From Haloarcula halophila (GTDB lineage: Archaea; Halobacteriota; Halobacteria; Halobacteriales; Haloarculaceae), in contig NZ_CP119560.1 in the NCBI RefSeq assembly GCF_029278565.1, positions 1 to 64,000 of the forward strand: 64,000 nucleotides of DNA, given 5' to 3'. This document shows positions 1-64,000 of the stretch, piece by piece. The notes beneath the pieces are model-generated. The model ran no database searches and was not told where the DNA came from. It saw nothing but the letters and a program-made list of their open reading frames with translations. Made by a program: the position numbers and the translations under genes. How positions within the stretch are numbered: position 1 is the first letter of the stretch; every line of letters starts with the position of its first letter.

Positions 1-792
1 TCCTGTTTACTGCGATGTACGCACTGGACGTCAGCGGCGAGTTCACAGCGACCTTCATGTATGGCTTCCGGGACCGAGAGGTCGTCGAGGACCTGTTGGA
101 GGACCTGACTGGCCAGCGCATGATGTTCAACTACTTCCGGGTCGGTGGTGTCGCCTGGGATGTTCCCGAACCCCGTGAGGAGTTTTTCGAGCGGGTCCGT
201 GCCTTCGTCGACGACCTCCCGGGAAGCTCGGAGAGTACCACGATCTGCTGACGAGCAACGAGACGTTCCAGCTCCGCTGTGTCGGCACCGGCGAACTCCC
301 GCCCGAAGTCGCAAAGCAGTACGGTGTCACCGGCCCAGTCGCTCGTGGGTCCGGCATCGACTACGATCTTCGACGGGACGATCCGTATGGCTACTACGAC
401 AATCTGGACTGGAACGTCGTCACCGAGAACGACTGCGATAACTTCTCCCGTGTCCTCGTCCGGTTACGAGAGATCGAGGAATCCGCGGCGATCGTCGAGC
501 AGTGCGTCGATCTCCTCGAAGACTGGCCCGACGACGACCGGGCTCTCCAGGCCAACGTTCCGCGGACACTGAAGCCCTCGGGTGAATGCTACAGGGCCGT
601 CGAGGGTGCGAAGGGTGAACTGGGGATCTATATCCGCGCAGACGGCACCGAAACCCCGCTCGGTTCAAGATCCGGGGGCCGTCGTTCTCGAACTTGTCGG
701 CGCTCTCCGCGATGGCAAAGGGCGAGTCCGTCGCTGATCTCGTCGCGACGCTGGGGAGCCTCGACACCATAATGGGAGAAGTGGACCGATGA
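1..792 (+). pseudogene. nuoD: NADH dehydrogenase-like subunit D (NuoD/NuoCD) C-terminal part, frameshifted
   Basis: The reading frame enters from the left edge and carries the NuoD 49-kDa subunit core: [61 protein letters not shown] and a terminal segment ending GSLDTIMGEVDR at 792. These segments lie in three frames. A shift near 232 joins frame 3 to frame 2 ([12 protein letters not shown] follows), and another near 660 joins frame 2 to frame 1 (RFKIRGPSFSNLSAL follows). Apart from the two one-base events no stop interrupts the homologous path. In the family this subunit helps build the quinone-reduction site of the complex I-like Nuo/Fpo enzyme on the cytoplasmic side of the membrane. No other nuo gene follows, so this is either a decayed duplicate or a gene carrying sequencing errors. 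The family call is secure from the motifs; the functional state is not known. Confidence 0.85.
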
Positions 793-936
793 CAACACCT
801 CCCTCGCTACGCACGGTTTTGGCCCTCACCTGGCCAGTCGATGCCCACGATAGGGGCGTAGTATAGCCTGTCTTCGGCGACGGCATCGACAGGTGTAGTG
901 GAATCGTTTCAGTGGGGTGGTAGCCAACACAGGTCT

Positions 937-1344
937 ATGAGTCACCTGCTCCCACAGAAACCACACGTGGACCGGCCAGCGCCGGACTCCCGGATCGTCA
1001 CCCTCGACGACGAGGATGCAGACGAAGTATTTGCCGCGCTCGGATCAGATGTCAGCCGAGCCGTACTGGCAGAACTGTATCGCGATCCAGCGACGCAATC
1101 GGAACTTGCTGAACGGGTCGACACCTCCATCCAGAACATCGGCTATCACGTCGGAAAACTCCTCGAGGCGGACCTCATAACCGTCGTCGAGCAGTGGTAT
1201 TCGGAAAACGGTGCCAAGATGGACGTCTTCGCTCCGGCTGGAGCCCCGCTAGTCCTTGTCGCCGGCGGTCACGAGCGGAGTGTAACCGTCGAGAAGAACA
1301 CGACTGCTTCGACAGTAGACGGTTTGGCGAACAGCGACGACTGA
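937..1344 (+). CDS. ArsR-like winged-helix regulator, short form
   Basis: A 135-residue protein if started at the ATG at 937; a GTG at 898 in the same frame is possible but adds a tail without similarity. Residues about 25-95 form a winged-helix DNA-binding domain (DVSRAVLAELYRDPATQSELAERVDTSIQNIGYHVGKLLEADLI), followed by the YSENGAKMDVFAPAGAPLVL wing that is frequent in haloarchaeal ArsR-like HTH proteins. Relatives I know of are longer, with a hydrophobic C-terminal region. Here the protein ends in a Thr/Asp-rich tail soon after the wing, so it may be truncated. It stands alone between the nuoD remnant and a minus-strand HTH gene. The target is unknown. Confidence 0.75.
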   Translation: MSHLLPQKPHVDRPAPDSRIVTLDDEDADEVFAALGSDVSRAVLAELYRDPATQSELAERVDTSIQNIGYHVGKLLEADLITVVEQWYSENGAKMDVFAPAGAPLVLVAGGHERSVTVEKNTTASTVDGLANSDD

Positions 1345-1427
1345 CGTTGGGTCTGGTGGTGAAAGAGCAGGACGCCAGCAACCCGCCTTACGCTCCATCG
1401 GACACTGCGACCTTTGCAGTGAGAGCT

Positions 1428-1807
1428 TCAGTCACCAGAGACCGAGGGTCGCGACTCGGTCGAGGAGTCTGCTTCTCTGAACGTCATCGTGAGTCCGTCG
1501 ACGGTCATCTCAGGGCAAGCGATTCGAAGTCCGTTCTGAAGACGGTCCGATGGTGACCATCGCCATCGTACTGCATCTCCGTCTCGACCAGTCCTGCCTC
1601 CTGGAGGGCATTCAACCGTCGATACACCGTCGCCCGGGAAGCGCCACATTCGACTGCGATGTCGCGGGCGGGCTTGGCATCTGTACTGATCGCCTCCAGG
1701 ATTTGCTGAGCGTATGCCGCGTTGAGACGTGTGAGAATCTCGCTTGACGGGAGCGTGTCGGCTTCCCTCTCTGAGTCATCGGTCGTTGTCGTGTCGGTGA
1801 TTGACAT
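1428..1807 (-). CDS. Small winged-helix regulator, probable frameshift near its C-terminus
   Basis: The intact frame (1505-1807) encodes 100 residues: an acidic Thr/Ser-rich start, then a winged helix (SSEILTRLNAAYAQQILEAI, DIAVECGASRATVYRRLNAL, LVETEMQYDGDGHHRTVFRT) of the type common in haloarchaea. It stops at FESLALR. In another frame the strand continues with PEMTVDGLTMTFREAD to about 1428, which is the beta-strand tail this family normally has after the wing. A one-base shift at about 1507-1512 would restore it. The protein is likely a cytoplasmic transcription factor. The upstream sequence (1808-2131) is shared with the plus-strand FAD gene, so it might regulate that gene; this is inference. 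Confidence 0.72.
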
Positions 1808-2131
1808 GGTCGTGCTCTGAGTAAGACTGTGTCACGACACCCTCCCAAACCTACTGTCAACTGACGTTGTCTCGCAGACGACTCCCGGGCTATTAGTATT
1901 ACGTTGTGAATCGATGACACACGATACAGCCACCCCCACTTCCACCGTTCGGTGTTGCGGTCAGTGAAACACGGAGTGGGGGCTTAGATGTGAGGCGAAC
2001 CGATCGGAAAACTGTATGCGGATTCGTCGGCTCTCTGGACGGCGTCGCCACCTCATACCCCCCTTGGACGCATCGACCTCCGACAGCGGACGTCGCTACT
2101 CCCGTCCCAGTAGACGAGGGAGTCCAACGCG
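1808..2131. other. Intergenic region between divergent regulator and FAD protein
   Basis: These 324 bases hold no convincing gene. They separate two divergently oriented genes and must contain both promoters. An AT-rich patch (ttagtattacgttgtg, about 1893-1908) is the only visible TATA-like candidate. Antisense frames crossing the region are Arg/Pro/Ser-rich and show no family features. Confidence 0.4.
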
Positions 2132-3448
2132 ATGACCACTGACCAGTCCCCGGACTCGACGGCGAGTGGCGCAACTGACGGGGGAGCCGAGTCGGCCACT
2201 CAGCGAGAGGGGCGTACCCCCGACAGCGTCGCGGAACAGAACTGGCTACTGGAAACGGACGACAGTGCCCCCCGTCGCGATAGACAGGTACTCGTTGTGG
2301 GAGAGACCGTCGTCGGGCGTACACTCACCCTCTTGCTCCATCGAGAGGGCTACGATCCACTACTCGTGCGCCAGTCCAGTGACTCTATCGAGTCGCGAGC
2401 GACGTTCCTCCCTCAGCCAGCGTGTCGGGTCATGGACTCGCTCGCGATCGACACAGCCTCGTCGGACCACGGGGTTCCAGTCCAGCGTGTCTCGTTCGAA
2501 CAGGGCAGGACCTCGGCGAAACCGTCGTCTGTCACCACGGCGGCCAGTAGCCCGGGCGATCCCGGCGCGGTTGTCGTGGATACGCCGTGGCTCACAGACG
2601 CGCTGGAGGCGACGCTTCCGGATCGACACCGCAGTACTGATCGCGCTCTCGCCACGCTCTCGCCACGAGACGATGGGTTGGAAGTCACGTTCGAGGACGG
2701 CATCACCGAGTGGTTCGACGTGCTCGTCGATGCCACTCTCGACGGTGTGGCACACGGGCGGACACGCACCACCGAACCAGCTACAGCGACGCTGGCACAG
2801 TACGAGGCGGTGGCCGACACGCAGCCGGTCGACTCGCGACAGGTTCGGGAGGCCTGGTATTCGAACGCTTTCGTGCAACGACTCCCCGTTTCCGGCGGCG
2901 AGGCAACCCTCGTCCGTCTCACAGTTCCACAGACAGCAGTTGAGTCGATCTCGCCCAGCGAGGGATTCCACGCCCTGAACGACGAAGGCGGTCCCGAAAT
3001 CGGGGGCGGGCTTCCACCTGTAGACGAGTGGGAGTCGACCGTCGTTCGACAGTGTGTCGACTGTGGAGACAGCGACCGGACACTGTGGGGGGGCGATCGG
3101 ATCGTGTCATGTGGTCCAGCGGCCTATCCAACAGCGCCGGCAACCGGGTTTTCACCCTGGTTCGGCATCGAGAGTGGTCGCAGATTGCTCTCCGAACTGA
3201 CGCGCCGGAACCGCTCGGTGTCGGACGTGATCGATGCGTACACGCGCCAGCGACACCAGCGACTCGGCACGCTTCGACGGACAGTCCAAGAGACACGGGA
3301 AGCCCACGCGTACCCGGTTCTGGAATCGGCCCCGACGGTACTGGAGCGGGTCGCTGAACTCCGACAACTGGCGCTGGGGTCGTTCCTCGATAGTCGGTTA
3401 CGGGCGATCCAGTGGGGGAGCCAGACCCTCCCTGACCAGTCTCGGTAG
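2132..3448 (+). CDS. FAD-dependent monooxygenase-like protein, divergent
   Basis: The 438-residue protein has an acidic disordered start of about 45 residues. A Rossmann-type strand-loop-helix follows (RQVLVVGETVVGRTLTLLLHREGY, about 50-73) in which the GxGxxG loop is altered to GETVVG. A second FAD-domain signature near residue 325 (RIVSCGPAAYPTAPATGFSPWFGIESGRRL, quoted in part here) corresponds to the GDAAH...G.G....A motif of the PHBH fold, but Asp and His are replaced. The layout fits class A flavin monooxygenases and geranylgeranyl-reductase-like proteins. The changed loops make FAD binding uncertain, so it may be a non-catalytic relative. It ends one base before the stop of the convergent Bat-type gene. 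Substrate unknown. Confidence 0.65.
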   Translation: MTTDQSPDSTASGATDGGAESATQREGRTPDSVAEQNWLLETDDSAPRRDRQVLVVGETVVGRTLTLLLHREGYDPLLVRQSSDSIESRATFLPQPACRVMDSLAIDTASSDHGVPVQRVSFEQGRTSAKPSSVTTAASSPGDPGAVVVDTPWLTDALEATLPDRHRSTDRALATLSPRDDGLEVTFEDGITEWFDVLVDATLDGVAHGRTRTTEPATATLAQYEAVADTQPVDSRQVREAWYSNAFVQRLPVSGGEATLVRLTVPQTAVESISPSEGFHALNDEGGPEIGGGLPPVDEWESTVVRQCVDCGDSDRTLWGGDRIVSCGPAAYPTAPATGFSPWFGIESGRRLLSELTRRNRSVSDVIDAYTRQRHQRLGTLRRTVQETREAHAYPVLESAPTVLERVAELRQLALGSFLDSRLRAIQWGSQTLPDQSR

Positions 3449-6400
3449 TCAGTCATCCTCGCCAAACAGCAGTTCGAAGGTCTGCTGCTCTGCGAGTCGG
3501 AGGTGTTTGTTGAACGTCGGCTGTGTAATATCCAGCCGAGTCGCGACCTCGCTCCCGTCGTGTTCGCGGGGCCACTCGAAATACCCTGCAGCGAGTGCCG
3601 TTCGGACGACCTCCAGTTGCCGGTCAGTGAGCGCTGTCTGGACCTGCTCGCTCAGTTCAGATGGTGTCCGGTCCTGGCGCTGGAGCTGACGCTGTGCGGT
3701 GAGTGAAAGCGACGGGGCGACGTCTCGAATCCGCTCGACAAACGATCGCACGTCTGCCTGTCGTGGCACCTCGACGAGGAGGGTCGTCTCACCGGGCTCG
3801 GCGACAGCCTCCCGGAGGATACCACCGTACTCGGCGATCGGGGAGCCGAACCAGTCAGTCGCGTGCGCCTCGACCAGGGTCGATGCCGGCCCGGCAGTGA
3901 CGACGTCGACTACCCCGGGGAGGCGCTGCTCGGCGATCTCGATCGCGTCGGTCGGGACATCGCCTTCGAAACTGAAGTAGAGGGTCGTGGACCCCTCCTG
4001 CCCGGCAGCCGTCCGTTCGAGTCTGACGCGACAGTCCGCGTCGGTTGCCGCCTGTGCGAACGGGAGTGTCTCGCCAGCACCGCGGAACTCAGTTCGACGG
4101 TCTCGTCGGATTCGAGGGCCCGACGGCGCTCGATCGCTGCCAGCGCGTTCGCGATGGTGGCCCCGAGTTGGGAGAGAACGTCGCGTTCGCGCTTGCCGAA
4201 CTCGTTGGGTGACTCGGAGCCGACAGTCAACACACCACGTGTGACGTCGTCGTAGGTCAGCGGGACCGCACAGAGGGATTGGTACCCCTCGGAGAGTCCG
4301 ATCCGTCGCCAGTCGTCTGCTGGCCCATCGCCGACGAGCGAGTCTTCGACCTCCAGTTGATCGGTCGTCCAGGCATCGACTGCGGGATGTGGGTCCACCG
4401 TCTCACCCGCCGTCGTCAGATCCATTGATTCGACGTATCGGGCCGTCGTCCCGACGATCGCTCGGGGTACGAAACGGTCGGATCCGGCGTCGACGCCGCC
4501 GATCCACGCCAGATCGTACGGTCCCGTCTCGGCGAGGCGCTCACAGACTGCCTGTTCCACGTCGGCACTGCTCGAGGCCTCGGTGATCGCGGCCTCGACC
4601 CGCTGTGTGAGGCGAGCGATACGGTCCAGCCGTTCCGCTCGCTCCGTCTGTGTCTGCAACTCCTCCTCTCGAGCGGCGAGCCGTCGCTGGCCTTCGAGAT
4701 GATTGAGTGCTGCCTCCAGCGTCGCGGCGAGCACGTGGGCGGCCTGAACGGACTCCGCACCTAACGACCCGTCGGGAGTCCCCACAGGAGGGTGCCGTGG
4801 CTCCCGAGTGAGAGCGCGCGCCAGGCTGAGAGAGCCGCCAGCCCTGTTGGAGGCCCGGACTCGGCTTGCCCGCTGTGAGAACACCGTATCTGTTCGACCC
4901 CGTCGGATGTGACGCTCGTGCCAGCCGCGAACCCCTCCCAGAGTGGGCTCTCGCCCGGACCGATGGGGTCGCTCGCCATGTCTGTAGGGAGTTGCCCGGC
5001 CAGTACCTCCGGTCTGAGGACCCCCTCATCGTCGTCGTACAGGAAGGCCCCGACGGCAGGGAGATTGAGGGTCTCGGCGGCCGCCTCGACGGCGATTCGC
5101 GTCGCCTCTTCGGGTGTGTCCGCCGTGGCGAGATCGTCGGTCGCGTTATCGAACGAGGCCATACGTCGCTCTCGCCGTTTCCGCTCGGTGATGTCTCGAC
5201 TGACGACGACGAGCCGTGTCTGACCATCGTCCCACTCGGTCGGGTAGTAGTCCGACTTGACCCAGCGGGTCGCTCCATCGGGGCGTCTGATTCGATACTC
5301 CTTGGAGTAGCTCTCTGCCGCCGTTCCGGCTCGAACAGCAGCGACGATGTCCTCGACGAACTGTCGGTAGGCGTCTGCATCCTGTGGGTGGAGCGTGTCG
5401 AAGAACCCCTCGTCGTACGTCTCGGTGAGTTCCTCGAGCGACTGTCCCCAGATATCCTCGTAGCCGGAACTCACGTACTCGGGGGCCTGTGATCCGGAGG
5501 TGATCGCCTCGGCGCGCGTGATGAGGATCGCTTCGTCGATCCGATCGAGGACCGCACGGAGTCGCCGTTCGCTACGGCGCCGATCAGTGACGTCCCGACT
5601 GAGTGAGACGTGGCGCTGTTCCCCGTTGAGTTCGATACTCGTTCCTTTCACCTCCAGCCAGCGGATCTCCCCGTCGCTGGTCTCGACGGCCCACTCTGTC
5701 TGCTTGGGCCCGTCGGCGTCGAGTACCGTTTCGATGAACTCCTTCGCGCGGTCGATCGTATAGCCCTGCTCGGCCGGGCTGAATCCGGGGATTCCCATCT
5801 CCAGTATCTCCTCGCGGTCGTATCCCAGCATGTCACAGAACGTCTCGTTGGCGTCGACGAGTTCTGCCGTGTCAGGATCGTGGACCGTGATCGAGTCGGT
5901 GACGCCGTCGAAGATCTGTTCGTACTCGCGCTCGCGGCGCTTGCGTTCGGTGATATCATACAGGAGCGCGACAATGCGTTGCTCGCCCGCGATCTCACCC
6001 AGCTCGTGTCTCGCTCGGACCCATACCGTCTCACCGTTTGCCGCCTCCAAGGCCCACTCGAACTCCTGTCCGCCCTCACGCGCGGACTCCTGGATCAGCC
6101 GTCTGGCTTCCTGGGCACTGGCACCCTCGTCCGTGGCCTGGAACTCCGACAACGGTCGCTCGATGAACGCCTCGCGGTCGTATCCGAGCAGCTCTGCCAT
6201 CTGTCTGTTGACGGTGACCACGTCACCACTCTCCGGGTCGTGGACGACGATTCCGTCACCGGCCATCTCGAATATCTGTTCGTACTCGCGCTCACGGCGC
6301 GTGCGTTCGGTGATGTCCTCGACACGGCCGACGACGCGGTCGACTTCGCCACGCTCGTTTGTGATCGGGAACCGGGTGACGGTGACCCATCGTGTCTCAC

Positions 6401-8648
6401 CGTCCCGGTCGATACGGTACTGACCTTCGTACGTTTCCTGTGGCTCGCCGGCAGCCACGTCGTCGATCAATCGCTGGACGTCGGCCTCGTATCTCTCACG
6501 GTCGTCCGGGTGAGCGACGTCGACGAACGATGTCGGCTCCTCGTACAGTTCCTCGACAGGCCGTCCGTAGATGTCCTCGTACGCCGGGTTGATGTACAGC
6601 ATCTCCGAGTAGTCTGCCGTCGTGAGATAGACGATCTCGTCGATATGTTCGGCGATGAGACGGAACCGACGCTCACTTTCACGGCGTTCCCGGGCCTGCT
6701 GGACCCGGTCGAGTGCCGTCGTCGCGTGTCGCGCGAGGATTCGCGTTGCGTCGAGCGTGACCGTGTCGATCTGGCCGGCTCCCGGCGCTGCTGCGGCGAC
6801 GAGACCGTGACCGTCGAGCGGGACGAGAACTGTCTCTGTGGATTGGTCTTCGTCGGGCTCCGTCTCAGACTCGACACGTAGTGCTTCCGCTTGGTACGCA
6901 TCGTACGGCACCGAACCAGGCTCGATCAGATCGGACCCCGTCAAGCCCGCTGTGAGACCACGCTCCGAGTCGCTACGCACGACCGGGGCAGTTCCGGCCG
7001 TCGTCCGTCGCACGCCAGCAGGCCGGCGCTGTCAGGTCGAGGACCTCTGTGATGGCATCCGCAACGGCCTCGTACACGGCCTGTTCCGTCTCGGCGGTCT
7101 GGACGGCTTCGGTCGACTCGTGGAGAGAACGGACCATCTTCTCACGTCGCTTTCGTTCCGTGACGTCGGTGTACCAGACGTACGCATCGGCCACTCCACT
7201 CTCGCCCCGGCCAGCATCGAAGTGAATTACGTTGAACAGAAACTCGCGGGTTCCGCTCGCTGTCTGCCGTGGTGCGGTCGCGTTGACACGGTCACCGCTC
7301 GCTGCTTGCCGTCGGAAGCGGTCGAAGTCGGCGTGTTCGTCCTCCGGAACGAGCATCTCTTCGACAGAGGCCCCGACAACCTCGTCGGCAGCGAATCCGA
7401 AGACCGTCTCGAATGCGGGGTTGATCTCTCTGATAATCGGCTCGTCGTCCTCCTCAAACCGAACCCGGACGACTGGGTCGGGGTTGTTCTCGAACAGTAT
7501 CGATCGTCGATCCCGTTCCTGTTCGAGTCGTCGCTCGTACTCTGTGCGCGCGGTCACGTCCCGGGACAGGGCGAGAACGCGGTCCTCCCCCGCAATGGTG
7601 GCCGGTGTCAACTTCGTCTCCAACCGTCGCTGCTCCCCGGCAGCAGTTTCGATCGTCCACTCGACGGTCTGGGCTTCTCCGGTCGCCGCGACACGTCGCT
7701 GGCGATCGTAGAGTGTTCCTGGCCCGGAGCCAGCATCGGACACACTGAGTCCACCGAGACCCATCTCCAGCAGCGTCGCGCGGTTGTATCCCGTCAGTTC
7801 GGTCATCGTCTGATTGACGTCGACGATCCGTTCCTTCCAGGGATCGTGGACGGTGATGACGTCGTTGACGTTGTCGAACACCTGCTGGTACTTCCGTTCC
7901 TCTCGACGCCGTTCAGTGATATCCACCGACGTGGTTAGCACTACCTCACGGCCACCGACGTGGACTGTTCGCAGGCGTGCTTCTGTCCACCGAACCCCGT
8001 CCGCGGCTGTCTGGAGTGGCCATTCGATCTCGATTTCCTCGTCTTGCTCCGTAACACTCGACACAACCCGCGTTATCCACTCGTGGTCGTATCCGGGGAT
8101 ATCGGCGGTGAACTCGCCGATTTCCATCGACTCTGTCTCCGCCCGATCCTGGCCAAGTAGTTCACAGAGTGTCTCGTTGGCGTGGAGCATCTCACCCGTG
8201 TCCGGATCGTGGAGAATGGCGACGCCCCCGATATTGTCGAAGATCTCGCGCGCGCTCGTCTGTGCACGTTCCCGTTCGACGATTTCTCGCAAGCGCTCTC
8301 CCAGTACACCTGGGGCTGTCTCGGCTAGTCCGCGCGGAAGCCACTCTGCCGTACCGACCGACAACACGTCCCCGATCAACTCCTCCTCGGCACTCCCCGC
8401 TAGTACGACTACCGGTGTATCCGGACGTTCAGCCGTCCACTGCTGTACGATGTCGACGACACTGTCCTCTCGCAGGCCGCTGCGTACGAGCAGACAATCG
8501 GTCTCCGGGGCCGCGTCCCCGTGGTCCCCCATGTCGTTCTCGTGTCGAGTGAGAGCCCAGCCCCCTGTTCCAATGCCGATCGAAGCTCGCTGTCCGGATC
8601 CTCCCCCACAAGCAGGAACGAAAACGAGCGAGAGCCACCTGCAAACAT
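3449..8648 (-). pseudogene. Giant Bat-type multi-PAS/GAF sensor with bacterio-opsin-activator and HTH_10 domains, frameshifted
   Basis: One gene of about 1,730 codons can be reconstructed from overlapping minus-strand frames. Order: a receiver-like N-terminus (from 8648, FLLVGEDPDSELRSALEQ); three PAS domains (IFDNIGGVAILHD, VFDNVNDVITVHD, LFENNPDPVVRV); a GAF-like segment; four more PAS domains (LIAEHIDEIVYL, IFEMAGDGIVVHD, IFDGVTDSITVHD, VLDRIDEAILIT), most closed by DITER motifs; two GAF domains; the bacterio-opsin-activator domain (FRGAGETLPFAQAA onward); and an HTH_10 DNA-binding domain ending at 3449 (EVATRLDITQPTFNKHLRLA). Single-base shifts are needed near 8540, 7000, 4820 and 4090. 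At 4090 one lost G turns CTG-GAG-TTC into CTGAGTTC. Family members are cytoplasmic one-component sensors of redox, light or small ligands that bind DNA directly. The domains are certain; whether the gene is dead or mis-sequenced is not. Confidence 0.85.
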
Positions 8649-8728
8649 AGATACTACCTGATACTCAACGCCCGTAAATTGCTGGTAAGGAGTCACGATA
8701 GCGTCCAGACGACGCAGTATCCGAGTGG

Positions 8729-9790
8729 CTACAGTTCGCCGGCAATTGCGAGCGCCCGGTCGGTCGAACCCTCAACGACAACCGCAGTGGTCACGCCGTC
8801 GTCGGTCCACGCCACGACGGCACGGTCCGCAACTGTTTGGACAGCAACCGTCTGGCCATCGATCGTCTCCGTGGTCGCGTTCTCGGTCAGCCGGTCGAAC
8901 CGGTCGGTGGCGGTCGTCGAAATGACAGTGACGTTCCGCCCATCACTGTCGTACTGCTGCCCAACGACCGTTTCTCCCTGCCGGACAGTGACTGTCGCCT
9001 CGGCGAAGGTCGCATCCGGACTGGGGAGTTCAAGATCGGTCGCCGTCTGTGCGGCGTCGAACTCCTCGTAGCTGTCGACCGTCGTCAGCGAGACTCGGTC
9101 AGTCGGCGGATCGAAGGTGCTGTCGTGAATCGAGACGTTGAACGCCGTCGACTGGACTGAAACGACCGTGCTGTTAGTGCCATCGGTCGCCTCCGATCGG
9201 ACGACGCGTGAGTCATCCTGGGAGACCCACAGCGTCGTGGTGCCGTCAACCTCTGGATGGGTCAGTTCGACCTCGTACGTGTCAGTTCCGTCGATCGACG
9301 GCGTCCCGACGACCGTCGCAGAGACGTTCGAGGCGTTCATGCTCGGCAGCCCCTGCTCGCTGAACCGATCTTCGGCGTCGTCAGACAGTCGCTCATCAGG
9401 TGCGACAGTGTCGTCGAAGGCCTCGCCGTTGGCGAGTGAGTCGACCGGGTACGCGACAGAGCGGTTCGGGCCGACCGCCCACGCAACGGTACCGTTCGTA
9501 CCTGCTCGGTACGTCTCCCCATCATGGGAGATAATGGTCCGGCTCCGGTTGTCGGCCGTCGCCGCCATCTCAACCGTCGCAGTGGCCGATTCACTGCCGT
9601 TGCTGACGGTCACTGTGGCCTCGGTTGTGATCGTCTCAGCGCTCTCATACCGCTGCTCAACGCTGTCCAGTACCTCGTCGCCAGAAGGCTGCTGGAGCGT
9701 CTCGATCGCCGTCGCTGACCCTGCCAGTGTGGCAGCGATCACAACGAGAGCGACGAGCATTCGACTCCCGTCCAGTCTTGCACTCATCAT
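8729..9790 (-). CDS. LolA/DUF2092-like exported lipoprotein-carrier homologue
   Basis: The 353-residue protein starts with a hydrophobic signal segment (MLVALVVIAATLAGSATA). The body is a beta-rich Thr/Ser/Asp domain with repeated strands (TITTEATVTVSN, TYEVELTHPEVDGTTTLWVS, VVRSEATDGTNSTVVSVQ), which matches haloarchaeal outer-membrane-lipoprotein-sorting-like proteins with the LolA half-barrel fold. A TATA-like run (about 9792-9803) lies directly next to the first ATG, so translation may really begin at the internal ATG at 9760, which still precedes the signal peptide. It is divergent from a LolD/MacB-type ABC pair, as in Lol-like systems. Haloarchaea lack an outer membrane, so the role is probably handling of lipidated or surface proteins; that is inference. 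Confidence 0.75.
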   Translation of the reverse strand: MMSARLDGSRMLVALVVIAATLAGSATAIETLQQPSGDEVLDSVEQRYESAETITTEATVTVSNGSESATATVEMAATADNRSRTIISHDGETYRAGTNGTVAWAVGPNRSVAYPVDSLANGEAFDDTVAPDERLSDDAEDRFSEQGLPSMNASNVSATVVGTPSIDGTDTYEVELTHPEVDGTTTLWVSQDDSRVVRSEATDGTNSTVVSVQSTAFNVSIHDSTFDPPTDRVSLTTVDSYEEFDAAQTATDLELPSPDATFAEATVTVRQGETVVGQQYDSDGRNVTVISTTATDRFDRLTENATTETIDGQTVAVQTVADRAVVAWTDDGVTTAVVVEGSTDRALAIAGEL

Positions 9791-9878
9791 ATAATATTAT
9801 GGCTGGACGTTCAAATACGTTCGTGCCGTGGGGACTCCGAGACAACCCTGATACACCTCCCGGCCTAAGGATAAATGA

Positions 9879-10580
9879 ATGGCACAGGCAGAAACGGATG
9901 ACGTTGTTACGCTGTCGGATGTGCGAAAGCGCTACGATGTTGGCGGCGTTGTCGAAGCGTTGGCCGGGGTGTCGCTCTCACTACCAGCGGAGTCGTACAC
10001 AGCCGTTATGGGCCCAAGCGGCTCGGGAAAAAGTTCACTGTTGAACCTCGTCGGTGGGCTAGACACACCGACTGAGGGGACTGTTACCGTCGGCGAGCAG
10101 GAACTATCGACAGCAACCGAAGCCGAACGGGCCGCGATCCGCGGGAGCCAGGTCGGCTTCATCTTCCAGACGTTCAATCTGATGCCAAGGCTCACAGCTG
10201 TCGAGAACGTCGCGATGCCGCTGGTCTTCGACGAGTGGGGCCGGGCCGAGCGCCACGAGCGTGCCCGTGAGCTGCTGGCCGATGTCGGTCTCGGCAAGCG
10301 ATTGGACCACAAACCGACCGAACTCTCAGGTGGCCAGCGCCAGCGGGTCGCGATTGCCCGTGCGCTCGCTCCGAACCCGGAGCTGATTCTGGCCGACGAG
10401 CCGACCGGCAACGTCGATACTGAGACTGGCGATCAAATTATGGGTCTCCTCGACGACCTCCATGCGGCTGGGAACACGATCCTGCTGGTCACCCACGAGC
10501 GCCGAATCGCTGAACACGCCGGTCGGGTCGTCCACGTGCGCGACGGTGTCATCGAACGGATCGAGGAGCTGAGTGGCTGA
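9879..10580 (+). CDS. ABC transporter ATP-binding protein, LolD/MacB type
   Basis: A 233-residue ATPase with Walker A ([16 protein letters not shown], about residue 45), Q-loop ([10 protein letters not shown]), signature ([15 protein letters not shown]), Walker B and D-loop ([12 protein letters not shown]) and H-loop (VTHE). The PTGNVD form and short length are typical of the LolD/MacB/FtsE group, which drives mechanotransmission rather than import. Its stop codon overlaps the start of the FtsX-like permease, so the two form an operon. It probably works as a homodimer on the cytoplasmic face. The divergent neighbour encodes a LolA-like protein. Confidence 0.92.
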
Positions 10581-11815
10581 TGGACCCCAGAGAATCAGCT
10601 ACCATCGCCCTGCGCTCGATCCGTTCACACAAGCTTCGCTCGACGCTGACGGTCATAGGCGTCGTCATCGGCATTGCCTCGGTCGTCACGTTCGCGACGT
10701 TCGGCGCGAGCGTCGAGTCCGAAATCGTCGGCGGTATCGCCGACTCCGGCGCAAACAACGTCTACGTGTTCGGCCAGCCGAACAACGAGGAAGGATTCGA
10801 TCAGGCGCTGCAACCAGTGTTTACCGAGTCTGACATCGACAATCTCGGAACGATTCCGGGGGTGGAAACCGTCGTGCCGCGCGGGAGGATCCCAGTAAAC
10901 TCGGTGATCCATCGGGGCGACACAGTGTCGGTCCAGGAGACGACGGCGACCACGCCCGACGCGGTCACGAACGAGACGCTCGTCGCCGGCCGCGGCTTCC
11001 ACACTGGTGAAAACGAAACCGTCCTCAACCGAGCGGCGGTCGAGACAACCTTCGAGGAGAACGTCTCCGTCGGGGACGAAATTACCGTCCAGCGAACGGA
11101 CCAGACATGGAACCTAACTGTCGTCGGCATCGTCAACGGAACCCGCGGCGAGCTTCCGGTTGGCAATTTCGGCCCACAGCCCGAGTTCTACGTTCCGGCC
11201 GACCCCTACTATCAGGCTATCGTCGAGAGTCCGTCGGCCAACGCCCGACAGCGAGCGTATCCACAACTCACTGTCGTCTCGGAGCCAGCCGAGACGCTGT
11301 CGGTTACCGACGCCGTCGAACGCTATTTGCAGGCGGAATCCGACGCTCGGCAGCTCGCCCCTGACGGGGTCGAACTGGTCGCTCGAACCAGCGGCGACTT
11401 CGCCGAGCAGATCAGCGATGTGATTCAGCAGATTACCCGATTCGTCACGGGGATTGCCGTCATCGCCTTGGTTGTCGGCGCGATCGGCATCGCCAACATC
11501 ATGCTCGTCAGCGTAACCGAACGTACCCGGGAGATCGGGATTATGAAGGCCGTCGGCGCACGGAACCGCGACGTGATGGAGCTATTCTTGCTGGAAGCGA
11601 CGTTGCTAGGCACTTTCGGGGCGTTACTCGGGCTCCCGCTGGGCCTGATCGTCGGTTGGGGTGCAACCCGGTACGCTGAGGTCGGCTTCGCGTTCGCACC
11701 CTTCTGGTCGGCGCTAGCCGTCGGCGTCGGCGTGCTGGTCGGCGTCGTCGCGGGCCTCTACCCGGCGTGGCGCGCCGCCCGCGTCGATCCGATCGACGCG
11801 CTCCGATACGAGTAG
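10580..11815 (+). CDS. MacB/LolC-type ABC permease with FtsX domain
   Basis: The 411-residue protein has an N-terminal membrane helix (TLTVIGVVIGIASVVTFATFG) and a large extracytoplasmic MacB_PCD-like region of about 230 residues. Three C-terminal helices form the FtsX domain (FVTGIAVIALVVGAIGIANIML, ATLLGTFGALLGLPLGLIVG, ALAVGVGVLVGVVAGLYPAW). The motif VTERTREIGIMKAVGARNRD is diagnostic of the family. The YPAWRAARVDPIDALRYE ending is also classic. Translation is coupled to the ATPase by overlap at 10580. With the adjacent ATPase and the divergent LolA-like protein it forms a putative tripartite lipoprotein-handling or peptide-export machine. Confidence 0.92.
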   Translation: MDPRESATIALRSIRSHKLRSTLTVIGVVIGIASVVTFATFGASVESEIVGGIADSGANNVYVFGQPNNEEGFDQALQPVFTESDIDNLGTIPGVETVVPRGRIPVNSVIHRGDTVSVQETTATTPDAVTNETLVAGRGFHTGENETVLNRAAVETTFEENVSVGDEITVQRTDQTWNLTVVGIVNGTRGELPVGNFGPQPEFYVPADPYYQAIVESPSANARQRAYPQLTVVSEPAETLSVTDAVERYLQAESDARQLAPDGVELVARTSGDFAEQISDVIQQITRFVTGIAVIALVVGAIGIANIMLVSVTERTREIGIMKAVGARNRDVMELFLLEATLLGTFGALLGLPLGLIVGWGATRYAEVGFAFAPFWSALAVGVGVLVGVVAGLYPAWRAARVDPIDALRYE

Positions 11816-12007
11816 GGGTACCCCAAGGTCGTCGACCACAAGCCGTGTGTGGCCGTTTTTACTCCTCCGCTTCCCTTTGTTCCCAGCAAGCGAGATATCG
11901 GTGGGCGGTCGCCAAAGAGTGATAAGAATAGTATTTGATAAAGCTTCATTCTGGTCTTGCTTCTCGCAGCTTACTCGACGAACTCTTTGACAGTCGATAC
12001 AGGAGTC

Positions 12008-12220
12008 TTACTCCTCACTATGATACAGATTAAAAAGCCAATAGGCGACGGCACTTGCAACTATGACACCCAGGATACCAGCTAGCCAGTTCCCCTCAAA
12101 AACCAACTCACGTATCCCTCCAGTAGCGCCCCTAAAGGCTATTAAGACGAGTAGGACAAGTGCTAACCGACGAAAAGAAAAGCCGAGTTCCGTTCCCGGG
12201 TTCGGCTTGTCTGTATCCAC
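12008..12220 (-). CDS. Small two-helix membrane protein
   Basis: A 70-residue protein with a polar acidic N-terminus, a basic FRR before a first membrane helix (LALVLLVLIAFRGATGG), and a second helix (LAGILGVIVASAVAYWLFNLY) ending in HSEE. The hydrophobic pattern is typical of a real haloarchaeal small membrane protein, whereas the plus-strand frames across it are not protein-like. No family was recognised. GC is lower than in the ABC genes to its left. Confidence 0.5.
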   Translation of the reverse strand: MDTDKPNPGTELGFSFRRLALVLLVLIAFRGATGGIRELVFEGNWLAGILGVIVASAVAYWLFNLYHSEE

Positions 12221-12583
12221 AGTATATGATTTTTCAGCTCTATCTCAATGGTTCTTTCCCCGTTCAATACGCACACCTACCTACCGGCTGTTTCAGCGGG
12301 AAAGGTATGGATTCAATAGGAGTTCAACAGAGCCTCGAATTCCGATCCTGCCTTTTACGCTACTCAGAGGCAGTAGCTCCCTCCTTAGAAACTGGTCGTG
12401 CTTCTCGCAGCATTCTCAACGGAATAGACCAGCGATCTATACAGAATACGTCTCTAGAGGAATTCGAGCTATTCGGATATTGTCAGGTAACCCGTGCAAG
12501 ATACAGAGCATAGATTCAGCAGGAACTTAGCGTATCATTTCATGCGATACGAGATACTGGCCTCTCCGAATGAGAGCTCGCAC
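12221..12583. other. Gene-poor region with partial repeat
   Basis: No reliable gene was seen. Around 12388-12420 lies a partial copy of the dispersed intergenic repeat (actggtcgtgcttctcgcagc), and a similar phrase occurs at about 11948-11975. Plus-strand frames here lack the acidic composition of haloarchaeal proteins. Confidence 0.4.
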
Positions 12584-13267
12584 TTACTCAACGACTAACA
12601 TCTTGTTAGCACCACGCTGAAACTCGAATGGAACTTCTCGGATATCGGTGGTGTAGCCCTCTGACTGGAGGTCCTTGACAAGTGTCTCAGCGATGTCGGA
12701 CTGGTCGGCATCGAACCCATGCAGTGGGAACACGCGGAGTTGAGCGCCAACCCGGCATAACTCTCGGATAGTTTCGAGGTGAAACTCGTAGGACAACCGG
12801 TCGTCGTAGAGGAACAGAAAGTGTGCCGAAAGGACGAGATCAAACGCGTGATCGTCAAACGGGGTCGCTGGCAGATCCGCATAGACGTATCGGTCGCCGT
12901 TGTGGGCATAGTCAGACAGGAAGCGTGAGGCTGCCCGTTCACGGTAGGCCCTGAGTTCAGAAACATCGTCGTAGAACTCCCACACGTATAGATCTTCGAC
13001 ACCATCGAGAGCATCCATCGCCGTTTCGATATCCTCGGCACAACTACTCGACAACGCAGCCGGCGACCGATTGTACATTTTGTCTGCACCGACAGCCGTA
13101 ATGTCATGTTCGTGAGCCACTGCCACGAAAGAACAGGGACCAGCAGGACAGTCGAGAATACTTTGTCCGGCCCAGGAAGCGGGATCGAAATCGAACATCT
13201 TCTGGTATTCGGTGAATGTTCGCCCTATGAAGGCGAACTCGTCAATCTCGTACTTTTTTGTAGTCAT
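12584..13267 (-). CDS. Class I SAM-dependent methyltransferase
   Basis: A 227-residue cytoplasmic protein. The SAM-binding motif I region is SILDCPAGPCSFVAVAHEHDITAVGADKMY (the key loop is DCPAGPCSF, about residues 39-47), where the usual GxGxG is changed to PAGPC. A later acidic loop, LPATPFDDHAFDLVLSAHFLF (quoted in part), matches motif IV of the fold. The C-terminal beta strands (GAQLRVFPL, VPFEFQRGANKMLVVE) complete the Rossmann-like sheet. The cysteine-containing motif I is typical of a haloarchaeal and cyanobacterial subgroup of unknown substrate. It is monocistronic. Upstream (13268-13556) are its promoter (tatatgtacactgatgtataa, about 13290) and repeat sequence. Confidence 0.8.
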   Translation of the reverse strand: MTTKKYEIDEFAFIGRTFTEYQKMFDFDPASWAGQSILDCPAGPCSFVAVAHEHDITAVGADKMYNRSPAALSSSCAEDIETAMDALDGVEDLYVWEFYDDVSELRAYRERAASRFLSDYAHNGDRYVYADLPATPFDDHAFDLVLSAHFLFLYDDRLSYEFHLETIRELCRVGAQLRVFPLHGFDADQSDIAETLVKDLQSEGYTTDIREVPFEFQRGANKMLVVE

Positions 13268-13428
13268 GACTCACCACCCATGTTGACCATATATGTACAC
13301 TGATGTATAAAAATGTCCGTTTCAGACAGGCACTCTCTCTCTAACTCGAATGCAAGACTCGCGCTCTCCATCTTGCACAGCGTACAGAAAACCTACTGAT
13401 ATTGGCAGGACCGCTGGTGGTCAATACC

Positions 13429-13625
13429 CACGCTGAGCAGCTGGTTCGTCCCAAGAGTTCTGAACTCAATTCTTGAGTGCTGTACCTTGGCGCCGTATCT
13501 GCGTATCCGATTTCCGCTCGTGCGGTGCACGCTAATCAGAGGGTGCAGGTCCCACTATGAAGCTGTTCATGATTATCTCAGCATGCTCAATCGAGTTGTC
13601 TAACGATCAGTGCAGGGAGTGGACT
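13429..13625. repeat. Dispersed intergenic repeat, copy A
   Basis: This copy shares ordered blocks with 22968-23165: cac-ctgag-ag-tggttc-tccca, ctcaattct, ccgtatc, aatcagagg, and gattatctcagcatgctc followed by a cgag...cagt tail. Block spacing is nearly the same in both copies, which indicates common descent rather than chance. No transposase frame exists in it. Confidence 0.65.
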
Positions 13626-13850
13626 GTCCGTTGGTCAACTGCCGCGATTCAGGTCGATCAGTCGGCTTCCTGGGCTCCGTCGCAGATCTGGAGATACGCA
13701 CTGGTGATCGTCGCCGTTGCGACAGTCGCGCTCACGTCCGTGATAACTCCCTCGACGGTCTTCATAATGGTCCTGCCCTCGATGATCGTCTTCTCGGTCA
13801 TCGCGTTCTTTTTGAGGATGAAATACGGGGAGTTCAACGCCAGTCCGTAG
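13557..13850 (+). CDS. Small two-helix membrane protein, N-terminus inside a repeat
   Basis: The frame has 97 residues. The C-terminal half is a convincing small membrane protein: helix one YALVIVAVATVALTSVIT, then STVFIMVLPSMIVFSVIAFF and a KYGEF end, reminiscent of small haloarchaeal DUF7333-like proteins (recalled, not checked). The first 35 residues are translated from the repeat copy A and are Cys/Trp-rich and unlike the rest. True translation probably begins later, for example at the GTG near 13702, or the repeat inserted upstream and replaced the original start. Confidence 0.5.
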   Translation: MKLFMIISACSIELSNDQCREWTVRWSTAAIQVDQSASWAPSQIWRYALVIVAVATVALTSVITPSTVFIMVLPSMIVFSVIAFFLRMKYGEFNASP

Positions 13851-14011
13851 CGGTGTAGCTCAATAGCCAAGGCCCACGTTGCTCCTGTCCTGAATAACGC
13901 GACATATAGCCGGTCGGGTGTGGGGTGTTCCAATGGAAGCACGAAACTCGGGAGGCCATTACCAAGCAACCTGCTTCAGCGGTTGATGCCTGAGAATCAA
14001 AGTACTATGCT

Positions 14012-14161
14012 CTATAGCTGCTCACTTCGCTCTCGTGTCACTTCTCCGATTCCCGCGTTCGCCGAACAGGCGGGGCACGCATACACTGTGCCCTCACCGT
14101 CACCAAATACTCGCACGAACCGGTCCGAGACGTGTCCGCCGCAGGTACTGCATTCCGGCAT
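14012..14161 (-). CDS. 49-residue double-CxxC zinc finger protein
   Basis: The ATG at 14161 opens a 49-residue protein with C4-x2-C7 and C29-x2-C32 and the core HVSDRFVRVFGDGEGTVYAC. The paired CxxC knuckles and length match the tiny zinc-ribbon proteins abundant in haloarchaea (DUF7563-like: MPEC..C..FV...ARVFGD..G.VY.CP.C), of which some affect motility or gene regulation. A real stop (TAG, 14012-14014) ends it. No partner gene is adjacent. Identification is from the pattern; the function is unknown. Confidence 0.7.
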   Translation of the reverse strand: MPECSTCGGHVSDRFVRVFGDGEGTVYACPACSANAGIGEVTRERSEQL

Positions 14162-14354
14162 ACGGGTCAGTGACCCTCCTCAAGAGCCGACGCTTTGCGA
14201 CCCAACTCATACTGCCTGTTGAAATCCTCGCGTGGATACGGTATGTGTTCCCAGAGTCGAATGCCTGTGCTATCTATGTCACTCGTTCTGTCTTCCCGTA
14301 TTGATGATCGTGGGCTATCAAACGCCGTTGTGGATTGGATACAGATGTCTGGTG

Positions 14355-14744
14355 TCATCGCTCTGAATACCGAATCGCTCCAGTCGTGACTTCGGTGATT
14401 CCGATATCAGCGAGTTCGGCTATCACTGCCGGCGGAAGCGTTTCGAGCGTCTCGTCAATCTGTGGGTCAACCGAAACACCATCGATCTTGAGTGCCGATA
14501 GCTTCCCGCGGCTACCGTGGGCGGCGACTTCGAATTCAAACGGGCGGTCACGATCGTCAACGGCCTGTACCCAGATCTTCGATAACCCGTTAGCGCTCTC
14601 CCAGTGAACACTGTTCGTCACTGTAACCGACCCAGCAGGAGGGACACATGAAGAGCTACACGCTTGGCACTGGCCTGGATGAGGCGAGGTGCCAACGTAC
14701 TCATATTCGGTTCCACACCGGTAACACTGTAATGTTAGAATCAT
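14355..14744 (-). CDS. Zinc-ribbon protein of unknown function
   Basis: A 129-residue acidic protein. The N-terminus carries C7-x2-C10 and C26-x2-C29, a likely zinc ribbon, then a Ser/Thr-rich beta region with SVHWESANGLSKIWVQAV, and a C-terminal helix (LPPAVIAELADIGITEV). I do not recognise the family. The gene lies just upstream (in the minus direction) of the 49-residue zinc finger, with about 190 bases between, so it may be an independent unit. Composition and strand fit a true gene. Confidence 0.55.
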   Translation of the reverse strand: MILTLQCYRCGTEYEYVGTSPHPGQCQACSSSCVPPAGSVTVTNSVHWESANGLSKIWVQAVDDRDRPFEFEVAAHGSRGKLSALKIDGVSVDPQIDETLETLPPAVIAELADIGITEVTTGAIRYSER

Positions 14745-14768
14745 CGCCTACACTTTTCCAGCAAGAGT

Positions 14769-15107
14769 TCAGAGCCGCCCCGCTCGTCCCGGGTCAACGT
14801 CGATGGCATCAACAGGGCAGACATCGACACAGAGCATACAGTCGATACACTGGTCCTCGTGGATGGGGTCGGCTTTGATTTCGGACTCAGGGTGACCCGG
14901 CGTTTCAACCCACTCGAACACGTCAACAGGGCAGTCCTCTAGACAGGCCCCGTCCGCAATACAGATGTCGAAATCCACTGCAACATGGGTCCCGTGGATA
15001 CCCTGTTTTTGCTCCGTTGGTTCTTCACCATCTGTCGTCCATACCCGATGGTCCTCGTGCCTGTCGACTTCCTCGTAGGTATTCTCGAAACTTGGATCGA
15101 TAGCCAT
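14769..15107 (-). CDS. Dicluster ferredoxin with zinc-ferredoxin-like N-terminal extension
   Basis: The 112-residue start at MAIDPSFENT is preferred over the longer frame to 15143, because MAIDPSFE is the standard opening of this haloarchaeal family. Cluster motifs are C49-x5-C55-x3-C59-P and C87-x2-C90-x2-C93-x3-C97-P, which fits one 3Fe-4S-like and one 4Fe-4S site. The acidic His-rich N-terminal extension and the segment GIHGTHVAVDFDICIADGAC resemble the zinc-containing 7Fe ferredoxins of archaea. It carries electrons in the cytoplasm. It follows sufB in the same direction by 53 bases, so it may be co-transcribed with this Fe-S assembly gene. Confidence 0.9.
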   Translation of the reverse strand: MAIDPSFENTYEEVDRHEDHRVWTTDGEEPTEQKQGIHGTHVAVDFDICIADGACLEDCPVDVFEWVETPGHPESEIKADPIHEDQCIDCMLCVDVCPVDAIDVDPGRAGRL

Positions 15108-15159
15108 TGAGATGCCCTCTAGTACATTGGTCTTGTCCAGCAACCAGCTGAACCGGTCA

Positions 15160-16588
15160 CTACCCGAGCGACCCCTCCATCTCCAGTTCGATGAGGCGGT
15201 TCAGTTCGACGGCGTACTCGATGGGCAGTTCCTCCGTGATCGGCTCGATGAAGCCGGCGACGATCATCTGCTTGGCGTCGTCGTCGTCCAACCCACGGGA
15301 CTGGAGGTAGAAGACGTCCTCGTCGCCGATCTTCCCAACCGTGGCCTCGTGGGCGACGTCGACCTTGTTCTCCTGGATCTCCATGTACGGCATGGTGTCC
15401 GACGTCGATTCGTTGTCGAACATCAGCGCGTCACACTCGACGGAGGTCGAGGAGTCCTCGGCGCCGTCGGCAATGTGGACGAGGCCACGGTAGTTCGTGC
15501 GGCCGCCGTCCTTCGCGATGGACTTGGACTCGATGGTGGACTTCGTGTCGGGCGCGTTGTGGTAGACCTTCGCGCCGGTGTCGATGTCCTGACCCTCGCC
15601 GGCCATGGCGATGGTGATGTGGTTGTCCGTCGCGCCCGGACCCTTGAGGACGGTCGAGGGTACAGCATCGTGGCCTTCGAGCCCATCGAGCCCGAGACCC
15701 ACTCCATCGTCCCGTCGGCCTCACAGATCGCGCGCTTGGTGTTAAGGTTGTAGGTGTTTTTCGACCAGTTCTGCACGGTCGAGTACTGGACGTGGGCGTT
15801 CTCGCCGACGAACACCTCGACGCCACCGCTGTGGAGGTTAAACGCGGAGTACTTCGGCGCGGAGCAGCCCTCGATGTAGTGGACTTCGGAGTTGTCCTCG
15901 GCGATGATGAGCGTGTGCTCGAACTGGCCCATCCCCTCGGAGTTCATCCGGAAGTACGCCTGAACGGGCATGTTGACCGTGGTGTCCTCCGGGATGTAGA
16001 CGAAGGAGCCACCGGACCACACCGCACCGTGGAGGGCGGCGAACTTGTTGTCGCTTGGGGAACGCACTTCGTCATGAAGTGCTCCTTGACGAGTTCTTCG
16101 TGCTCCTGGACGGCCTTGTCCATGTCACAGAAGATGACGCCTTTCTCCTCCCAGCGCTCCTGCATGTTCTGGTAGACAATCTCCGATTCGTACTGGGCGC
16201 CCACGCCCGAGAGGGCGTTCTTCTCGGCTTCGGGGATGCCCAGTTTGTCGAAGGTGTCCTGGATCTCCTCGGGGAGGTCCTCCCAGGATTCGGCACCGCC
16301 GCGGGTTTCGATGTCCGGGCGGATGTAGGGGACAATATCGGCGATGTCGACTTCCGAGAGGTCCGGCGCACCGGGCCAGCCAGTCGGCATCGGCATCTCC
16401 TGGAACTGCTTGAGCGCGCGCAGGCGACGCTCGAGCATCCATTCGGGCTCGTCCTTGTCTTCGGAGATGACTCGGACGGTCTCCTCGGTGAGGCCCTTCT
16501 CGGTCTCGAAGGCGGATTTTTCCTCCTTCTTGAACTCGAAGCGGGCTTCGGTATCGGTCTCTTTGAGGTGATCCTGGTCTGAGCTCAT
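15160..16588 (-). CDS. sufB: SufB Fe-S cluster scaffold protein, two one-base frameshifts
   Basis: The protein (about 476 residues when corrected) is SufB throughout: an N-terminal EMPMPTGWPGAPDL segment, the SGVGAQYESEIVYQNMQERW block, FVYIPEDTTVNMPVQAYF, the beta-helix region QFEHTLIIAEDNSEVHYIEGC and a C-terminal IQENKVDVAHEATVGKI block. SufB with SufC and SufD assembles Fe-S clusters and is normally indispensable. The frame breaks at the G4 run 16057-16060 (five needed to keep VPPSDNKF in frame) and at the G3 run 15658-15660 (four needed for MLYPSTVLKGPG). Both look like single-base homopolymer losses; there are no nonsense changes. No sufC or sufD is adjacent, which is unusual. It is either a second copy that has decayed or a sequencing artefact. 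Confidence 0.88.
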
Positions 16589-16888
16589 GTATCAGATATT
16601 GAGTCGAGGGGTTAAAAATTTCTAGGTCAATCAGAGGTATTATTTTGTCTGAACCGTATGCTATTTTTTAAATCAAAAATATTTTTGTGCCCGCGTAATA
16701 TGGGTTGGTATGGGAAAGACAGACAATTGCACCCGAGGAATTGCCCCAGCTACCGGGAGCCGTAGTCTTTCCCAACTCCTATCAGAGTGGCACAGAGGAC
16801 CGGCGACTCGGCTTCTCTGTGCTACTCTCTACAAATAGATAAAAAATAAGCTTATTAAAACAAGCAAGGTAACGGTATATGAAACTAA
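16589..16888. promoter_or_regulatory. AT-rich divergent promoter region of sufB and selO
   Basis: The 300 bases separate two divergent genes and hold no frame of note. On the minus side, AT-rich sequence before the sufB ATG (about 16600-16690) contains several TATA-like stretches. On the plus side, aagcttattaaaac (about 16848-16861) lies roughly 30 nt before the selO ATG at 16889 and is a plausible TATA element for a nearly leaderless transcript. Confidence 0.5.
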
Positions 16889-18283
16889 ATGACCTTTTCA
16901 TTTGATACCACTTACAAAAATTTAGACTCGGACCTCTATTCGAGAGTAACGCCAAAAAGTATCGCTAACCCCGAAATTTTGCTTCTCAATGACGGGCTAT
17001 GTGCTGATCTTGGATTGGATACAGCAAAGCTCAATGCTAAAATTCTAGCAGGCCAAGATCTCTTGGAAGAGTCAATTGCCCAAGCATATGCAGGCCACCA
17101 GTATGGAAGTTTTACAGTTCTGGGCGATGGGAGAGCGATGATACTCGGTGAACATGTAAACGATGGCAATAGATACGATATTCAACTGAAAGGGGCTGGT
17201 CGAACGCCGTACTCGGGAAGAGGCGATGGCAACGCGACTGTCAGCTCAATGCTCAGAGAGTATCTCTATTCATATGCGATGCAGAATTTAAAAATCAAAA
17301 CATCGAGAAGTCTGGCAGTCGTCGAAACTGACGAAGCAGTCGAACGACGGCAGACAGAACCTGGGGCCATCCTTGTCCGAGTGATGAACAGCCACATTCG
17401 ATACGGGACCTTCCAGTATGTTGCGGGTCAGGCATCCGACGAACTACAGCGGTTCACTGACTATGTTATCAACAGGCACTACCCGCAGCTAAATGCGAAA
17501 GATCGCACATATCTAGCGTTCTTCGATGCAGTCATGCAGTCGTCAATTGAGATGGTTGTCGACTGGCTGCGTGTCGGATTCATCCATGGCGTCATGAATA
17601 CGGACAACATGAGTATCAATGGAGAAACATTTGACTACGGACCATGTGCCTTCATGAATTACTATGATGAGGAGACGGTCTTCAGCTCGATCGACAAGCA
17701 CGGCCGATATGCATTCGGAAATCAGCGACCCATCTTGCGGTGGAATCTTGAACGATTTGCAGAGGCACTCCAACCGCTGTGTACGCAATCAGCGCTCACA
17801 TATGATGAACTCGAAGGCAAACTGGACGAATTTGAGGATCGCTTTGATGCGCAATACTACACGATGATGCGGAAGAAACTGGGAATCAACTCAGATGGTG
17901 AGGACAGACTCGTCGATGAATTCATAGAGTGGCTTCGCAAATCGAACGCAGACTATACCAATACCTTCCTCGAATTAGAAACGCCAGGTACATTTGATTA
18001 TCCGGTGTTTGCAACCGAGGAATTCGAACAGTTGAGGAATAAGTTGGCTGCTGTCGGCCTAGATGAGAAGTTGATGCAGGAAGCCAATCCGCGGTATATC
18101 CCCCGCAACTACCTAGTTGAAGTGGCACTGGGAGAGTATCTCGAAACTGGGGATCTATCCAAATTTAAGGAGCTATTGACCGTGTTGGAAAATCCCTATA
18201 CATCGAAGGATATGGGTTCACAATTCAAGCAACCACCGCCGCGAGAATTTGATTCAGAGTATACAACGTACTGTAATACGTGA
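16889..18283 (+). CDS. selO: SelO (YdiU/UPF0061) protein AMP-transferase pseudokinase
   Basis: A 464-residue SelO family protein. Visible signatures are SIAQAYAGHQYGSFTVLGDG, the glycine-rich loop GAGRTPYSGRGDG (about 102-114), and the metal/catalytic region HGVMNTDNMSINGETFDYGPCAF (core NTDN...DYGP, about 237-252). A Cys three residues from the end (YCNT) sits where eukaryotic SelO has selenocysteine. SelO transfers AMP from ATP to Ser/Thr/Tyr of target proteins and is linked to redox stress. Length matches bacterial members. GC and codon use are clearly lower than in the flanking genes (many AAA, ATT and TTT codons), and it is isolated between sufB and cox1 on the other strand, so lateral acquisition is likely. 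Confidence 0.93.
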   Translation: MTFSFDTTYKNLDSDLYSRVTPKSIANPEILLLNDGLCADLGLDTAKLNAKILAGQDLLEESIAQAYAGHQYGSFTVLGDGRAMILGEHVNDGNRYDIQLKGAGRTPYSGRGDGNATVSSMLREYLYSYAMQNLKIKTSRSLAVVETDEAVERRQTEPGAILVRVMNSHIRYGTFQYVAGQASDELQRFTDYVINRHYPQLNAKDRTYLAFFDAVMQSSIEMVVDWLRVGFIHGVMNTDNMSINGETFDYGPCAFMNYYDEETVFSSIDKHGRYAFGNQRPILRWNLERFAEALQPLCTQSALTYDELEGKLDEFEDRFDAQYYTMMRKKLGINSDGEDRLVDEFIEWLRKSNADYTNTFLELETPGTFDYPVFATEEFEQLRNKLAAVGLDEKLMQEANPRYIPRNYLVEVALGEYLETGDLSKFKELLTVLENPYTSKDMGSQFKQPPPREFDSEYTTYCNT

Positions 18284-18326
18284 GCGGATATTACCAAAAT
18301 GAGCATAGTCATCAATTTTAACAGCG

Positions 18327-20116
18327 TCAGTCGTCCTTTGGCTCACCCCCGTCGGTCAACGCGGACTTCTCCTCGTCCTCGCCGCCGTCGGTGATGGCCG
18401 TCTCCAGCTTGCGGTCGAACCAGGTCCACTCCTTGTTGAGCATCCCGTCGCGTTCGAGGTCCCACGGGTCGCCGTCCTCGACTTTTGGCCCCTCCAACCA
18501 GGACTGGAGAAGGTTCCAGACGAATATAAGCTGGCCGGCTAGTAGAATGAACGCGCCGACAGTGGCCAGTTGGTGGAACGTCGAGACCTGTGCCAGCGGC
18601 GCGATTGCGCCGTCGAGCTGGTAGGTCGCATACCGGCGGGGCATACCCAGATAACCGAGTGCCAGCATCGCGAAGAACGTGAGGTTAGTCCCAACCATCG
18701 AGAGCCAGAAGTGGGCTTTCCCGAGCGTCCGCTGGTACATTCGGCCGGTAAAGATGGGAAACCAGTAATAGATGCCCGCAAATATACCGAAAGCGAGTGC
18801 CCCCATTAGAACATAGTGGAAGTGGCCGACCACATAGTAGGTGTCGTGCAGAATGAGATCGATGGGTACCGAGGCGAGGAAGACACCGGTGACACCGCCG
18901 ATGATGAAGTTCGAGACGAAGCCGATACAGAACAGCATTGGCGTGGCCAGTCGCAGGCGGCCGTTCCACATCGTCGTAATCCAATTGAACGTTTTCACTG
19001 CGCTCGGGATGGATATCGCAATCGAGACGGCCATAAACGAGGCCCGCAAGCGTGGGTCCATTCCGGTCGAGAACATGTGATGGGCCCATACGCCAAAGGA
19101 GAGGACGCCGATAGCCAGCGTCGAGTAGACGACGAACTTGAACCCGAACAGCTTTCGACCAGCGAACTTCGGTAGGATAAGACTCACCAGTCCCATCGGC
19201 GGGAGCACCAGAATATACACCTCGGGGTGGCCGAAGAACCAGAACAGGTGTTGCCACAACAGCGGACCACCGCCCTCGACAGCGAAGAACGTCGTCGAGA
19301 GGTTGCGGTCCATGAGCAACATCACGAGAGCGCTGCCCAGCAACGGAAATGAAAAGAGGATGAGCGCCGACTGGGTGAGAACAGTCCACGAGAACATATC
19401 GAGGTTTGCCCAGTTGACGTCCTCGCCGCGCTCGGTAAAGACAGTCACAATGAAGTTGATGGCTCCCAACGTCGTCGCGACTCCGGAGAGGTGCAGGCCA
19501 AGCAACATCAGGTCGACGCCGGGGTTGGCCTGCTCGACCGACAGCGGCGTGTACATCGTCCAGGCGGTCTGGGCCGGCTCGATCATGTTCTCGGTGACCG
19601 GTGCGAGGAAGAAGCCGGCCCAGATGAGCAGGGCCGCCGGCGGTAGCAACCAGAAGGCGATGGCGTTGATCCGCGGGAACGCCATGTCGTCGGCCCCGAT
19701 CAGCAGCGGGATGAAGTAGTTCGCGAAGGCCGCGATGATCGGCGTCCCGAACAGGAACAGCATCGTGATGCCGTGGCTGTAAGTATAGAATTGTACGCGC
19801 TCGGTCCAAGAATCGCTCCCCCCGGAACGATGAGCTGGATGCGGATGAGCATCGCCATGATACCTCCGACCGCGAAGGCGATGATGGCGTACAGCCCGTA
19901 CAGCAGTCCGATGTCTTTGTGATCGACGGTCGTCAGCCAGCGAATTAGCCCAGTGGGTTTCTCGCGGTTGCGGACGACGGCGTCTTTACCGGTCGCTGTT
20001 CCACCGCCGGCCAGTGGCGTATACGACCGCCAGTTCTCGATACGCGTGAGTACTGCGGTAATGCCGACGAGGAGGACAGCCATCAGCCCTGTCAGCACTA
20101 GATCTCCTACAGCCAT
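18327..20116 (-). CDS. coxA: Haem-copper oxidase subunit I (CoxA type), one frameshift
   Basis: About 590 residues when corrected. The start MAVGDLVLTG at 20116 is followed by TTVDHKDIGLLYGLYA, the oxidase signature. Membrane helices include FIPLLIGADDMAFPRINAIAF, LFWFFGHPEVYILVLPPMG (His-Pro-Glu-Val-Tyr of the CuB/active-site His-Tyr pair), VWAHHMFSTGMD (CuB His-His) and VGHFHYVLMGALAF (haem His-Phe-His). It reduces oxygen at the membrane. The frame shifts once near 19780: AGC-CAC follows ACA after loss of one base of SILT(S)HGITMLFLFG. No nonsense codon occurs. No coxB/coxC gene is next to it, so it is an orphan or second copy. A TATA-like catataaa (20172-20179) lies upstream of the start. 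Confidence 0.92.
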
Positions 20117-20478
20117 TATATGACAAAATAGCACTCTGATTGTATTCTTCTGCAGGTTATCCGTATAACACCTTTATATGGGGTTGCAAAAATTTTGTGC
20201 GGTTCTGGTCCTTCCGAACGTGACCACTGATTTCAAAAACCGCATTTATATGAGATAAATTATAATATTTTCGGCCTATCACAATCGGTCAACAGCATCG
20301 TTAGGAATGCCAGGACTTGTTCGGTCGCTTCCCCTAGACGACAGCGGAAATCACCACCTTACTTGTCGGACCAGACTAACACTGCGACAATCCCGGCTAC
20401 CAGAACAATAACATAAGTTACCGTTACGTATCGGGAAATAGGTTCGCAGCTAGACAATAAAATGGCAAATTAAAACCA
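20117..20478. other. AT-rich region between cox1 and Bat-type regulator
   Basis: The 362 bases contain the cox1 promoter (about 20165-20185), AT-rich tracts at 20235-20275, and the upstream region of the plus-strand regulator (ending gacaataaaatggcaaattaaaacc). No protein-like frame was seen. Confidence 0.4.
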
Positions 20479-21144
20479 ATGACCGATATTAAAGCCGACA
20501 TACGGGTCGAGCATCCCGACATAGTGTGTACGAAGTCGGTCACGTACGACCAAAGTTCGAAAGTGATGTCGGTCTCAGAGGCGGGAACTGACCCAACATC
20601 TAGAACCTTCTATTACTACATCGAATCGTCCGACTTCCACCTGCTCGAAGAGGGATTACGGAATGATAATACCGTTGCTGAATTCGAACGGGTCATCGAA
20701 ACCAGAGATCAGGAGGCGATATATTGCGTCGAATACAGTGGCGAAGGGATACTTTTCTCACCGGTGATTTCAGACGCGAATGGTGTTATCCTCAATAAGA
20801 AAAATAATGGAAGCGCTTGGCTGTTCACAATCTGGCTGACAGAACGAGCAGACCTGCATCAGATCTGGGACTACGCCCAAGAGAACGACATTGACATCGA
20901 GTTACTTCGCGTGAACGAATACGCGAGTTTAGGAAATACGGACGCTGGATTGACCGATAGCCAACGGGAAGCACTCCTCGTCGCACTCGAAACAGGGTAT
21001 TTCGAAGAACCACGGAACGCAACACTCGACGAAGTCGCCGCTGAGTTGGATATCTCGCAACCTGCAGCGGGTGGTCTCCTCCGACGTGGAATCAGGCGAC
21101 TCATCATATCGTCCCTGCTAGCTGAGAGCAAAGCTCCAGAGTAA
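20479..21144 (+). CDS. Bat-like HTH_10 transcriptional regulator
   Basis: A 221-residue protein. The N-terminal 150 residues form a bacterio-opsin-activator-like sensory domain (RTFYYYIESSDFHLLEEGLR, ISDANGVILNKK, AWLFTIWLTERADLHQIWDY). The C-terminal 65 residues are HTH_10 (LTDSQREALLVALETGYFEEPRNATLDEVAAELDIS, with the recognition helix QPAAGGLLRRGIRRL). In this family the HTH binds promoters directly. No PAS/GAF sensor is attached. GC is lower than usual. It is preceded by AT-rich sequence and followed by dispersed-repeat sequence. The regulated target is unknown; the nearby cox1 on the other strand is a neighbour, not a proven target. Confidence 0.85.
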   Translation: MTDIKADIRVEHPDIVCTKSVTYDQSSKVMSVSEAGTDPTSRTFYYYIESSDFHLLEEGLRNDNTVAEFERVIETRDQEAIYCVEYSGEGILFSPVISDANGVILNKKNNGSAWLFTIWLTERADLHQIWDYAQENDIDIELLRVNEYASLGNTDAGLTDSQREALLVALETGYFEEPRNATLDEVAAELDISQPAAGGLLRRGIRRLIISSLLAESKAPE

Positions 21145-21558
21145 CTACGAATCTGACGCCAGTATACTGTGAGGGTTGATGACTGGGTTCTTTCGCGCTG
21201 ACTATGTGCCCTGGATCTTGCACGACTACCGGAACAGCTCTTGAAGCTGGCACAATCGATACACGAATCACTATGAGTAGCTGGCCGGTCCAAAAATCCA
21301 AAATCAACTCTTTAGGAACTGTCCGTTGGCTCTGTGTCTATGTAGTCAACTTTTACTCATACGTCTCACCTACTCAGAGTTGGCAGGTCTCTCCAGGGAA
21401 TTAGTCGTGCTTCTCCCAGCATGCAAGTAGATGCGACCGGCTAAACACCATTGGCCGGCAATCAGTTCTAATGTCGATTACTTCAGAGGTTATACTCATC
21501 GGAGTTGTTTTCTGGATTTGAGGGCCCTGTTTATATCTCGTCCAGTCATACCACTCAT
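21145..21558. repeat. Gene-free region with dispersed repeat, copy D
   Basis: No gene was seen between the two plus-strand genes. Positions about 21300-21430 share blocks with 23465-23580: aactct-t-gaactgtc, gtgactc-gtctctgt/ggctctgtgtctatg, and ggtctctccagggaatta-gtcgtgcttctcccagcatgc, which is the same end as the copies at 12388 and 23565. It is more degraded than copies A and B. Confidence 0.5.
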
Positions 21559-22953
21559 ATGGCAGAGGGATTGCATCGAAAGCTTGTCGAAGAGTTCTCC
21601 GATATTGCGACGATTATCGATTCAGACGGGACGATTACGTATGTGAGTCCCTCGGTCACCCGGATGCTCGGATATGAGCCAGAGGAACTAGTCGGTGAGG
21701 TCGGCTACGAATATCAGCATCCGGACGACCGTGACGCTGTTGCCGACGCCATTGAGAGAATCCAGACAAATCCCGACGACACCCAGATAATCGAGACACG
21801 GTTTCGTCGTGCCGATGGCTCGTGGTGTTGGATCGAGGCGACACTACAAAACCGACTCGACGATCCTGATATCAATGGAATCCTCGTGAATAGCCGTGAC
21901 ATCTCCAAGCGAAAACGGAAGGAACACCAACATCAGGCGCTTGCCAAAGAGTACAAAACACTCCTTGAGAACGTCGATGACAGTATTTTCTTCATAAACG
22001 TCGAGTCAGCGGATGCGAAGTACGTGTTCCGCTTTGAACGTTTGAACCGTGCCTACGAGGAACAAACCGAGATTTCGACCGATGAAGTCCGGGGAAAGAC
22101 TCCAACCGACGTGTTCGGTGAAGACCTCGGGACAGACCTCCAAGCAAACTATCATCGGTGTGCCCGAACTCAGGAACCGATCTCGTATGAGGAGGAGGTT
22201 CCAGTCGAGACGGGCGCACGGTTTTGGCAAACGGTTCTCACACCAGTTCTTACCAACGGCGAAGTGACCCAGATTATCGGTATCACACGGAACATCACAG
22301 AGCGGGTCAAACAGGAGCGACAGCTCCAGAGCCAAAAGGAGCAACTTGACGAGTTCGCAAGCGTAGTGTCACACGATCTGCGGAATCCACTCAGTGTCGC
22401 ACAGGGTCGGTCAGAACTCCTCGCAAACGACTGCGACAGCGACCATCTCCCTCCCATCAGCAGATCACTTGACCGGATGGAAGAAATCATCGCTGATACG
22501 CTCACACTTGCCAGACAGGGCCAAGTTGTCTCAGATCAAGAGCCGATAGATTTAGTCAATTTAGTCGGAAAGTGCTGGAAGAACGTACGATCAGATGAGG
22601 CTACCATCGAGATTGAAGACAAAGTCATGATCACTGGTGATCCGGGTCGACTCCAACACATATTCGAGAACCTCTTTCGGAACGCAATTGAACACGGCGG
22701 GACGGACGTGACTGTCCGAGTCGGCCAAATCGATACACACGGAATTTACGTCGAAGACACTGGTTCAGGGATTCCGGAAGACGCCCGTGAGGCAGTGTTT
22801 GATGCTGGGCATACCTCGGCAAGTGGCGGAACCGGGTTTGGGTTGACAATCGTCAAACGGATCGCAGAGGCCCACGGCTGGAAGGTTAAGATCGTCGAGG
22901 GGATTGATGGTGGAGCCCGATTTGAGTTCACTGATATCGATATCGATCAGTGA
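21559..22953 (+). CDS. PAS-PAS sensor histidine kinase
   Basis: Starting at MAEGLHRKLV, 464 residues. PAS1 (about 10-120) contains IIDSDGTITYVSPSVTRMLGYEPEELVGE. PAS2 (about 140-255) contains FFINVESADAKYVFRFERLN and closes with GITRNITERVKQER. HisKA carries the phospho-acceptor in SHDLRNPLSVAQGRSELL (His about 271). The HATPase domain has the N box FENLFRNAIEHGG (about 370), G1 VEDTGSGIP (about 400) and G2 [13 protein letters not shown] (about 424). There are no membrane helices, so it is cytoplasmic. No response regulator is adjacent, which is common for haloarchaeal kinases. The longer frame from 21505 adds a tail with no similarity. Confidence 0.93.
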   Translation: MAEGLHRKLVEEFSDIATIIDSDGTITYVSPSVTRMLGYEPEELVGEVGYEYQHPDDRDAVADAIERIQTNPDDTQIIETRFRRADGSWCWIEATLQNRLDDPDINGILVNSRDISKRKRKEHQHQALAKEYKTLLENVDDSIFFINVESADAKYVFRFERLNRAYEEQTEISTDEVRGKTPTDVFGEDLGTDLQANYHRCARTQEPISYEEEVPVETGARFWQTVLTPVLTNGEVTQIIGITRNITERVKQERQLQSQKEQLDEFASVVSHDLRNPLSVAQGRSELLANDCDSDHLPPISRSLDRMEEIIADTLTLARQGQVVSDQEPIDLVNLVGKCWKNVRSDEATIEIEDKVMITGDPGRLQHIFENLFRNAIEHGGTDVTVRVGQIDTHGIYVEDTGSGIPEDAREAVFDAGHTSASGGTGFGLTIVKRIAEAHGWKVKIVEGIDGGARFEFTDIDIDQ

Positions 22954-22967
22954 CAAATACGCAGCCA

Positions 22968-23165
22968 CACTGAGAAGGTGGTTCATCCCAACAGTGCTGA
23001 AATCAATTCTCTGGATTCTGTCTTTTCGGTCCGTATCGTCGTATTGTGCTTGCGGGCCCAAGCCAATCAGAGGTGGCAGCTCTCAGTTGGAATAGAATAC
23101 CTGGTCGTGATTATCTCAGCATGCTCGACCGAGCAGACCGACGGTCAGTACAGTGAGTGCGAGTT
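22968..23165. repeat. Dispersed intergenic repeat, copy B
   Basis: This is the best-preserved partner of copy A (13429-13625). Blocks are cacactgag-aggtggttcatccca, tgctgaaatcaattct, tccgtatcg, caatcagaggtggcagctctc, ctggtcgtgattatctcagc and atgctcgaccgag followed by gacggtcagtacagtg. It lies between a kinase gene and a small membrane protein gene on the opposite strand. Confidence 0.65.
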
Positions 23166-23168
23166 GCG

Positions 23169-23381
23169 TCAGGTTGTGTTGTTCGGGTCGAGCGCGTAGT
23201 AGACGACAGTCATTGAGACGCCCATCGCGATCGGGCCGAAACTTCCATTCCCCGGCAGCAAGCTTCTGACAGCGAATACGGCCACCGCGGAGATGAGGCC
23301 GACGAGCAGAGCGTACGAGAGCCGCGAGAGACCCCGTACTCGGTTGTCAAGTCTACGGTACAGATGTTGGAGGGCATCCAT
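23169..23381 (-). CDS. Small two-helix membrane protein
   Basis: The preferred start (MDALQHLYRRLDNRV, 23381) gives 70 residues; the longer frame to 23453 adds a tail translated from repeat copy C. A basic amphipathic N-terminus (YRRLDNRVRGLSRL) precedes helices SYALLVGLISAVAVFAV and GPIAMGVSMTVVYYAL, ending DPNNTT. The pattern is widespread among haloarchaeal small membrane proteins of unknown function. Its flanks on both sides are dispersed-repeat sequences. Confidence 0.65.
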   Translation of the reverse strand: MDALQHLYRRLDNRVRGLSRLSYALLVGLISAVAVFAVRSLLPGNGSFGPIAMGVSMTVVYYALDPNNTT

Positions 23382-23439
23382 ACGCTCGAATACCGTCAGC
23401 GGAGGGATACCTCTTTTTGTTAAACACGCATACCCACGG

Positions 23440-23590
23440 AACAACTGGTTCATCCCACAGTGCTGAAATCAGCTCTGTGAGAACTGTCTAGTGACTCCGT
23501 CTCTGTGGATTCGATTTGCCCCGTCGACCCCGTATTCACGGTGCCAGCTCTCTCCAGGAAAACTGGTCGTTGTGCTGGAGGTGCGCTCGG
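23440..23590. repeat. Dispersed intergenic repeat, copy C
   Basis: It shares actggttcatcccacagtgc and tgaaatca with copy B, and then ctctgtgagaactgtc, ccgtctctgtgga and ccagctctctccagg-aaactggtcgt with copy D. This links all copies into one family. The rest of 23590-23701 holds the promoter of the response-regulator operon; no frame was seen. Confidence 0.6.
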
Positions 23591-23701
23591 ACGTGAAGCA
23601 CGCGACGACGGTCCATACACGCTCCAACCGGGAGCCACAGAGCCACAAGAGCCCGTCGGCATGACTGTCTTTTTGTCGACGGGCTAATAATGAGTGCATA
23701 G

Positions 23702-24079
23702 ATGCCGGGTGAGATACTCGTCGTCGACGACGACGAAACGATCAGGCGGCTCGTCTCCCACCGGCTCGAAGCGGCGGGCTACGACGTGCGGACCTGCGAG
23801 GACGGCCGCGAAGCGGCCGACCTGTTGGGGACCGACTACCGGCCTGACCTCGTCGTGATGGACGTGATGATGCCCCGCCTCGACGGAACGCGGTTGGCCC
23901 GGATGGTCCGCAAGGGAGAACTCGCGGTCCCGACGGACCTGCCGATCGTGATGCTCACTTCCCGTGGCCGGGAGGAACACGTCCTCGAAGGATTCGACGC
24001 GGGCGTCGACGACTACGTGACGAAACCGTTCCGGAGCGCGGAGCTCGTCGCCAGAGTCCGGAGGCAGATGGATGGTTGA
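23702..24079 (+). CDS. Stand-alone response regulator receiver protein
   Basis: The 125-residue protein is a single receiver domain: acidic pocket D9-D10-D11, phospho-acceptor D54 (VVMDVMMP), T86/S87 (LTSRG) and K108 (VTKPF), ending MDG without an output domain. It is the first gene of a four-gene operon: it overlaps the HEAT protein by 8 bases. A single receiver of this kind usually acts by docking on a partner. The membrane HEAT-repeat protein or the glycosyltransferase encoded downstream are the obvious candidates, and the GAF histidine kinase at the end of the operon is the likely phosphate donor. These links are inferred from gene order. Confidence 0.93.
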   Translation: MPGEILVVDDDETIRRLVSHRLEAAGYDVRTCEDGREAADLLGTDYRPDLVVMDVMMPRLDGTRLARMVRKGELAVPTDLPIVMLTSRGREEHVLEGFDAGVDDYVTKPFRSAELVARVRRQMDG

Positions 24080-25220
24080 GCCGGTCGTGCTCCAGACGGG
24101 CGACGTGGTCGCGTTCGGCTACACGGTCCCGTTGACTGTCGTCGTGGTCATGCTGGCACTCGTGATCGCGCTTGCGCTGGCGGTTTCGATGTTTCTGACG
24201 GTTGGGCTCTCGGTGTACCACTCGGTACAGGACACCCAGCGCGAGCGGGTCAAACCGGACTTGCGCGAGGAACTACTGAGCCGGCTGTTCAGTCAGGACC
24301 CGGACTGGGAAGCACTCGTCGCGGACTGTTCACGCACCGAACGGCGCGTCCTCGAATCCCTGCTCGACGAACACCTCCGGGAACTCGACGGCAGCGATGC
24401 CGACCGGCTCAGAGAGTTGGGCGACGCCCTCGGGATTCCCGACCGGGCTCGACGCCGGCTCGGGAGCGGGAACGAGTACCGACGGCTCCACGCGCTGACG
24501 TGGCTGACACTGCTCCGGCGGCCGGAGCCGTACGTCGAGTCCTCGTTCGAGCCCGAGACCCCGCGTGAGCGGGCCGCGGCGGTTACACTTTTGCAGGCGT
24601 GTGACCGGCTCCCCGACGCGGAGACGGGGGTATCACTCCTGCTCGACGGCGCGAACGAGCAGTTCAGCGTATTCGGTCAGGACACCCTCTACCGTGTCGC
24701 ACGTAGCGACCCGGAGCCGCTGTTGGCCCGCGCGAGCAGCCACTATCGCGACTGGCCCGAGCCGCTGCTCGCACAGGTACTGGCGGTCTGTTCGCAGTTG
24801 GAGACCAGCGTCGGCGACCGGAGCTTAGAGTGGGTGACCGCCGCCCTGGAGACCGAAAACGAGGCGATCCGGGCGGCGGCCGCTGACACACTGGGTAGTT
24901 TCGGCTGGCGGGCATCGCTCCGCGACCAGCTATTCCTCGAACGGGCGACCGACGATCCCTCGCCCCGCGTTCGCGCGGCGGTGTACGAGATGCTCGCCTC
25001 GTGGGGCGACCGGGAAGCGATCACCGTCCTCCTGTTCGCGCTCGTCGAGGAGACCGACCCCCGGGCGCTGACACTCGGGACGACGGCGCTGGTCGGCCGC
25101 CGGGACCACGTCGACCACGACACGGCGGCGGTGTTGGGGCCCGCCTGGGACTGGAGCTTCGAACACTCGGAGTACGACCGCATCGCCGGTCGCGTGACCG
25201 CCGGGACGGTGCGTGGGTAG
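24072..25220 (+). CDS. Membrane-anchored HEAT-repeat protein
   Basis: The 382-residue protein has one strong N-terminal membrane helix (TVVVVMLALVIALALAVSMFLTV, core about 22-42), then a cytoplasmic basic/acidic linker and helical repeats. HEAT-like units are visible at about 135-375, e.g. EYRRLHALTWLTLLRRPEPY, TPRERAAAVTLLQACDRLPD, ENEAIRAAAADTLGSFG and DPSPRVRAAVYEMLASWGD. HEAT solenoids bind proteins, so it may be a scaffold joining the receiver protein to the membrane glycosyltransferase. It overlaps the upstream receiver by 8 bases and is followed at once by the GT2 gene (ATG 25222). No enzymatic motif was seen. Confidence 0.85.
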   Translation: MVEPVVLQTGDVVAFGYTVPLTVVVVMLALVIALALAVSMFLTVGLSVYHSVQDTQRERVKPDLREELLSRLFSQDPDWEALVADCSRTERRVLESLLDEHLRELDGSDADRLRELGDALGIPDRARRRLGSGNEYRRLHALTWLTLLRRPEPYVESSFEPETPRERAAAVTLLQACDRLPDAETGVSLLLDGANEQFSVFGQDTLYRVARSDPEPLLARASSHYRDWPEPLLAQVLAVCSQLETSVGDRSLEWVTAALETENEAIRAAAADTLGSFGWRASLRDQLFLERATDDPSPRVRAAVYEMLASWGDREAITVLLFALVEETDPRALTLGTTALVGRRDHVDHDTAAVLGPAWDWSFEHSEYDRIAGRVTAGTVRG

Positions 25221-25221
25221 G

Positions 25222-26649
25222 ATGCACTCGCCGGAACACGTCGTGGGGACGGCGCTGCTGGTGTTTGGCGTGTTCGTCGTCGGCTACTACGCCGCCATCA
25301 ACGCCGGCTATCTACTGTTGCACGTCCTGGCGCTGCTGGAGCTTCGCGACGACGTCCGCGAGTCCGAGTGGGACCCCCCCTTCCGGGAGTTCACGTCGCC
25401 GTTTTACCCTGGGATCGGGATCGTCCTCCCGGCGTACAACGAGGAGGCGACGATCGTCGAGAGCGTCCAGTCGATGCTGTCGCTGAACTACCCGGAGATC
25501 GAGGTCGTCGTCGTCAACGACGGCTCGACCGACGCGACCGTCGAGCGCCTGGTCGAGCACTTCGATCTGGAACCAGTCGACGCCGACATCCCCTTCGAGG
25601 TCCCTGCCGAGGAGATCCACGGCGTCTACCGCTCGCGGATCTACGAGGAGTTGCTCGTCGTCGACAAGGACAATGGCGGGAAAAGCGACGCGCTCAACGC
25701 CGGTCTCTGGCTCACCGAGATGCCGCTGTTCTGTGCGGTCGACTCGGATACGGTCATCGACCGGGAGGCGCTGCTGTCGCTGGTCAGGCCCTTCCTGGAG
25801 GCGCCGACGACGGCGGTCGCCTCGGGCGGCGTGATCCGCGTCGCGAACAACTGCCGGATCGAGGACGGGGTCGTCAAGGACGTGTCGTTGCCCAAAACCG
25901 GGCTCGCCGGACTGCAGGTGATGGAGTACCTCCGGGCCTTCTACTCGGGCCGACTGGGGCTCAACCGGCTCAACGGCCTCATCCTTATTTCGGGCGCGTT
26001 CGGGCTGTTTCAGACCGAGACGGTCCGTGAGATCGGCGGCTACCGCCACGACACGATCACCGAGGACTTCGACATCGTCGTCCGGCTCCACCGCCATCTC
26101 AAGGAGACCGACCGGGAGTACACCGTCGACTTCGTCCCGGAACCAGTCGCGTGGACGGAGGTCCCCTCGACACGCCGGGTCCTGGGCCGACAGCGCCGAC
26201 GGTGGTACCGGGGGATGGTCGAGACTGTCGTCACCCATCGGCGGATGGTCGGCAACCCACGATACGGGCGCGTCGGCTGGTTCGTCATGCCCTTCTTCGT
26301 GATGGCGGAGACGGTCGGCCCGCTGATCGAGGGGATCGGCTACGTCCTGTTGCCCCTCGCCTGGTACTTCGGCTTCCTGAACGTCGAGTTCTTCCTCGCC
26401 TTCTTCCTGTTGACGACCGGATTCGGGATCTTCCTCTCGTGGTTCGGCGTCTTCAGTGAGGTCTGGAGTTTCAACCGCTACGATAGCCCGTGGCAGGTGC
26501 TCCGGCTGCTCTGGTACGGCGTCCTGGAGAACTTCGGCTACCGGCAGTGGAAGACCATCGTCGCGTGGCAGGGACTGTTCGAGTACCTCAGGGGCGTGGA
26601 CACTTGGGGGGCCATGGAGCGGACCGGCTTCTCGACCCGGGACGATTAG
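25222..26649 (+). CDS. Processive family 2 glycosyltransferase, membrane-bound
   Basis: The 475-residue enzyme begins at ATG 25222 (a GTG at 25213 is in frame). An N-terminal membrane helix is followed by the GT-A domain: PAYNEEATIVESV, VVVVNDGSTDAT (about 94-105), DSD metal site in CAVDSDTVID (about 174), the base motif TEDFDIVVR (about 280) and GRQRRRWYRG (QxxRW, about 322). QxxRW marks processive beta-glycan synthases such as cellulose, hyaluronan, chitin or PNAG synthases. Three to four C-terminal helices (FVMPFFVMAETVGPLIEGIG, FFLAFFLLTTGFGIFLSWFG) form the export channel region. It probably polymerises and extrudes a surface polysaccharide, under control of the neighbouring two-component genes. 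The sugar is unknown. Confidence 0.92.
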   Translation: MHSPEHVVGTALLVFGVFVVGYYAAINAGYLLLHVLALLELRDDVRESEWDPPFREFTSPFYPGIGIVLPAYNEEATIVESVQSMLSLNYPEIEVVVVNDGSTDATVERLVEHFDLEPVDADIPFEVPAEEIHGVYRSRIYEELLVVDKDNGGKSDALNAGLWLTEMPLFCAVDSDTVIDREALLSLVRPFLEAPTTAVASGGVIRVANNCRIEDGVVKDVSLPKTGLAGLQVMEYLRAFYSGRLGLNRLNGLILISGAFGLFQTETVREIGGYRHDTITEDFDIVVRLHRHLKETDREYTVDFVPEPVAWTEVPSTRRVLGRQRRRWYRGMVETVVTHRRMVGNPRYGRVGWFVMPFFVMAETVGPLIEGIGYVLLPLAWYFGFLNVEFFLAFFLLTTGFGIFLSWFGVFSEVWSFNRYDSPWQVLRLLWYGVLENFGYRQWKTIVAWQGLFEYLRGVDTWGAMERTGFSTRDD

Positions 26650-26672
26650 TGACTCGGCCGTGAAGACGGGTT

Positions 26673-27830
26673 ATGTCCGAACAGGAGGTACGGAACTACT
26701 TCCGGGATCTCTACGAGCTCGGGGCGGACTCGTCGGCGACGCTAGACGAGAAGATCGAACGGGCGATCGCCGTCGGTCGAGACCGGCTCGACGTCGACTA
26801 CGGGGTACTCTCGTTCACCGGGGACGGCGAGTACGAGGTCGTCGGCTCGACGATCGAGAGCGGCGATTACTCCGCCGGATCGGTCCACGACCTGGACACC
26901 ACCTGGTGCCGGCACGTCGTCGACGACGAGGAACTACTGATGATCGCCGACGCGGGGTCGTCGGCCTACGCGGACGACATCGCGCGCGAAGTGACCGGCC
27001 TCCAGTGTTACATCGGGGCGCCGATCACCGTCGACGGCGAGATCTACGGGACGTTGTGTTTCTCGGGGGAACAACCCCGTGATCGGTCCTTCGACGGGGA
27101 CGAGCAGCGGTTCGTCGAACTGCTGACCCGCTGGATCGGCCACGAGATCGAACGGGAACGTCACTACCGGGCTCTGGACGCACAGAACGAGCGGTTAGAC
27201 GAGTTTGCGGGTGTTTTGGCACACGACCTGCGGAACCCGTTGACCAGTGCGTACGGGTACACGGAACTGGCGTCCGAGACGGTCTCGGAACCGGAATCGG
27301 AGTATCTCGAGACGGCCCTCGATTCGCTCGATCGAATGGATGAGATGATCACCGAGACGCTGTCGCTCGCCCGGGAGGGCATCGACGTCGGCGAGCGGGA
27401 GTCGGTCCGGCTCTCGGAGGTCGCTCGCAGTGCCTGGAACACGATCGACCCCGACACCGCGACCCTGGAGATCGTCGACGACAGATCGATCCGGGCGGAC
27501 GCCTCTCGTCTCCGCCACCTCTTCGAGAACCTGTTCAGGAACGTCGACGAACACTGCGGCCCGGGGACCCGGGTGACCGTCGAGGGAACCGACGACGGCT
27601 TCGCCGTCGAGGACACGGGTCCGGGGTTGCCCGCCGACGTTGCGGACTCGTTGTTCGGCGGCGAGTACGGCGACGGCCGCCGTGGGCTCGGCCTGCTCAT
27701 CATCGAACGCGTCGTCTCCGGGCACGGCTGGACGGGCCAGGCCCGTGTGACGGACGCCGGCACCCGCTTTGTCTTCTCGGGCGTGGGCACCGTGACGGAG
27801 ACTCCGGCGACGGCTTCCCGGCCGGAGTGA
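26673..27830 (+). CDS. GAF-domain histidine kinase
   Basis: The 385-residue protein has a GAF domain at about 20-165 (YGVLSFTGDGEYEVV, TTWCRHVVDDEELLMIADAG, QCYIGAPITVDGEIYGTLCF). HisKA follows with HDLRNPLTSAYGYTEL (His about 183), then HATPase with LFENLFRNVDEHCG, VEDTGPGLP and RRGLGLLIIERVVSGHGW. In the N box the usual Asn is present but Ala-Val-Glu is changed to VDEH. It lacks membrane helices. It lies 24 bases after the glycosyltransferase gene in the same direction, so it is probably the sensory input for the polysaccharide operon. The C-terminal tail is Thr/Pro-rich and short. Confidence 0.92.
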   Translation: MSEQEVRNYFRDLYELGADSSATLDEKIERAIAVGRDRLDVDYGVLSFTGDGEYEVVGSTIESGDYSAGSVHDLDTTWCRHVVDDEELLMIADAGSSAYADDIAREVTGLQCYIGAPITVDGEIYGTLCFSGEQPRDRSFDGDEQRFVELLTRWIGHEIERERHYRALDAQNERLDEFAGVLAHDLRNPLTSAYGYTELASETVSEPESEYLETALDSLDRMDEMITETLSLAREGIDVGERESVRLSEVARSAWNTIDPDTATLEIVDDRSIRADASRLRHLFENLFRNVDEHCGPGTRVTVEGTDDGFAVEDTGPGLPADVADSLFGGEYGDGRRGLGLLIIERVVSGHGWTGQARVTDAGTRFVFSGVGTVTETPATASRPE

Positions 27831-27901
27831 CCGGCCGCTCCGGGGGTCGACCGACGTGAGACGAGTCCACGTGGCTGGGATATCCCTATTGTTACGCAGC
27901 G

Positions 27902-28257
27902 ATGAGTCCGTTCCTGACCGCCGACATCGAGCCGCTGGTCGAGTCCTGTGAGTTCGGCGAGGACCGCGTCTACCTTCTGCTGGCCATCGCCCGGGAAAAA
28001 ACGAGGGACCGGCGTCGACACCCACGCATCCGGAGGGTGGTCGAGGACGAGGGCTCGAACGGGCGATCGCAGAACTCGGCCACGCCGCCCGTCGGTCCGA
28101 CGAGCGGTTCCGCCTGTATCTCAGACCTCTGAACCATACCGGGCTGACCGTCGACGCGCTCCGAGCGTGCTATCTTCTGGTTGTCCGCCCGGTCCTCAAC
28201 GAGTCCGAGCGGCGACTACGGCGGAGCGGACGACCCCCACTGTCATCAAGCGGATGA
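27902..28257 (+). pseudogene. Broken small haloarchaeal protein gene
   Basis: The ATG at 27902 opens MSPFLTADIEPLVESCEFGEDRVYLLLAIAREK, quoted only as the key part SPFLTADIEPLVESCEFGED, a start I recognise from a conserved haloarchaeal hypothetical protein family. The frame then shifts near 28000-28050. The expected continuation appears in another frame as LERAIAELGHAARRSDERFR and LYLRPLNHTGLTVDAL, and ends at a stop at 28255-28257. The second half differs from relatives I recall, and the product would be truncated. It follows the GT2 operon by 71 bases but is not obviously part of it. Confidence 0.6.
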
Positions 28258-28344
28258 CCGACTGTCCGGTGTGGACGCTCTCCTGGCTGGGTCTGACTGA
28301 CCCGGCGGCGGTCGGTACTGTCGGCGGTTATAATTGTGAGTCGG

Positions 28345-28743
28345 TCAGTCCCTCGCGACAACCGGGGCCGAGATGTGTCGGTTGATACAGGCAGTCAGGT
28401 CGCTGCGGGCAATCGGCTTAGTGAGATAGTCATCAAGACCGTCCGGTACTGACTCTTCGGCGTCAACTGCCGAGACCATTACGAACGGGACCTCGATAGC
28501 GTGCTCTTGTATCCGGGTGTAAAGTTCGTCCCCAGACATCTCGGGCATTCGCCGGTCGCTCAAAACGAGGTCAATCTCGTCGGTAATCAGTCCGAGTGCG
28601 ATAGCACCGTTCGCTGCTGTCTGCACATTGTATGTCTGCTGAAGATAGAGTTCGTATATTTCCCGCACATCTGGGTCGTCCTCAACAAGAAGAACAGTAG
28701 GGAGCGGTGATTGTCTGTCACGATCGGGCGAAACTGAGGTCAC
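28345..28743 (-). CDS. Stand-alone response regulator receiver protein
   Basis: A 132-residue receiver domain with acidic pocket E21-D22-D23, phospho-acceptor D63 in LVLSDRRMPEMSG, S91 and K109 (YLTKP). The DRRMPEMSG form is typical of the haloarchaeal HalX-type receivers, but the HalX output domain is missing; the protein ends HISAPVVARD. It may be a natural single-domain regulator or a HalX protein shortened by the same rearrangements that left IS remnants to the right. It is convergent with the broken gene at 27902. A partner kinase is not adjacent. Confidence 0.9.
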   Translation of the reverse strand: MTSVSPDRDRQSPLPTVLLVEDDPDVREIYELYLQQTYNVQTAANGAIALGLITDEIDLVLSDRRMPEMSGDELYTRIQEHAIEVPFVMVSAVDAEESVPDGLDDYLTKPIARSDLTACINRHISAPVVARD

Positions 28744-29216
28744 GGAAAGAAGTAACTGGTGTATCGTAATCGGAGTGCTTCCTTACTAGTGTGGTAGCAG
28801 TCACGAGCTTGGTGGTTTGTAACAACCTACTGTCCGCCAGCCTACTGCACAGCCAGTTCGGCGTCTCCAGCGTCAAAATCGAACTGATGTACTAACTCCC
28901 TGTACTGACCGAGGACTGAGGTTTACCTCGCTGTCGATACTACTGAAGGATTGGAGCGATTCGGTCGTGTCAAGATCGTCTCCGCCTCCCAGAGAGGGCA
29001 AAATAGCGCGATAAAGATGACCGGGTCAAGCAGAATAGGATCATTTCTTCACCCCGAGAACTATTCGAAATCTGCGAGACTGCGAGCGCATAGGTGGCAA
29101 AGCGCTTCGGATTTTCTCTGGCAGCGGGGGATCTGAATACGGAAAGAGAGTACCGGAATTGTAACGGTGACTCCTCACCCTCAACGAGGCTCTCCCGGAT
29201 GGATACAACCATCGCG
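28744..29216. other. Gene-poor region next to an IS remnant
   Basis: No gene was identified in these 473 bases. The sequence probably includes non-coding parts of a degraded insertion element, since a transposase remnant begins at 29217. No matching terminal inverted repeat was found by eye. Confidence 0.35.
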
Positions 29217-29700
29217 TTAAATTTGGCGTGAATTATGATAGACGAAGGCTTCGAGCCACTCTTGAGCTGTCTCTAGCTCGACATGGCTGAAACTATTCGT
29301 AAATGAGGAAGTTTGTTGTTCTGTTTTTCAGAATATACGTTTGATAGCAGTCCAATTTCCATGTGTGAGCGTCTGAAATCGGAGTCATCTCCAGCCAGAA
29401 CTGGACCGGGATAATCAGCACCGTCGACAAGAAATAGCACGTCGTCAAGCTGATCTCGATGGTGGAGTTCGGCAGAACTCACCGTGTCTCTGTTTCGTCA
29501 CCGTCGGAAAGAGGCTGACACTGGATTTTGTTCGTTTTGGGATCAACAGCGCCGTACAGCCAAAATTTCTGCCTATGGAGGCCGATCATCTTTTCGTCGA
29601 CCGCGAACTGATCCGCAGTCACCGTTGAGATCGGTCTAGTGAACCTACTCGTGGATCGAGACACGACTGCGTTGGGATGCCCAACCTATCGAAAAACTGA
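29217..29700 (-). mobile_element. Degraded IS6-type insertion sequence, transposase remnant
   Basis: Transposase segments in different frames keep the order of haloarchaeal IS6-family DDE proteins. FAVDEKMIGLHRQKFWLYGAVDP (core, 29550-29610) contains the first catalytic Asp. QLDDVLFLVDGADYPGPVL (about 29390-29450) contains the second. The C-terminal TSSFTNSFSHVELETAQEWL and EAFVYHNSRQI end at a stop at 29217-29219. The N-terminal part and the segment around the third acidic residue are missing or shifted. It is certainly inactive. It marks past insertion between the receiver gene and the MgtC-like gene. Confidence 0.8.
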
Positions 29701-29979
29701 TTTACATACTTAAGTGATGTATATTATATATGATACCGAATGCCCACTCGAATCGCCCACTCAGGAGTCCGTCGACGCTCCACAAACGACAATTCGAGCC
29801 ACACGATAGTCCACTGGGATGGTCATAGACACTCTGATCCCGTCCACCTCATCCTTCAACTTAACGCGACCCCACCCTCAGGGCCAACATCTATTACCCA
29901 TCAGTATATTGGTCTAAATACAGAATGTAGTAGTATATAGGATATATAAAAATGACGGAACAACCGCTTGTAAGCTAAG
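29701..29979. promoter_or_regulatory. Upstream region of the MgtC-like gene
   Basis: AT-rich segments atacttaagtgatgtatattatatatg (in the range 29706-29732) and agtatataggatatataaaaatg (29930-29953) provide TATA-like boxes. The second lies about 30-40 bases before the ATG at 29980 and is the likely promoter. Plus-strand frames in between are short and not protein-like. Confidence 0.45.
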
Positions 29980-31275
29980 ATGACTGTACTGAGTGCAATC
30001 GCGAACACGGCTGTTTTCGGAGGTATAGAGGCGATAAAAGTCGATCCTGAGATACTGAACCTTTTTATTGCAGGTGCACTGGGGATGCTGCTCGGACTCG
30101 AACGAGAGTGGGCCAACAAGTCGGCGGGCATCCGCACGTTTACCCTGACCAGCCTGGTCGGGGCTGCCGCAATGTCGCTCAACGAGACGATCCTCCTCGC
30201 TGCTGGAGGAGCACTGGTTCTCGTACAAGGGGGGTTGCTCGGGATTCGGGGTATAGTCGCACAGTGGACCGGCGACGATGGTGACTCTGGCTTATCCCTG
30301 ACAACGTCGACATCACTCCTCGTCGCGTACGCGGTCGGGATTCTAGTCGGAGCCAATCACGTCCTGATCGGCGTCATCATCGGCATAACGTCGTCGTTCC
30401 TACTAGTCCTTCGGAGGGAGCTACACGGGTTTGCGAACCAGTTATCGCGAGAGGAAGTACGTAGTGCCGGTGAGTTTGCGATCATCTCGTTTGTCGTGTA
30501 TCCGCTCCTGCCTGGCGGAACGTACGGACCGTGGGATGCGATTGATCCGAAACTGGTCTGGATGCTGGTGATCGCAGTCAGTGGGATCGGGTTTGTCAAC
30601 TATATCGTGATGCAACGATACGGCAGTAAGGGGATCGCTGTCACTGGCTTTTTCGGCGGTTTGGTGAACTCCACCGCCGTAATCGGTGAAATCGCGGGCC
30701 GTGCGAAGAACAACGTGGGAATCACAGAGCTAGCAGTGGGAACGATACTAATAGCTGATGCAGCGATGGCCGTCCGGAACTTAGCGATCATCGTCGCATT
30801 CGTCCCCGAATCGGCTGTCAGCGTTGGACTGCCGCTCGGTCTGATCGCCATCAGTGGCGTCGGACTCGCATATTACGATAGCGACTGGGAGGGTGATCTC
30901 GAACTGGACTTCGACTCGCCGTTTAGCAGCGCGAATGCGCTGAAGTTCGGCGTGCTCTTTCTTGCCGTCTTGATTCTCACCGCTGGCGCACAGCGCATCT
31001 TCGGAACAGCCGGCTTCCTGCTTACGAGCTTCCTCAGCGGCATCGTTTCGAGCGGCACGACAACAACGACTGCAGTGACGCTGACGTCAACTGGTCAGAT
31101 AGCGCCGACAGTAGCGGCACAGGGTGTGCTGGCCGGAACCCTCTCCAGTATCCTCGTGAAAATCGGGTTTGCAACGAGTATCAACCGTTCACTGGTAGCG
31201 CCGGTAGTGCGAAAGTCACTCTACCTATCGCTGATCGGAATCGGTGGTGTGGTTGTCAGTCTCCAATTGACATGA
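29980..31275 (+). CDS. MgtC/SapB-DUF4010 membrane protein
   Basis: A 431-residue integral membrane protein. The N-terminal part has the MgtC/SapB signature (NLFIAGALGMLLGLEREWAN...GIRTFTLTSLVGAAA; the LGLEREW motif is about residue 39). The C-terminal part is DUF4010 (GFFGGLVNSTAVIGEIAGRA, GTILIADAAMAVRNLAI, FLSGIVSSGTTTTTAVTL). About eleven hydrophobic helices are visible. Members are found in many prokaryotes; MgtC relates to magnesium and virulence physiology in bacteria, but the DUF4010 fusion has no settled function. It is monocistronic here with a clear promoter upstream. Confidence 0.9.
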   Translation: MTVLSAIANTAVFGGIEAIKVDPEILNLFIAGALGMLLGLEREWANKSAGIRTFTLTSLVGAAAMSLNETILLAAGGALVLVQGGLLGIRGIVAQWTGDDGDSGLSLTTSTSLLVAYAVGILVGANHVLIGVIIGITSSFLLVLRRELHGFANQLSREEVRSAGEFAIISFVVYPLLPGGTYGPWDAIDPKLVWMLVIAVSGIGFVNYIVMQRYGSKGIAVTGFFGGLVNSTAVIGEIAGRAKNNVGITELAVGTILIADAAMAVRNLAIIVAFVPESAVSVGLPLGLIAISGVGLAYYDSDWEGDLELDFDSPFSSANALKFGVLFLAVLILTAGAQRIFGTAGFLLTSFLSGIVSSGTTTTTAVTLTSTGQIAPTVAAQGVLAGTLSSILVKIGFATSINRSLVAPVVRKSLYLSLIGIGGVVVSLQLT

Positions 31276-31544
31276 CAGGCAGAGCTATCGGAGTAACACG
31301 GGGCCGCCGCGACCCCTACGGCAGAGGAAGGCCTGCGATTTCGCCAGAAACGGTTTCTGCTGACGTGTCACCATTCGAGATGAGGGACTCTGGACGACGT
31401 ACACCAGTGCTATTAGCAATCTCGACGGAACAGTTCATCGAGGGGAGTAATTAGTTCTCCGGCCTCACTTTTCACGCCTAACTAAAACGACCCGCTCAAA
31501 TATAATAAAAGTTTAATAATCATGCGACACTGGAAGATAAATGC

Positions 31545-32945
31545 ATGACAAGAGATAGCTATCGTCGAAGCTTTATCAAAGGAGTGGGCGCCGCAACCAT
31601 CGTCGGGTTGGCAGGTTGTAGCGGGGATAGCAGTGACGGATCAAGTGGTGACGAATCGAGTGGTGACGGATCAAGTAGCACCGACACCGGGACCTCAACC
31701 GGTGGAACGACGGGCGGAACAACGATAATCCAGTTCTGGCCCGCGTGGGGAAGCTACTACGAGGAGACGTTCAACGAGATGATCAACCGGTTTGAATCGA
31801 ACCACGATATCACTGTCGAGATGTCGGCACAGGGATCCTACGGTGAGGCGCAGAAAGCCGTGTTCTCCGCTGCCAAGGCCGGCAACGCCCCGGACATCGC
31901 GCACCTCGGCAAGAACAGTACGGTCATCGCCCGTGACACAGGCTATTTCAAACCCATCGGAGACGTCATGCCCGACCTCGACACGAGCCAGTACATCGGG
32001 CCGGCAATCGGCTGGAGTCAACTGGAAGGCAAACTCTGGTCGCTCCCGTTCAACAACTCCCAGATCCTCCTGTACTACAACAAGAACCACTTCAGAGAGG
32101 CCGGCCTCGATCCGGAGTCACCGCCACAGACCTTCCAACAGGTCAAGGAGTACTCACAGCAGATTGTTGATCAAGGCGTTGCTGAGAAGGGGATCAGCTG
32201 GCCAAACATTGCCTGGTGGACGATGAGTTGGCTCTCGGAACAGCAACAACTGTTCTGTAACAAAGAGAACGGTGTGGAGGGTGCGCCGACTAAGACATTC
32301 CTGGCCAGTGACGCCGCGGAGACGATGTTCGACTGGTGGATCAACGACATGGCGGACCTCTATCACTATCCCGGCAAAAACGACTGGGGGGCGTCCGAAA
32401 CGGCGTTCAGGGAAGGAACAGCGTCGATGCATATGAACTCATCCGGTGGGCTAGCGTACCTCCTCGGAGGGTTCCGTGACCAGGGGATTGATGTCGGCGT
32501 TGGCCGACTGCCGACACCGAACATGGAGCACGGCGGTCACAGCACCGGTGGCGCTGCTGTCTGGGTGACGGACAAAGACCGGAGCAATGCCAAACGCGAT
32601 GCAATCCGAAAGTTCCTCCGGAGTATGACAGGACCGGAACAGCAGGCGCTGTATTTCAAAAACACCGGCTACTTCCCGTCGCACAAGGAGTCAATCACCC
32701 AACTCGAAGACGAGGGATTCTTTGCCGATAATCCGCTCTACGACACCGCGTTCAATCAGCTTCAGCAGTGGGAAGCTGCGCCTGCGACCCAGGGAATCTT
32801 CATGGGCACGCTTCCCCGGACAACGGACCTGATCATCGATCAGACTGACCGGATGTGGCAAGGAAAAGATGTCAGCCAGGCGCTGGCTGACATGAAAAGT
32901 GAGGCTGATGAACTCCTCGGCTCGTACGAACGGGTCTCGTACTGA
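31545..32945 (+). CDS. Sugar/polyol ABC transporter substrate-binding lipoprotein (UgpB-like)
   Basis: The 466-residue protein begins with a Tat motif (RRSFIKGVG) and lipobox (LAGC, Cys about 25), so it is exported folded and lipid-anchored. A Ser/Gly/Thr-rich linker follows to about residue 60. The body is a family 1 extracellular solute-binding protein (FWPAWGSYYEETFNEMINRF, GNAPDIAHLG, GKLWSLPFNNSQILLYYNK, FREAGLDPESPPQTFQQVKEY), most reminiscent of UgpB-type proteins that take glycerol-3-phosphate-like or sugar ligands. TATA-like tttaataa (about 31512-31519) precedes the ATG by about 30 nt. It heads the ABC operon of two permeases and an ATPase. The ligand is unknown; downstream dehydrogenases suggest a polyol or sugar. 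Confidence 0.92.
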   Translation: MTRDSYRRSFIKGVGAATIVGLAGCSGDSSDGSSGDESSGDGSSSTDTGTSTGGTTGGTTIIQFWPAWGSYYEETFNEMINRFESNHDITVEMSAQGSYGEAQKAVFSAAKAGNAPDIAHLGKNSTVIARDTGYFKPIGDVMPDLDTSQYIGPAIGWSQLEGKLWSLPFNNSQILLYYNKNHFREAGLDPESPPQTFQQVKEYSQQIVDQGVAEKGISWPNIAWWTMSWLSEQQQLFCNKENGVEGAPTKTFLASDAAETMFDWWINDMADLYHYPGKNDWGASETAFREGTASMHMNSSGGLAYLLGGFRDQGIDVGVGRLPTPNMEHGGHSTGGAAVWVTDKDRSNAKRDAIRKFLRSMTGPEQQALYFKNTGYFPSHKESITQLEDEGFFADNPLYDTAFNQLQQWEAAPATQGIFMGTLPRTTDLIIDQTDRMWQGKDVSQALADMKSEADELLGSYERVSY

Positions 32946-33006
32946 GTCCGTGTAGTTGGATAGAGTAATGCATTTTATAATGGTTGGCTTGGTTGAGGGC
33001 TAACAT

Positions 33007-33897
33007 ATGCAGGTGTACCGCAACCGGATTCAAGGTGTCCTGTTGTTGCTACCAACGCTCGTCGTGAGCCTCGCGTTCTTTTATTGGCCGGCCTGGAAGA
33101 CGATTCAACTGAGTCGTGTCCGCACCATCGGGGGCGTACAGAAGATCCCGAACGGCTGGGACCACTTCACGACGCTCGCGACGAGCGGTTCGTTTCAGTA
33201 TTCTGTATTGATGAGCTTCGTATTCGCGTTCATCGTCGTCGCCGGGTCGATGCTCATCGGACTGTACCTCTCCTATCTCATCTACCGCGTGTCGGCTGGG
33301 CAAACGATCTACCTTGTCGCTGCGATCTTTACGTACGCGCTCTCGTTCGCCGTGACTGCCAACATCATGGACGTCCTGTTCAATCCGACTGTCGGCCTGT
33401 TTAAAGAGGCGCTCACGGTCGCGACACAAGCCGTCGGAATCCAGTTTGCGTTCGACTTCACGACGAACCCGCTGTGGGCCTGGATATTCGCGACTGGGGC
33501 AACAATGTGGAAAATGATCGGATACAACGTGATCTTCATGATGGCGGCACTGAGTGGGATTCCCGAGTCGATCAACGAAACCGCCCGGATTGACGGGGTT
33601 GGGAGCTTCCAATTGGTCACCAAGGTGTACATTCCGATGATCTCCCCGACGCTTGCGTTTCTCGCTATCGTCAACACGGTGAACGCGTTCTTCCTGCCGT
33701 TCCCGGTGATTCAGGAGATTTCGGGCGGGCCGAGTAACACACTAAATATCCTGATATACGACATCTGGATGACGTACAACAACAGCGTCATCGGGCTTGC
33801 GTCGGCGAAATCACTCGTGCTGTTCGCGATTATCGGGCTGCTCACTGCCGGACAGCTGTACCTCTCAGACCGGTTTGCGCATTACGGGGGGACCTGA
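33007..33897 (+). CDS. CUT1 ABC transporter permease (MalF/UgpA type)
   Basis: A 296-residue permease with six predicted helices (GVLLLLPTLVVSLAFFYWPAW, SFVFAFIVVAGSMLIGLYLSYL, TIYLVAAIFTYALSFAVTA and others). The EAA loop is ALSGIPESINETARIDGVGSFQLVTKVYIPMI, quoted as the key part ESINETARIDGVG (about 195-207), which docks to the ATPase. A 61-base gap with a TATA-like tttataatgg separates it from the binding-protein gene, so the permease genes may also have their own promoter. It pairs with the following permease, whose ATG is 1 base past its stop. Confidence 0.93.
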   Translation: MQVYRNRIQGVLLLLPTLVVSLAFFYWPAWKTIQLSRVRTIGGVQKIPNGWDHFTTLATSGSFQYSVLMSFVFAFIVVAGSMLIGLYLSYLIYRVSAGQTIYLVAAIFTYALSFAVTANIMDVLFNPTVGLFKEALTVATQAVGIQFAFDFTTNPLWAWIFATGATMWKMIGYNVIFMMAALSGIPESINETARIDGVGSFQLVTKVYIPMISPTLAFLAIVNTVNAFFLPFPVIQEISGGPSNTLNILIYDIWMTYNNSVIGLASAKSLVLFAIIGLLTAGQLYLSDRFAHYGGT

Positions 33898-33898
33898 G

Positions 33899-34777
33899 AT
33901 GGCGAGCGAACAGGGCCAGACGACACAGCAGGCCGGTCAGCTGATAGACCTCAGCGTGGTCAAACAACGGCTCCGTCAACAGCCCGCCCTGCACCTGAGC
34001 CTGATCGGATCGCTGGTCGTCCTGGCGTTGCCGGTCATCATGACCGTGCTGATGAGCACGCAACCGAGTACAGAGATAAGTAGCAGCACGCTCGCCGGAA
34101 TCGGGTCGGAGGGACTGAGCAACTACCAGCGGGTCCTTTTCGAAGCCAACTTCGCGACCTATCTGGTCAACTCCCTGATTATGGCGCTGGCGATTGCCGT
34201 CGGGAAAGTGGGCATCGCGCTGCTCGCGGCACTCGCGCTGGTGTACTACGACCTCCCGTTCAAGCGGCTTATTCTGCTGTTCATCCTATTCACCTTAGCG
34301 CTCCCTGTGCCGGTCCGTATCGTTCCGATGTACGAAATCATGGTCTCGCTCAACTGGGAGAATTCGATGCTGGGACTCGTCGTCCCGTATTTCGCGAGCG
34401 CAACATCGGTGCTTCTGCTCAGACAGCATTTCCGCTCGATATCGGATTCGATGGTCGAGAGTGCGAAGATCGACGGGGTCGGCCCGCTGAAATTCCTGGT
34501 TTACGTGTTGATACCGATGTCGAAAAGCATGATCGCGGGACTGTTCACCATCGCCTTCATTTGGGGGTGGAACCAGTACCTGTGGCCGCTGATAATCATC
34601 AACGACCAGTCAAAGCAGGTGCTCCAGGTCGGCCTCGCACAGCTCAACCCGACCGCCGGCGAAGCACTCTGGGGACTTATCATGGCTGGCGCAGTCATTA
34701 CGTTGCTGATTCCGATGGTGCTCATGCTTGCCCTGCGGGAACCGCTGCTTGACACAGTCAGTATGCAGACCAAGTAA
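33899..34777 (+). CDS. CUT1 ABC transporter permease (MalG/UgpE type)
   Basis: The 292-residue protein starts at ATG 33899, just after the TGA of the first permease (33895-33897). It has a polar N-terminus, then six helices (LHLSLIGSLVVLALPVIMTVL, LVNSLIMALAIAVGKVGIALL, LILLFILFTLALPVPVRIVPM, MIAGLFTIAFIWGWNQYLWPL and others). Its EAA loop is DSMVESAKIDGVGPLKFLVYVLIPM (key part ESAKIDGVG, about residue 184). Together with the upstream permease it forms the heterodimeric channel of the importer. Confidence 0.93.
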   Translation: MASEQGQTTQQAGQLIDLSVVKQRLRQQPALHLSLIGSLVVLALPVIMTVLMSTQPSTEISSSTLAGIGSEGLSNYQRVLFEANFATYLVNSLIMALAIAVGKVGIALLAALALVYYDLPFKRLILLFILFTLALPVPVRIVPMYEIMVSLNWENSMLGLVVPYFASATSVLLLRQHFRSISDSMVESAKIDGVGPLKFLVYVLIPMSKSMIAGLFTIAFIWGWNQYLWPLIIINDQSKQVLQVGLAQLNPTAGEALWGLIMAGAVITLLIPMVLMLALREPLLDTVSMQTK

Positions 34778-34797
34778 TCACCGAGACACACGAACCT

Positions 34798-35967
34798 ATG
34801 ACCTCAAACACAGACGCGACCCCGATTACGCTCGATGGTATCGGTAAACAGTACGGCGATGTCACTGCTGTCACTGATCTCGATGTGGCGATCCAGCCCG
34901 GCGAGTTCCTGGTCATCGTCGGGCCCAGTGGGTGTGGCAAGAGCACCACCCTTCGGATGATTGCCGGGTTAGAGGACATCACTTCCGGTGAACTCCGGTT
35001 CGACGGAACCGTCATGAACGACCTAGAACCCAAGGACCGTAACGTCGCGATGGTGTTCCAGAACTACGCGCTCTACCCTCACATGAGCGTCGCGCGGAAC
35101 ATGAGCTTCGGCATGAACTCGGCCGGCGACTACACACAGGACGAGATCGACCAACGGGTCGAAGAGGCGGCCGAGACGCTCGGGATCTCGGCGTATCTGG
35201 ACCGCAAACCCAACCAGCTCTCAGGTGGTGAGCGACAGCGCGTGGCGATCGGACGCGCCCTCGTGCGTGACCCCGACGTCCTGCTGTTGGACGAACCGCT
35301 GTCGAATCTGGACGCGAAGCTCCGTGTCGAGATGCGCTCCGAACTGGCCGCACTCCACGACAAAGTCCAGACCACGTCGGTGTATGTCACCCACGACCAG
35401 ACCGAGGCAATGACCCTCGGTGACCGTGTGGCCGTTCTCGACGACGGCGAGCTCCAGCAGATCGACCCGCCACAGGAGCTCTACGACCGGCCAACCAACA
35501 GATTCGTCGGCGAGTTCATCGGGAGTCCACAGATGAACTTTCTGCCCGTCGACATCCGGACATCCAACACCCAGCGGCTGGCAACAGGTGAGACCGGCGA
35601 AGCGACGAGTTTCGAGGTCGCACTCGGTGGTGCCCCGCAGGTCGAGTCGGGCCGGTACACGCTTGGCGTCCGGCCGGAGGACCTGTACCCGGTCGATACG
35701 TTCGACCACAGCCCGAGGGAACCAATCACGCTTGAGGTGGATATGACCGAGCCACTGGGTGACGTGAAACTCGTGTACGGAATGCTCGCAGGCCAAGAGA
35801 TCACTGTGCAGGTAGACCCACATTACGAGGTCGAAAAGGGGGAGCGGATAGAGTTGGTCGCTGACCCGAACAAGCTACACCTGTTCGACCAGCAGACCGG
35901 TGACTGCGTCTATCACTCACACGATGTCGCCGAAGAGCAGCAGGTAGAACAGGGGTCACAGTCCTGA
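34798..35967 (+). CDS. CUT1 ABC transporter ATPase (UgpC/MsmK type)
   Basis: A 389-residue ATPase with Walker A GPSGCGKSTT (about 42), Q-loop FQNYALYPHM, signature LSGGERQRVAIGRAL (about 141) and Walker B LLLDEPLSNLD (about 162), followed by a H-loop THDQTEAMTLGDR. The last 130 residues form a TOBE/OB regulatory domain (GEFIGSPQMNFLP, TLGVRPEDLYPVD). This matches the MalK/UgpC subfamily, which is regulated through the C-terminal domain. It completes the four-gene importer 31545-35967. Confidence 0.95.
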   Translation: MTSNTDATPITLDGIGKQYGDVTAVTDLDVAIQPGEFLVIVGPSGCGKSTTLRMIAGLEDITSGELRFDGTVMNDLEPKDRNVAMVFQNYALYPHMSVARNMSFGMNSAGDYTQDEIDQRVEEAAETLGISAYLDRKPNQLSGGERQRVAIGRALVRDPDVLLLDEPLSNLDAKLRVEMRSELAALHDKVQTTSVYVTHDQTEAMTLGDRVAVLDDGELQQIDPPQELYDRPTNRFVGEFIGSPQMNFLPVDIRTSNTQRLATGETGEATSFEVALGGAPQVESGRYTLGVRPEDLYPVDTFDHSPREPITLEVDMTEPLGDVKLVYGMLAGQEITVQVDPHYEVEKGERIELVADPNKLHLFDQQTGDCVYHSHDVAEEQQVEQGSQS

Positions 35968-36474
35968 GCAGGCCGGGAAGCTACCGTGGAAACTATCACT
36001 GAAACAGAGTGATATCGCCGTTTTTTCTGCGCTGCTCAACTCGCCGATGATGGCCTTCGAGTGGTGTCTTTCTCAAAAGCCAATCAGTGGCATTCTGCGG
36101 CCGCTGGTGCATCGATATTCGTGAACGCACTCACGGGGCACGAAACTGGGTTCACAGACTGGAAGACGTGTACGGACCTCTGCTCCCAGCCTGAACTGTT
36201 TCGCTGAATCAAACTTTTAAAACGCGACATCAATCGCCCGACCCATTCCTTCGTTACCAGTGTCCGTGGTTGATATGTCTATACAGGGTGTTCGTCAAAA
36301 TAATAGCCGTACGTCTGTTATTCAATGCGGGCATCCCGCTATCTTGTTTCGCTCAGTCGAACTCTAGAGCGTTGTCATGTCACAGAGTGACACAAGGGAA
36401 GTTCGGTGGGTAGTCAGGCCCAGTGAGTTTCGTTCTACCGTACTCTTATATTGGTTCGGGCACTGGCGTTACCT
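35968..36474. promoter_or_regulatory. Intergenic region with IclR gene promoter
   Basis: The 507 bases hold no convincing frame. A TATA-like cttatat (36445-36451) is centred about 27 bases before the IclR ATG (36475), typical of a leaderless haloarchaeal transcript. An AT-rich tract aaacttttaaaacg (about 36210-36225) may be a further element or a transcription-termination region of the ABC operon. Confidence 0.5.
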
Positions 36475-37278
36475 ATGACCGAAACAGACGAACAGTACAC
36501 CGTCGAAACGACCCAGCTATCGCTGCAAATTCTCGATATCGTGGCGGAGACGGGCGGGACTAGACTCCGGGAGATACAGTCAGAGCTGGACGTCGCCAAG
36601 AGTACGGCACACAAACATCTGGAGACGCTCCAGGCAAACGGCTTGTTGACCAAACGCGGAGAGACCTACCACGTCGGATTGAAATGTCTGAATCTCGGCG
36701 AAGAAGCCCGGAGTCGGTGGCCCGGGTCACTGTATATCGACGAAGCGATCGGAACCCTGACAGAGCGGACAGAGGAGGAGTGTGACTTCGTGGCGCCGGA
36801 CCGAGGCCGGATCATCACTATCGCCGAATCCTACCACAAATGGGCCAAATACGACGATTCGGGGCGGGGTGGTGGGTCGAAGGATTACCGTGCGCGGACG
36901 GGGTCGTACTACCGGATGCACGCGACTGCGTCCGGGTTGGCCATCCTGGCGACGTATCCACGGGACCGGGTCGATGCGATTATCGACCGGTGGGGCCTCC
37001 CCGCTCGAACAGAGTACACGATTACCGGCCGCGAGCAGTTGTATGACGAACTTGCGACGATTCAGGATCGCGGGTACGCCATCGACAACCAAGGTTACAC
37101 TGAGGGGATGCGAAGTGTCGGGAAGGCCGTACACGGCCCTGGCGACCAGGTGATCGGCGCACTCAGTGTCTCGGGCCCGACCTACCGTGTGGATGGGATG
37201 GTGCTCGAAGAGGAGATACCGAACGCGTTGGTTGATGTCGTTTCGGAACTCGAAGCCAAGCTCGCTCAACCCAGGTGA
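36475..37278 (+). CDS. IclR-family transcriptional regulator
   Basis: The 267-residue protein starts at ATG 36475 (MTETDEQYTVETTQLSL), supported by the TATA element 27 bases upstream. The N-terminal winged helix (LQILDIVAETGGTRLREIQSEL, VAKSTAHKHLETLQANGLL) is followed by an IclR effector domain (TEEECDFVAPDRGRIITIAES, YYRMHATASGLAILATYP, GYAIDNQGYTEGMRSVGKAV, IGALSVSGPTYRV). IclR proteins bind small catabolic intermediates and switch pathway genes. It sits between the importer and the two dehydrogenase genes and is the likely regulator of both; direct evidence is gene order only. Confidence 0.93.
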   Translation: MTETDEQYTVETTQLSLQILDIVAETGGTRLREIQSELDVAKSTAHKHLETLQANGLLTKRGETYHVGLKCLNLGEEARSRWPGSLYIDEAIGTLTERTEEECDFVAPDRGRIITIAESYHKWAKYDDSGRGGGSKDYRARTGSYYRMHATASGLAILATYPRDRVDAIIDRWGLPARTEYTITGREQLYDELATIQDRGYAIDNQGYTEGMRSVGKAVHGPGDQVIGALSVSGPTYRVDGMVLEEEIPNALVDVVSELEAKLAQPR

Positions 37279-37420
37279 GCGGCGACGTTCGTCCTCACAT
37301 TGACTGCACGCGTCTCCAAAGGGGTACGGCTGGTTTGATACAAATGAGAGTGACGCCACCGCTGGTCGAAGGGGAGATACCGCCGCCCTGGATCGTTCCA
37401 GGGCTGGCACAGCGGCTCTG

Positions 37421-38614
37421 TCAGTACGCGTCCTGGGCTATCTCGTAGAGATCATCGGCATCGGCCGCCCGAGGATTGTCGTGTATCTCGATCGTGTCGA
37501 GTGACTTCTCGGCGATGGTCCGGAGGTCCGATTCCTCGACACCCACCTCTGAAAGTGTCGAGGGCAGGTCGACTTCATCGATGAGCGCCTCGACAGCGTC
37601 GACAGCCGCATGGGCGGCCTCGGTGTCCGAGAGTCCGGATACGTCGACCCCCATCGCATCCGCGACCTCGGCGTACCGCGTGGGATACTCCGCAAGGTTG
37701 TACCGCATCACCGGCGGCGTGAACACAGCGATCGCCTCGCCGTGGGGGATGCCGGGATACATCCCACCTGTCACCTCTGCCAGCGAGTGAATCGCCCCGA
37801 AGCCGGCGAAGTTTTCGCAGAACCCCGCCATGTGGGAGCCAAACAGCATCTGCTCACGGGCTTCCATCTCACCGGTCTCGTAGGCTTCCGGGAGATACTC
37901 CGGCACGAGCCCCATCACGTGACGCGTGTATGGCTTGACCAGTTCCGGCGCCCCCGCTGCGACGTGGTTTTCCAGTGCGTGCGAGAACGCGTCAAAGCCC
38001 GTCGCAGCCGTCTGGCGTGGCGGCAGCGAGGCGGTCAACTCCGGGTCCACGAGCGAAATTTCCGCGCCCAGGTACGGGCCGTTCGGGTACAGCGGCGGCT
38101 GGCCGATCGCCATCTTAAACTCCCGCTCTTCGGACGTGATTACGGCCCAGTAGTCGACCTCACTGCCTGTGCCAGCCGTCGTTGGGATAGTCACCAGAGG
38201 ATGGGTGTGGTTGTCGATGTTGCCGGCTGTGACCTCCTCGGGTGTACTGACCTCGTACTCCTCCAAGTCTCCCTCGTTAGTCGTCATCAGGGTCGCACAT
38301 TTCGCCGTGTCGATGACGCTTCCCCCGCCGACGGCTACGACTACGTCGTGACCGCCAGTGGTCAGGACCTCGACGGCTGCTGACACCATCGACACTGTCG
38401 GGTTGGGTTCGACCTCGTCAAACACATCGTATTCGATTCCCGAAGCCTCCAGCGATGAAAGCACTCCGTCCAGGATGCCGGCCTCACGGATCCCCTGGTC
38501 GGTCACGACCAGCGCACTGTCCCACCCTTGAGAGTCGATCACATCCCCTGTCCGGTCACTTTTGCCGTTACCGAACTCGACCCAAATCGGGAACGAAAGG
38601 GTGTGCTCGTTCAT
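37421..38614 (-). CDS. Iron-containing (group III) alcohol dehydrogenase
   Basis: The 397-residue enzyme starts at MNEHTLSFPIWVEFGNGKSD (38614), the normal opening of the family; the longer frame to 38776 lacks similarity. Cofactor-binding GGGSVIDTAKCATLM (about residue 100) and TTAGTGSEV (about 145) are visible. Metal ligands are Asp/His in GFDAFSHALENH (about 206-217), His in FGAIHSLAEVTGG (about 277) and His in GIPHGEAIAVF (about 291). It interconverts alcohols and aldehydes or ketones with NAD(P)H in the cytoplasm. It is divergent from an aldehyde dehydrogenase gene (38830), and both lie next to the importer and IclR regulator, so they likely oxidise the imported polyol or its breakdown products. 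Confidence 0.93.
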   Translation of the reverse strand: MNEHTLSFPIWVEFGNGKSDRTGDVIDSQGWDSALVVTDQGIREAGILDGVLSSLEASGIEYDVFDEVEPNPTVSMVSAAVEVLTTGGHDVVVAVGGGSVIDTAKCATLMTTNEGDLEEYEVSTPEEVTAGNIDNHTHPLVTIPTTAGTGSEVDYWAVITSEEREFKMAIGQPPLYPNGPYLGAEISLVDPELTASLPPRQTAATGFDAFSHALENHVAAGAPELVKPYTRHVMGLVPEYLPEAYETGEMEAREQMLFGSHMAGFCENFAGFGAIHSLAEVTGGMYPGIPHGEAIAVFTPPVMRYNLAEYPTRYAEVADAMGVDVSGLSDTEAAHAAVDAVEALIDEVDLPSTLSEVGVEESDLRTIAEKSLDTIEIHDNPRAADADDLYEIAQDAY

Positions 38615-38829
38615 CGGTATCGGCGCTCCCCTGTGGTTTCCAAGCGGTTGAGACACGCTGCACTGCGGACGCAGCAAGGGCTTTCTTGTCGCATTCATGC
38701 CAATTTCTGTCCCATCAAATATTAATGTACTGGAACAAGCAAGAGCATACAGTACCCAAGTGAGGAATTGAAACACGCTGTCTGGACACTAGCCGGTACT
38801 TTTTACTCCGACTCATTCGATCACACGAT

Positions 38830-40344
38830 ATGGGCAGCCAACCTCCCGACCGTAGCGATCTCTACCGTGATCACGTCTCAAAACACGATGAGGTGCGAGC
38901 CGGTGCTAAGTTCGGGGCGTGGATCGATGGCGAGACACACACGACCGACGATACCGTTGCAGTCTACGACCCGGTAATCGACGAACAGATGCTCACTGTG
39001 CCTGACTGCACGGCGACCGAGGTAGATGCGGCAGTGACTGCGGCCTGGGACGCGTTCGACAGGACGTGGGAGTCGACGGTCCCACGCGACCGGTCCTCGC
39101 TGCTGTTCGAGTGGGCCGACACGCTCGAAGATCATCTCGAAGAACTCACACTGCTTGAGTGTCTGGACTGTGGAAAACCAATCTCACAGGCCCAGGGTGA
39201 GATAGAGGGGGCCATCGATACGCTGGAGTATTACGCGTCAGTCTGTCGTGCACAGCGGGGCAGCGAGGCGCCCGCTGCCACCGACCTCCACCTCTACATG
39301 AAACACGAGCCCTACGGCGTCGTGGGTCAAATCGTGCCGTGGAACTACCCACTTTGGGCGGCAGCGTGGAAACTCGGACCAGCCCTGGCCGCTGGGAACG
39401 CCTGTGTGCTGAAACCCTCCAGTGAGACACCGTTATCAACGATCCGGGCCGCGCAGCTCTCGGCCGATATTTTCCCGGATGGGGTGCTTAATGTCATTAC
39501 AGGTAGTGGGAGTACAGCGGGGCAGTCACTTGCAGAGCACGACGACGTACGGAAGGTTTCCTTCACTGGAAGTACCGACGTCGGCAGTGGTGTGATGCAG
39601 GCGGCGGCGGACCGTGTCGCGCCTGTTACGCTCGAACTCGGCGGCAAGTCACCGTTTATTGTGTTCCCTGATGCTGACCTCGACAAAGTTGTTGACGCAG
39701 TCGCTGACGGGATATTTTACAGCACTGGCGAGATCTGTGATGCGTTGTCCCGGGCACTGGTCCACGAGTCTATCGTCGACGAGTTCACCGAACGGTTCGT
39801 CGAGAAGGCAGAATCGTACGTCCTCGGGGACCCTCTGGATGAGGCAACCACGATGGGGCCACTCACCTCGGAGGACCAGTTTCGGACAGTCACCGACTAC
39901 ATTGAGACCGGCCGAGAAGAAGCAACACTGCTGTGTGGTGGTGGACGGCCGGACGATCCCGCGCTGGCTGACGGCTGGTACGTCGAACCTACTGTTTTCG
40001 GTGACGTATCAAACGACATGACTATTGCACAGGAGGAAATTTTCGGCCCAGTCCAGACAATCAACACGTTTGCTGACTACGATGAGGCGATCTCGCTCGC
40101 AAACGACACCAAGTACGGGCTTGCTGCTGGGATCGGTACCGAGCGTACCTCGCGCGTCCATCAGACGGCAGACGATCTTGATGCCGGGCTGGTGTATGTC
40201 AACGAGTACGGACCGATCCTGCCCGAAGCACCCTACGGCGGGTTCAAACAGTCCGGCTTCGGCAAGGACCTTGGACTAGAGGCACTAGACCACTACCGCC
40301 GGACAAAGAGTGTATACGTGAACCTTGACGATCCGTCGTTATAA
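38830..40344 (+). CDS. NAD(P)+-dependent aldehyde dehydrogenase
   Basis: A 504-residue ALDH-superfamily enzyme. Signatures are VVGQIVPWNYPLWAAAWKLG (about 160-180), FTGSTDVG (coenzyme fold), VTLELGGKSPF with the general base Glu (about 269), and FYSTGEICDALSRALVH with catalytic Cys about 303. The usual GQxC is GEIC here. The C-terminal block PYGGFKQSGFGKDLG is conserved. It turns an aldehyde into a carboxylic acid. The gene is divergent from the iron-type alcohol dehydrogenase, suggesting consecutive alcohol-aldehyde-acid steps. The 215-base space between them (38615-38829) contains both promoters (tatttaatgtactgg near 38718-38732). Confidence 0.95.
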   Translation: MGSQPPDRSDLYRDHVSKHDEVRAGAKFGAWIDGETHTTDDTVAVYDPVIDEQMLTVPDCTATEVDAAVTAAWDAFDRTWESTVPRDRSSLLFEWADTLEDHLEELTLLECLDCGKPISQAQGEIEGAIDTLEYYASVCRAQRGSEAPAATDLHLYMKHEPYGVVGQIVPWNYPLWAAAWKLGPALAAGNACVLKPSSETPLSTIRAAQLSADIFPDGVLNVITGSGSTAGQSLAEHDDVRKVSFTGSTDVGSGVMQAAADRVAPVTLELGGKSPFIVFPDADLDKVVDAVADGIFYSTGEICDALSRALVHESIVDEFTERFVEKAESYVLGDPLDEATTMGPLTSEDQFRTVTDYIETGREEATLLCGGGRPDDPALADGWYVEPTVFGDVSNDMTIAQEEIFGPVQTINTFADYDEAISLANDTKYGLAAGIGTERTSRVHQTADDLDAGLVYVNEYGPILPEAPYGGFKQSGFGKDLGLEALDHYRRTKSVYVNLDDPSL

Positions 40345-40734
40345 CTTGCCGAGACGACCGGTTACTGGCCATACTCACTTCTATATGTGAATTTATGTAT
40401 ATATCTTGGCAGATATTCTGATATCATTGACGATTTTATCGTCACATTTCGGAATATACGCGTATTGTTCCCCCGCGATCCGATAGTTCTGAATTCCTTG
40501 AGTCGCCACTCGATGCCCGCATCGAGCGGCTTCGTGTTGATCTCGACAACGCCCAGCTCGATCGGCTCTCGAAACATCGCCCCGAAAGCTGGCTGAGCAG
40601 AAGACATATCGCCACATTAGCGCCGGCTCAGTGTAACGATACGGTCTTTCCGCAGCTTTGGGTAAGAGCGGACCGTATTAACCAACAAACCTATGCCGAT
40701 ACGCCCACTGTTGGTTAACACGAGGCGACCGCCA
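40345..40734. other. Gene-poor region, possible gene remnant
   Basis: No gene with start and stop was recognised. A plus-strand frame between about 40490 and 40680 reads like a helical protein (LDARIERLRVDLDNAQLDRL followed by SKHRPESW) but has no start codon. It may be a fragment of a lost gene. AT-rich sequence at 40381-40440 adjoins the end of the aldehyde dehydrogenase gene. Confidence 0.35.
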
Positions 40735-41058
40735 ATGTCCGACGAGCCCCCGACACCGCCGGCGGAACTCCCGACAGCTGTCGTCAACACACTCAACGGC
40801 TACTCGCCGGACCGGCTCCGGCACGTCGCACGCTACGCCGAGGAGCTGGCAGAGCACAAAGCTCGCGAAGCCCGTCTCGAGGAGGAGTCGGCGGGCGAAG
40901 AAATCGACGAGCGACCGGACGACCTTCCGGACGACGTCCCGTCGAAGGCGACGATCACGATCAAGGAGATCAACGACAACCGTTACTACTACTGGCAGTG
41001 GCGAGAAGGTGATACGGTGACATCCAAATATAAAGGGCCGGTCGACCCGGATGACTGA
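40735..41058 (+). CDS. Small acidic protein with DUF6788-like core
   Basis: From MSDEPPTPP the product has 107 residues; the frame start at 40693 adds a tail that crosses the likely promoter. The N-terminal part is a helix (AVVNTLNGYSPDRLRHVARYAEELAEHKAREARL), quoted here as the key part NGYSPDRLRHVARYAEEL, then a very acidic linker. The C-terminal KATITIKEINDNRYYYWQWR and SKYKGPVDPDD matches the KEINGxxYYYxQWREGxxxxSKYxGP pattern of DUF6788-like proteins found in haloarchaea and their plasmids. The function is unknown. It is probably monocistronic. Confidence 0.72.
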   Translation: MSDEPPTPPAELPTAVVNTLNGYSPDRLRHVARYAEELAEHKAREARLEEESAGEEIDERPDDLPDDVPSKATITIKEINDNRYYYWQWREGDTVTSKYKGPVDPDD

Positions 41059-41702
41059 ATTATCTCGGTAGCGCTGACGGCATCTTGTTGGGAGCTTCGG
41101 CAATTGTGGTGTGGCCCGGTCGGCGATTATTGGGCATCAACTTCGATACCTGCGGTCGCCTCAAGCGAGTTCACAACTGCTGTGCCATGAGTTCCATATC
41201 CGACCACCTCGGTGAGCGTCCCGTACTGGTCAGTGATTTGCGCGGGTGACTGGAACTCTACGGGGCAACTTAACGCGTCGCCACACGCCAGCCCGACGGG
41301 CGCACCTTTCGCAGCGAGTAGAGCATCCATCGGCTGCCGGTGAATCTACCAGTGGCAGCCACTTGTACCCAGGTGCAAGCTGAAGTCTCCGTCCACTCCG
41401 ACGCTCGTGGTTTGTTACCATGATTGACGTCGTGGGCTTTCTTCCCGGCTTTGGATGATACCACCCCTCAGCTCGTGGGGACCCTTGTCGCTCTTGTGTA
41501 GAACTGTGGAAAGATGCCGTAGCGTCCCTCGTCGTGTATTTTACTACGGACGTGTTTCTGGCGATACCGGCCTCCTCACAGTACTTTGGAGAAGGGACTG
41601 CTCATCGACGGCCGTCGTGCTTCCGCAGCTTTGCACAAGAGCGAGATTTGCGCTGTCGTCTAATCTATCGCATCCGCCTGCCTCTCGTCGGTAGCCAGTC
41701 AC
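41059..41702. other. Gene-poor region containing one small uncertain frame
   Basis: Of these 644 bases only the minus frame 41127-41330 is protein-like (listed separately). From 41331 to 41702 I saw no gene. Frames there are Arg/Ser/Cys-rich and overlap one another without signatures. Confidence 0.35.
41127..41330 (-). CDS. Small hypothetical protein or gene fragment
   Basis: A 67-residue frame with the segments GAPVGLACGDALSCPVEFQS and DQYGTLTEVVGYGTHGTAVV that look like real protein (acidic, with a plausible strand-turn pattern) and a natural end GIEVDAQ. No family was recognised. Its short length and lack of partner genes leave open that it is the C-terminal remnant of a larger gene. Confidence 0.35.
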   Translation of the reverse strand: MDALLAAKGAPVGLACGDALSCPVEFQSPAQITDQYGTLTEVVGYGTHGTAVVNSLEATAGIEVDAQ

Positions 41703-42890
41703 TCAGTTCTGACTGCTCTGCTCTCTGGTCGCCGCCGGTGTGTCCCGGTTCTCCCAAATACTCTCTCCTCGGGGGACGGCGTCCATACCTCGTAATCTCG
41801 CGTAGACGCTTGGTTCTTCCGTGGCGTCCATTCGATACATATGCATCGGTGGATCCTCCTCGTAAGCGGAACGAATCGCAGTAGAAATAAATTCTTGATC
41901 TGGGGGAACAGACTCAGGGAGCTCCCCAATCGGCTCTCCGCTTTCGTCGACGAGTCGCCGAATAAACTCCCCGTTGTGTGCTTCCCAAAGCTTCGCACCC
42001 TCTCGACGGACACAGATTACGTGACAGTGTTCATCGCGGTCAGGTAGATCCGGAAACAGCTTGTAGTCCATCTCATCCCACTCGAACGGCGCGTGTGCCT
42101 CGCACATTACTGGATCCGTTGCGAGGCCGCCGTCCTCGAGGTCACGAAATGGGTCGACGAATCGGTCCCGGTCGTCGGCTGAGAGTCCCTCTAACAGATG
42201 CTTCTCCGGGGACCCTGGAGGCCCTTCATCGAGTGGCAACTTCACGATAGGCATATCTCGGACTCTGACGAGGACGCTACCCGTATCGAGTAACCGTGTC
42301 TCGTAGACTGGCGTGTCTAGTACATGTTCGCGGCCGCCGAAGTGGTCGAACGATTCTTCCCCGAATACGGTCACGAAGGGGAGTTTCTCGATCCCGTGAT
42401 CGGGCGGATTGCCTTCCGGAACTTTCCGTCCGTCGGGCATGATAGCGAGGATCGCCATCCACGGATCGATAGCTTCGGTGAGGGCTTCGAACGCGTCGAC
42501 GAGCGCTTCAATTTGCGCCTGGACGTCGTGGTCCTGTGTCGTGTGGTCCAGCCAGTCGCCCGGACCTCTGATCGTTATCGGGGCGATGTCATCTGCCGGG
42601 TCGCTCAGCCGAAAATCGACAGTGTAGTTGCGATTCGAATGGGTATACCCATCGTCCGCGTCGTACCACACCTTGACGTTGCCATCGGGCGAAGATGATC
42701 CCGACCTAGAACCAACTTCTGAGTCCCGATAGATACGCTCTTCGACCGCTTCGAGGCCCTTCGCCTGACCAGCATGTGTCGCGAAGCCATTTTGCAGGAA
42801 GGCCTCGAGTACGTCTTCGACGATTGTCTCTGGAACTGTATCGAAACAAACCATCCCCAGAAGCCAACTATCGCTCCCCATCAAGCGCAC
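41703..42890 (-). CDS. Hypothetical acidic cytoplasmic protein
   Basis: The frame has 395 residues; the start may be the first Met (42890) or the fourth residue (42881). It is strongly acidic, with no membrane helix or signal peptide. Notable segments are ETIVEDVLEAFLQNGFATHA, DFRLSDPADDIAPITIRGPG, LPFVTVFGEESFDHFGG and YETRLLDTGSVLVRVRDMPI, and a C-terminal part with DEHCHVICVRREGAKLWEAH. The middle part faintly resembles DUF3396/Imm52-type immunity proteins (a fold with long strands around a variable surface), but this is only an impression. It stands alone, with no toxin gene nearby. Confidence 0.6.
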   Translation of the reverse strand: MRLMGSDSWLLGMVCFDTVPETIVEDVLEAFLQNGFATHAGQAKGLEAVEERIYRDSEVGSRSGSSSPDGNVKVWYDADDGYTHSNRNYTVDFRLSDPADDIAPITIRGPGDWLDHTTQDHDVQAQIEALVDAFEALTEAIDPWMAILAIMPDGRKVPEGNPPDHGIEKLPFVTVFGEESFDHFGGREHVLDTPVYETRLLDTGSVLVRVRDMPIVKLPLDEGPPGSPEKHLLEGLSADDRDRFVDPFRDLEDGGLATDPVMCEAHAPFEWDEMDYKLFPDLPDRDEHCHVICVRREGAKLWEAHNGEFIRRLVDESGEPIGELPESVPPDQEFISTAIRSAYEEDPPMHMYRMDATEEPSVYARLRGMDAVPRGESIWENRDTPAATREQSSQN

Positions 42891-43007
42891 TTACCAGCTA
42901 TACTGTAATCAGTATTGTGCGAACCAGTTAGCCGGCGTACTGACTGGCTCGGTGACTGCAGAATACTGCCGGTCTCGGCTCGTCCCCTCGGCTTCTAGAA
43001 AGTTGTA

Positions 43008-43523
43008 CTAGACCATCTCCGAGGGTACGTCCGAATCGTTCAGCGAGTCGAGTTTCGCCAGAATCTCGTCGATATCGGGCCTGTCGAACGTCGAGGAGCC
43101 CTTGTGAACCCAGGCGATTTCCGGCTCCGTTCCGCGTCTGTCGACGACGACGATTTCCGGCATCCGGCCGAAGAAATCCGAGAAACGGCCGAGAATACCG
43201 AAGCGGACGGGCTGGTCGTAGGCTTCCCCCGCCTCGATGTCGGGGTCCGCGAGCAGCGGGAACGGGAGGTCATAGGACTCCTGCCAGGACTCGACGCGTT
43301 CGACCGGTTCCGGAACGATAGAGACGACTTCGGCGTCCCGTCCGTGGAAGTCGTCGATGCGCTCGGCGAGTTGCTGGACCTGCTTTCGGCAGTTCGTACA
43401 GTAGTGGTCCCGTTGGAAAAACAGGACGGCAAAGTCGACACTGTCCGGGAGGGCGGCGAGCGAGAACGGGTCCGGGCCGGCGGCGACGTTCGTGAGCGAG
43501 AAGTCCGGGACTGGCTCTGGCAT
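43008..43523 (-). CDS. Thioredoxin-fold peroxiredoxin-like protein
   Basis: The 171-residue protein fits the AhpC/TSA-redoxin fold: VPDFSLTNVAAGPDPFSLAAL, the active-site strand FAVLFFQRDHYCTNC (C42 and C45, CxxC), then LAERIDDFHGRDAEVVSIVP, LPFPLLADPD and EIVVVDRRG. Having two cysteines in a CTNC motif is typical of the peroxiredoxin-like/thioredoxin-like group that reduces peroxides or disulfides, rather than of a classic PVCT peroxidatic site. It is co-directional with the DUF547 gene, 39 bases downstream of it, so both probably form an operon divergent from a radical SAM gene. Confidence 0.85.
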   Translation of the reverse strand: MPEPVPDFSLTNVAAGPDPFSLAALPDSVDFAVLFFQRDHYCTNCRKQVQQLAERIDDFHGRDAEVVSIVPEPVERVESWQESYDLPFPLLADPDIEAGEAYDQPVRFGILGRFSDFFGRMPEIVVVDRRGTEPEIAWVHKGSSTFDRPDIDEILAKLDSLNDSDVPSEMV

Positions 43524-43562
43524 ACGAGTCCGTAACGGCTGGACGGGCTAAACAACATGGCT

Positions 43563-44309
43563 CTATTCGACGAACTTTCCGGCCGCTTTCGACCAGTCCC
43601 AAGGTAAGTGGCGGAGTTTCGGTGCCACACCGTCGGGAATCGCGTCGTACTCCCGAAGGAACGCACGGATGCCCGCCGTCCCCCCGAAATCGCCGCGGAA
43701 CCAAAGGAACACGCGGGGGACGCGGACGACGTTCTCGACGGCGTCGTGTGCTACAGTCGAGGCCAGATAGCGCCGCGTCGCCAGGTCCAGTTGCTCGTCG
43801 ATGCGCTCGGGGTCGTACGCCCGGATAACGGGGCAACTCTCGGCCCCGCAGTTCAGCGCGAAATGAATTCTGGGGTCGCAGTCGGGCAGCCGATGGCGGT
43901 GCTCGAAGGTCGTGACCAGCAGTTTCGGCAGGTAGCCGAGGCCGTACTGCGAGCGGCCGCCGCGGAGCAACCCGTTCTCGATGCGGTCGAGACTCAACGA
44001 GGTACCCGCCACCGTGATCGCAGGCGCCCAGAAAAACCGGACGAAGCGAAACGAACTGTCGTACAGTGCAGGCTGTTCGGCAAGGAGCAACTGCGTCCCG
44101 GCGTTGTAACAGTTGAGCCAGAACGCGAGCGCGGTTTGGCGGTCCGTCCGCAGCGGGCGGAGGTCGTCGTCGTCGAGCGCGGCGAGAGCAGCCCGCAATT
44201 CGTGTGTTGGGTCGCCGCGCTTGCAGGCGACCAGCAGGTCTTGGGCGAGGGTGGTCGGCGACGGGTCAAGGTCGTCCGCCCGAGCGGTCGCCGTAGGCTG
44301 GCCTGCCAT
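43563..44309 (-). CDS. DUF547 family protein
   Basis: Starting at MAGQPTATARADDL (44309) the product has 248 residues. DUF547 signatures are ALAFWLNCYNAGTQLLLAEQ (N-C-Y-N core, about 62-70), FFWAPAITVAGTSLSLDRIE with the NGLLRGG loop, FALNCGAESCPVIRAY (about 160-175) and RVPRVFLWFRGDFGG. The invariant Cys/Asn residues suggest an enzyme, but no reaction is established for the family. It is followed by a redoxin gene and divergent from a radical SAM/methyltransferase pair, which is recurring company for biosynthetic modules. The longer frame to 44405 would run into the divergent promoter region. Confidence 0.88.
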   Translation of the reverse strand: MAGQPTATARADDLDPSPTTLAQDLLVACKRGDPTHELRAALAALDDDDLRPLRTDRQTALAFWLNCYNAGTQLLLAEQPALYDSSFRFVRFFWAPAITVAGTSLSLDRIENGLLRGGRSQYGLGYLPKLLVTTFEHRHRLPDCDPRIHFALNCGAESCPVIRAYDPERIDEQLDLATRRYLASTVAHDAVENVVRVPRVFLWFRGDFGGTAGIRAFLREYDAIPDGVAPKLRHLPWDWSKAAGKFVE

Positions 44310-44469
44310 ACCGTGGTTCGGGGAGCATCTCGAAAAAGGGTTGCGCGGGCTGGCAGGGCGACTGCGCACCGGCGAAAGGCGGCGAGACACCACTGGCCAC
44401 GACACACCACTCCATCGCTCCGATGCACAACCCCGGTACGCTTATTGAAATCCAATCCTCCCCCTGGGT
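44310..44469. promoter_or_regulatory. Divergent promoter region of the DUF547 and radical SAM units
   Basis: The 160 bases separate the two start codons. The sequence acgcttattgaaatcc (44439-44454) contains a TATA-like cttattgaa about 25 bases before the radical SAM ATG at 44470, consistent with a leaderless transcript. Shared control of both units is plausible. Confidence 0.5.
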
Positions 44470-45957
44470 ATGGATGACAGTGACGCCCTCGCGGCGACGA
44501 CGAGCCTCTGTCCCGACTGCCTCGAACAGGTCCCCGGCCAGTACGAAGAGCGGGACGGCGGCGTGTTCCTGACCCGGGAGTGTGCCGACCACGGGACGGC
44601 CAGCCGGAAGGTCTGGGGCTCCTTCGACCACTGGGACTGGGCCGCCGACTTCGGCCCGGACCCGGAGTTCGACGGCGGCGATCTAGCGGTCGACGACGAC
44701 CACGCCTGTCTCGCTGTCGTCGAGGTCACCGACGACTGCAACCTCTCGTGTTCGTACTGCTTCGCGAGTTCGGGACCCGGCGGCGCACACCGCTCGACAG
44801 AGGAAATCGAAGCATTGCTCGACACCGTCGAGGACGCGGGTGGCCGGCCGATACAGTTCTCTGGCGGCGAACCGACCGTCCGGGACGACCTCCCAGCACT
44901 CGTCGAGCGCGCCCGGAACAGGGGCATCGACCACGTCGAGGTGAACACGAACGGGATTCGGCTGGCGACCGAAACGGGATACGCCCAGCAACTCGCCGAC
45001 GCCGGCGTCACCGCCATCTATCTCCAGTTCGATGGCCTGACGAGCGAGACCTACGAACGGATACGCGAGGTCGACCTCGTCGACGAGAAACACGCAGCCA
45101 TCGACGCCTGCCGCGAGGCGGACCTGCCCGTCGTGCTCGTCCCGACTGTTGTCCCCGACGTGAACGACCACGAGATGGGCGACATCGTCCAGTTCGCGCT
45201 CAGAAACCGTGATATCGTCCGGTCGGTGAACTTCCAGCCGGTCGCGCACTTCGGCCGATACGCCTCGAACGACGGCCGGTTCGCCATCGACGACGCGACG
45301 CGGCTGCTGGCCGAGCAGATAGACGTCCTCGACCCGCGGGATATGCTGCCCGCCCCCTGCTGTTCGGCCTACTGCCAGATCGGGACGGCCTTCGTCCCCG
45401 AAGATACGGACGCGACGGCTGCCGCTGGCTGCAGCACTGAGGAGACGGACGGGCAGGCCAACTGTGACGACACCAGAACCGATGAATCGTTCGTTCCGCT
45501 CACGCAGTACGTCGACGACCAGCTCTGGGATATGCTCTCGGGGATGGTCGACGAGGGCGACTACATGGAGTTACTGGCCGGTACCGCTGCCGGCGAGGAG
45601 TGGGCCTGCAAGACCGCCGGCTGCTGTGGAGTCGACGTCCCTGGCGGCGTGGAGGGTCTGTTTGACGAGGTGGTCCCCGTCTCGTTCACAGGATTCATGG
45701 ACGCCGACGCGGCCGACGTGAATCGGCTGAGTAACTGCTGTATCTCGGTGCCGACGACCGACGGCGACCTGGTACCCTTCTGTGGCTATAACATGACGAC
45801 AGAGGACGGCGAGTACGCACTCCGGAACCGCAACGACTGGGGCGGCCGAAACGCCGTCGACGGAGACCGTCCCGCCGCCGATTCGGCTGCGGGCTATCAG
45901 GGTGACGGCACAGCCACGGACGGTGGCTGCGTGCCAGACGACTGCGAGGGCGAGTGA
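44470..45957 (+). CDS. Radical SAM protein with N-terminal CxxC...C knuckle (Tes/MJ0619-like)
   Basis: The 495-residue protein has an N-terminal metal knuckle (C14-x2-C17, C38-x2-H41: SLCPDC, ECADHG). The radical SAM triad is C90-x3-C94-x2-C97 (DCNLSCSYCFASSG). A GGEPT SAM-contacting motif (IQFSGGEPTVRDDL) follows. The C-terminal half is Cys-rich (APCCSAYCQIG, CKTAGCCGVDVPGG, LSNCCISV, VPFCGYNMT), which suggests auxiliary Fe-S clusters. This arrangement is that of the archaeal MJ0619 group, which includes the tetraether synthase Tes. Whether this one acts on lipids is unknown. Its stop overlaps the methyltransferase ATG, so they are co-translated. A low-complexity acidic insert (about 330-355) and tail are lineage-specific. 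Confidence 0.88.
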   Translation: MDDSDALAATTSLCPDCLEQVPGQYEERDGGVFLTRECADHGTASRKVWGSFDHWDWAADFGPDPEFDGGDLAVDDDHACLAVVEVTDDCNLSCSYCFASSGPGGAHRSTEEIEALLDTVEDAGGRPIQFSGGEPTVRDDLPALVERARNRGIDHVEVNTNGIRLATETGYAQQLADAGVTAIYLQFDGLTSETYERIREVDLVDEKHAAIDACREADLPVVLVPTVVPDVNDHEMGDIVQFALRNRDIVRSVNFQPVAHFGRYASNDGRFAIDDATRLLAEQIDVLDPRDMLPAPCCSAYCQIGTAFVPEDTDATAAAGCSTEETDGQANCDDTRTDESFVPLTQYVDDQLWDMLSGMVDEGDYMELLAGTAAGEEWACKTAGCCGVDVPGGVEGLFDEVVPVSFTGFMDADAADVNRLSNCCISVPTTDGDLVPFCGYNMTTEDGEYALRNRNDWGGRNAVDGDRPAADSAAGYQGDGTATDGGCVPDDCEGE

Positions 45958-46580
45958 TGTCGGGGCTGCTCGACGCCGCGCTCTCGAACCCGTGGGGAAT
46001 GCTTGACACGATGCTCGAAGGACCACTCCATCCCGGCGGCACGGCGGCGACAGCGCAGTTGCTCGACCGTGCGGGTGTCGGCCCGGAGACGCGGCTGCTG
46101 GATGTTGGGTGTGGCGCTGGCGACGCGCTCTCGGTGGCCCAGGACCGTGGTGCGGACGCCATCGGAATCGACCCGGAACCGAGCACCGACCGGGCCGTAC
46201 AGGGTGACGCGACGGCCCTCCCCATCAAAAGTGGCAGTGTGAACGTCTTGCTGGCCGAATGCGTCCTCTGTCTCACCGATCTCGACGCCGCTCTGGCGGA
46301 GGCCAACCGCGTGTTGGGTGACGGTGGGCGACTCGCCCTCTCGGATGTCGTCGTCGATGGCAACCGGCCCGACGTGCCTGACACCGTCGCTGAGGCGCTC
46401 TGTCTCACTGGGGCGAGAGGTCGCGACCGACTGACCGATCGCGTCGAAGCCGCCGGGTTCGAGATCCAGACGGTCTCGGACCACCACGACGACCTTCTCG
46501 AAATGCGTGACCAGGTGACGGACCGGATCGATTACGAAGGGCTTCTTGGCGTAATGGGCGAGCGCGGCGAGCGGGCCTAG
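45957..46580 (+). CDS. SAM-dependent methyltransferase (DVU_1556-like)
   Basis: A 207-residue class I methyltransferase: motif I LLDVGCGAGDALSVAQDRGA (about 42-61), acidic strand 2 AIGIDPEPS, motif IV region LLAECVLCLTDLDAALAEAN and post-motif GGRLALSDVVV. The AECVL segment with an embedded Cys resembles a group associated with radical SAM trans-sulfuration or lipid/metal-related clusters (DVU_1556-like). It overlaps the radical SAM stop (ATG at 45957), so both act in the same process, for example a methylation that follows or prepares the radical step. Substrate unknown. Confidence 0.85.
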   Translation: MSGLLDAALSNPWGMLDTMLEGPLHPGGTAATAQLLDRAGVGPETRLLDVGCGAGDALSVAQDRGADAIGIDPEPSTDRAVQGDATALPIKSGSVNVLLAECVLCLTDLDAALAEANRVLGDGGRLALSDVVVDGNRPDVPDTVAEALCLTGARGRDRLTDRVEAAGFEIQTVSDHHDDLLEMRDQVTDRIDYEGLLGVMGERGERA

Positions 46581-46977
46581 AGGCGATTGAGACCCTCGAA
46601 TCCGCTACCGAATCCGGCGATATCAGCTACGTTTCGGTGGTCGCGACCGTACGAGGGTAAGCACGTCTCGAAACGGTACGCGGCGCCCGTTCGATCGAGC
46701 CGAGAAGCGCTCTCGGTCCCGCGGTCCTCTTGCTGGCGAAGGTGTACAGTCGCCGCGAGTAATAAAAGAGGACTGTGAGTTCGATGAAGCCCCCGACTGC
46801 AACGGCACAACTTGGACCGAAAGGGGACTCTGCGGAAGTTCCTCGGACCCGCGAGATCAGCAGAGACCCGGAGTCAGGATATGCTACGAATTTCCGGAAC
46901 GTCCGCCATCGGCGTTCACTCCAATAAACCGCATGTCGTGATACAATTTGGTGGGTGAGTCGGCTGGCGTATCTTTC
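46581..46977. other. Gene-free region between methyltransferase and partition operon
   Basis: I saw no gene in these 397 bases. Frames are short, Arg/Ser-rich and without signature. The right part (about 46910-46977) lies just past the ends of the convergent units and may hold transcription terminators; no clear hairpin was found by eye. Confidence 0.35.
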
Positions 46978-47421
46978 TCAGATTACGCCGAATCCTTCCT
47001 CTTCCATCAGTTCGGCCACTTTCTGAGGGTGCTCATAGGCAGCCAGGAGTGCAAACTCACGAGCGTCGGTCTTCGAGACCTCGCTCACAGCAAGCGCATC
47101 GGCCAGTTCTGACCGGAAGCGTCCTTCTTGATCTGCTACGCTATCTCGGACATGAAGTTCTAATCGGGTGTCTCGCTCGTCGCCAACGTTGCTCCGCCTT
47201 ACGAAGTATGGGTACTCACTCTCCTCGCTTGTCTCTCTGTCTGAATCGTTCGCTGGTCCTGGATCCTTGGACCCAGTCTCACCCGGGGAATCCACTCGTT
47301 CTCCGGGCTGATCACTCTCTTGTGACTTCCCCTTGTCAACGACGTCCTCGGAGTCTTCCGTCTCCCCATCGTTCTCGGCACCAAAATCCAGATTCCCGGA
47401 GCCGGATTTGAAGTTATTCAT
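46978..47421 (-). CDS. Small acidic protein of the ParA operon, probable partition partner
   Basis: The 147-residue protein begins MNNFKSGSGNLDFG, is very acidic and disordered for about 75 residues, and then has a compact helical C-terminus: VRRSNVGDERDTRLELHVRD, RFRSELADALAVSEVSKTDA and REFALLAAYEHPQKVAELMEEEGFGVI (partly quoted). Its ATG overlaps the ParA stop by 4 bases. A helix-rich C-terminal domain directly downstream of a ParA gene on haloarchaeal plasmids is the usual position of the DNA-binding or adaptor partition protein. The family is not one I can name; function is inferred from position. Confidence 0.72.
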   Translation of the reverse strand: MNNFKSGSGNLDFGAENDGETEDSEDVVDKGKSQESDQPGERVDSPGETGSKDPGPANDSDRETSEESEYPYFVRRSNVGDERDTRLELHVRDSVADQEGRFRSELADALAVSEVSKTDAREFALLAAYEHPQKVAELMEEEGFGVI

Positions 47422-48410
47422 GGAGTAGCCTCCGTCTGTTCTTCGTCGGTTAGCTCGATGTGCCTGTTGTCGTGCCCCTGGATCTCGAGTTCCAAGACGG
47501 AGTCTACCTGAGCATCGAACGTTTCTGTGGCGACGAAGTGAGCTAACCCGAACAACTTCTCGAGCGTCTCGACCTCTCGATCGCGGATACGGCGCTGGCC
47601 TGGTTCACTGACCATCTCACCATCCTGCTCGAATGTTTTCCAGCGCTCTTCAACGACCCTGAACGCGGATCCACGAGCTTCCCACATCGCGTCCATGAGG
47701 CTCTCTCGATTGCCGATGGTGACGGGTGTCGCAAACGCGTCCGTGTCGTCGAACTGTTGCTGGTACTGCTGGTGTGCGTTCGTCTGGCCGACGCCGGACG
47801 GAACGACACAGGAGAGCCCGATCTCGATATCCAGCTGTGTCTCCATGTTACCGACAAGCTCAGCTAGACCATCGAGACTCAGATTCCCCTTGCCGGCTGG
47901 TTTCACCGGTGCGACCAGGGTCCGTAACGCGAATATCGCGTTGTAGAGGAGGTCCTCGGCTCGTGCGTTCGGGTCGACGAGTATCGCATCGTATCTCTCA
48001 TTGAGGTTGTGCTCGTTCCAGAGCAGGTCATACAGGAGTTCGAACCGCGGGTACTCGTCTCGGTTCATGTTTTTCATCCCCGTCTCGTAGGAGATTTTCT
48101 GCTCCAGATTGGAGGTGAAGTCTCCGAGCATATCGTGACTCGGGATGATATCCACACCTTCGTCTGTGGTCTCGATCAGATCATCGAAGTCACCATCAGG
48201 CATATCGAGAATATGCTTGACCAGATTGTCCGCGTCGGGGTCGCTCCGGCTCGCTCCGGCATCGAACAGACTCGTTAGGTTCCCCTCCTGCGGGTCCAGA
48301 TCGATTACCAACGTACGTGCTCCCATTCGTTCCAACGCCACTGCGAGGTTGGCCGTCATCGTCGTCTTGTACGTACCGCCGGACTCCGAGTAGACTACGG
48401 CCGTTATCAT
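47418..48410 (-). CDS. ParA/Soj-type partition ATPase
   Basis: From MITAVVYSESGGTYKTT (48410) the protein has 330 residues; the start is supported by a TATA box 22-33 bases upstream. The deviant Walker A is SESGGTYKTTMTANLA (about 8-23), Walker A' LVIDLDPQEGNLTSLF and a Walker B-like ILVDPNARAEDLL (about residue 140) are present. ParA ATPases form nucleoid-bound gradients that move plasmids. The first Lys of the classic KGGxGKT is replaced by Ser-Glu-Ser, a change known among archaeal ParA proteins. The operon is preceded by palindromic and 13-bp periodic repeats (48441-48700), the probable operator or centromere. It argues that this region belongs to a plasmid or an integrated one. Confidence 0.9.
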   Translation of the reverse strand: MITAVVYSESGGTYKTTMTANLAVALERMGARTLVIDLDPQEGNLTSLFDAGASRSDPDADNLVKHILDMPDGDFDDLIETTDEGVDIIPSHDMLGDFTSNLEQKISYETGMKNMNRDEYPRFELLYDLLWNEHNLNERYDAILVDPNARAEDLLYNAIFALRTLVAPVKPAGKGNLSLDGLAELVGNMETQLDIEIGLSCVVPSGVGQTNAHQQYQQQFDDTDAFATPVTIGNRESLMDAMWEARGSAFRVVEERWKTFEQDGEMVSEPGQRRIRDREVETLEKLFGLAHFVATETFDAQVDSVLELEIQGHDNRHIELTDEEQTEATP

Positions 48411-48431
48411 ACGGTTCGCGTATCGACGGTA

Positions 48432-48443
48432 GTATACATAAAT
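48432..48443 (-). promoter_or_regulatory. parA: TATA element of the parA operon
   Basis: On the minus strand the sequence tttatgtatact lies 22-33 bases before the parA ATG (48410). This fits a haloarchaeal TATA box driving a leaderless mRNA. It is directly next to the palindrome at 48462-48473, so a protein binding there would compete with or stimulate transcription factor binding. Confidence 0.55.
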
Positions 48444-48700
48444 CTGTGTCAGACGGTACAGACAGATATCTGTAACAGATTTCTTCCACTCGAAGGCGGG
48501 TTTGGACCTGTTGTGGTGCGGTGCTGTCCCACAAACAGCCATTAATTACAGGGGTCTACTACAGATAGTTGCCACAACAACCTGTAACAGATATCTGTTA
48601 CAGTTAAATCTCTGCTATTCTTACCCGGCCCCGTTAGTCGACTGCCTGCTATTACAGATATGTGTTACAGACTGTAGTTACAGATAACCCTTACAGGTTC
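48441..48700. repeat. Iteron/operator-like repeat block upstream of parA
   Basis: The block is built on TTACAG and its complement. A perfect 22-bp palindrome (CTGTAACAGAT followed by its exact inverse) spans 48582-48603. A 12-bp palindrome ACAGATATCTGT lies at 48462-48473 and is followed by AACAGAT. Four direct TTACAG units start at 48652, 48665, 48678 and 48691, exactly 13 bases apart. Another TTACAG starts at 48546. Arrays of this sort serve as ParA-partner binding sites (parS), operators, or iterons of a replication origin. No Rep gene was found within the window, so the partition role is more likely. Confidence 0.72.
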
Positions 48701-49556
48701 TAGAACTATTCCCACTTCTCTGGGTCTGCGAATGTGATATCCTAACGCAAGTAGTGTAGCTCACTCGTGTGTCGGGCACTCGACTAAACCTGGAGATCGT
48801 TGCCACTTCCGGTCGCCGGGTCTGTCGTCGTGTGAACTCGGCATACGAATCACCCATACTCTGCATGAAAACGAACGCGAGAACCATCGCTCGAAAGGAG
48901 AGCGAAGCAGGATGCCACGCTGGATACCCATCGTCGATCCCGCCAGTCGAGCGATCGAGGTTCCCGAACGTCGTGACGAGGTCGGCTCGTCGAGATCAGT
49001 TCGGATCGCTATCCCACGTTGGTGCGTTTCACACAGGTAGCGGATACGAAGTCTCGGGTTAGTACGGGGGGGTTTGAGTGATTATCCGATGGGGCTGCTC
49101 GCCGCGATGCGAAGGACGAGTACTCCTTGTCTGGTTCCGCTTTGAGGTGTTCCGGGAGTGGATTGATTACTCTCTCGACGATCCGTTGAGTCGGAAGTAG
49201 GAAGCCATTGACCAACGGTGTCGGAATCCCGCCGATCTACAGCCAACTGGACCTTGGGCTGAATCCGCCGACGTCTGACGACAGCACCCTGATCAAGCGA
49301 CAACTATCGATCTCGTCTTGATTGACGGCACCCTCACCATCGTGAGGGACCACCATCTTTGTTCAACTTACTGAATCAGTCGTTTTGACCTCATTCGTGC
49401 TACTCCAGAAACCAAGCCGGTAATCAGGAACGGTGGGAACAGCCGATAGAACTTTTTATCCGGAGGTTAGTAAATACTCTAGTAGACTATCTATTATGAT
49501 GAATGGTTCACCTGAAGTATTTGATATAAACCCGATGATCAAAATCAAATTCAACT
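48701..49556. other. Long region without a recognised gene
   Basis: About 850 bases right of the repeat block. A minus frame 49009-49215 contains a protein-like stretch (TQRIVERVINPLPEHLKAE) but ends in a Ser/Arg/Pro-rich tail; it may be a remnant. Another plus frame 48769-49062 has no signature. The last 100 bases are AT-rich (tttatccggaggttagtaaatactc near 49455-49480), and contain the promoter of the TrmB gene. Confidence 0.35.
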
Positions 49557-50657
49557 ATGTCTGAAAAAGTTGGAAAACGATACGAAAACGGAAGTATGGA
49601 GGCAGAACTGCAGAAGCTTGGCCTTTCGAAAAAAGAGGCCAACGTATATATGACGATCATTGAGCATGATCAAATAAAACCAACTACATTAGCAGCTGAA
49701 TCAGACGTCTCAACAAGCTATGTGTACGAGATCTGTGAGAAACTTGCTGAACGGGGTCTGGTTACTGTTCATTCAAACAGAACTCCAATGTTAGTCTGTG
49801 CCCGTCCCCCCACGGAGGCTTTCAACGATATTCGGAGCGAATTGTCAAATTTGGAGGGGAAGATCGAGACGTATTACGAAACACCCACAAATCAAGATAC
49901 GCCACCGGAGCTCATTCGTTCTCGACAAACACTCAAGAAACGAATGAGATCGATAATCAATGAGTCCTCAAAAGCGATATTACTGATGATTCCAGTTACA
50001 CACCTTTCTGATTTTGCAGACGCTCTTCGGCAGGCGGTGGAAGACGGTGTTTTTGTTTTACTTACCCTGCATGGAGAGATATCCGAGGTTACAAGTACTA
50101 ATCTTCAGTCGGTAGCCTCCGCAGTCCGTTTCTTTTATGACACCAGTGGAGTGCTATTGGTGGCGGATGGCAAACAGGGTATAGTTGGGGCTGCGAATCT
50201 TCTCGACTGGGGCCAAACAGATAGAAATTGCATCTCCCTTACCAACCGTGTTAATACGGCCCTCGTTGGGGGGGCATTTATGAGTGTGATTTGGCAACCA
50301 GCACACGAAGTGTTGGTCCCAACTGCTGACCAGCTGCCTAACCGATATAATTCTTGGCTAGCCGCCGTTCTCAATGCAACAATCCACCTTCGTCGTGGAG
50401 ATTCAATCGCTGCCCAAGTTTCTGGATATTACACTGGATCATCGAAAAGAGAAACAGAGACCATATCTGGCGAAATAATAGAGACTACACAGAATATATT
50501 GTATCCACAAGACGGTGGATTCGGCACAAAAAACAGTCTTCTCATTGACACAGGCGAAACAACAGTATCAGTCGGTAGTGAGGGTGCATATATTGAAGAC
50601 TTCGCCTCAACTGCTATCACATTATATCCTTGTAATGAGAGCACTCCATCGCGTTGA
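49557..50657 (+). CDS. TrmB-family sugar-responsive regulator
   Basis: The 366-residue protein has the N-terminal TrmB winged helix (LQKLGLSKKEANVYMTIIEH, PTTLAAESDVSTSYVYEICEKL, GLVTVHSNRTPMLVCARPP), a coiled-coil (about 95-130) and a C-terminal sugar-binding TrmB domain (MIPVTHLSDFADALRQAVEDG, GVLLVADGKQGIVGAANL). A second in-frame ATG (MEAELQKLG, 13 residues later) is a possible start. GC is visibly lower than in the partition operon, with many AAA/ATA codons. It precedes a secreted GH3 glycosidase gene in the same direction, making that gene its natural target; TrmB proteins respond to sugars such as maltose or glucose. Confidence 0.9.
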   Translation: MSEKVGKRYENGSMEAELQKLGLSKKEANVYMTIIEHDQIKPTTLAAESDVSTSYVYEICEKLAERGLVTVHSNRTPMLVCARPPTEAFNDIRSELSNLEGKIETYYETPTNQDTPPELIRSRQTLKKRMRSIINESSKAILLMIPVTHLSDFADALRQAVEDGVFVLLTLHGEISEVTSTNLQSVASAVRFFYDTSGVLLVADGKQGIVGAANLLDWGQTDRNCISLTNRVNTALVGGAFMSVIWQPAHEVLVPTADQLPNRYNSWLAAVLNATIHLRRGDSIAAQVSGYYTGSSKRETETISGEIIETTQNILYPQDGGFGTKNSLLIDTGETTVSVGSEGAYIEDFASTAITLYPCNESTPSR

Positions 50658-51101
50658 ACGAGTGGCCGACACGATCCCGAAGTGTGAGCGGACCCCCTCT
50701 GGTTGGAGGGAGCGGGCACAACCCATGCTGTTGCCGAGGGTCCCCGCCTAAATCTTCGTCGGGGCTGTCGTCGTTCGTGAAGTAGTTGCTTCCCGCTTTG
50801 GGTGTCGCGAAACCACCGTACACTCGGTGGTCTCGCCTCGCTCGACAACAGAAGTTTTCCTAACCGAACGACGTTGTTCGTGAAGCGGGAAGGCCTCGAC
50901 GTGGAGATCAACGGTTTCCCGGTTCACACTAGCGCTGACGGTTCAAACTGATGTTGTCTAATGGTGCGTCCGCTCCGCAGATATAAATAGTCCACATTGA
51001 GTGTAGAAAATCCTTTTTCCAAAATCAGATAGCTGATTTTCTTACAGAGTTCCTGTTTGTGCATATATTTATTACTGGGAATGCAGAACGGATGACCTGC
51101 G
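50658..51101. other. Gene-free region between TrmB and GH3 genes
   Basis: The 444 bases hold no convincing gene. The left half is GC-rich and may be a scrap of a mobile element; the right half is AT-rich (tttttccaaaatcag, about 51011-51025; catatatttattactgg, about 51061-51077). The latter contains a TATA-like element about 30-40 bases before the GH3 start and could be the target of the upstream TrmB regulator. Confidence 0.4.
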
Positions 51102-53825
51102 ATGAGCGAAAACCACGAATCCGGGGAGAGAACGTTCAATACAAGCATGAAAAGGCGTCACTTTATTCAGTCGCTCGGAATCGCTACACTGGGATACGGA
51201 GTCGGGATGAATTCAGTGAGCGCCAGTGAGGCCTCTACGACTGATATTGACTCTCTGGTCAGTTCGATGTCGCTTAAACAGAAGGTTAGTCGGACTCACG
51301 GAGTAGGTAGGACTCCTGAAATCGCGGGGCGTGTGACTGGTTTAGAAAGCCCGACGGTTCCACAACTGGATCTAATCAACGGCCCGACCGGTGCAGCGCT
51401 GGGTGACAATACAAGCACGACTGCCTTCCCACATCCGATCGCGTTAGCATCGACATTTAATCCATCATTAGCACAGGAGATGGGCAAAGCGATAGCACGC
51501 GAAACCAAAGCGGGAGAAGCCGACGTATTGCTAGGCCCCTCGATGGATATGTTTCGGGTTCCGTTCGATAGCCGCAACTCGGAAACGTACGGCGAGGATC
51601 CATATCTCTCCTCAGAAATGGCCGTAGCATATACTAGTTCAGTACAGGCGGAGAACGTTATTGCCACTCCCAAGCATTTTGTCGCTTACAATCAGACTCG
51701 TACGACCGGGGATGCCTACGATGAGTCCTCCATCTCAGAACATAACTCTGTAGTCGACGAACGGACTCTGCGGGAAATCTATCTACCACCATTTAGACAC
51801 GCAGTGCAGGACGGCAACGCTGGTGCACTCATAGCAGCGTACAACCGTGTCAACGGTGTGTTCTCGAGTGAGAACCGCAATCTTCTCCGTGATATCCTGA
51901 AAGACGAGTGGGGATTCGATGGATTTGTCCTCTCTGATTGGGGTGGAACTCACAGCACTGTATCTGCAGCAAGGAATGGACTTGATGTGGAAATGCCCCG
52001 TGCCTCGTATTTTGGATCGTCTCTGCAGGATGCAGTTGATGATACCCTGGACGAAGCCGTTGTCGATGAAATGGTTCGACGTGGGCTCAGATCACAGAGA
52101 GAGATTGGTTCGCTTTCCGGGGATCGGGAAGGGGTCGGTGATTCATCTGTCATTGGCAACTCTGACCACATTACGCTTGCACAAGAGATAGCCGAAGAAG
52201 GCACTGTGCTTCTGAAAAACGAGGATAATGTGCTTCCTATTGATGTATCAAACGTCAGTTCGATAGGAGTTATCGGACCAACACCTACGGAATTTAAACC
52301 CGGGGTCGGTGGAAGCGAAACAATCTCGAATCCGATCAGGCGAGTCGGTCCCGTTGATGGGCAGATGAGGCGACTCCAGACGGTGTGACGGTCAACGGGA
52401 CTCAAACGGATAATCTAATACGTTCCATCTGACGAGTCCGGGTTTGAATATGAATACTACGATAATTCAGATTTAGAAGGGGATCCAATCGAGGCAGGGA
52501 CGCAAGCCACTATTGATGTCGAAGGTTCAGGTTTCAGACAACCTGCGAAGTTCCAATCCGCAAAGTGGACCGGAACGGTCACACCTTCGCAAACCGGCAC
52601 ATATGGGCTATCATTCTTGACTGGCGGTCAGGGCAAACTGTATATTGATGGTGAACTGGTAATGTACAGAGAACCGGCACGTGTTGGTTCGCAAGCAACG
52701 CCTGAACGTTCCGGTATCGATCTTCAATCTGGCACTACTTACGACGTGACTGTTGAAATTACTGGTAGTGGACCGGCAAAATTGCAGTGGAATCCCCCGT
52801 CTAATATACAAAGTGCTGTCGATGCTGCATCGCAGAATGATGTTGCTGTGTTTATAGCACGAACGTTCACAAATATCGGCGCGGATCGGTACAAGTTCGG
52901 CCTGCCAATGGACCAAGAGGCGATGATCCAAGCAGTTGCGGACGAAAACGACAATACAATCGTTGTATTGAACACAGGATCGCCGGTCAAGATGCCTTGG
53001 ATTGATAGTATTCCAGCGGTTCTACAGCCTTGGTTCGCTGGCCAGGAAGCCGGAACTGCACTTGGGAATCTCTTAGTTGGACATTCAAACCCGTCGGGAA
53101 AAACACCAGTGACATTCGCTCAGTCGTCAGACGAGTATCTGCCCCAAGAGATATCCACGCTTCCTGAAGAAGCACGCGGATATCCCGGCGTTTCGGGTGA
53201 TGTCTACTATGATGAGGGGCTCTACGTCGGATACCGACACTTCGACGAAGCGGATATTGAGCCATTGTTCCCCTTCGGCTACGGTGAGTCCTACACGGAG
53301 TTTGAATTGTCAAATATTGGAGTTTCGGCGGACACGATTGTAGCTGACCAAGGGGTCACCGTGAGTGCCGATGTCCGGAACGTGGGTGAAATCGAAGGTT
53401 CTGAAACTGTTCAGGTGTACATCGCCGACCGTGAGGCACCTATCGACCGACCACCGAAGGAACTCAAGGGTTTTGCAAAACAGTCTGTTGAAGCTGGCAG
53501 TACTGAAACGGTTACCATCGAGTTGAAGGCCGATGATTTCAGTTACTGGGACCCTGATGCCGGAGATTGGGAAGTGAGGCAGGGAGAATATGAAGTTATG
53601 ATCGGTACGTCTTCTCGAGACATCGAAGACCGCATCAGTGTTACCGTGGAATCACCCGAAGAGGATCCGAGTTCGGTTTATCGCGATGACGACGGTCGCG
53701 TTAGTTTCAACGAAGTGCTAGATTCGATTACGAAATTCAACAACGAACAGCCGTTGCCCGGACATGGACCGTTATCAATGAACGACATATTGGATATTAT
53801 CACGGCATACAACAACGACCAATAG
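51102..53825 (+). pseudogene. Secreted GH3 glycosidase with PA14-like, Fn3-like and dockerin-like parts, interrupted
   Basis: The N-terminus has a Tat signal (KRRHFIQSLGIATLGYG; a Met at 51147 is a good start). The GH3 N-domain follows (SPTVPQLDLINGPTGAAL, ATPKHFVAYNQTRT, nucleophile Asp in DGFVLSDWGGTHS), then the C-domain start AEEGTVLLKNEDNVLPID. After 52388 the frame changes twice (near 52375 and 52425), with NGTQTDNLI and then PSDESGFEYEYY in new frames. A PA14-like insert (FLTGGQGKLYIDGELV) and the rest of the C-domain follow (GSPVKMPWIDSIPAVLQPWF, PLFPFGYGESYTEF). An Fn3-like domain and a terminal module with two DxDGRVSFNEV-type calcium loops complete it. Family enzymes release glucose or xylose from beta-linked glycans outside the cell. 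The interruption would abolish activity unless it is an error. Confidence 0.88.
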
Positions 53826-54024
53826 TCCCTACTGCTGTTCCCAGTTCCCTCGATCCCAGTATGTTCGGTGTGAGCTATGGTGAATAGCCAACGCTTGGTC
53901 TTCAGTGTGGATGGGGAGTGAACAGCTCTAAAAGACGCGTTCGGTTACTGCCGCCAAGCGACACGCGTGGCAAACGTGGTGGCAACCCGATTGTCGGACA
54001 GAACAGTAATTTCTCCCACGACGA
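53826..54024. other. Short gap, no gene seen
   Basis: After the GH3 stop, GC-rich sequence with no frame of interest. It is the left side of a remnant gene on the other strand (54025-54266). Confidence 0.35.
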
Positions 54025-54266
54025 TCACACCCCCGCTTCGATATCGTCGACGACAGGATATGCCAAGCGGACACCAGTCGCTGCGAGTCGATCGGCGAGT
54101 AATGTCACGAGGCCGCTGAGCAGTTCCCCGTCTTCCGCACGGTCTCGGTAAGCCCCGGGGCCGACGCGTCGCTTCGAACGGACAGCGGAGCACCGTGAGC
54201 CGAACGTGTTCGGGACAGCTATCTCGTAGCTGCCGTCGAAATCGCCGACCGCATGAATTTAGGCAT
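54025..54266 (-). pseudogene. Short minus-strand gene remnant beginning at a DtxR-type box
   Basis: A minus-strand path, AVGDFDGSYEIAVPNTFGSR then RAEDGELLSGLVTLLADRLA and VRLAYPVVDDIEAGV, ends at a real stop (54025-54027). It is acidic and protein-like. An ATG (54266) lies inside the palindrome at 54258-54273, but one base must be added after it to reach this frame. I do not recognise the family. It may be a small metal-regulated gene that lost its frame. The divergent plus-strand genes start 67 bases away. Confidence 0.45.
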
Positions 54267-54273
54267 CCCTAAA
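54258..54273. promoter_or_regulatory. DtxR/Idr-type palindrome 1
   Basis: TTTAGG-CATC-CCTAAA is an exact inverted repeat around a 4-base centre. The TTAGGnnnnCCTAA form matches half of the bacterial IdeR/DtxR box and is like the motif bound by the haloarchaeal iron regulators Idr/SirR. It lies between the minus-strand remnant and the plus-strand operon 54333-58199, in a position to control both. Confidence 0.65.
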
Positions 54274-54332
54274 AGGCTGGAAGAGAACGGACGAGAGATG
54301 CGGGGGAGAGATGTCGAACTGGGTGAGAGACG

Positions 54333-54581
54333 ATGATACGGACCATCCGGAACCACGTCTCGCACCTGCACCACGAGATCGACGACCGATCGCTCCCGGT
54401 ACGGGTCGGGATCACGGTCGGGGCGCTGCTCGCGCTCCCGCTGCTGGGGACGGCCGTGCGGACACTCGGGAGCGCACTCGGTCTAGGGGTGCTCACATTC
54501 CCGCTGCTCGTCGTGGCCCACGTCCCGGTTGTAGTCGCACTGATCGCGCTCTGGTCTATCGGGTGTGACGTCTGTCGGTAG
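54333..54581 (+). CDS. Small two-helix membrane protein
   Basis: An 82-residue protein with a polar His/Arg-rich N-terminus (MIRTIRNHVSHLHHEIDDR) and two membrane helices (VGITVGALLALPLLGTAV, LTFPLLVVAHVPVVVALIAL), ending CDVCR with a CxxC. Three His and the terminal CxxC could bind a metal; this is a guess. It is the first gene after the DtxR-type palindrome and is followed by the CopD-like gene after 29 bases, so it likely belongs to a metal-controlled operon. Confidence 0.68.
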   Translation: MIRTIRNHVSHLHHEIDDRSLPVRVGITVGALLALPLLGTAVRTLGSALGLGVLTFPLLVVAHVPVVVALIALWSIGCDVCR

Positions 54582-54610
54582 GTACTGGCCGAGATCGGAC
54601 TGAGCAACAC

Positions 54611-55438
54611 ATGCCACGCAAACCCCGGGTCGTCTTAGCAACGCTCGTCGTCGCCTCGCTCCTCGGTGTGTCCCTCACGTGGACCGGGACCGACACCTCG
54701 CCAGTCTCCCCCGTCGCATCGTGGGTCGCCATCGTCTCGCTGGGGACAGTCCTGACGAACGGGCTCCTGTGGTACTGGTACACCTGCATGGCCGGCAGGC
54801 GGCTGCCGTGGCTGGTCCGTCGCTGGTCCCAGGTCGGACACGTCGCAGGTGTCGCGGCGCTTGCAAGCCTCGTCGTCCGGTTGGCGACCGCAGCGGATGT
54901 CGGTACCGCCGCAGTGTCACTGGCTCTCGGTGGGCTGACTGGCACGGTCGCACTCGGCGTCACGGTTGCGGTGAACCGACGGACCGTCCCGCCGGAAATT
55001 TCCCGACCCTTCGTCCTCGTGATCGCGGTGTCGGCTGGCCTCGGACTCGTCGCGATCGCCTGTGCAGACGTCGGAATGAACGGTGGCTCGTTCGGTGCGG
55101 TCGCCGTCAGAGCGCTCCACCTCGTCGCTGTCGGTGCCTGGATCGGCGGCGCGGTCTGGCACAACGCGGTCGTGGTGCCGGCGGTGAGGAGCGACAGGCA
55201 GACCGGCGTCAGGCCGGTGGTCCAGCGGTTCAGACGGCTCGTCCCGCTGTTCGTGGCCGTGGTACTGCTCACCGGCCTCTACCAGGCGTCGACCTGGCTG
55301 GGCACCACTCTCGCTCCCTATCTGAGCACACAGGTCGGGGTGACAGTGGTGGTAAAACTGGTCGCCCTCGGTGCCCTGGTAGCACTCGTCGCACACGGGC
55401 GATACCAGCAACGACGATCACGCGGAGCGGACCACTGA
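54611..55438 (+). CDS. CopD-domain membrane protein
   Basis: A 275-residue protein with about seven membrane helices. The diagnostic segment is the CopD-like ALHLVAVGAWIGGAVWHNAVVV (about 165-186), whose His and Trp positions are typical of CopD/haem-copper transport-related domains, and a late helix LVPLFVAVVLLTGLYQAS. CopD proteins are linked to copper uptake or haem handling. The gene lies between a small membrane protein and a TauABC-like importer and downstream of a DtxR-type box, so a role in transition-metal or metal-complex acquisition is inferred. Confidence 0.8.
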   Translation: MPRKPRVVLATLVVASLLGVSLTWTGTDTSPVSPVASWVAIVSLGTVLTNGLLWYWYTCMAGRRLPWLVRRWSQVGHVAGVAALASLVVRLATAADVGTAAVSLALGGLTGTVALGVTVAVNRRTVPPEISRPFVLVIAVSAGLGLVAIACADVGMNGGSFGAVAVRALHLVAVGAWIGGAVWHNAVVVPAVRSDRQTGVRPVVQRFRRLVPLFVAVVLLTGLYQASTWLGTTLAPYLSTQVGVTVVVKLVALGALVALVAHGRYQQRRSRGADH

Positions 55439-55519
55439 CACGAAGAGACCGTCCGTGCCGGTTGCCACCCGAACTGATTCGCGAAAGATTTTAGTTGAAA
55501 CGGGTGACAATCCACAGAC

Positions 55520-56596
55520 ATGGTTTTAGGTAAACCTAAAAATCGCGGCAAGCAAACCGAGGCGGCTGGAAGCACCAGACGACGGTTCCTGAGGGTCGGC
55601 AGCGTCGCGGCCACGGCCGGCCTCGCGGGATGTGGCTCAGTACTCGGTGGGAGCAGTCTAGACACCCTCTCGGTCGCGTACAAGCCGATCTTCCCCTTCC
55701 TGCAGTTTCTCGTGATGGACGAACGGGAGATGCTCTCGGAGATCAGTCCGTCGGTCGAAGCGACGAACTTCGCCAATCAGGGACTGAACATCGTCACAGC
55801 GTATTCGGACGGGGACGTCGACGTCGCGTTCATCGGCATCACGCCGGCTATCCGCATGAAGCACAAGGGGGTGCCAGGGAAGGTTACGGCAGCGAACCAG
55901 ACCGGCGGCTTCGCTGTCCTCACCTCGGAGGAGTTCGCCTCGCTCTACGACGAACACGGAGCCGCCGCCTTCGAGAAGTTCCGGAGTCAGCACGACCGAC
56001 CGTTCAGGTTCTCCACGTTCCCCAAGGGTAGCGTCGCCTACGTGTTGCTCCGACAGTGGCTCGACGAGGAACTGGGTGTCGGCACGGGGAACGTCACGAT
56101 CGAGAACATGGCCGGGCTCGGGCCGGTACGGCGGGCACTACTCTCCGGGAACGCCGACGGGACCCTGATCATGGAACCGATCCCGACGGTCCTCGAAGCC
56201 CGGGACGCCCCGTTCCGACGAATCACGCACACCGGCGAGTTCATCCCCGACTCGCCGGGCGGTATCATGTTCATGCACGACCGGGTCTGGGACGAGAACC
56301 CCGACATCGCGAGAGCGGTGCTCCGCCAGCACCGCAATGCGACAGCACTGATCAACGACCGACCCGCCGAAGCCGCGAAGTCTGTGAGCGGTGCGTTCGG
56401 CGACCGACTCTCCCGGACACTTGCCCAGCAGGCGATTCGGTCGCCGGTCTCGAACTACATCACCGATCCTCGGGCTATCGTGGGCGGGACCGAACTGTGT
56501 GTCGAACGGATGCACGCTCTCGGACAGATCTCCGAGACGGTCTCGACTGACGACATCTTCGAACCGTCACTCTACCGAGATCTGAAGACCCAGTGA
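55520..56596 (+). CDS. NMT1/TauA-like ABC substrate-binding lipoprotein
   Basis: The 358-residue protein begins MVLGKPKNRGKQ. The Tat motif RRRFLRVGSVAATAG is followed by a lipobox (LAGC, about residue 35), giving a lipid-anchored receptor. The body is of the NMT1/SsuA/TauA fold: VAYKPIFPFLQFLVMDEREM, GDVDVAFIGITPAIRMKHKG, VTAANQTGGFAVLTSEEF, KGSVAYVLLRQWLDEELGVG, and ADGTLIMEPIPTVLEA. Such proteins bind sulfonates, nitrate, thiamine precursors or other organic anions. Remarkably, the first codons lie in a DtxR-type palindrome (55524-55541), implying metal-controlled expression. With the overlapping permease and ATPase it forms a complete importer whose ligand could be a metal chelate; this is inferred. 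Confidence 0.88.
   Translation: MVLGKPKNRGKQTEAAGSTRRRFLRVGSVAATAGLAGCGSVLGGSSLDTLSVAYKPIFPFLQFLVMDEREMLSEISPSVEATNFANQGLNIVTAYSDGDVDVAFIGITPAIRMKHKGVPGKVTAANQTGGFAVLTSEEFASLYDEHGAAAFEKFRSQHDRPFRFSTFPKGSVAYVLLRQWLDEELGVGTGNVTIENMAGLGPVRRALLSGNADGTLIMEPIPTVLEARDAPFRRITHTGEFIPDSPGGIMFMHDRVWDENPDIARAVLRQHRNATALINDRPAEAAKSVSGAFGDRLSRTLAQQAIRSPVSNYITDPRAIVGGTELCVERMHALGQISETVSTDDIFEPSLYRDLKTQ
55524..55541. promoter_or_regulatory. DtxR/Idr-type palindrome 2 over the start of the binding-protein gene
   Basis: TTTTAGG-TAAA-CCTAAAA is an exact inverted repeat with 7-base arms. It begins 4 bases after the ATG at 55520, so a bound repressor would block a leaderless transcript directly. It shares TTAGGnnnnCCTAA with palindrome 1, 1.27 kb upstream. 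The shared form and spacing within one gene cluster argue that it is not chance. The encoded residues are LGKPKN. Confidence 0.72.
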
Positions 56597-57414
56597 TGGC
56601 GACCGAGTACGACTCCCAGGACGATCCGGGTCACGACAACGGATCGACAATCTTGGCGCTCGGACCGGAGTGGAATCCGGCCCGGATCCGTCGGGGAGCG
56701 GCCGGAACGGGCGTGTTCCTCCTGCTGTGGTGGGCAGCGGCGAATAAGCAGCCGACGTACCTGCTCCCTGGTCCGGTCGAGGTCACCCAGGCGTTGTGGG
56801 GCGAACTGACCAGCGGGGCGCTGTTCGTCCATCTGGGGCAGAGCCTCGCCCACTACGTTCCCGGTGTCGTTCTCGGCGTGACCGCGGGCGCCACGCTCGG
56901 TATCGCTATGGGCTGGTGGGGGTGGCTGGACGACGTGTTGACGCCAGTAGTGCGCGTCCTCCGGCCGATCCCGCCGCTGGCGTGGATCGTGTTCGCGATC
57001 ATCTGGTTCGGCCTCGGTCACACGGGCGCGGCGTTCATCGTCTTCGTCGGCGCGTTCTGGATCACCTTCTACAACGCCTACAGCGGCGTCGAGAACGTCT
57101 CGCGGGAGTTGCTTGAGGTCGCGAGCAACCTCGGCGTCGACAGCGAGTATCGACTGGTCCGGCGGGTCGTGATCCCGGACGCGACGCCCGAGCTGCTGAC
57201 CGGCCTCCGGACCAGCGTCGGGCAGTGCTGGATGATGGTCATCGCCGCCGAACTGTTCGGCGCTCCCGGCGTCGGCTACGAGATCATCACGAGCGCGAAC
57301 AACCTCGCGATGGAACGCAGCGTCGCATATATGCTCGCGATCAGCGCCGTCTTCCTGGCGAGCGACTGGGGCGTCCGCAGGCTCGAAGCGAGACTCCTCC
57401 GGTGGCAGGCATGA
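56596..57414 (+). CDS. TauC/SsuC-type ABC permease
   Basis: The 272-residue permease starts at ATG 56596, overlapping the stop of the receptor gene by one base (a GTG at 56593 is also in frame). Six helices are visible (GVFLLLWWAAANKQ, YVPGVVLGVTAGATLGIAMG, PLAWIVFAIIWFGLG, AAFIVFVGAFWITFYNAY and others). The binding-protein-dependent EAA loop is ELLEVASNLGVDSEYRLVRRV with the family Gly (GVDSEY, about 178). The motif PIPPLAWIVFAIIWFGLG is typical of taurine/nitrate/bicarbonate permeases. Homodimer in the membrane. Its stop overlaps the ATPase start. Confidence 0.92.
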   Translation: MATEYDSQDDPGHDNGSTILALGPEWNPARIRRGAAGTGVFLLLWWAAANKQPTYLLPGPVEVTQALWGELTSGALFVHLGQSLAHYVPGVVLGVTAGATLGIAMGWWGWLDDVLTPVVRVLRPIPPLAWIVFAIIWFGLGHTGAAFIVFVGAFWITFYNAYSGVENVSRELLEVASNLGVDSEYRLVRRVVIPDATPELLTGLRTSVGQCWMMVIAAELFGAPGVGYEIITSANNLAMERSVAYMLAISAVFLASDWGVRRLEARLLRWQA

Positions 57415-58199
57415 CCGGGCCTGACCGCTCATCGGCGCCGGCGGTCGCGGCCGAGAGCGTCCACAAACGATACGATGCTACCGAGGGCACGGCTACGACG
57501 GCGCTCGTGGACCTGTCGTTCACCGTCGAGCCAGGCGAGTTCGTCACCGTCGTCGGGCCCTCCGGGTGTGGCAAGACGACGCTCGTTCGCCTCGTCGGTG
57601 GGCTGGAGGCCCCGACCGGCGGCCGGATACTGGTCGACGGGGAAACCGTAACCGGTCCGGACCCCGACCGTGCCATGGTGTTCCAGGAGTACGCCCTGTT
57701 CCCGTGGCTCACCGTCCGGGAGAACGTTGCCTTCGGACTCGTCGAACGGGGGATGCCTGAGGGGCCACGGTCCGAGCGCGTCCGGACGATGCTCGAACTG
57801 GTCGGACTGGAGGAGCGAGCCGACGCCTATCCTGCAGAACTGTCCGGAGGCATGAAACAACGAGCGGGACTCGCCCGGGCGCTGGCTGTCGATCCGGCGA
57901 TGCTCCTGATGGACGAACCGTTCGGGAGCGTCGACGCACAGACGCGGCGTTGCCTCCAGCGTGAGTTGCTGGAGATTTGGCGTGAGATGGACAAGACCGT
58001 ACTGTTCGTCACACACGACATCGACGAAGCGGTGACGCTGGCCGACCGGGTCGTCGTGATGGACGCCGACCCCGGAACCGTACAGTCGACCATCTCTATC
58101 GACCTAGAGCGACCGCGCGAGCGAACAGCCCACGAGTTCGTCGACCACGTCGCCCGCATCAGAGACGAACTCGGGAGCCCGGTCGATGAGAGATACTGA
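57411..58199 (+). CDS. TauB/SsuB-type ABC ATPase
   Basis: From ATG 57411 (4-base overlap with the permease stop) the protein has 262 residues. Walker A is GPSGCGKTTLVRLVGG (about 45-60), Q-loop FQEYALFPWL, signature LSGGMKQRAGLARAL (about 146) and Walker B LLMDEPFGSVD, with the H-loop THDIDEAVTLADR. The FGSVD/A and PWLTV forms are typical of nitrate/sulfonate/taurine importers. It closes the operon that begins after palindrome 1. A broken NikR-like regulator follows 15 bases later. Confidence 0.94.
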   Translation: MTGPDRSSAPAVAAESVHKRYDATEGTATTALVDLSFTVEPGEFVTVVGPSGCGKTTLVRLVGGLEAPTGGRILVDGETVTGPDPDRAMVFQEYALFPWLTVRENVAFGLVERGMPEGPRSERVRTMLELVGLEERADAYPAELSGGMKQRAGLARALAVDPAMLLMDEPFGSVDAQTRRCLQRELLEIWREMDKTVLFVTHDIDEAVTLADRVVVMDADPGTVQSTISIDLERPRERTAHEFVDHVARIRDELGSPVDERY

Positions 58200-58214
58200 C
58201 GAGGGCCACCGAGA

Positions 58215-58477
58215 ATGCCGATAGTGAGCGCATCCATGACGGAGCGACTCCGGGACGACCTCGATACAGTTGCGGAGACACACGGTACAGCGGTCGAAGC
58301 GAAGTGATTCGCGACGTGTGGCTGTCACTCGAAACGTGCCGGGAAACGGAGTACGAGGGGAAGCGGGTATTGGCAACCGTGACCGCGGTCTTCGGGTGGG
58401 ACGATCCGACGATAGAGGGACAGATGGTCGCTCTCGAACTCGTCTCGGGCGGTCTTCAATCGTTATTTTGCGATTGA
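58215..58477 (+). pseudogene. Truncated, frameshifted NikR/CopG-like metalloregulator
   Basis: MPIVSASMTERLRDDLDTVAETHG is the ribbon-helix-helix start of haloarchaeal NikR-like CopG regulators (MPVxSAS...EELLxRLDxFAxEHG). After one missing base near 58290 the frame continues as RSEVIRDVWLSL, EGKRVLATVTAVFGWDDPTI and EGQMVALE. The metal-binding C-domain with its HSH and CLE cores is missing; the frame runs into LFCD and stops at 58475-58477. From about 58420 the DNA is better explained as the opposite-strand kinase remnant. The regulator follows the ABC operon by 15 bases, suggesting the operon once had its own nickel- or metal-responsive repressor. Confidence 0.7.
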
Positions 58478-60038
58478 AAGTGGGTTTCGGAGGTCGTGAG
58501 AGGCGACGCTGGTGAACTCCCCCCAATCCCGTGTTCTGTCGTTCGAGTTCCCGCGTTCACTCGCTCCGATCAGTTATGTCCCGGAGGATACCGACCGTTC
58601 CGTTGTACTCACAGTCCTCGGGCATCAGTCCGAGATGGTTCTCGCACAGAATCCGCTTGCCGTCCCGAGTCACTACCTCCATCTCGAAGGTATCCCACGT
58701 TTCATCACTCGTGAGGAGCGAGTCGATCAACCGTTTGCCCCGTTCGATATCCGCTCCGTCCATGATGATCGAGATATGTTCCCCGAGAAGCGTCTCCACG
58801 TCGTATCCCGTCATTTCGATGCCGGCTTCATTCACGAAGGTGAACCGACCGTCGGTATCAAGAGAGTACACCGGGTCACCCGACGCTTCGATGATCGCTT
58901 CGTACCGCTGTAAGTCGCGCTCTCGCTCCTTTCGCTCGGTTATGTCTCGAAGCACGCCGACCGACCCGTCGAACCCGTCACCCTCGTACGGAAGGACGCC
59001 CATATGATCTTCACAGTAGATTGAGTCGCCGTCTTTCGGCTGAACCTCGACTTCGAATACGAGGCTCTCCGGCCCCGTCGATGACAGAAGGCCGGCGAGG
59101 TTCCGTTCGGCGATCTCCACGTCACTTCGGTTTTTGATGAGTTCCGGTGTCCCCCCGAGAATCCGCTCTCGCTCGTATCCGACGAGACTCACGAAGGCGT
59201 CGTTGACGAATGTGAACCTGCCTTCGGAATCGAGTGCGTAGACCGGGTCGTTCAGAGCCTCAATAACCGTCTCATGGCGTTCGAGCGTCCGTTCCCGCTC
59301 GTCTCGCTCGGTGGCATTACGGACGGTACAAACGAGATCTCCTCTGTCCGTCGTAGAGATGATGTGATCTTCGACGAAGGTACTTCCGTCCGCTCGAAGC
59401 CCGGTCGTTTGTCCCTGCCAGTAACCTTCAGCGCGAACCGTCGGGAGAATCCGTTCTCGGACGTGCTGTATGTCTTTGTCGGGGTATAACAATCCCCAAT
59501 GCTCGCCGAGCAGTTCGTCTTCGCTGTACTCGTAAAGCTCGGCAAACGCCGTATTCACATAGACAAACTCACTGTCATCGTTGAGAATACTGATCGGTTC
59601 ACGGGCATTCTCCATCGCTTCTAACTGCCGTTCACGTTGTCTCTGTGAGTGTGAATTATCGGCGTAATTTCGAATGCGATTTGCTAATAGTGAGTATTGG
59701 TCGCTTCCGGCATCCTTCTGGAGATAATCGGTCGCCCCGGCGGAAATGGCCTTGCCAGCTACTTCCTCCGACCCCTTCCCAGTAAAGAGAATGAATGGAA
59801 GGTTAGGGTAGCCCTCTCGGACGGTTTCGAGAAAATCGAGCCCTGTCTTTCCCGGCATATCGTAATCGCTAATGATACAGTCAAAATCCGTCTCACGGAG
59901 AAGTTCGATACCTTCGTCCGCACTCTTGGCGGTCGCGATGGAGAACGAGTCGTCCTTACGTTCCAGATACGTCGCAGTCAGGTCTGTAAAATCTGGTTGA
60001 TCGTCGACGTGAAGGATACGTATTGGACGGTCTGTCAT
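58420..60038 (-). pseudogene. Receiver-PAS-PAS-PAS histidine kinase, decayed at HisKA
   Basis: The open part (58557-60038) encodes 493 residues: a receiver domain (ILHVDDQPD, phospho-acceptor D58 in IISDYDMPG, LQKDAG Lys), then three PAS domains (AMENAREPISILNDDSEFVY, VIEALNDPVYALDSEGRFTF, IIEASGDPVYSLDTDGRFTF) ending RDITDRSE. A TGA stop replaces an Arg codon of the expected S-E-R. The same frame continues TRELERQNTGL, one extra G in a G6 run near 58535 shifts it, and EFTSVASHDLRNPLSIAK follows with the phospho-acceptor His and then TAA and RLKTARDEFESDHL. It then ends abruptly at about 58420. The nonsense codons show real decay. As it stands the gene would still give a receiver-PAS protein without kinase. 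Confidence 0.85.
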
Positions 60039-60330
60039 CTCGATACGATCAATTCACCATAATAATCAAAACAGTATGAGAATAAAAACGTGCTGGCCGA
60101 AAACTAGGTATTTGAAACGGTGGAAGCAGAGGAATCGTTATATCCTGTGGAAAGCGATCTCCTCCACTTAGTGAACATCGACTTGCTCTAGTCGAACAGA
60201 CTTCGGGAAAACACGCGGGCTCAATCGCTGGGTTCAGGCAGTCCTACACTGCTCTCGGCTTAAAGAAGGCTATATTCACCGGGAAACACCGCGTCGACTG
60301 GGGTAGATAAGATCGTTGTGAGTATCTGAG
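60039..60330. other. Gap of 292 bases without gene
   Basis: The right side of the decayed kinase gene contains its promoter (aataatcaaaacagtatgagaataaaaacg, in the range 60059-60090). The remainder has no frame with recognisable features. Confidence 0.35.
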
Positions 60331-61140
60331 TTATTGCCCATCTCGCGAATCGCGACTGGTGTCGAGTTGCCAGGTGAACAGTGCCTTCAGCACAACGACG
60401 AGGCTGTTCGTCTGGCCCGTGCCCCAGATGGCGGTTTCGTCACGAGGTTCGGGTGGGTGTTCACCGTTGCCGTCGACGAGCACGCTCACGAGCGTCTTAT
60501 TCCGGTCCACCATGAGGAGGCGACCAGCAGGCGTATCCGACCAGTCCCACACCGATTCGAACAGTTGCGCGTCAGGAACGTCCTGTTCGAGTCGGGCTTC
60601 GACGGATTGTGACATCTCTGCGAGCCGGATCGAGACCCCACGGTCGCTGGCGGTCGAGAGGCATTCAGCGATCTCGTCCGTCAGCAGCTCCCCGACACTC
60701 ATGTACGCGACCTCGGCATCAGCGGACGAGATGAAATCCACGACGCGTTCGGTCACGGTGTCCCGGCCGGTTACCGTCCAGACACCCTGCTGTTCAGTAC
60801 TGCGAGTCGCTGATGCAAGCTCGTCGAGTGCGTCTGTCAGGACCGTCACTCGGTTGTCGTATTCCTGTTCGAAGTGACGGCCGGCCGTCTCCGTCGAAAT
60901 GGCCCAAAATCGCTTGGGACTAGACTGTTTCACGTCGACGAGACCGCGATCATGTAGCTCTTCAGCTGCGTCGTAGACGCGTGTTCGGGGGACATCGGCA
61001 ACTTCACTCACGTCCTGAGCAGTCCCTTCACCCAGACTGACGAGTGCGACGAATGTCCGGGCGGCGTAGGTACTGAGGCCGAGCGCTTTGAGCTGTTTGA
61101 CGGCTGTGGATCGTGCTTGGTCGGATGGATCGCCGAACAT
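60331..61140 (-). CDS. TrmB-like HTH regulator, paralogue 1
   Basis: A 269-residue protein. The N-terminal HTH (VKQLKALGLSTYAARTFVAL, EGTAQDVSEVADVPRTRVYDA) is followed by LHDRGLVDVKQSSPKRFWAI and a helical coiled-coil (FEQEYDNRVTVLTDALDELA), then a C-terminal phospholipase-D-like/TrmB ligand domain (GVWTVTGRDTVTERVVDFIS, GRLLMVDRNKTLVSVLVDG). It resembles the haloarchaeal TrmB-like regulators whose effector is unknown. It is divergent from a second, similar regulator at 61433, with a shared 292-base control region. Confidence 0.9.
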   Translation of the reverse strand: MFGDPSDQARSTAVKQLKALGLSTYAARTFVALVSLGEGTAQDVSEVADVPRTRVYDAAEELHDRGLVDVKQSSPKRFWAISTETAGRHFEQEYDNRVTVLTDALDELASATRSTEQQGVWTVTGRDTVTERVVDFISSADAEVAYMSVGELLTDEIAECLSTASDRGVSIRLAEMSQSVEARLEQDVPDAQLFESVWDWSDTPAGRLLMVDRNKTLVSVLVDGNGEHPPEPRDETAIWGTGQTNSLVVVLKALFTWQLDTSRDSRDGQ

Positions 61141-61432
61141 TAACTCGTCACCACTCCTGTGAAAACCACCGTGTATGGTGGTTTCTGGCGTGTAGCGACA
61201 GAGAGGTTGGGACCAGATCTGTGCCTACACGCCATTCTACCCTCTGTGCTACCCGCACAAAGAAGTATTGTGATTAAGTGAGTGAACAGTTAAACAATAC
61301 TGGTTTCAAGCCTCTCAAAACCCTCAAATACGGAATTATTTTGTGATTATTTGGGTGACATCGATGGATATCGGTGCGACGTACTAAACATCCGGGGCAC
61401 GAACCAGGAGGTAGCAGTCGAGGTTGGGACCA

Positions 61433-62263
61433 ATGGAAGATGTTTCAAATCAAGACCAAGCGATCGAATTGCTCCAACAACTCGGGCTCAAAGAGTACGA
61501 AGCCAAGTCGTTCGTCGCGCTCACACGCCGACAGCAGGGAACGGCCAAAGACATTAGCGAGACCTCCGAGGTGCCACGGACGCGCGTCTACGACGCGATT
61601 CGCGTACTGGAATCGAAGGGGCTGGTAGAAACCCAGCACTCGAAGCCGCAGATATTTCGAGCGGTCTCTATCGACGAGGCGATTAACACGCTCCAGTCGG
61701 AGTACGCCGAGCGCACCGAGTCACTCCGGAGTGCCCTGAGCGGGCTTGAACCGACCGACGATGGAGAATCGACGGAGGCCACCCACGAGGTGTGGTCCAT
61801 CTCCGGCGATATGGGCATTACAAGCCGGACACAGCAGTTGATCGAGGGAGCGACAGAGGAGTTGATCCTCGTGATCGGCCACGAGAGTATTTTCACCGAC
61901 CAGTTGGCCGAACAACTGCAATCGGCTCAGGAACGCGATGTGAACGTCATTGTTGGGACAGTCGATGAAGGCCTCCAGGCCACGATTCAGGATACCCTTC
62001 CCGGTGTCGAAGTGTTCGTCTCGGGATTGGACTGGTTGAGTCGGTCACCGCTTCCAGACGACGATACCGAGATCAGTCGGCTGTTACTGGCCGACCGTGA
62101 GGCGATTTTGGTGAGTTCGTTCACCGAAACGAGTGCAGACGGTCGTGAGCACGAACAAGGCGTCTTTGGCCGCGGATTCGACAACGGGCTGGTCGCGATC
62201 ACGCGACGGCTGATGGCGACGGGATTGCTGTCTACAAACGATCCCGAAACTGAGGAGAGTTAG
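61433..62263 (+). CDS. TrmB-like HTH regulator, paralogue 2
   Basis: From the ATG at 61433 the product has 276 residues; the upstream TTG in frame is not needed. HTH: ELLQQLGLKEYEAKSFVALT, GTAKDISETSEVPRTRVYDAI. Linker: RVLESKGLVETQHSKPQIFR and the coiled-coil LQSEYAERTESLRSALSGLE. C-domain: EVWSISGDMGITSRTQQLIE, EELILVIGHESIFTDQLAEQ, SRLLLADREAILVSSF. It matches paralogue 1 (60331) segment by segment (GTA-D-SE...VPRTRVYDA, EVW/GVWT, LL-D), so the pair arose by duplication. They may cross-regulate from the shared intergenic region. Confidence 0.9.
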   Translation: MEDVSNQDQAIELLQQLGLKEYEAKSFVALTRRQQGTAKDISETSEVPRTRVYDAIRVLESKGLVETQHSKPQIFRAVSIDEAINTLQSEYAERTESLRSALSGLEPTDDGESTEATHEVWSISGDMGITSRTQQLIEGATEELILVIGHESIFTDQLAEQLQSAQERDVNVIVGTVDEGLQATIQDTLPGVEVFVSGLDWLSRSPLPDDDTEISRLLLADREAILVSSFTETSADGREHEQGVFGRGFDNGLVAITRRLMATGLLSTNDPETEES

Positions 62264-62318
62264 GACCCGCTCGTGAGCGTCGGAGAGAACGTCATATCAG
62301 TGGCCGGGAACAACAGAC

Positions 62319-62776
62319 GTGTCCCCGATGGCACCAGCTGCCGTCTCTCGACGCGACGTCTTCCGTTCGATAGCGACAACGGAGTATCTCGACTGGCCGG
62401 CGTATGACTTGACGCCGCTGTACGGCCTGAGTCCACTGACGGCGCTCATTGAGGATTTCCGGACCGTCTCGGGTGTCTGGTTCGAGCACGACGCCCACGA
62501 CTTCGTGACCGCTCGATTGAACAGATCCGAGAGATGTACCGGCAGACCATCACTCGGCTCCTGAGCGAAGTTGCTGAGACAGAGCAGTTTTTTCGAGCTG
62601 GAATCGTCGTAGTCGACATTACCGAAGCTACCCCCTTCACCGGCGATAGAACGGGCTACGAAGACGAAATCGTCGGTACGAAGGAGAAGACCGACGAATA
62701 CGCCTATCAGTGGGCGACGGTCCAGTTGGTCGGGAATGCCGTCCCGATTGTGCTCAACTGTCACAGTTGCAGATAA
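62319..62776 (+). mobile_element. Transposase remnant (haloarchaeal ISH type), frameshifted and truncated
   Basis: The N-terminal frame has the segments TTEYLDWPAYDLTPLYGLSP and FRTVSGVWFEHDAHDF. After a shift near 62525 the path is IEQIREMYRQTITRLLSEVA and then DITEATPFTGDRTGYEDEIV with the first catalytic Asp, GTKEKTDEYAYQWATVQLVG and NAVPIVLN, which I recognise from full-length haloarchaeal ISH transposases (the remaining two catalytic residues would lie further on). The frame ends at 62776 soon after, so most of the catalytic domain is lost. No terminal repeats were found. It is inactive. Confidence 0.75.
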
Positions 62777-62856
62777 GTTGAGACTGGCCATCTCAATGCA
62801 TATGGCATTCTGGCGCAGTTCATAAATAGTATGAAGGCGTAGTCTAGAGTAGAACG

Positions 62857-63231
62857 ATGGCTCGAATCACCGGCTCCTATCCAGACGATCTCGATCTCCT
62901 CATCGAGGGCGCTGTTGAGGCTGGTGTGTTCAGTGGCAAGAGCGATGCGTTGCGCGAGTTCGTGCGTGAATACTTCGAGGACCACAAAAGCCAGCGTATT
63001 GCAGCTGCAGTCGCCCTCTACGAACACGAGCGAATCACACTCGGTGATGCTGCGAGACTCGCTGCTGTCGATCGGTGGACAATGCGGGATATCCTCCGTG
63101 AGCACGGTGTTGAGCTCCGCCTCGGACTCGTTGACGAAGACGACGCAACCTACGAAGCAGAGGCAGCAAGCGAACTCGAATTCGGTGACGAGGACTCGTC
63201 TGATGAGGAGTCACAGGTAAATAACAGGTGA
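62857..63231 (+). CDS. UPF0175-type antitoxin with ribbon-helix-helix start
   Basis: A 124-residue acidic protein. The N-terminus (MARITGSYPDDLDLLIEGAV, SGKSDALREFVREYFEDHK) looks like a CopG/RHH DNA-binding strand-helix-helix. The middle (RIAAAVALYEHERITLGDAARLAAVDRWTMRDILREHG; key part ITLGDAARLAAVDRWTM) is the UPF0175 HTH. The tail is very acidic. Family members are the antitoxin partners of DUF3368/PIN toxins. Its stop (63229-63231) overlaps the GTG of the following PIN gene, which supports a toxin-antitoxin pair. Confidence 0.87.
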   Translation: MARITGSYPDDLDLLIEGAVEAGVFSGKSDALREFVREYFEDHKSQRIAAAVALYEHERITLGDAARLAAVDRWTMRDILREHGVELRLGLVDEDDATYEAEAASELEFGDEDSSDEESQVNNR

Positions 63232-63726
63232 CGACATTCCAGCGAACCTGAGCGTCCTGAACACGACTGTCTTCTCGAATTTCGCCTACATCGACCAGCT
63301 GTGGGTAGTTACTGACCGCTCTGGAATCTGTACGGTGCCAGCCGTTCGAAAGGAACTCGAACACGGCGTTGATGGCCATCCGTATCTTCAGTCAGCACTG
63401 GATATACTTGACGACGAGATTCCAGTCGCGACGATTTCTGACACCGTCGCAAACAGAGAAGCGGTTGTCGGTGACCATCTCGATCCCGGTGAAGCACAGG
63501 CGTTTGCCTTGGCAGACACTGAGAACGGTCGTCTACTGACCGACGACGGAGATTCCCGATCGTTTGCGAAAGACCAGGGCGTGACCGTTGGGGGTCGGTC
63601 GGGGTTCTGTTGGCTGCGATCGATGCTGGAAAGATTGATGAGCCAACTGCCGATGGGTGGCTGTCGACGTGGATCGATGAAATCGGCTACTACGTGCCAT
63701 ACCAGTCGGTTTCGGAATATCGGTGA
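63228..63726 (+). pseudogene. PIN-domain (DUF3368) toxin gene with frame shifts
   Basis: The path reads IPANLSVLNTTVFSNFAYID (first acidic PIN position replaced by Asn in this version), VPAVRKELEHGV, DHLDPGEAQAFALADTENGR with GEAQAFALA typical of DUF3368, LLTDDGDSRSFAKDQGV (Asp pair), and after a shift in the G-run near 63590, VGVLLAAIDAGKIDEPTADG and GYYVPYQSVSEYR to a stop at 63724-63726. The expected GTG start at 63228, overlapping the antitoxin stop, needs one additional base (about 63232) to enter the frame. If both shifts are real the toxin is dead, leaving an orphan antitoxin; if they are errors the pair is intact. Confidence 0.75.
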
Positions 63727-63806
63727 CCACACATGCCGTCTCCTCCATATCGGGTATAGTCTCAATGGATGGACGACAGGGCGTGCCTGAGTACTGGCCA
63801 TCCCTC

Positions 63807-64000
63807 CTATTGTGACATCACGAGCTCGAACCGCGCCCCGCCCTCAGACCCGTCTGTCACAGACACCGTCCACCCGTGAGCTTCTACGATCCGCTTCACG
63901 ATGGTTAGTCCGAATCCGGTGCCGCAACTCGTCGAGGAATGGCCCGGTTCAAAAATCTCCTCGCGCCGATCTGCGGGGATCCCAGACCCATCGTCTTCGA
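63807..64000 (-). CDS. Histidine kinase C-terminal part, runs off the window
   Basis: The minus strand encodes the end of a HATPase domain: [20 protein letters not shown] (G1 box), [20 protein letters not shown] (G2 box) and [13 protein letters not shown], then a stop (63807-63809). It matches the C-terminus of the kinase at 21559 closely ([18 protein letters not shown]). The N-terminal domains lie beyond the right edge, so the sensor type is unknown. Confidence 0.9.

Follow-up and report, generated by a model that had tools for sequence, protein, structure and literature searches.

What does a receiver control if it has no output domain and is encoded immediately ahead of a membrane-anchored HEAT-repeat protein and a membrane glycosyltransferase? 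Most stand-alone archaeal receivers lack a conserved gene neighborhood (Galperin et al. 2018; PMC5847659). The locus described here lies in a 64,000-nucleotide stretch of the Haloarcula halophila genome (contig NZ_CP119560.1, positions 1 to 64,000; hereafter the window), where four open reading frames, all on the forward strand, form one tight operon at 23702-27830. An earlier note on this DNA had read them as a receiver (REC), a HEAT protein, a glycosyltransferase (GT2) and a GAF kinase (HK) running in one direction, and these frames are indeed present (Table 1). The REC and HEAT frames overlap by 8 bases. Listed from the GTG at 25213, GT2 likewise overlaps HEAT by 8 bases; from the ATG at 25222 it follows a 1-base gap and encodes 475 residues, and this is the likelier start because that length agrees with those of close relatives. 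HK begins 23 bases past the end of GT2.

Table 1. Features of the operon and its flanks, in window coordinates.
Feature	Position	Strand	Size and domain matches
HTH_10 (bacterio-opsin-activator-like) regulator, upstream of the operon	20479-21144	+	
PAS histidine kinase, upstream of the operon	21505-22953	+	
REC, stand-alone response-regulator receiver	23702-24079	+	125 aa; PF00072, E 3.1e-29
HEAT, single-pass membrane protein	24072-25220	+	382 aa; HEAT_2, E 2.6e-11
GT2, membrane-embedded polysaccharide synthase (predicted)	25222-26649 (alternative start GTG 25213)	+	PF00535/PF13641
HK, soluble GAF-HisKA-HATPase histidine kinase	26673-27830	+	PF01590, PF00512, PF02518
Second stand-alone receiver, just downstream of the operon	28345-28743	-	

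REC has the full set of features of a two-component receiver (a PF00072 domain with acid pair, phospho-Asp, T/S and K), retaining D9/D10, the phospho-acceptor D54, T86 and K108. HK comprises GAF (24-159), HisKA (175-234) and HATPase (276-368) domains with an H-box, HDLRNP, at 184, and has no membrane segment; it is presumed to be the partner of REC. In Haloarcula, Halorhabdus, Halovenus, Halorarius and Haloarchaeobius, GT2 is followed by a homologous GAF kinase; in most Halorubrum this kinase lies behind GT2 in convergent orientation. The upstream HTH_10 and PAS kinase pair (20479-22953) is a possible second input to REC. An apparent second copy of the operon at C2:490728, in which small deletions disrupt the GT2 frame, was rejected as contig-end redundancy: window positions 1-58034 are 99.93% identical, with 26 gaps, to the final 58 kb of the contig on which they lie (C2:467011-525049), the two ends of this circular replicon of ~467 kb having been left overlapping. 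A genus-mate (G366) also has two copies with identical scores, at C1:36317 and C1:3486155, perhaps with the same cause.

GT2 is predicted to be a processive polysaccharide synthase, as judged by its motifs and a membrane-embedded synthase fold, and the long-polymer activity implied by this assignment is likewise a prediction. The motifs comprise NDGSTD (102), DSD (177), TED (283-285) and QRRRW (327-331), and the key D, DxD, ED and QxxRW residues occupy invariant columns of a 64-sequence alignment. An AF2 monomer model built from the family alignment (pLDDT 90, pTM 0.88) superposes on hyaluronan synthases with Z scores of 25-28.6 over ~380-396 residues (rmsd 3.0-3.7), the best of these at Z 28.6, rmsd 3.2 and 393 residues, and also matches cellulose and chitin synthases over its whole length. 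The processive type proposed in the earlier note is thus upheld by both motif and predicted fold. The highest Z score, however, belongs to the mannosyltransferase PcManGT (6yv7; Z 31.1, rmsd 2.9, 338 residues), and in haloarchaeal loci no secretion partner was identified alongside GT2; both observations would suit an enzyme that is not a processive exopolysaccharide synthase and instead transfers sugar to a lipid or S-layer glycan. We consider this very unlikely, given that the QxxRW and ED motifs are invariant, that the resemblance to hyaluronan, cellulose and chitin synthases covers the full length, and that some bacterial relatives adjoin TPR/YaiO outer-membrane barrels. Among NCBIfam models PgaC scores highest, yet membership of PgaC/IcaA (TIGR03937) was rejected at 127.5 against a cut-off of 422.3 bits, as was membership of CelA/BcsA (TIGR03030; 42.5 against 699.1 bits). 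Many Halorubrum GT2s (L044-L053) carry a C-terminal extension of ~190 residues, and that of L046 has no significant Pfam match.

The HEAT protein comprises ~20 residues, a transmembrane helix that spans the single hydrophobic segment (residues 23-41) and continues to residue 72, and then a HEAT solenoid of ~300 residues. Its HEAT_2 (PF13646) match scores 44.1 bits, above the gathering cut-off of 27.7, and the AF2 monomer model from the family alignment (pLDDT 94, pTM 0.86) has a solenoid fold of alphaRep/importin-like repeats, whose only structural matches are generic HEAT/ARM proteins, with Z scores common for such repeats. The genomic context is more specific. At the family level, 26 of 146 genomes carry GT2 and 26 carry HEAT, with 25 carrying both (Fisher p 7e-26); a 330-contig draft and a genome with HEAT only account for the two mismatches. 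In all 27 listed family pairs, counting the second copies that two genomes carry, HEAT and GT2 are neighbors, and -2 to 238 nt separate the two matches. Rare co-location in relatives, which the earlier note had named as grounds for abandoning the association, is therefore the opposite of what we found. Where two GT2 paralogs and two HEAT genes are present (G143 and G372), each HEAT gene adjoins its own GT2. At the order level the HEAT protein occurs in 23 of 146 genomes, and all 22 of the non-self HEAT genes adjoin a GT2 of the same family.

This near-obligate linkage extends far beyond the Halobacteria. A single genome-contig scan yielded 80 GT2 loci, 24 haloarchaeal and 56 bacterial, the latter spanning Pseudomonadota, Bacillota, Actinomycetota, Bacteroidota, Gemmatimonadota, Deinococcota, Nitrospirota, Bipolaricaulota and others. 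Their flanks were searched with an iterated HEAT profile in whose training adjacency was not used. HEAT lies directly upstream of GT2 on the same strand, often with an ATGA overlap, in 69 of the 79 evaluable loci, is displaced but nearby in 8, mainly in Nitrospira, and is absent from 2; across the 937 kb of flanks the profile found no HEAT matches beyond these upstream and displaced genes. In five Nitrospira loci (L094, L099, L100, L102 and L107) HEAT and GT2 are on opposite strands, 1.6-2.0 kb apart. The module is thus not specific to haloarchaea, being found in bacterial phyla and Halobacteria alike. The archaeal and bacterial HEAT proteins are only ~10-22% identical, so their homology rests largely on a common architecture, one transmembrane helix plus a solenoid, and a common position. 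We are confident that HEAT and GT2 are partners. Other neighbors are more sporadic: a sulfatase-family (PF00884) gene, which may decorate the polymer, follows the module in a Bacteroidota locus (L064, 7379-9400) and in Stenotrophomonas (L071, 8742-11120), and in Bacilli a large protein of 770-1077 aa follows GT2 (L078, 7368-9674; L090, 7398-10568; L110, 7371-10604). The two of these large proteins that were scanned, from L078 and L090, gave no Pfam match; in L078 and L110 the protein is in turn followed by a REC and a large kinase.

The position of REC relative to HEAT is also recurrent. REC directly precedes HEAT in all 24 haloarchaeal loci and in 20 of the 42 evaluable bacterial loci, with a further 7 bacterial loci having REC within 2.5 kb; no upstream REC was found in the other 15, one of which (L058) has a REC directly downstream. 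In every adjacent case the REC domain ends 0-10 residues before the C-terminus of the upstream protein, and ahead of it may stand GGDEF (L065, L076, L110), Hpt (L078, L085), another REC, or nothing. REC is therefore the constant part and the front module the variable one. HEAT accompanies GT2 even where REC is missing, as in the Stenotrophomonas, Clostridium and Thermomonas types, and because of this HEAT would belong first to the synthase, with REC an exchangeable input. The same loci might be explained if HEAT were an assembly, localization or stability factor for GT2 that relays no signal, the kinase and REC being merely co-transcribed. Against this stands the recurrence of REC immediately upstream of HEAT, always C-terminal, in both domains of life, and we regard such a non-signaling role for HEAT as quite unlikely. 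In four bacterial loci (L063, L070, L090 and L108) the HEAT-adjacent REC has lost its phospho-Asp to G or N, and phosphorylation is therefore not always the signal; retention of such receivers beside HEAT would fit REC acting as a docking domain even when unphosphorylated.

An alternative route from REC to polymer runs through transcription. In archaea, response-regulator and HTH genes often share neighborhoods (PMC5847659), and an HTH_10 regulator and a PAS kinase do lie upstream of this operon; HEAT and GT2 could thus form the synthase while REC works through a transcription regulator, for instance this HTH_10, either by passing phosphate to it or by binding it, and so controls expression rather than enzyme activity. 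We judge this unlikely, since REC is found next to HEAT across distant phyla and with a range of fusion partners, and since Methanobacteriaceae have fusions of REC with a BcsA-like glycosyltransferase (MTH_548 type; PMC5847659). In these archaeal fusions a receiver is joined to a PF13641 glycosyltransferase, which by analogy sets a separate precedent for an enzyme of this kind being controlled by REC directly; they comprise a single polypeptide, however, with no HEAT subunit mentioned (PMC5847659). We thus favor, with moderate confidence, action of REC on HEAT or GT2 rather than on transcription.

The genome itself bears on which signal reaches the synthase. Searches of it for GGDEF (PF00990) and PilZ (PF07238) gave 0 matches, with control families positive, and most archaea lack GGDEF regulators (PMC5847659); because both families are missing, c-di-GMP is an unlikely input here and phosphorelay the obvious one. 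The proposal in the earlier note of phosphorelay in place of c-di-GMP is therefore supported for this organism. It does not carry over cleanly to bacteria, in which c-di-GMP may act in parallel, since the C-terminal REC is often fused there to GGDEF or Hpt. The donor sugar, too, is hinted at by neighboring genes. A glmU-like gene and glmS stand beside REC, divergently oriented, in 10 Halorubrum loci; in Halosolutus the pair is directly downstream of GT2, and in another two Halorubrum loci glmS occupies the opposite flank. Because of this proximity, UDP-GlcNAc is suggested as the donor. The two glmU-like proteins scanned score 259-260, below the archaeal GlmU cut-off of 292, and glmS is not linked to the operon in the Haloarcula halophila genome. 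A product containing GlcNAc is accordingly a tentative proposal.

A branch with 100/100 support separates the haloarchaeal GT2s from the rest of the tree, and in the phylum sample strong GT2 matches occur only in members of the window's order. Within this group, the GT2 of the window is nearer to that of Haloarchaeobius (86%) than to that of a congener (G020; 77%). This pattern fits one transfer between domains, with its direction a matter of inference, followed by exchange among haloarchaea.

Several known synthases share parts of this design. The poly-GlcNAc synthases PgaCD and IcaAD pair a membrane GT2 with a dedicated membrane subunit. The present system resembles them in having such a partner, and in the GlcNAc supply genes near some relatives of its GT2, but the partner here is a HEAT solenoid and the genome lacks c-di-GMP machinery. 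With the cellulose synthase BcsA-BcsB it shares the processive GT2 fold and the D, DxD, ED and QxxRW motifs; unlike BcsA-BcsB it has no PilZ, and control apparently runs via REC and HEAT. In NfrB-NfrA and the XagB-like Sfz2, too, a GT2 exopolysaccharide synthase has a control part other than PilZ (PMC8669469, PMC8250860); there it is fused, as a c-di-GMP-binding MshEN (NfrB) or EpsE-like domain (Sfz2), whereas HEAT is a separate protein. Identity with the Sfz/Xag clusters was rejected, as the EpsE-like domain is fused to the GT2 of Sfz2 and their descriptions mention no HEAT gene. Each part is of a known kind; what seems not to have been described is their combination and how widely it occurs: we found no account of a HEAT-GT2 or REC-HEAT-GT2 system in the open-access literature.

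Taken together, we propose that the four genes specify an exopolysaccharide system of the synthase-dependent type, controlled directly by two-component signaling. GT2 would polymerize sugar and extrude the polymer, which probably contains N-acetylhexosamine, across the single membrane, with the one-helix HEAT protein as a dedicated subunit beside it, its solenoid in the cytosol and in putative physical complex with GT2. The soluble GAF kinase would sense a cytosolic signal and phosphorylate REC, which, lacking an output domain, may dock on the solenoid of HEAT, or reach GT2 through HEAT, and would thereby turn polymer synthesis on or off, the direction of the switch being inferred as well. On the comparative sequence evidence, HEAT is probably such a dedicated subunit, with REC phosphorylation gating synthesis through it. 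More speculatively, REC-HEAT-GT2 could represent an as yet undescribed class of exopolysaccharide synthases common to bacteria and haloarchaea, in which HEAT is the obligatory regulatory subunit, REC rather than c-di-GMP the ancestral direct switch, and GGDEF and Hpt later additions before REC; we hold this wider reading only tentatively.

Among well-studied synthases that are regulated, many have c-di-GMP as their switch. The module suggests a second, phosphorelay-based way of gating a processive synthase, in organisms without c-di-GMP proteins, and would assign a defined output to one stand-alone receiver among the many in archaea that are orphans. Since the HEAT-GT2 pair occurs in many bacterial phyla, including culturable members, it is directly testable.
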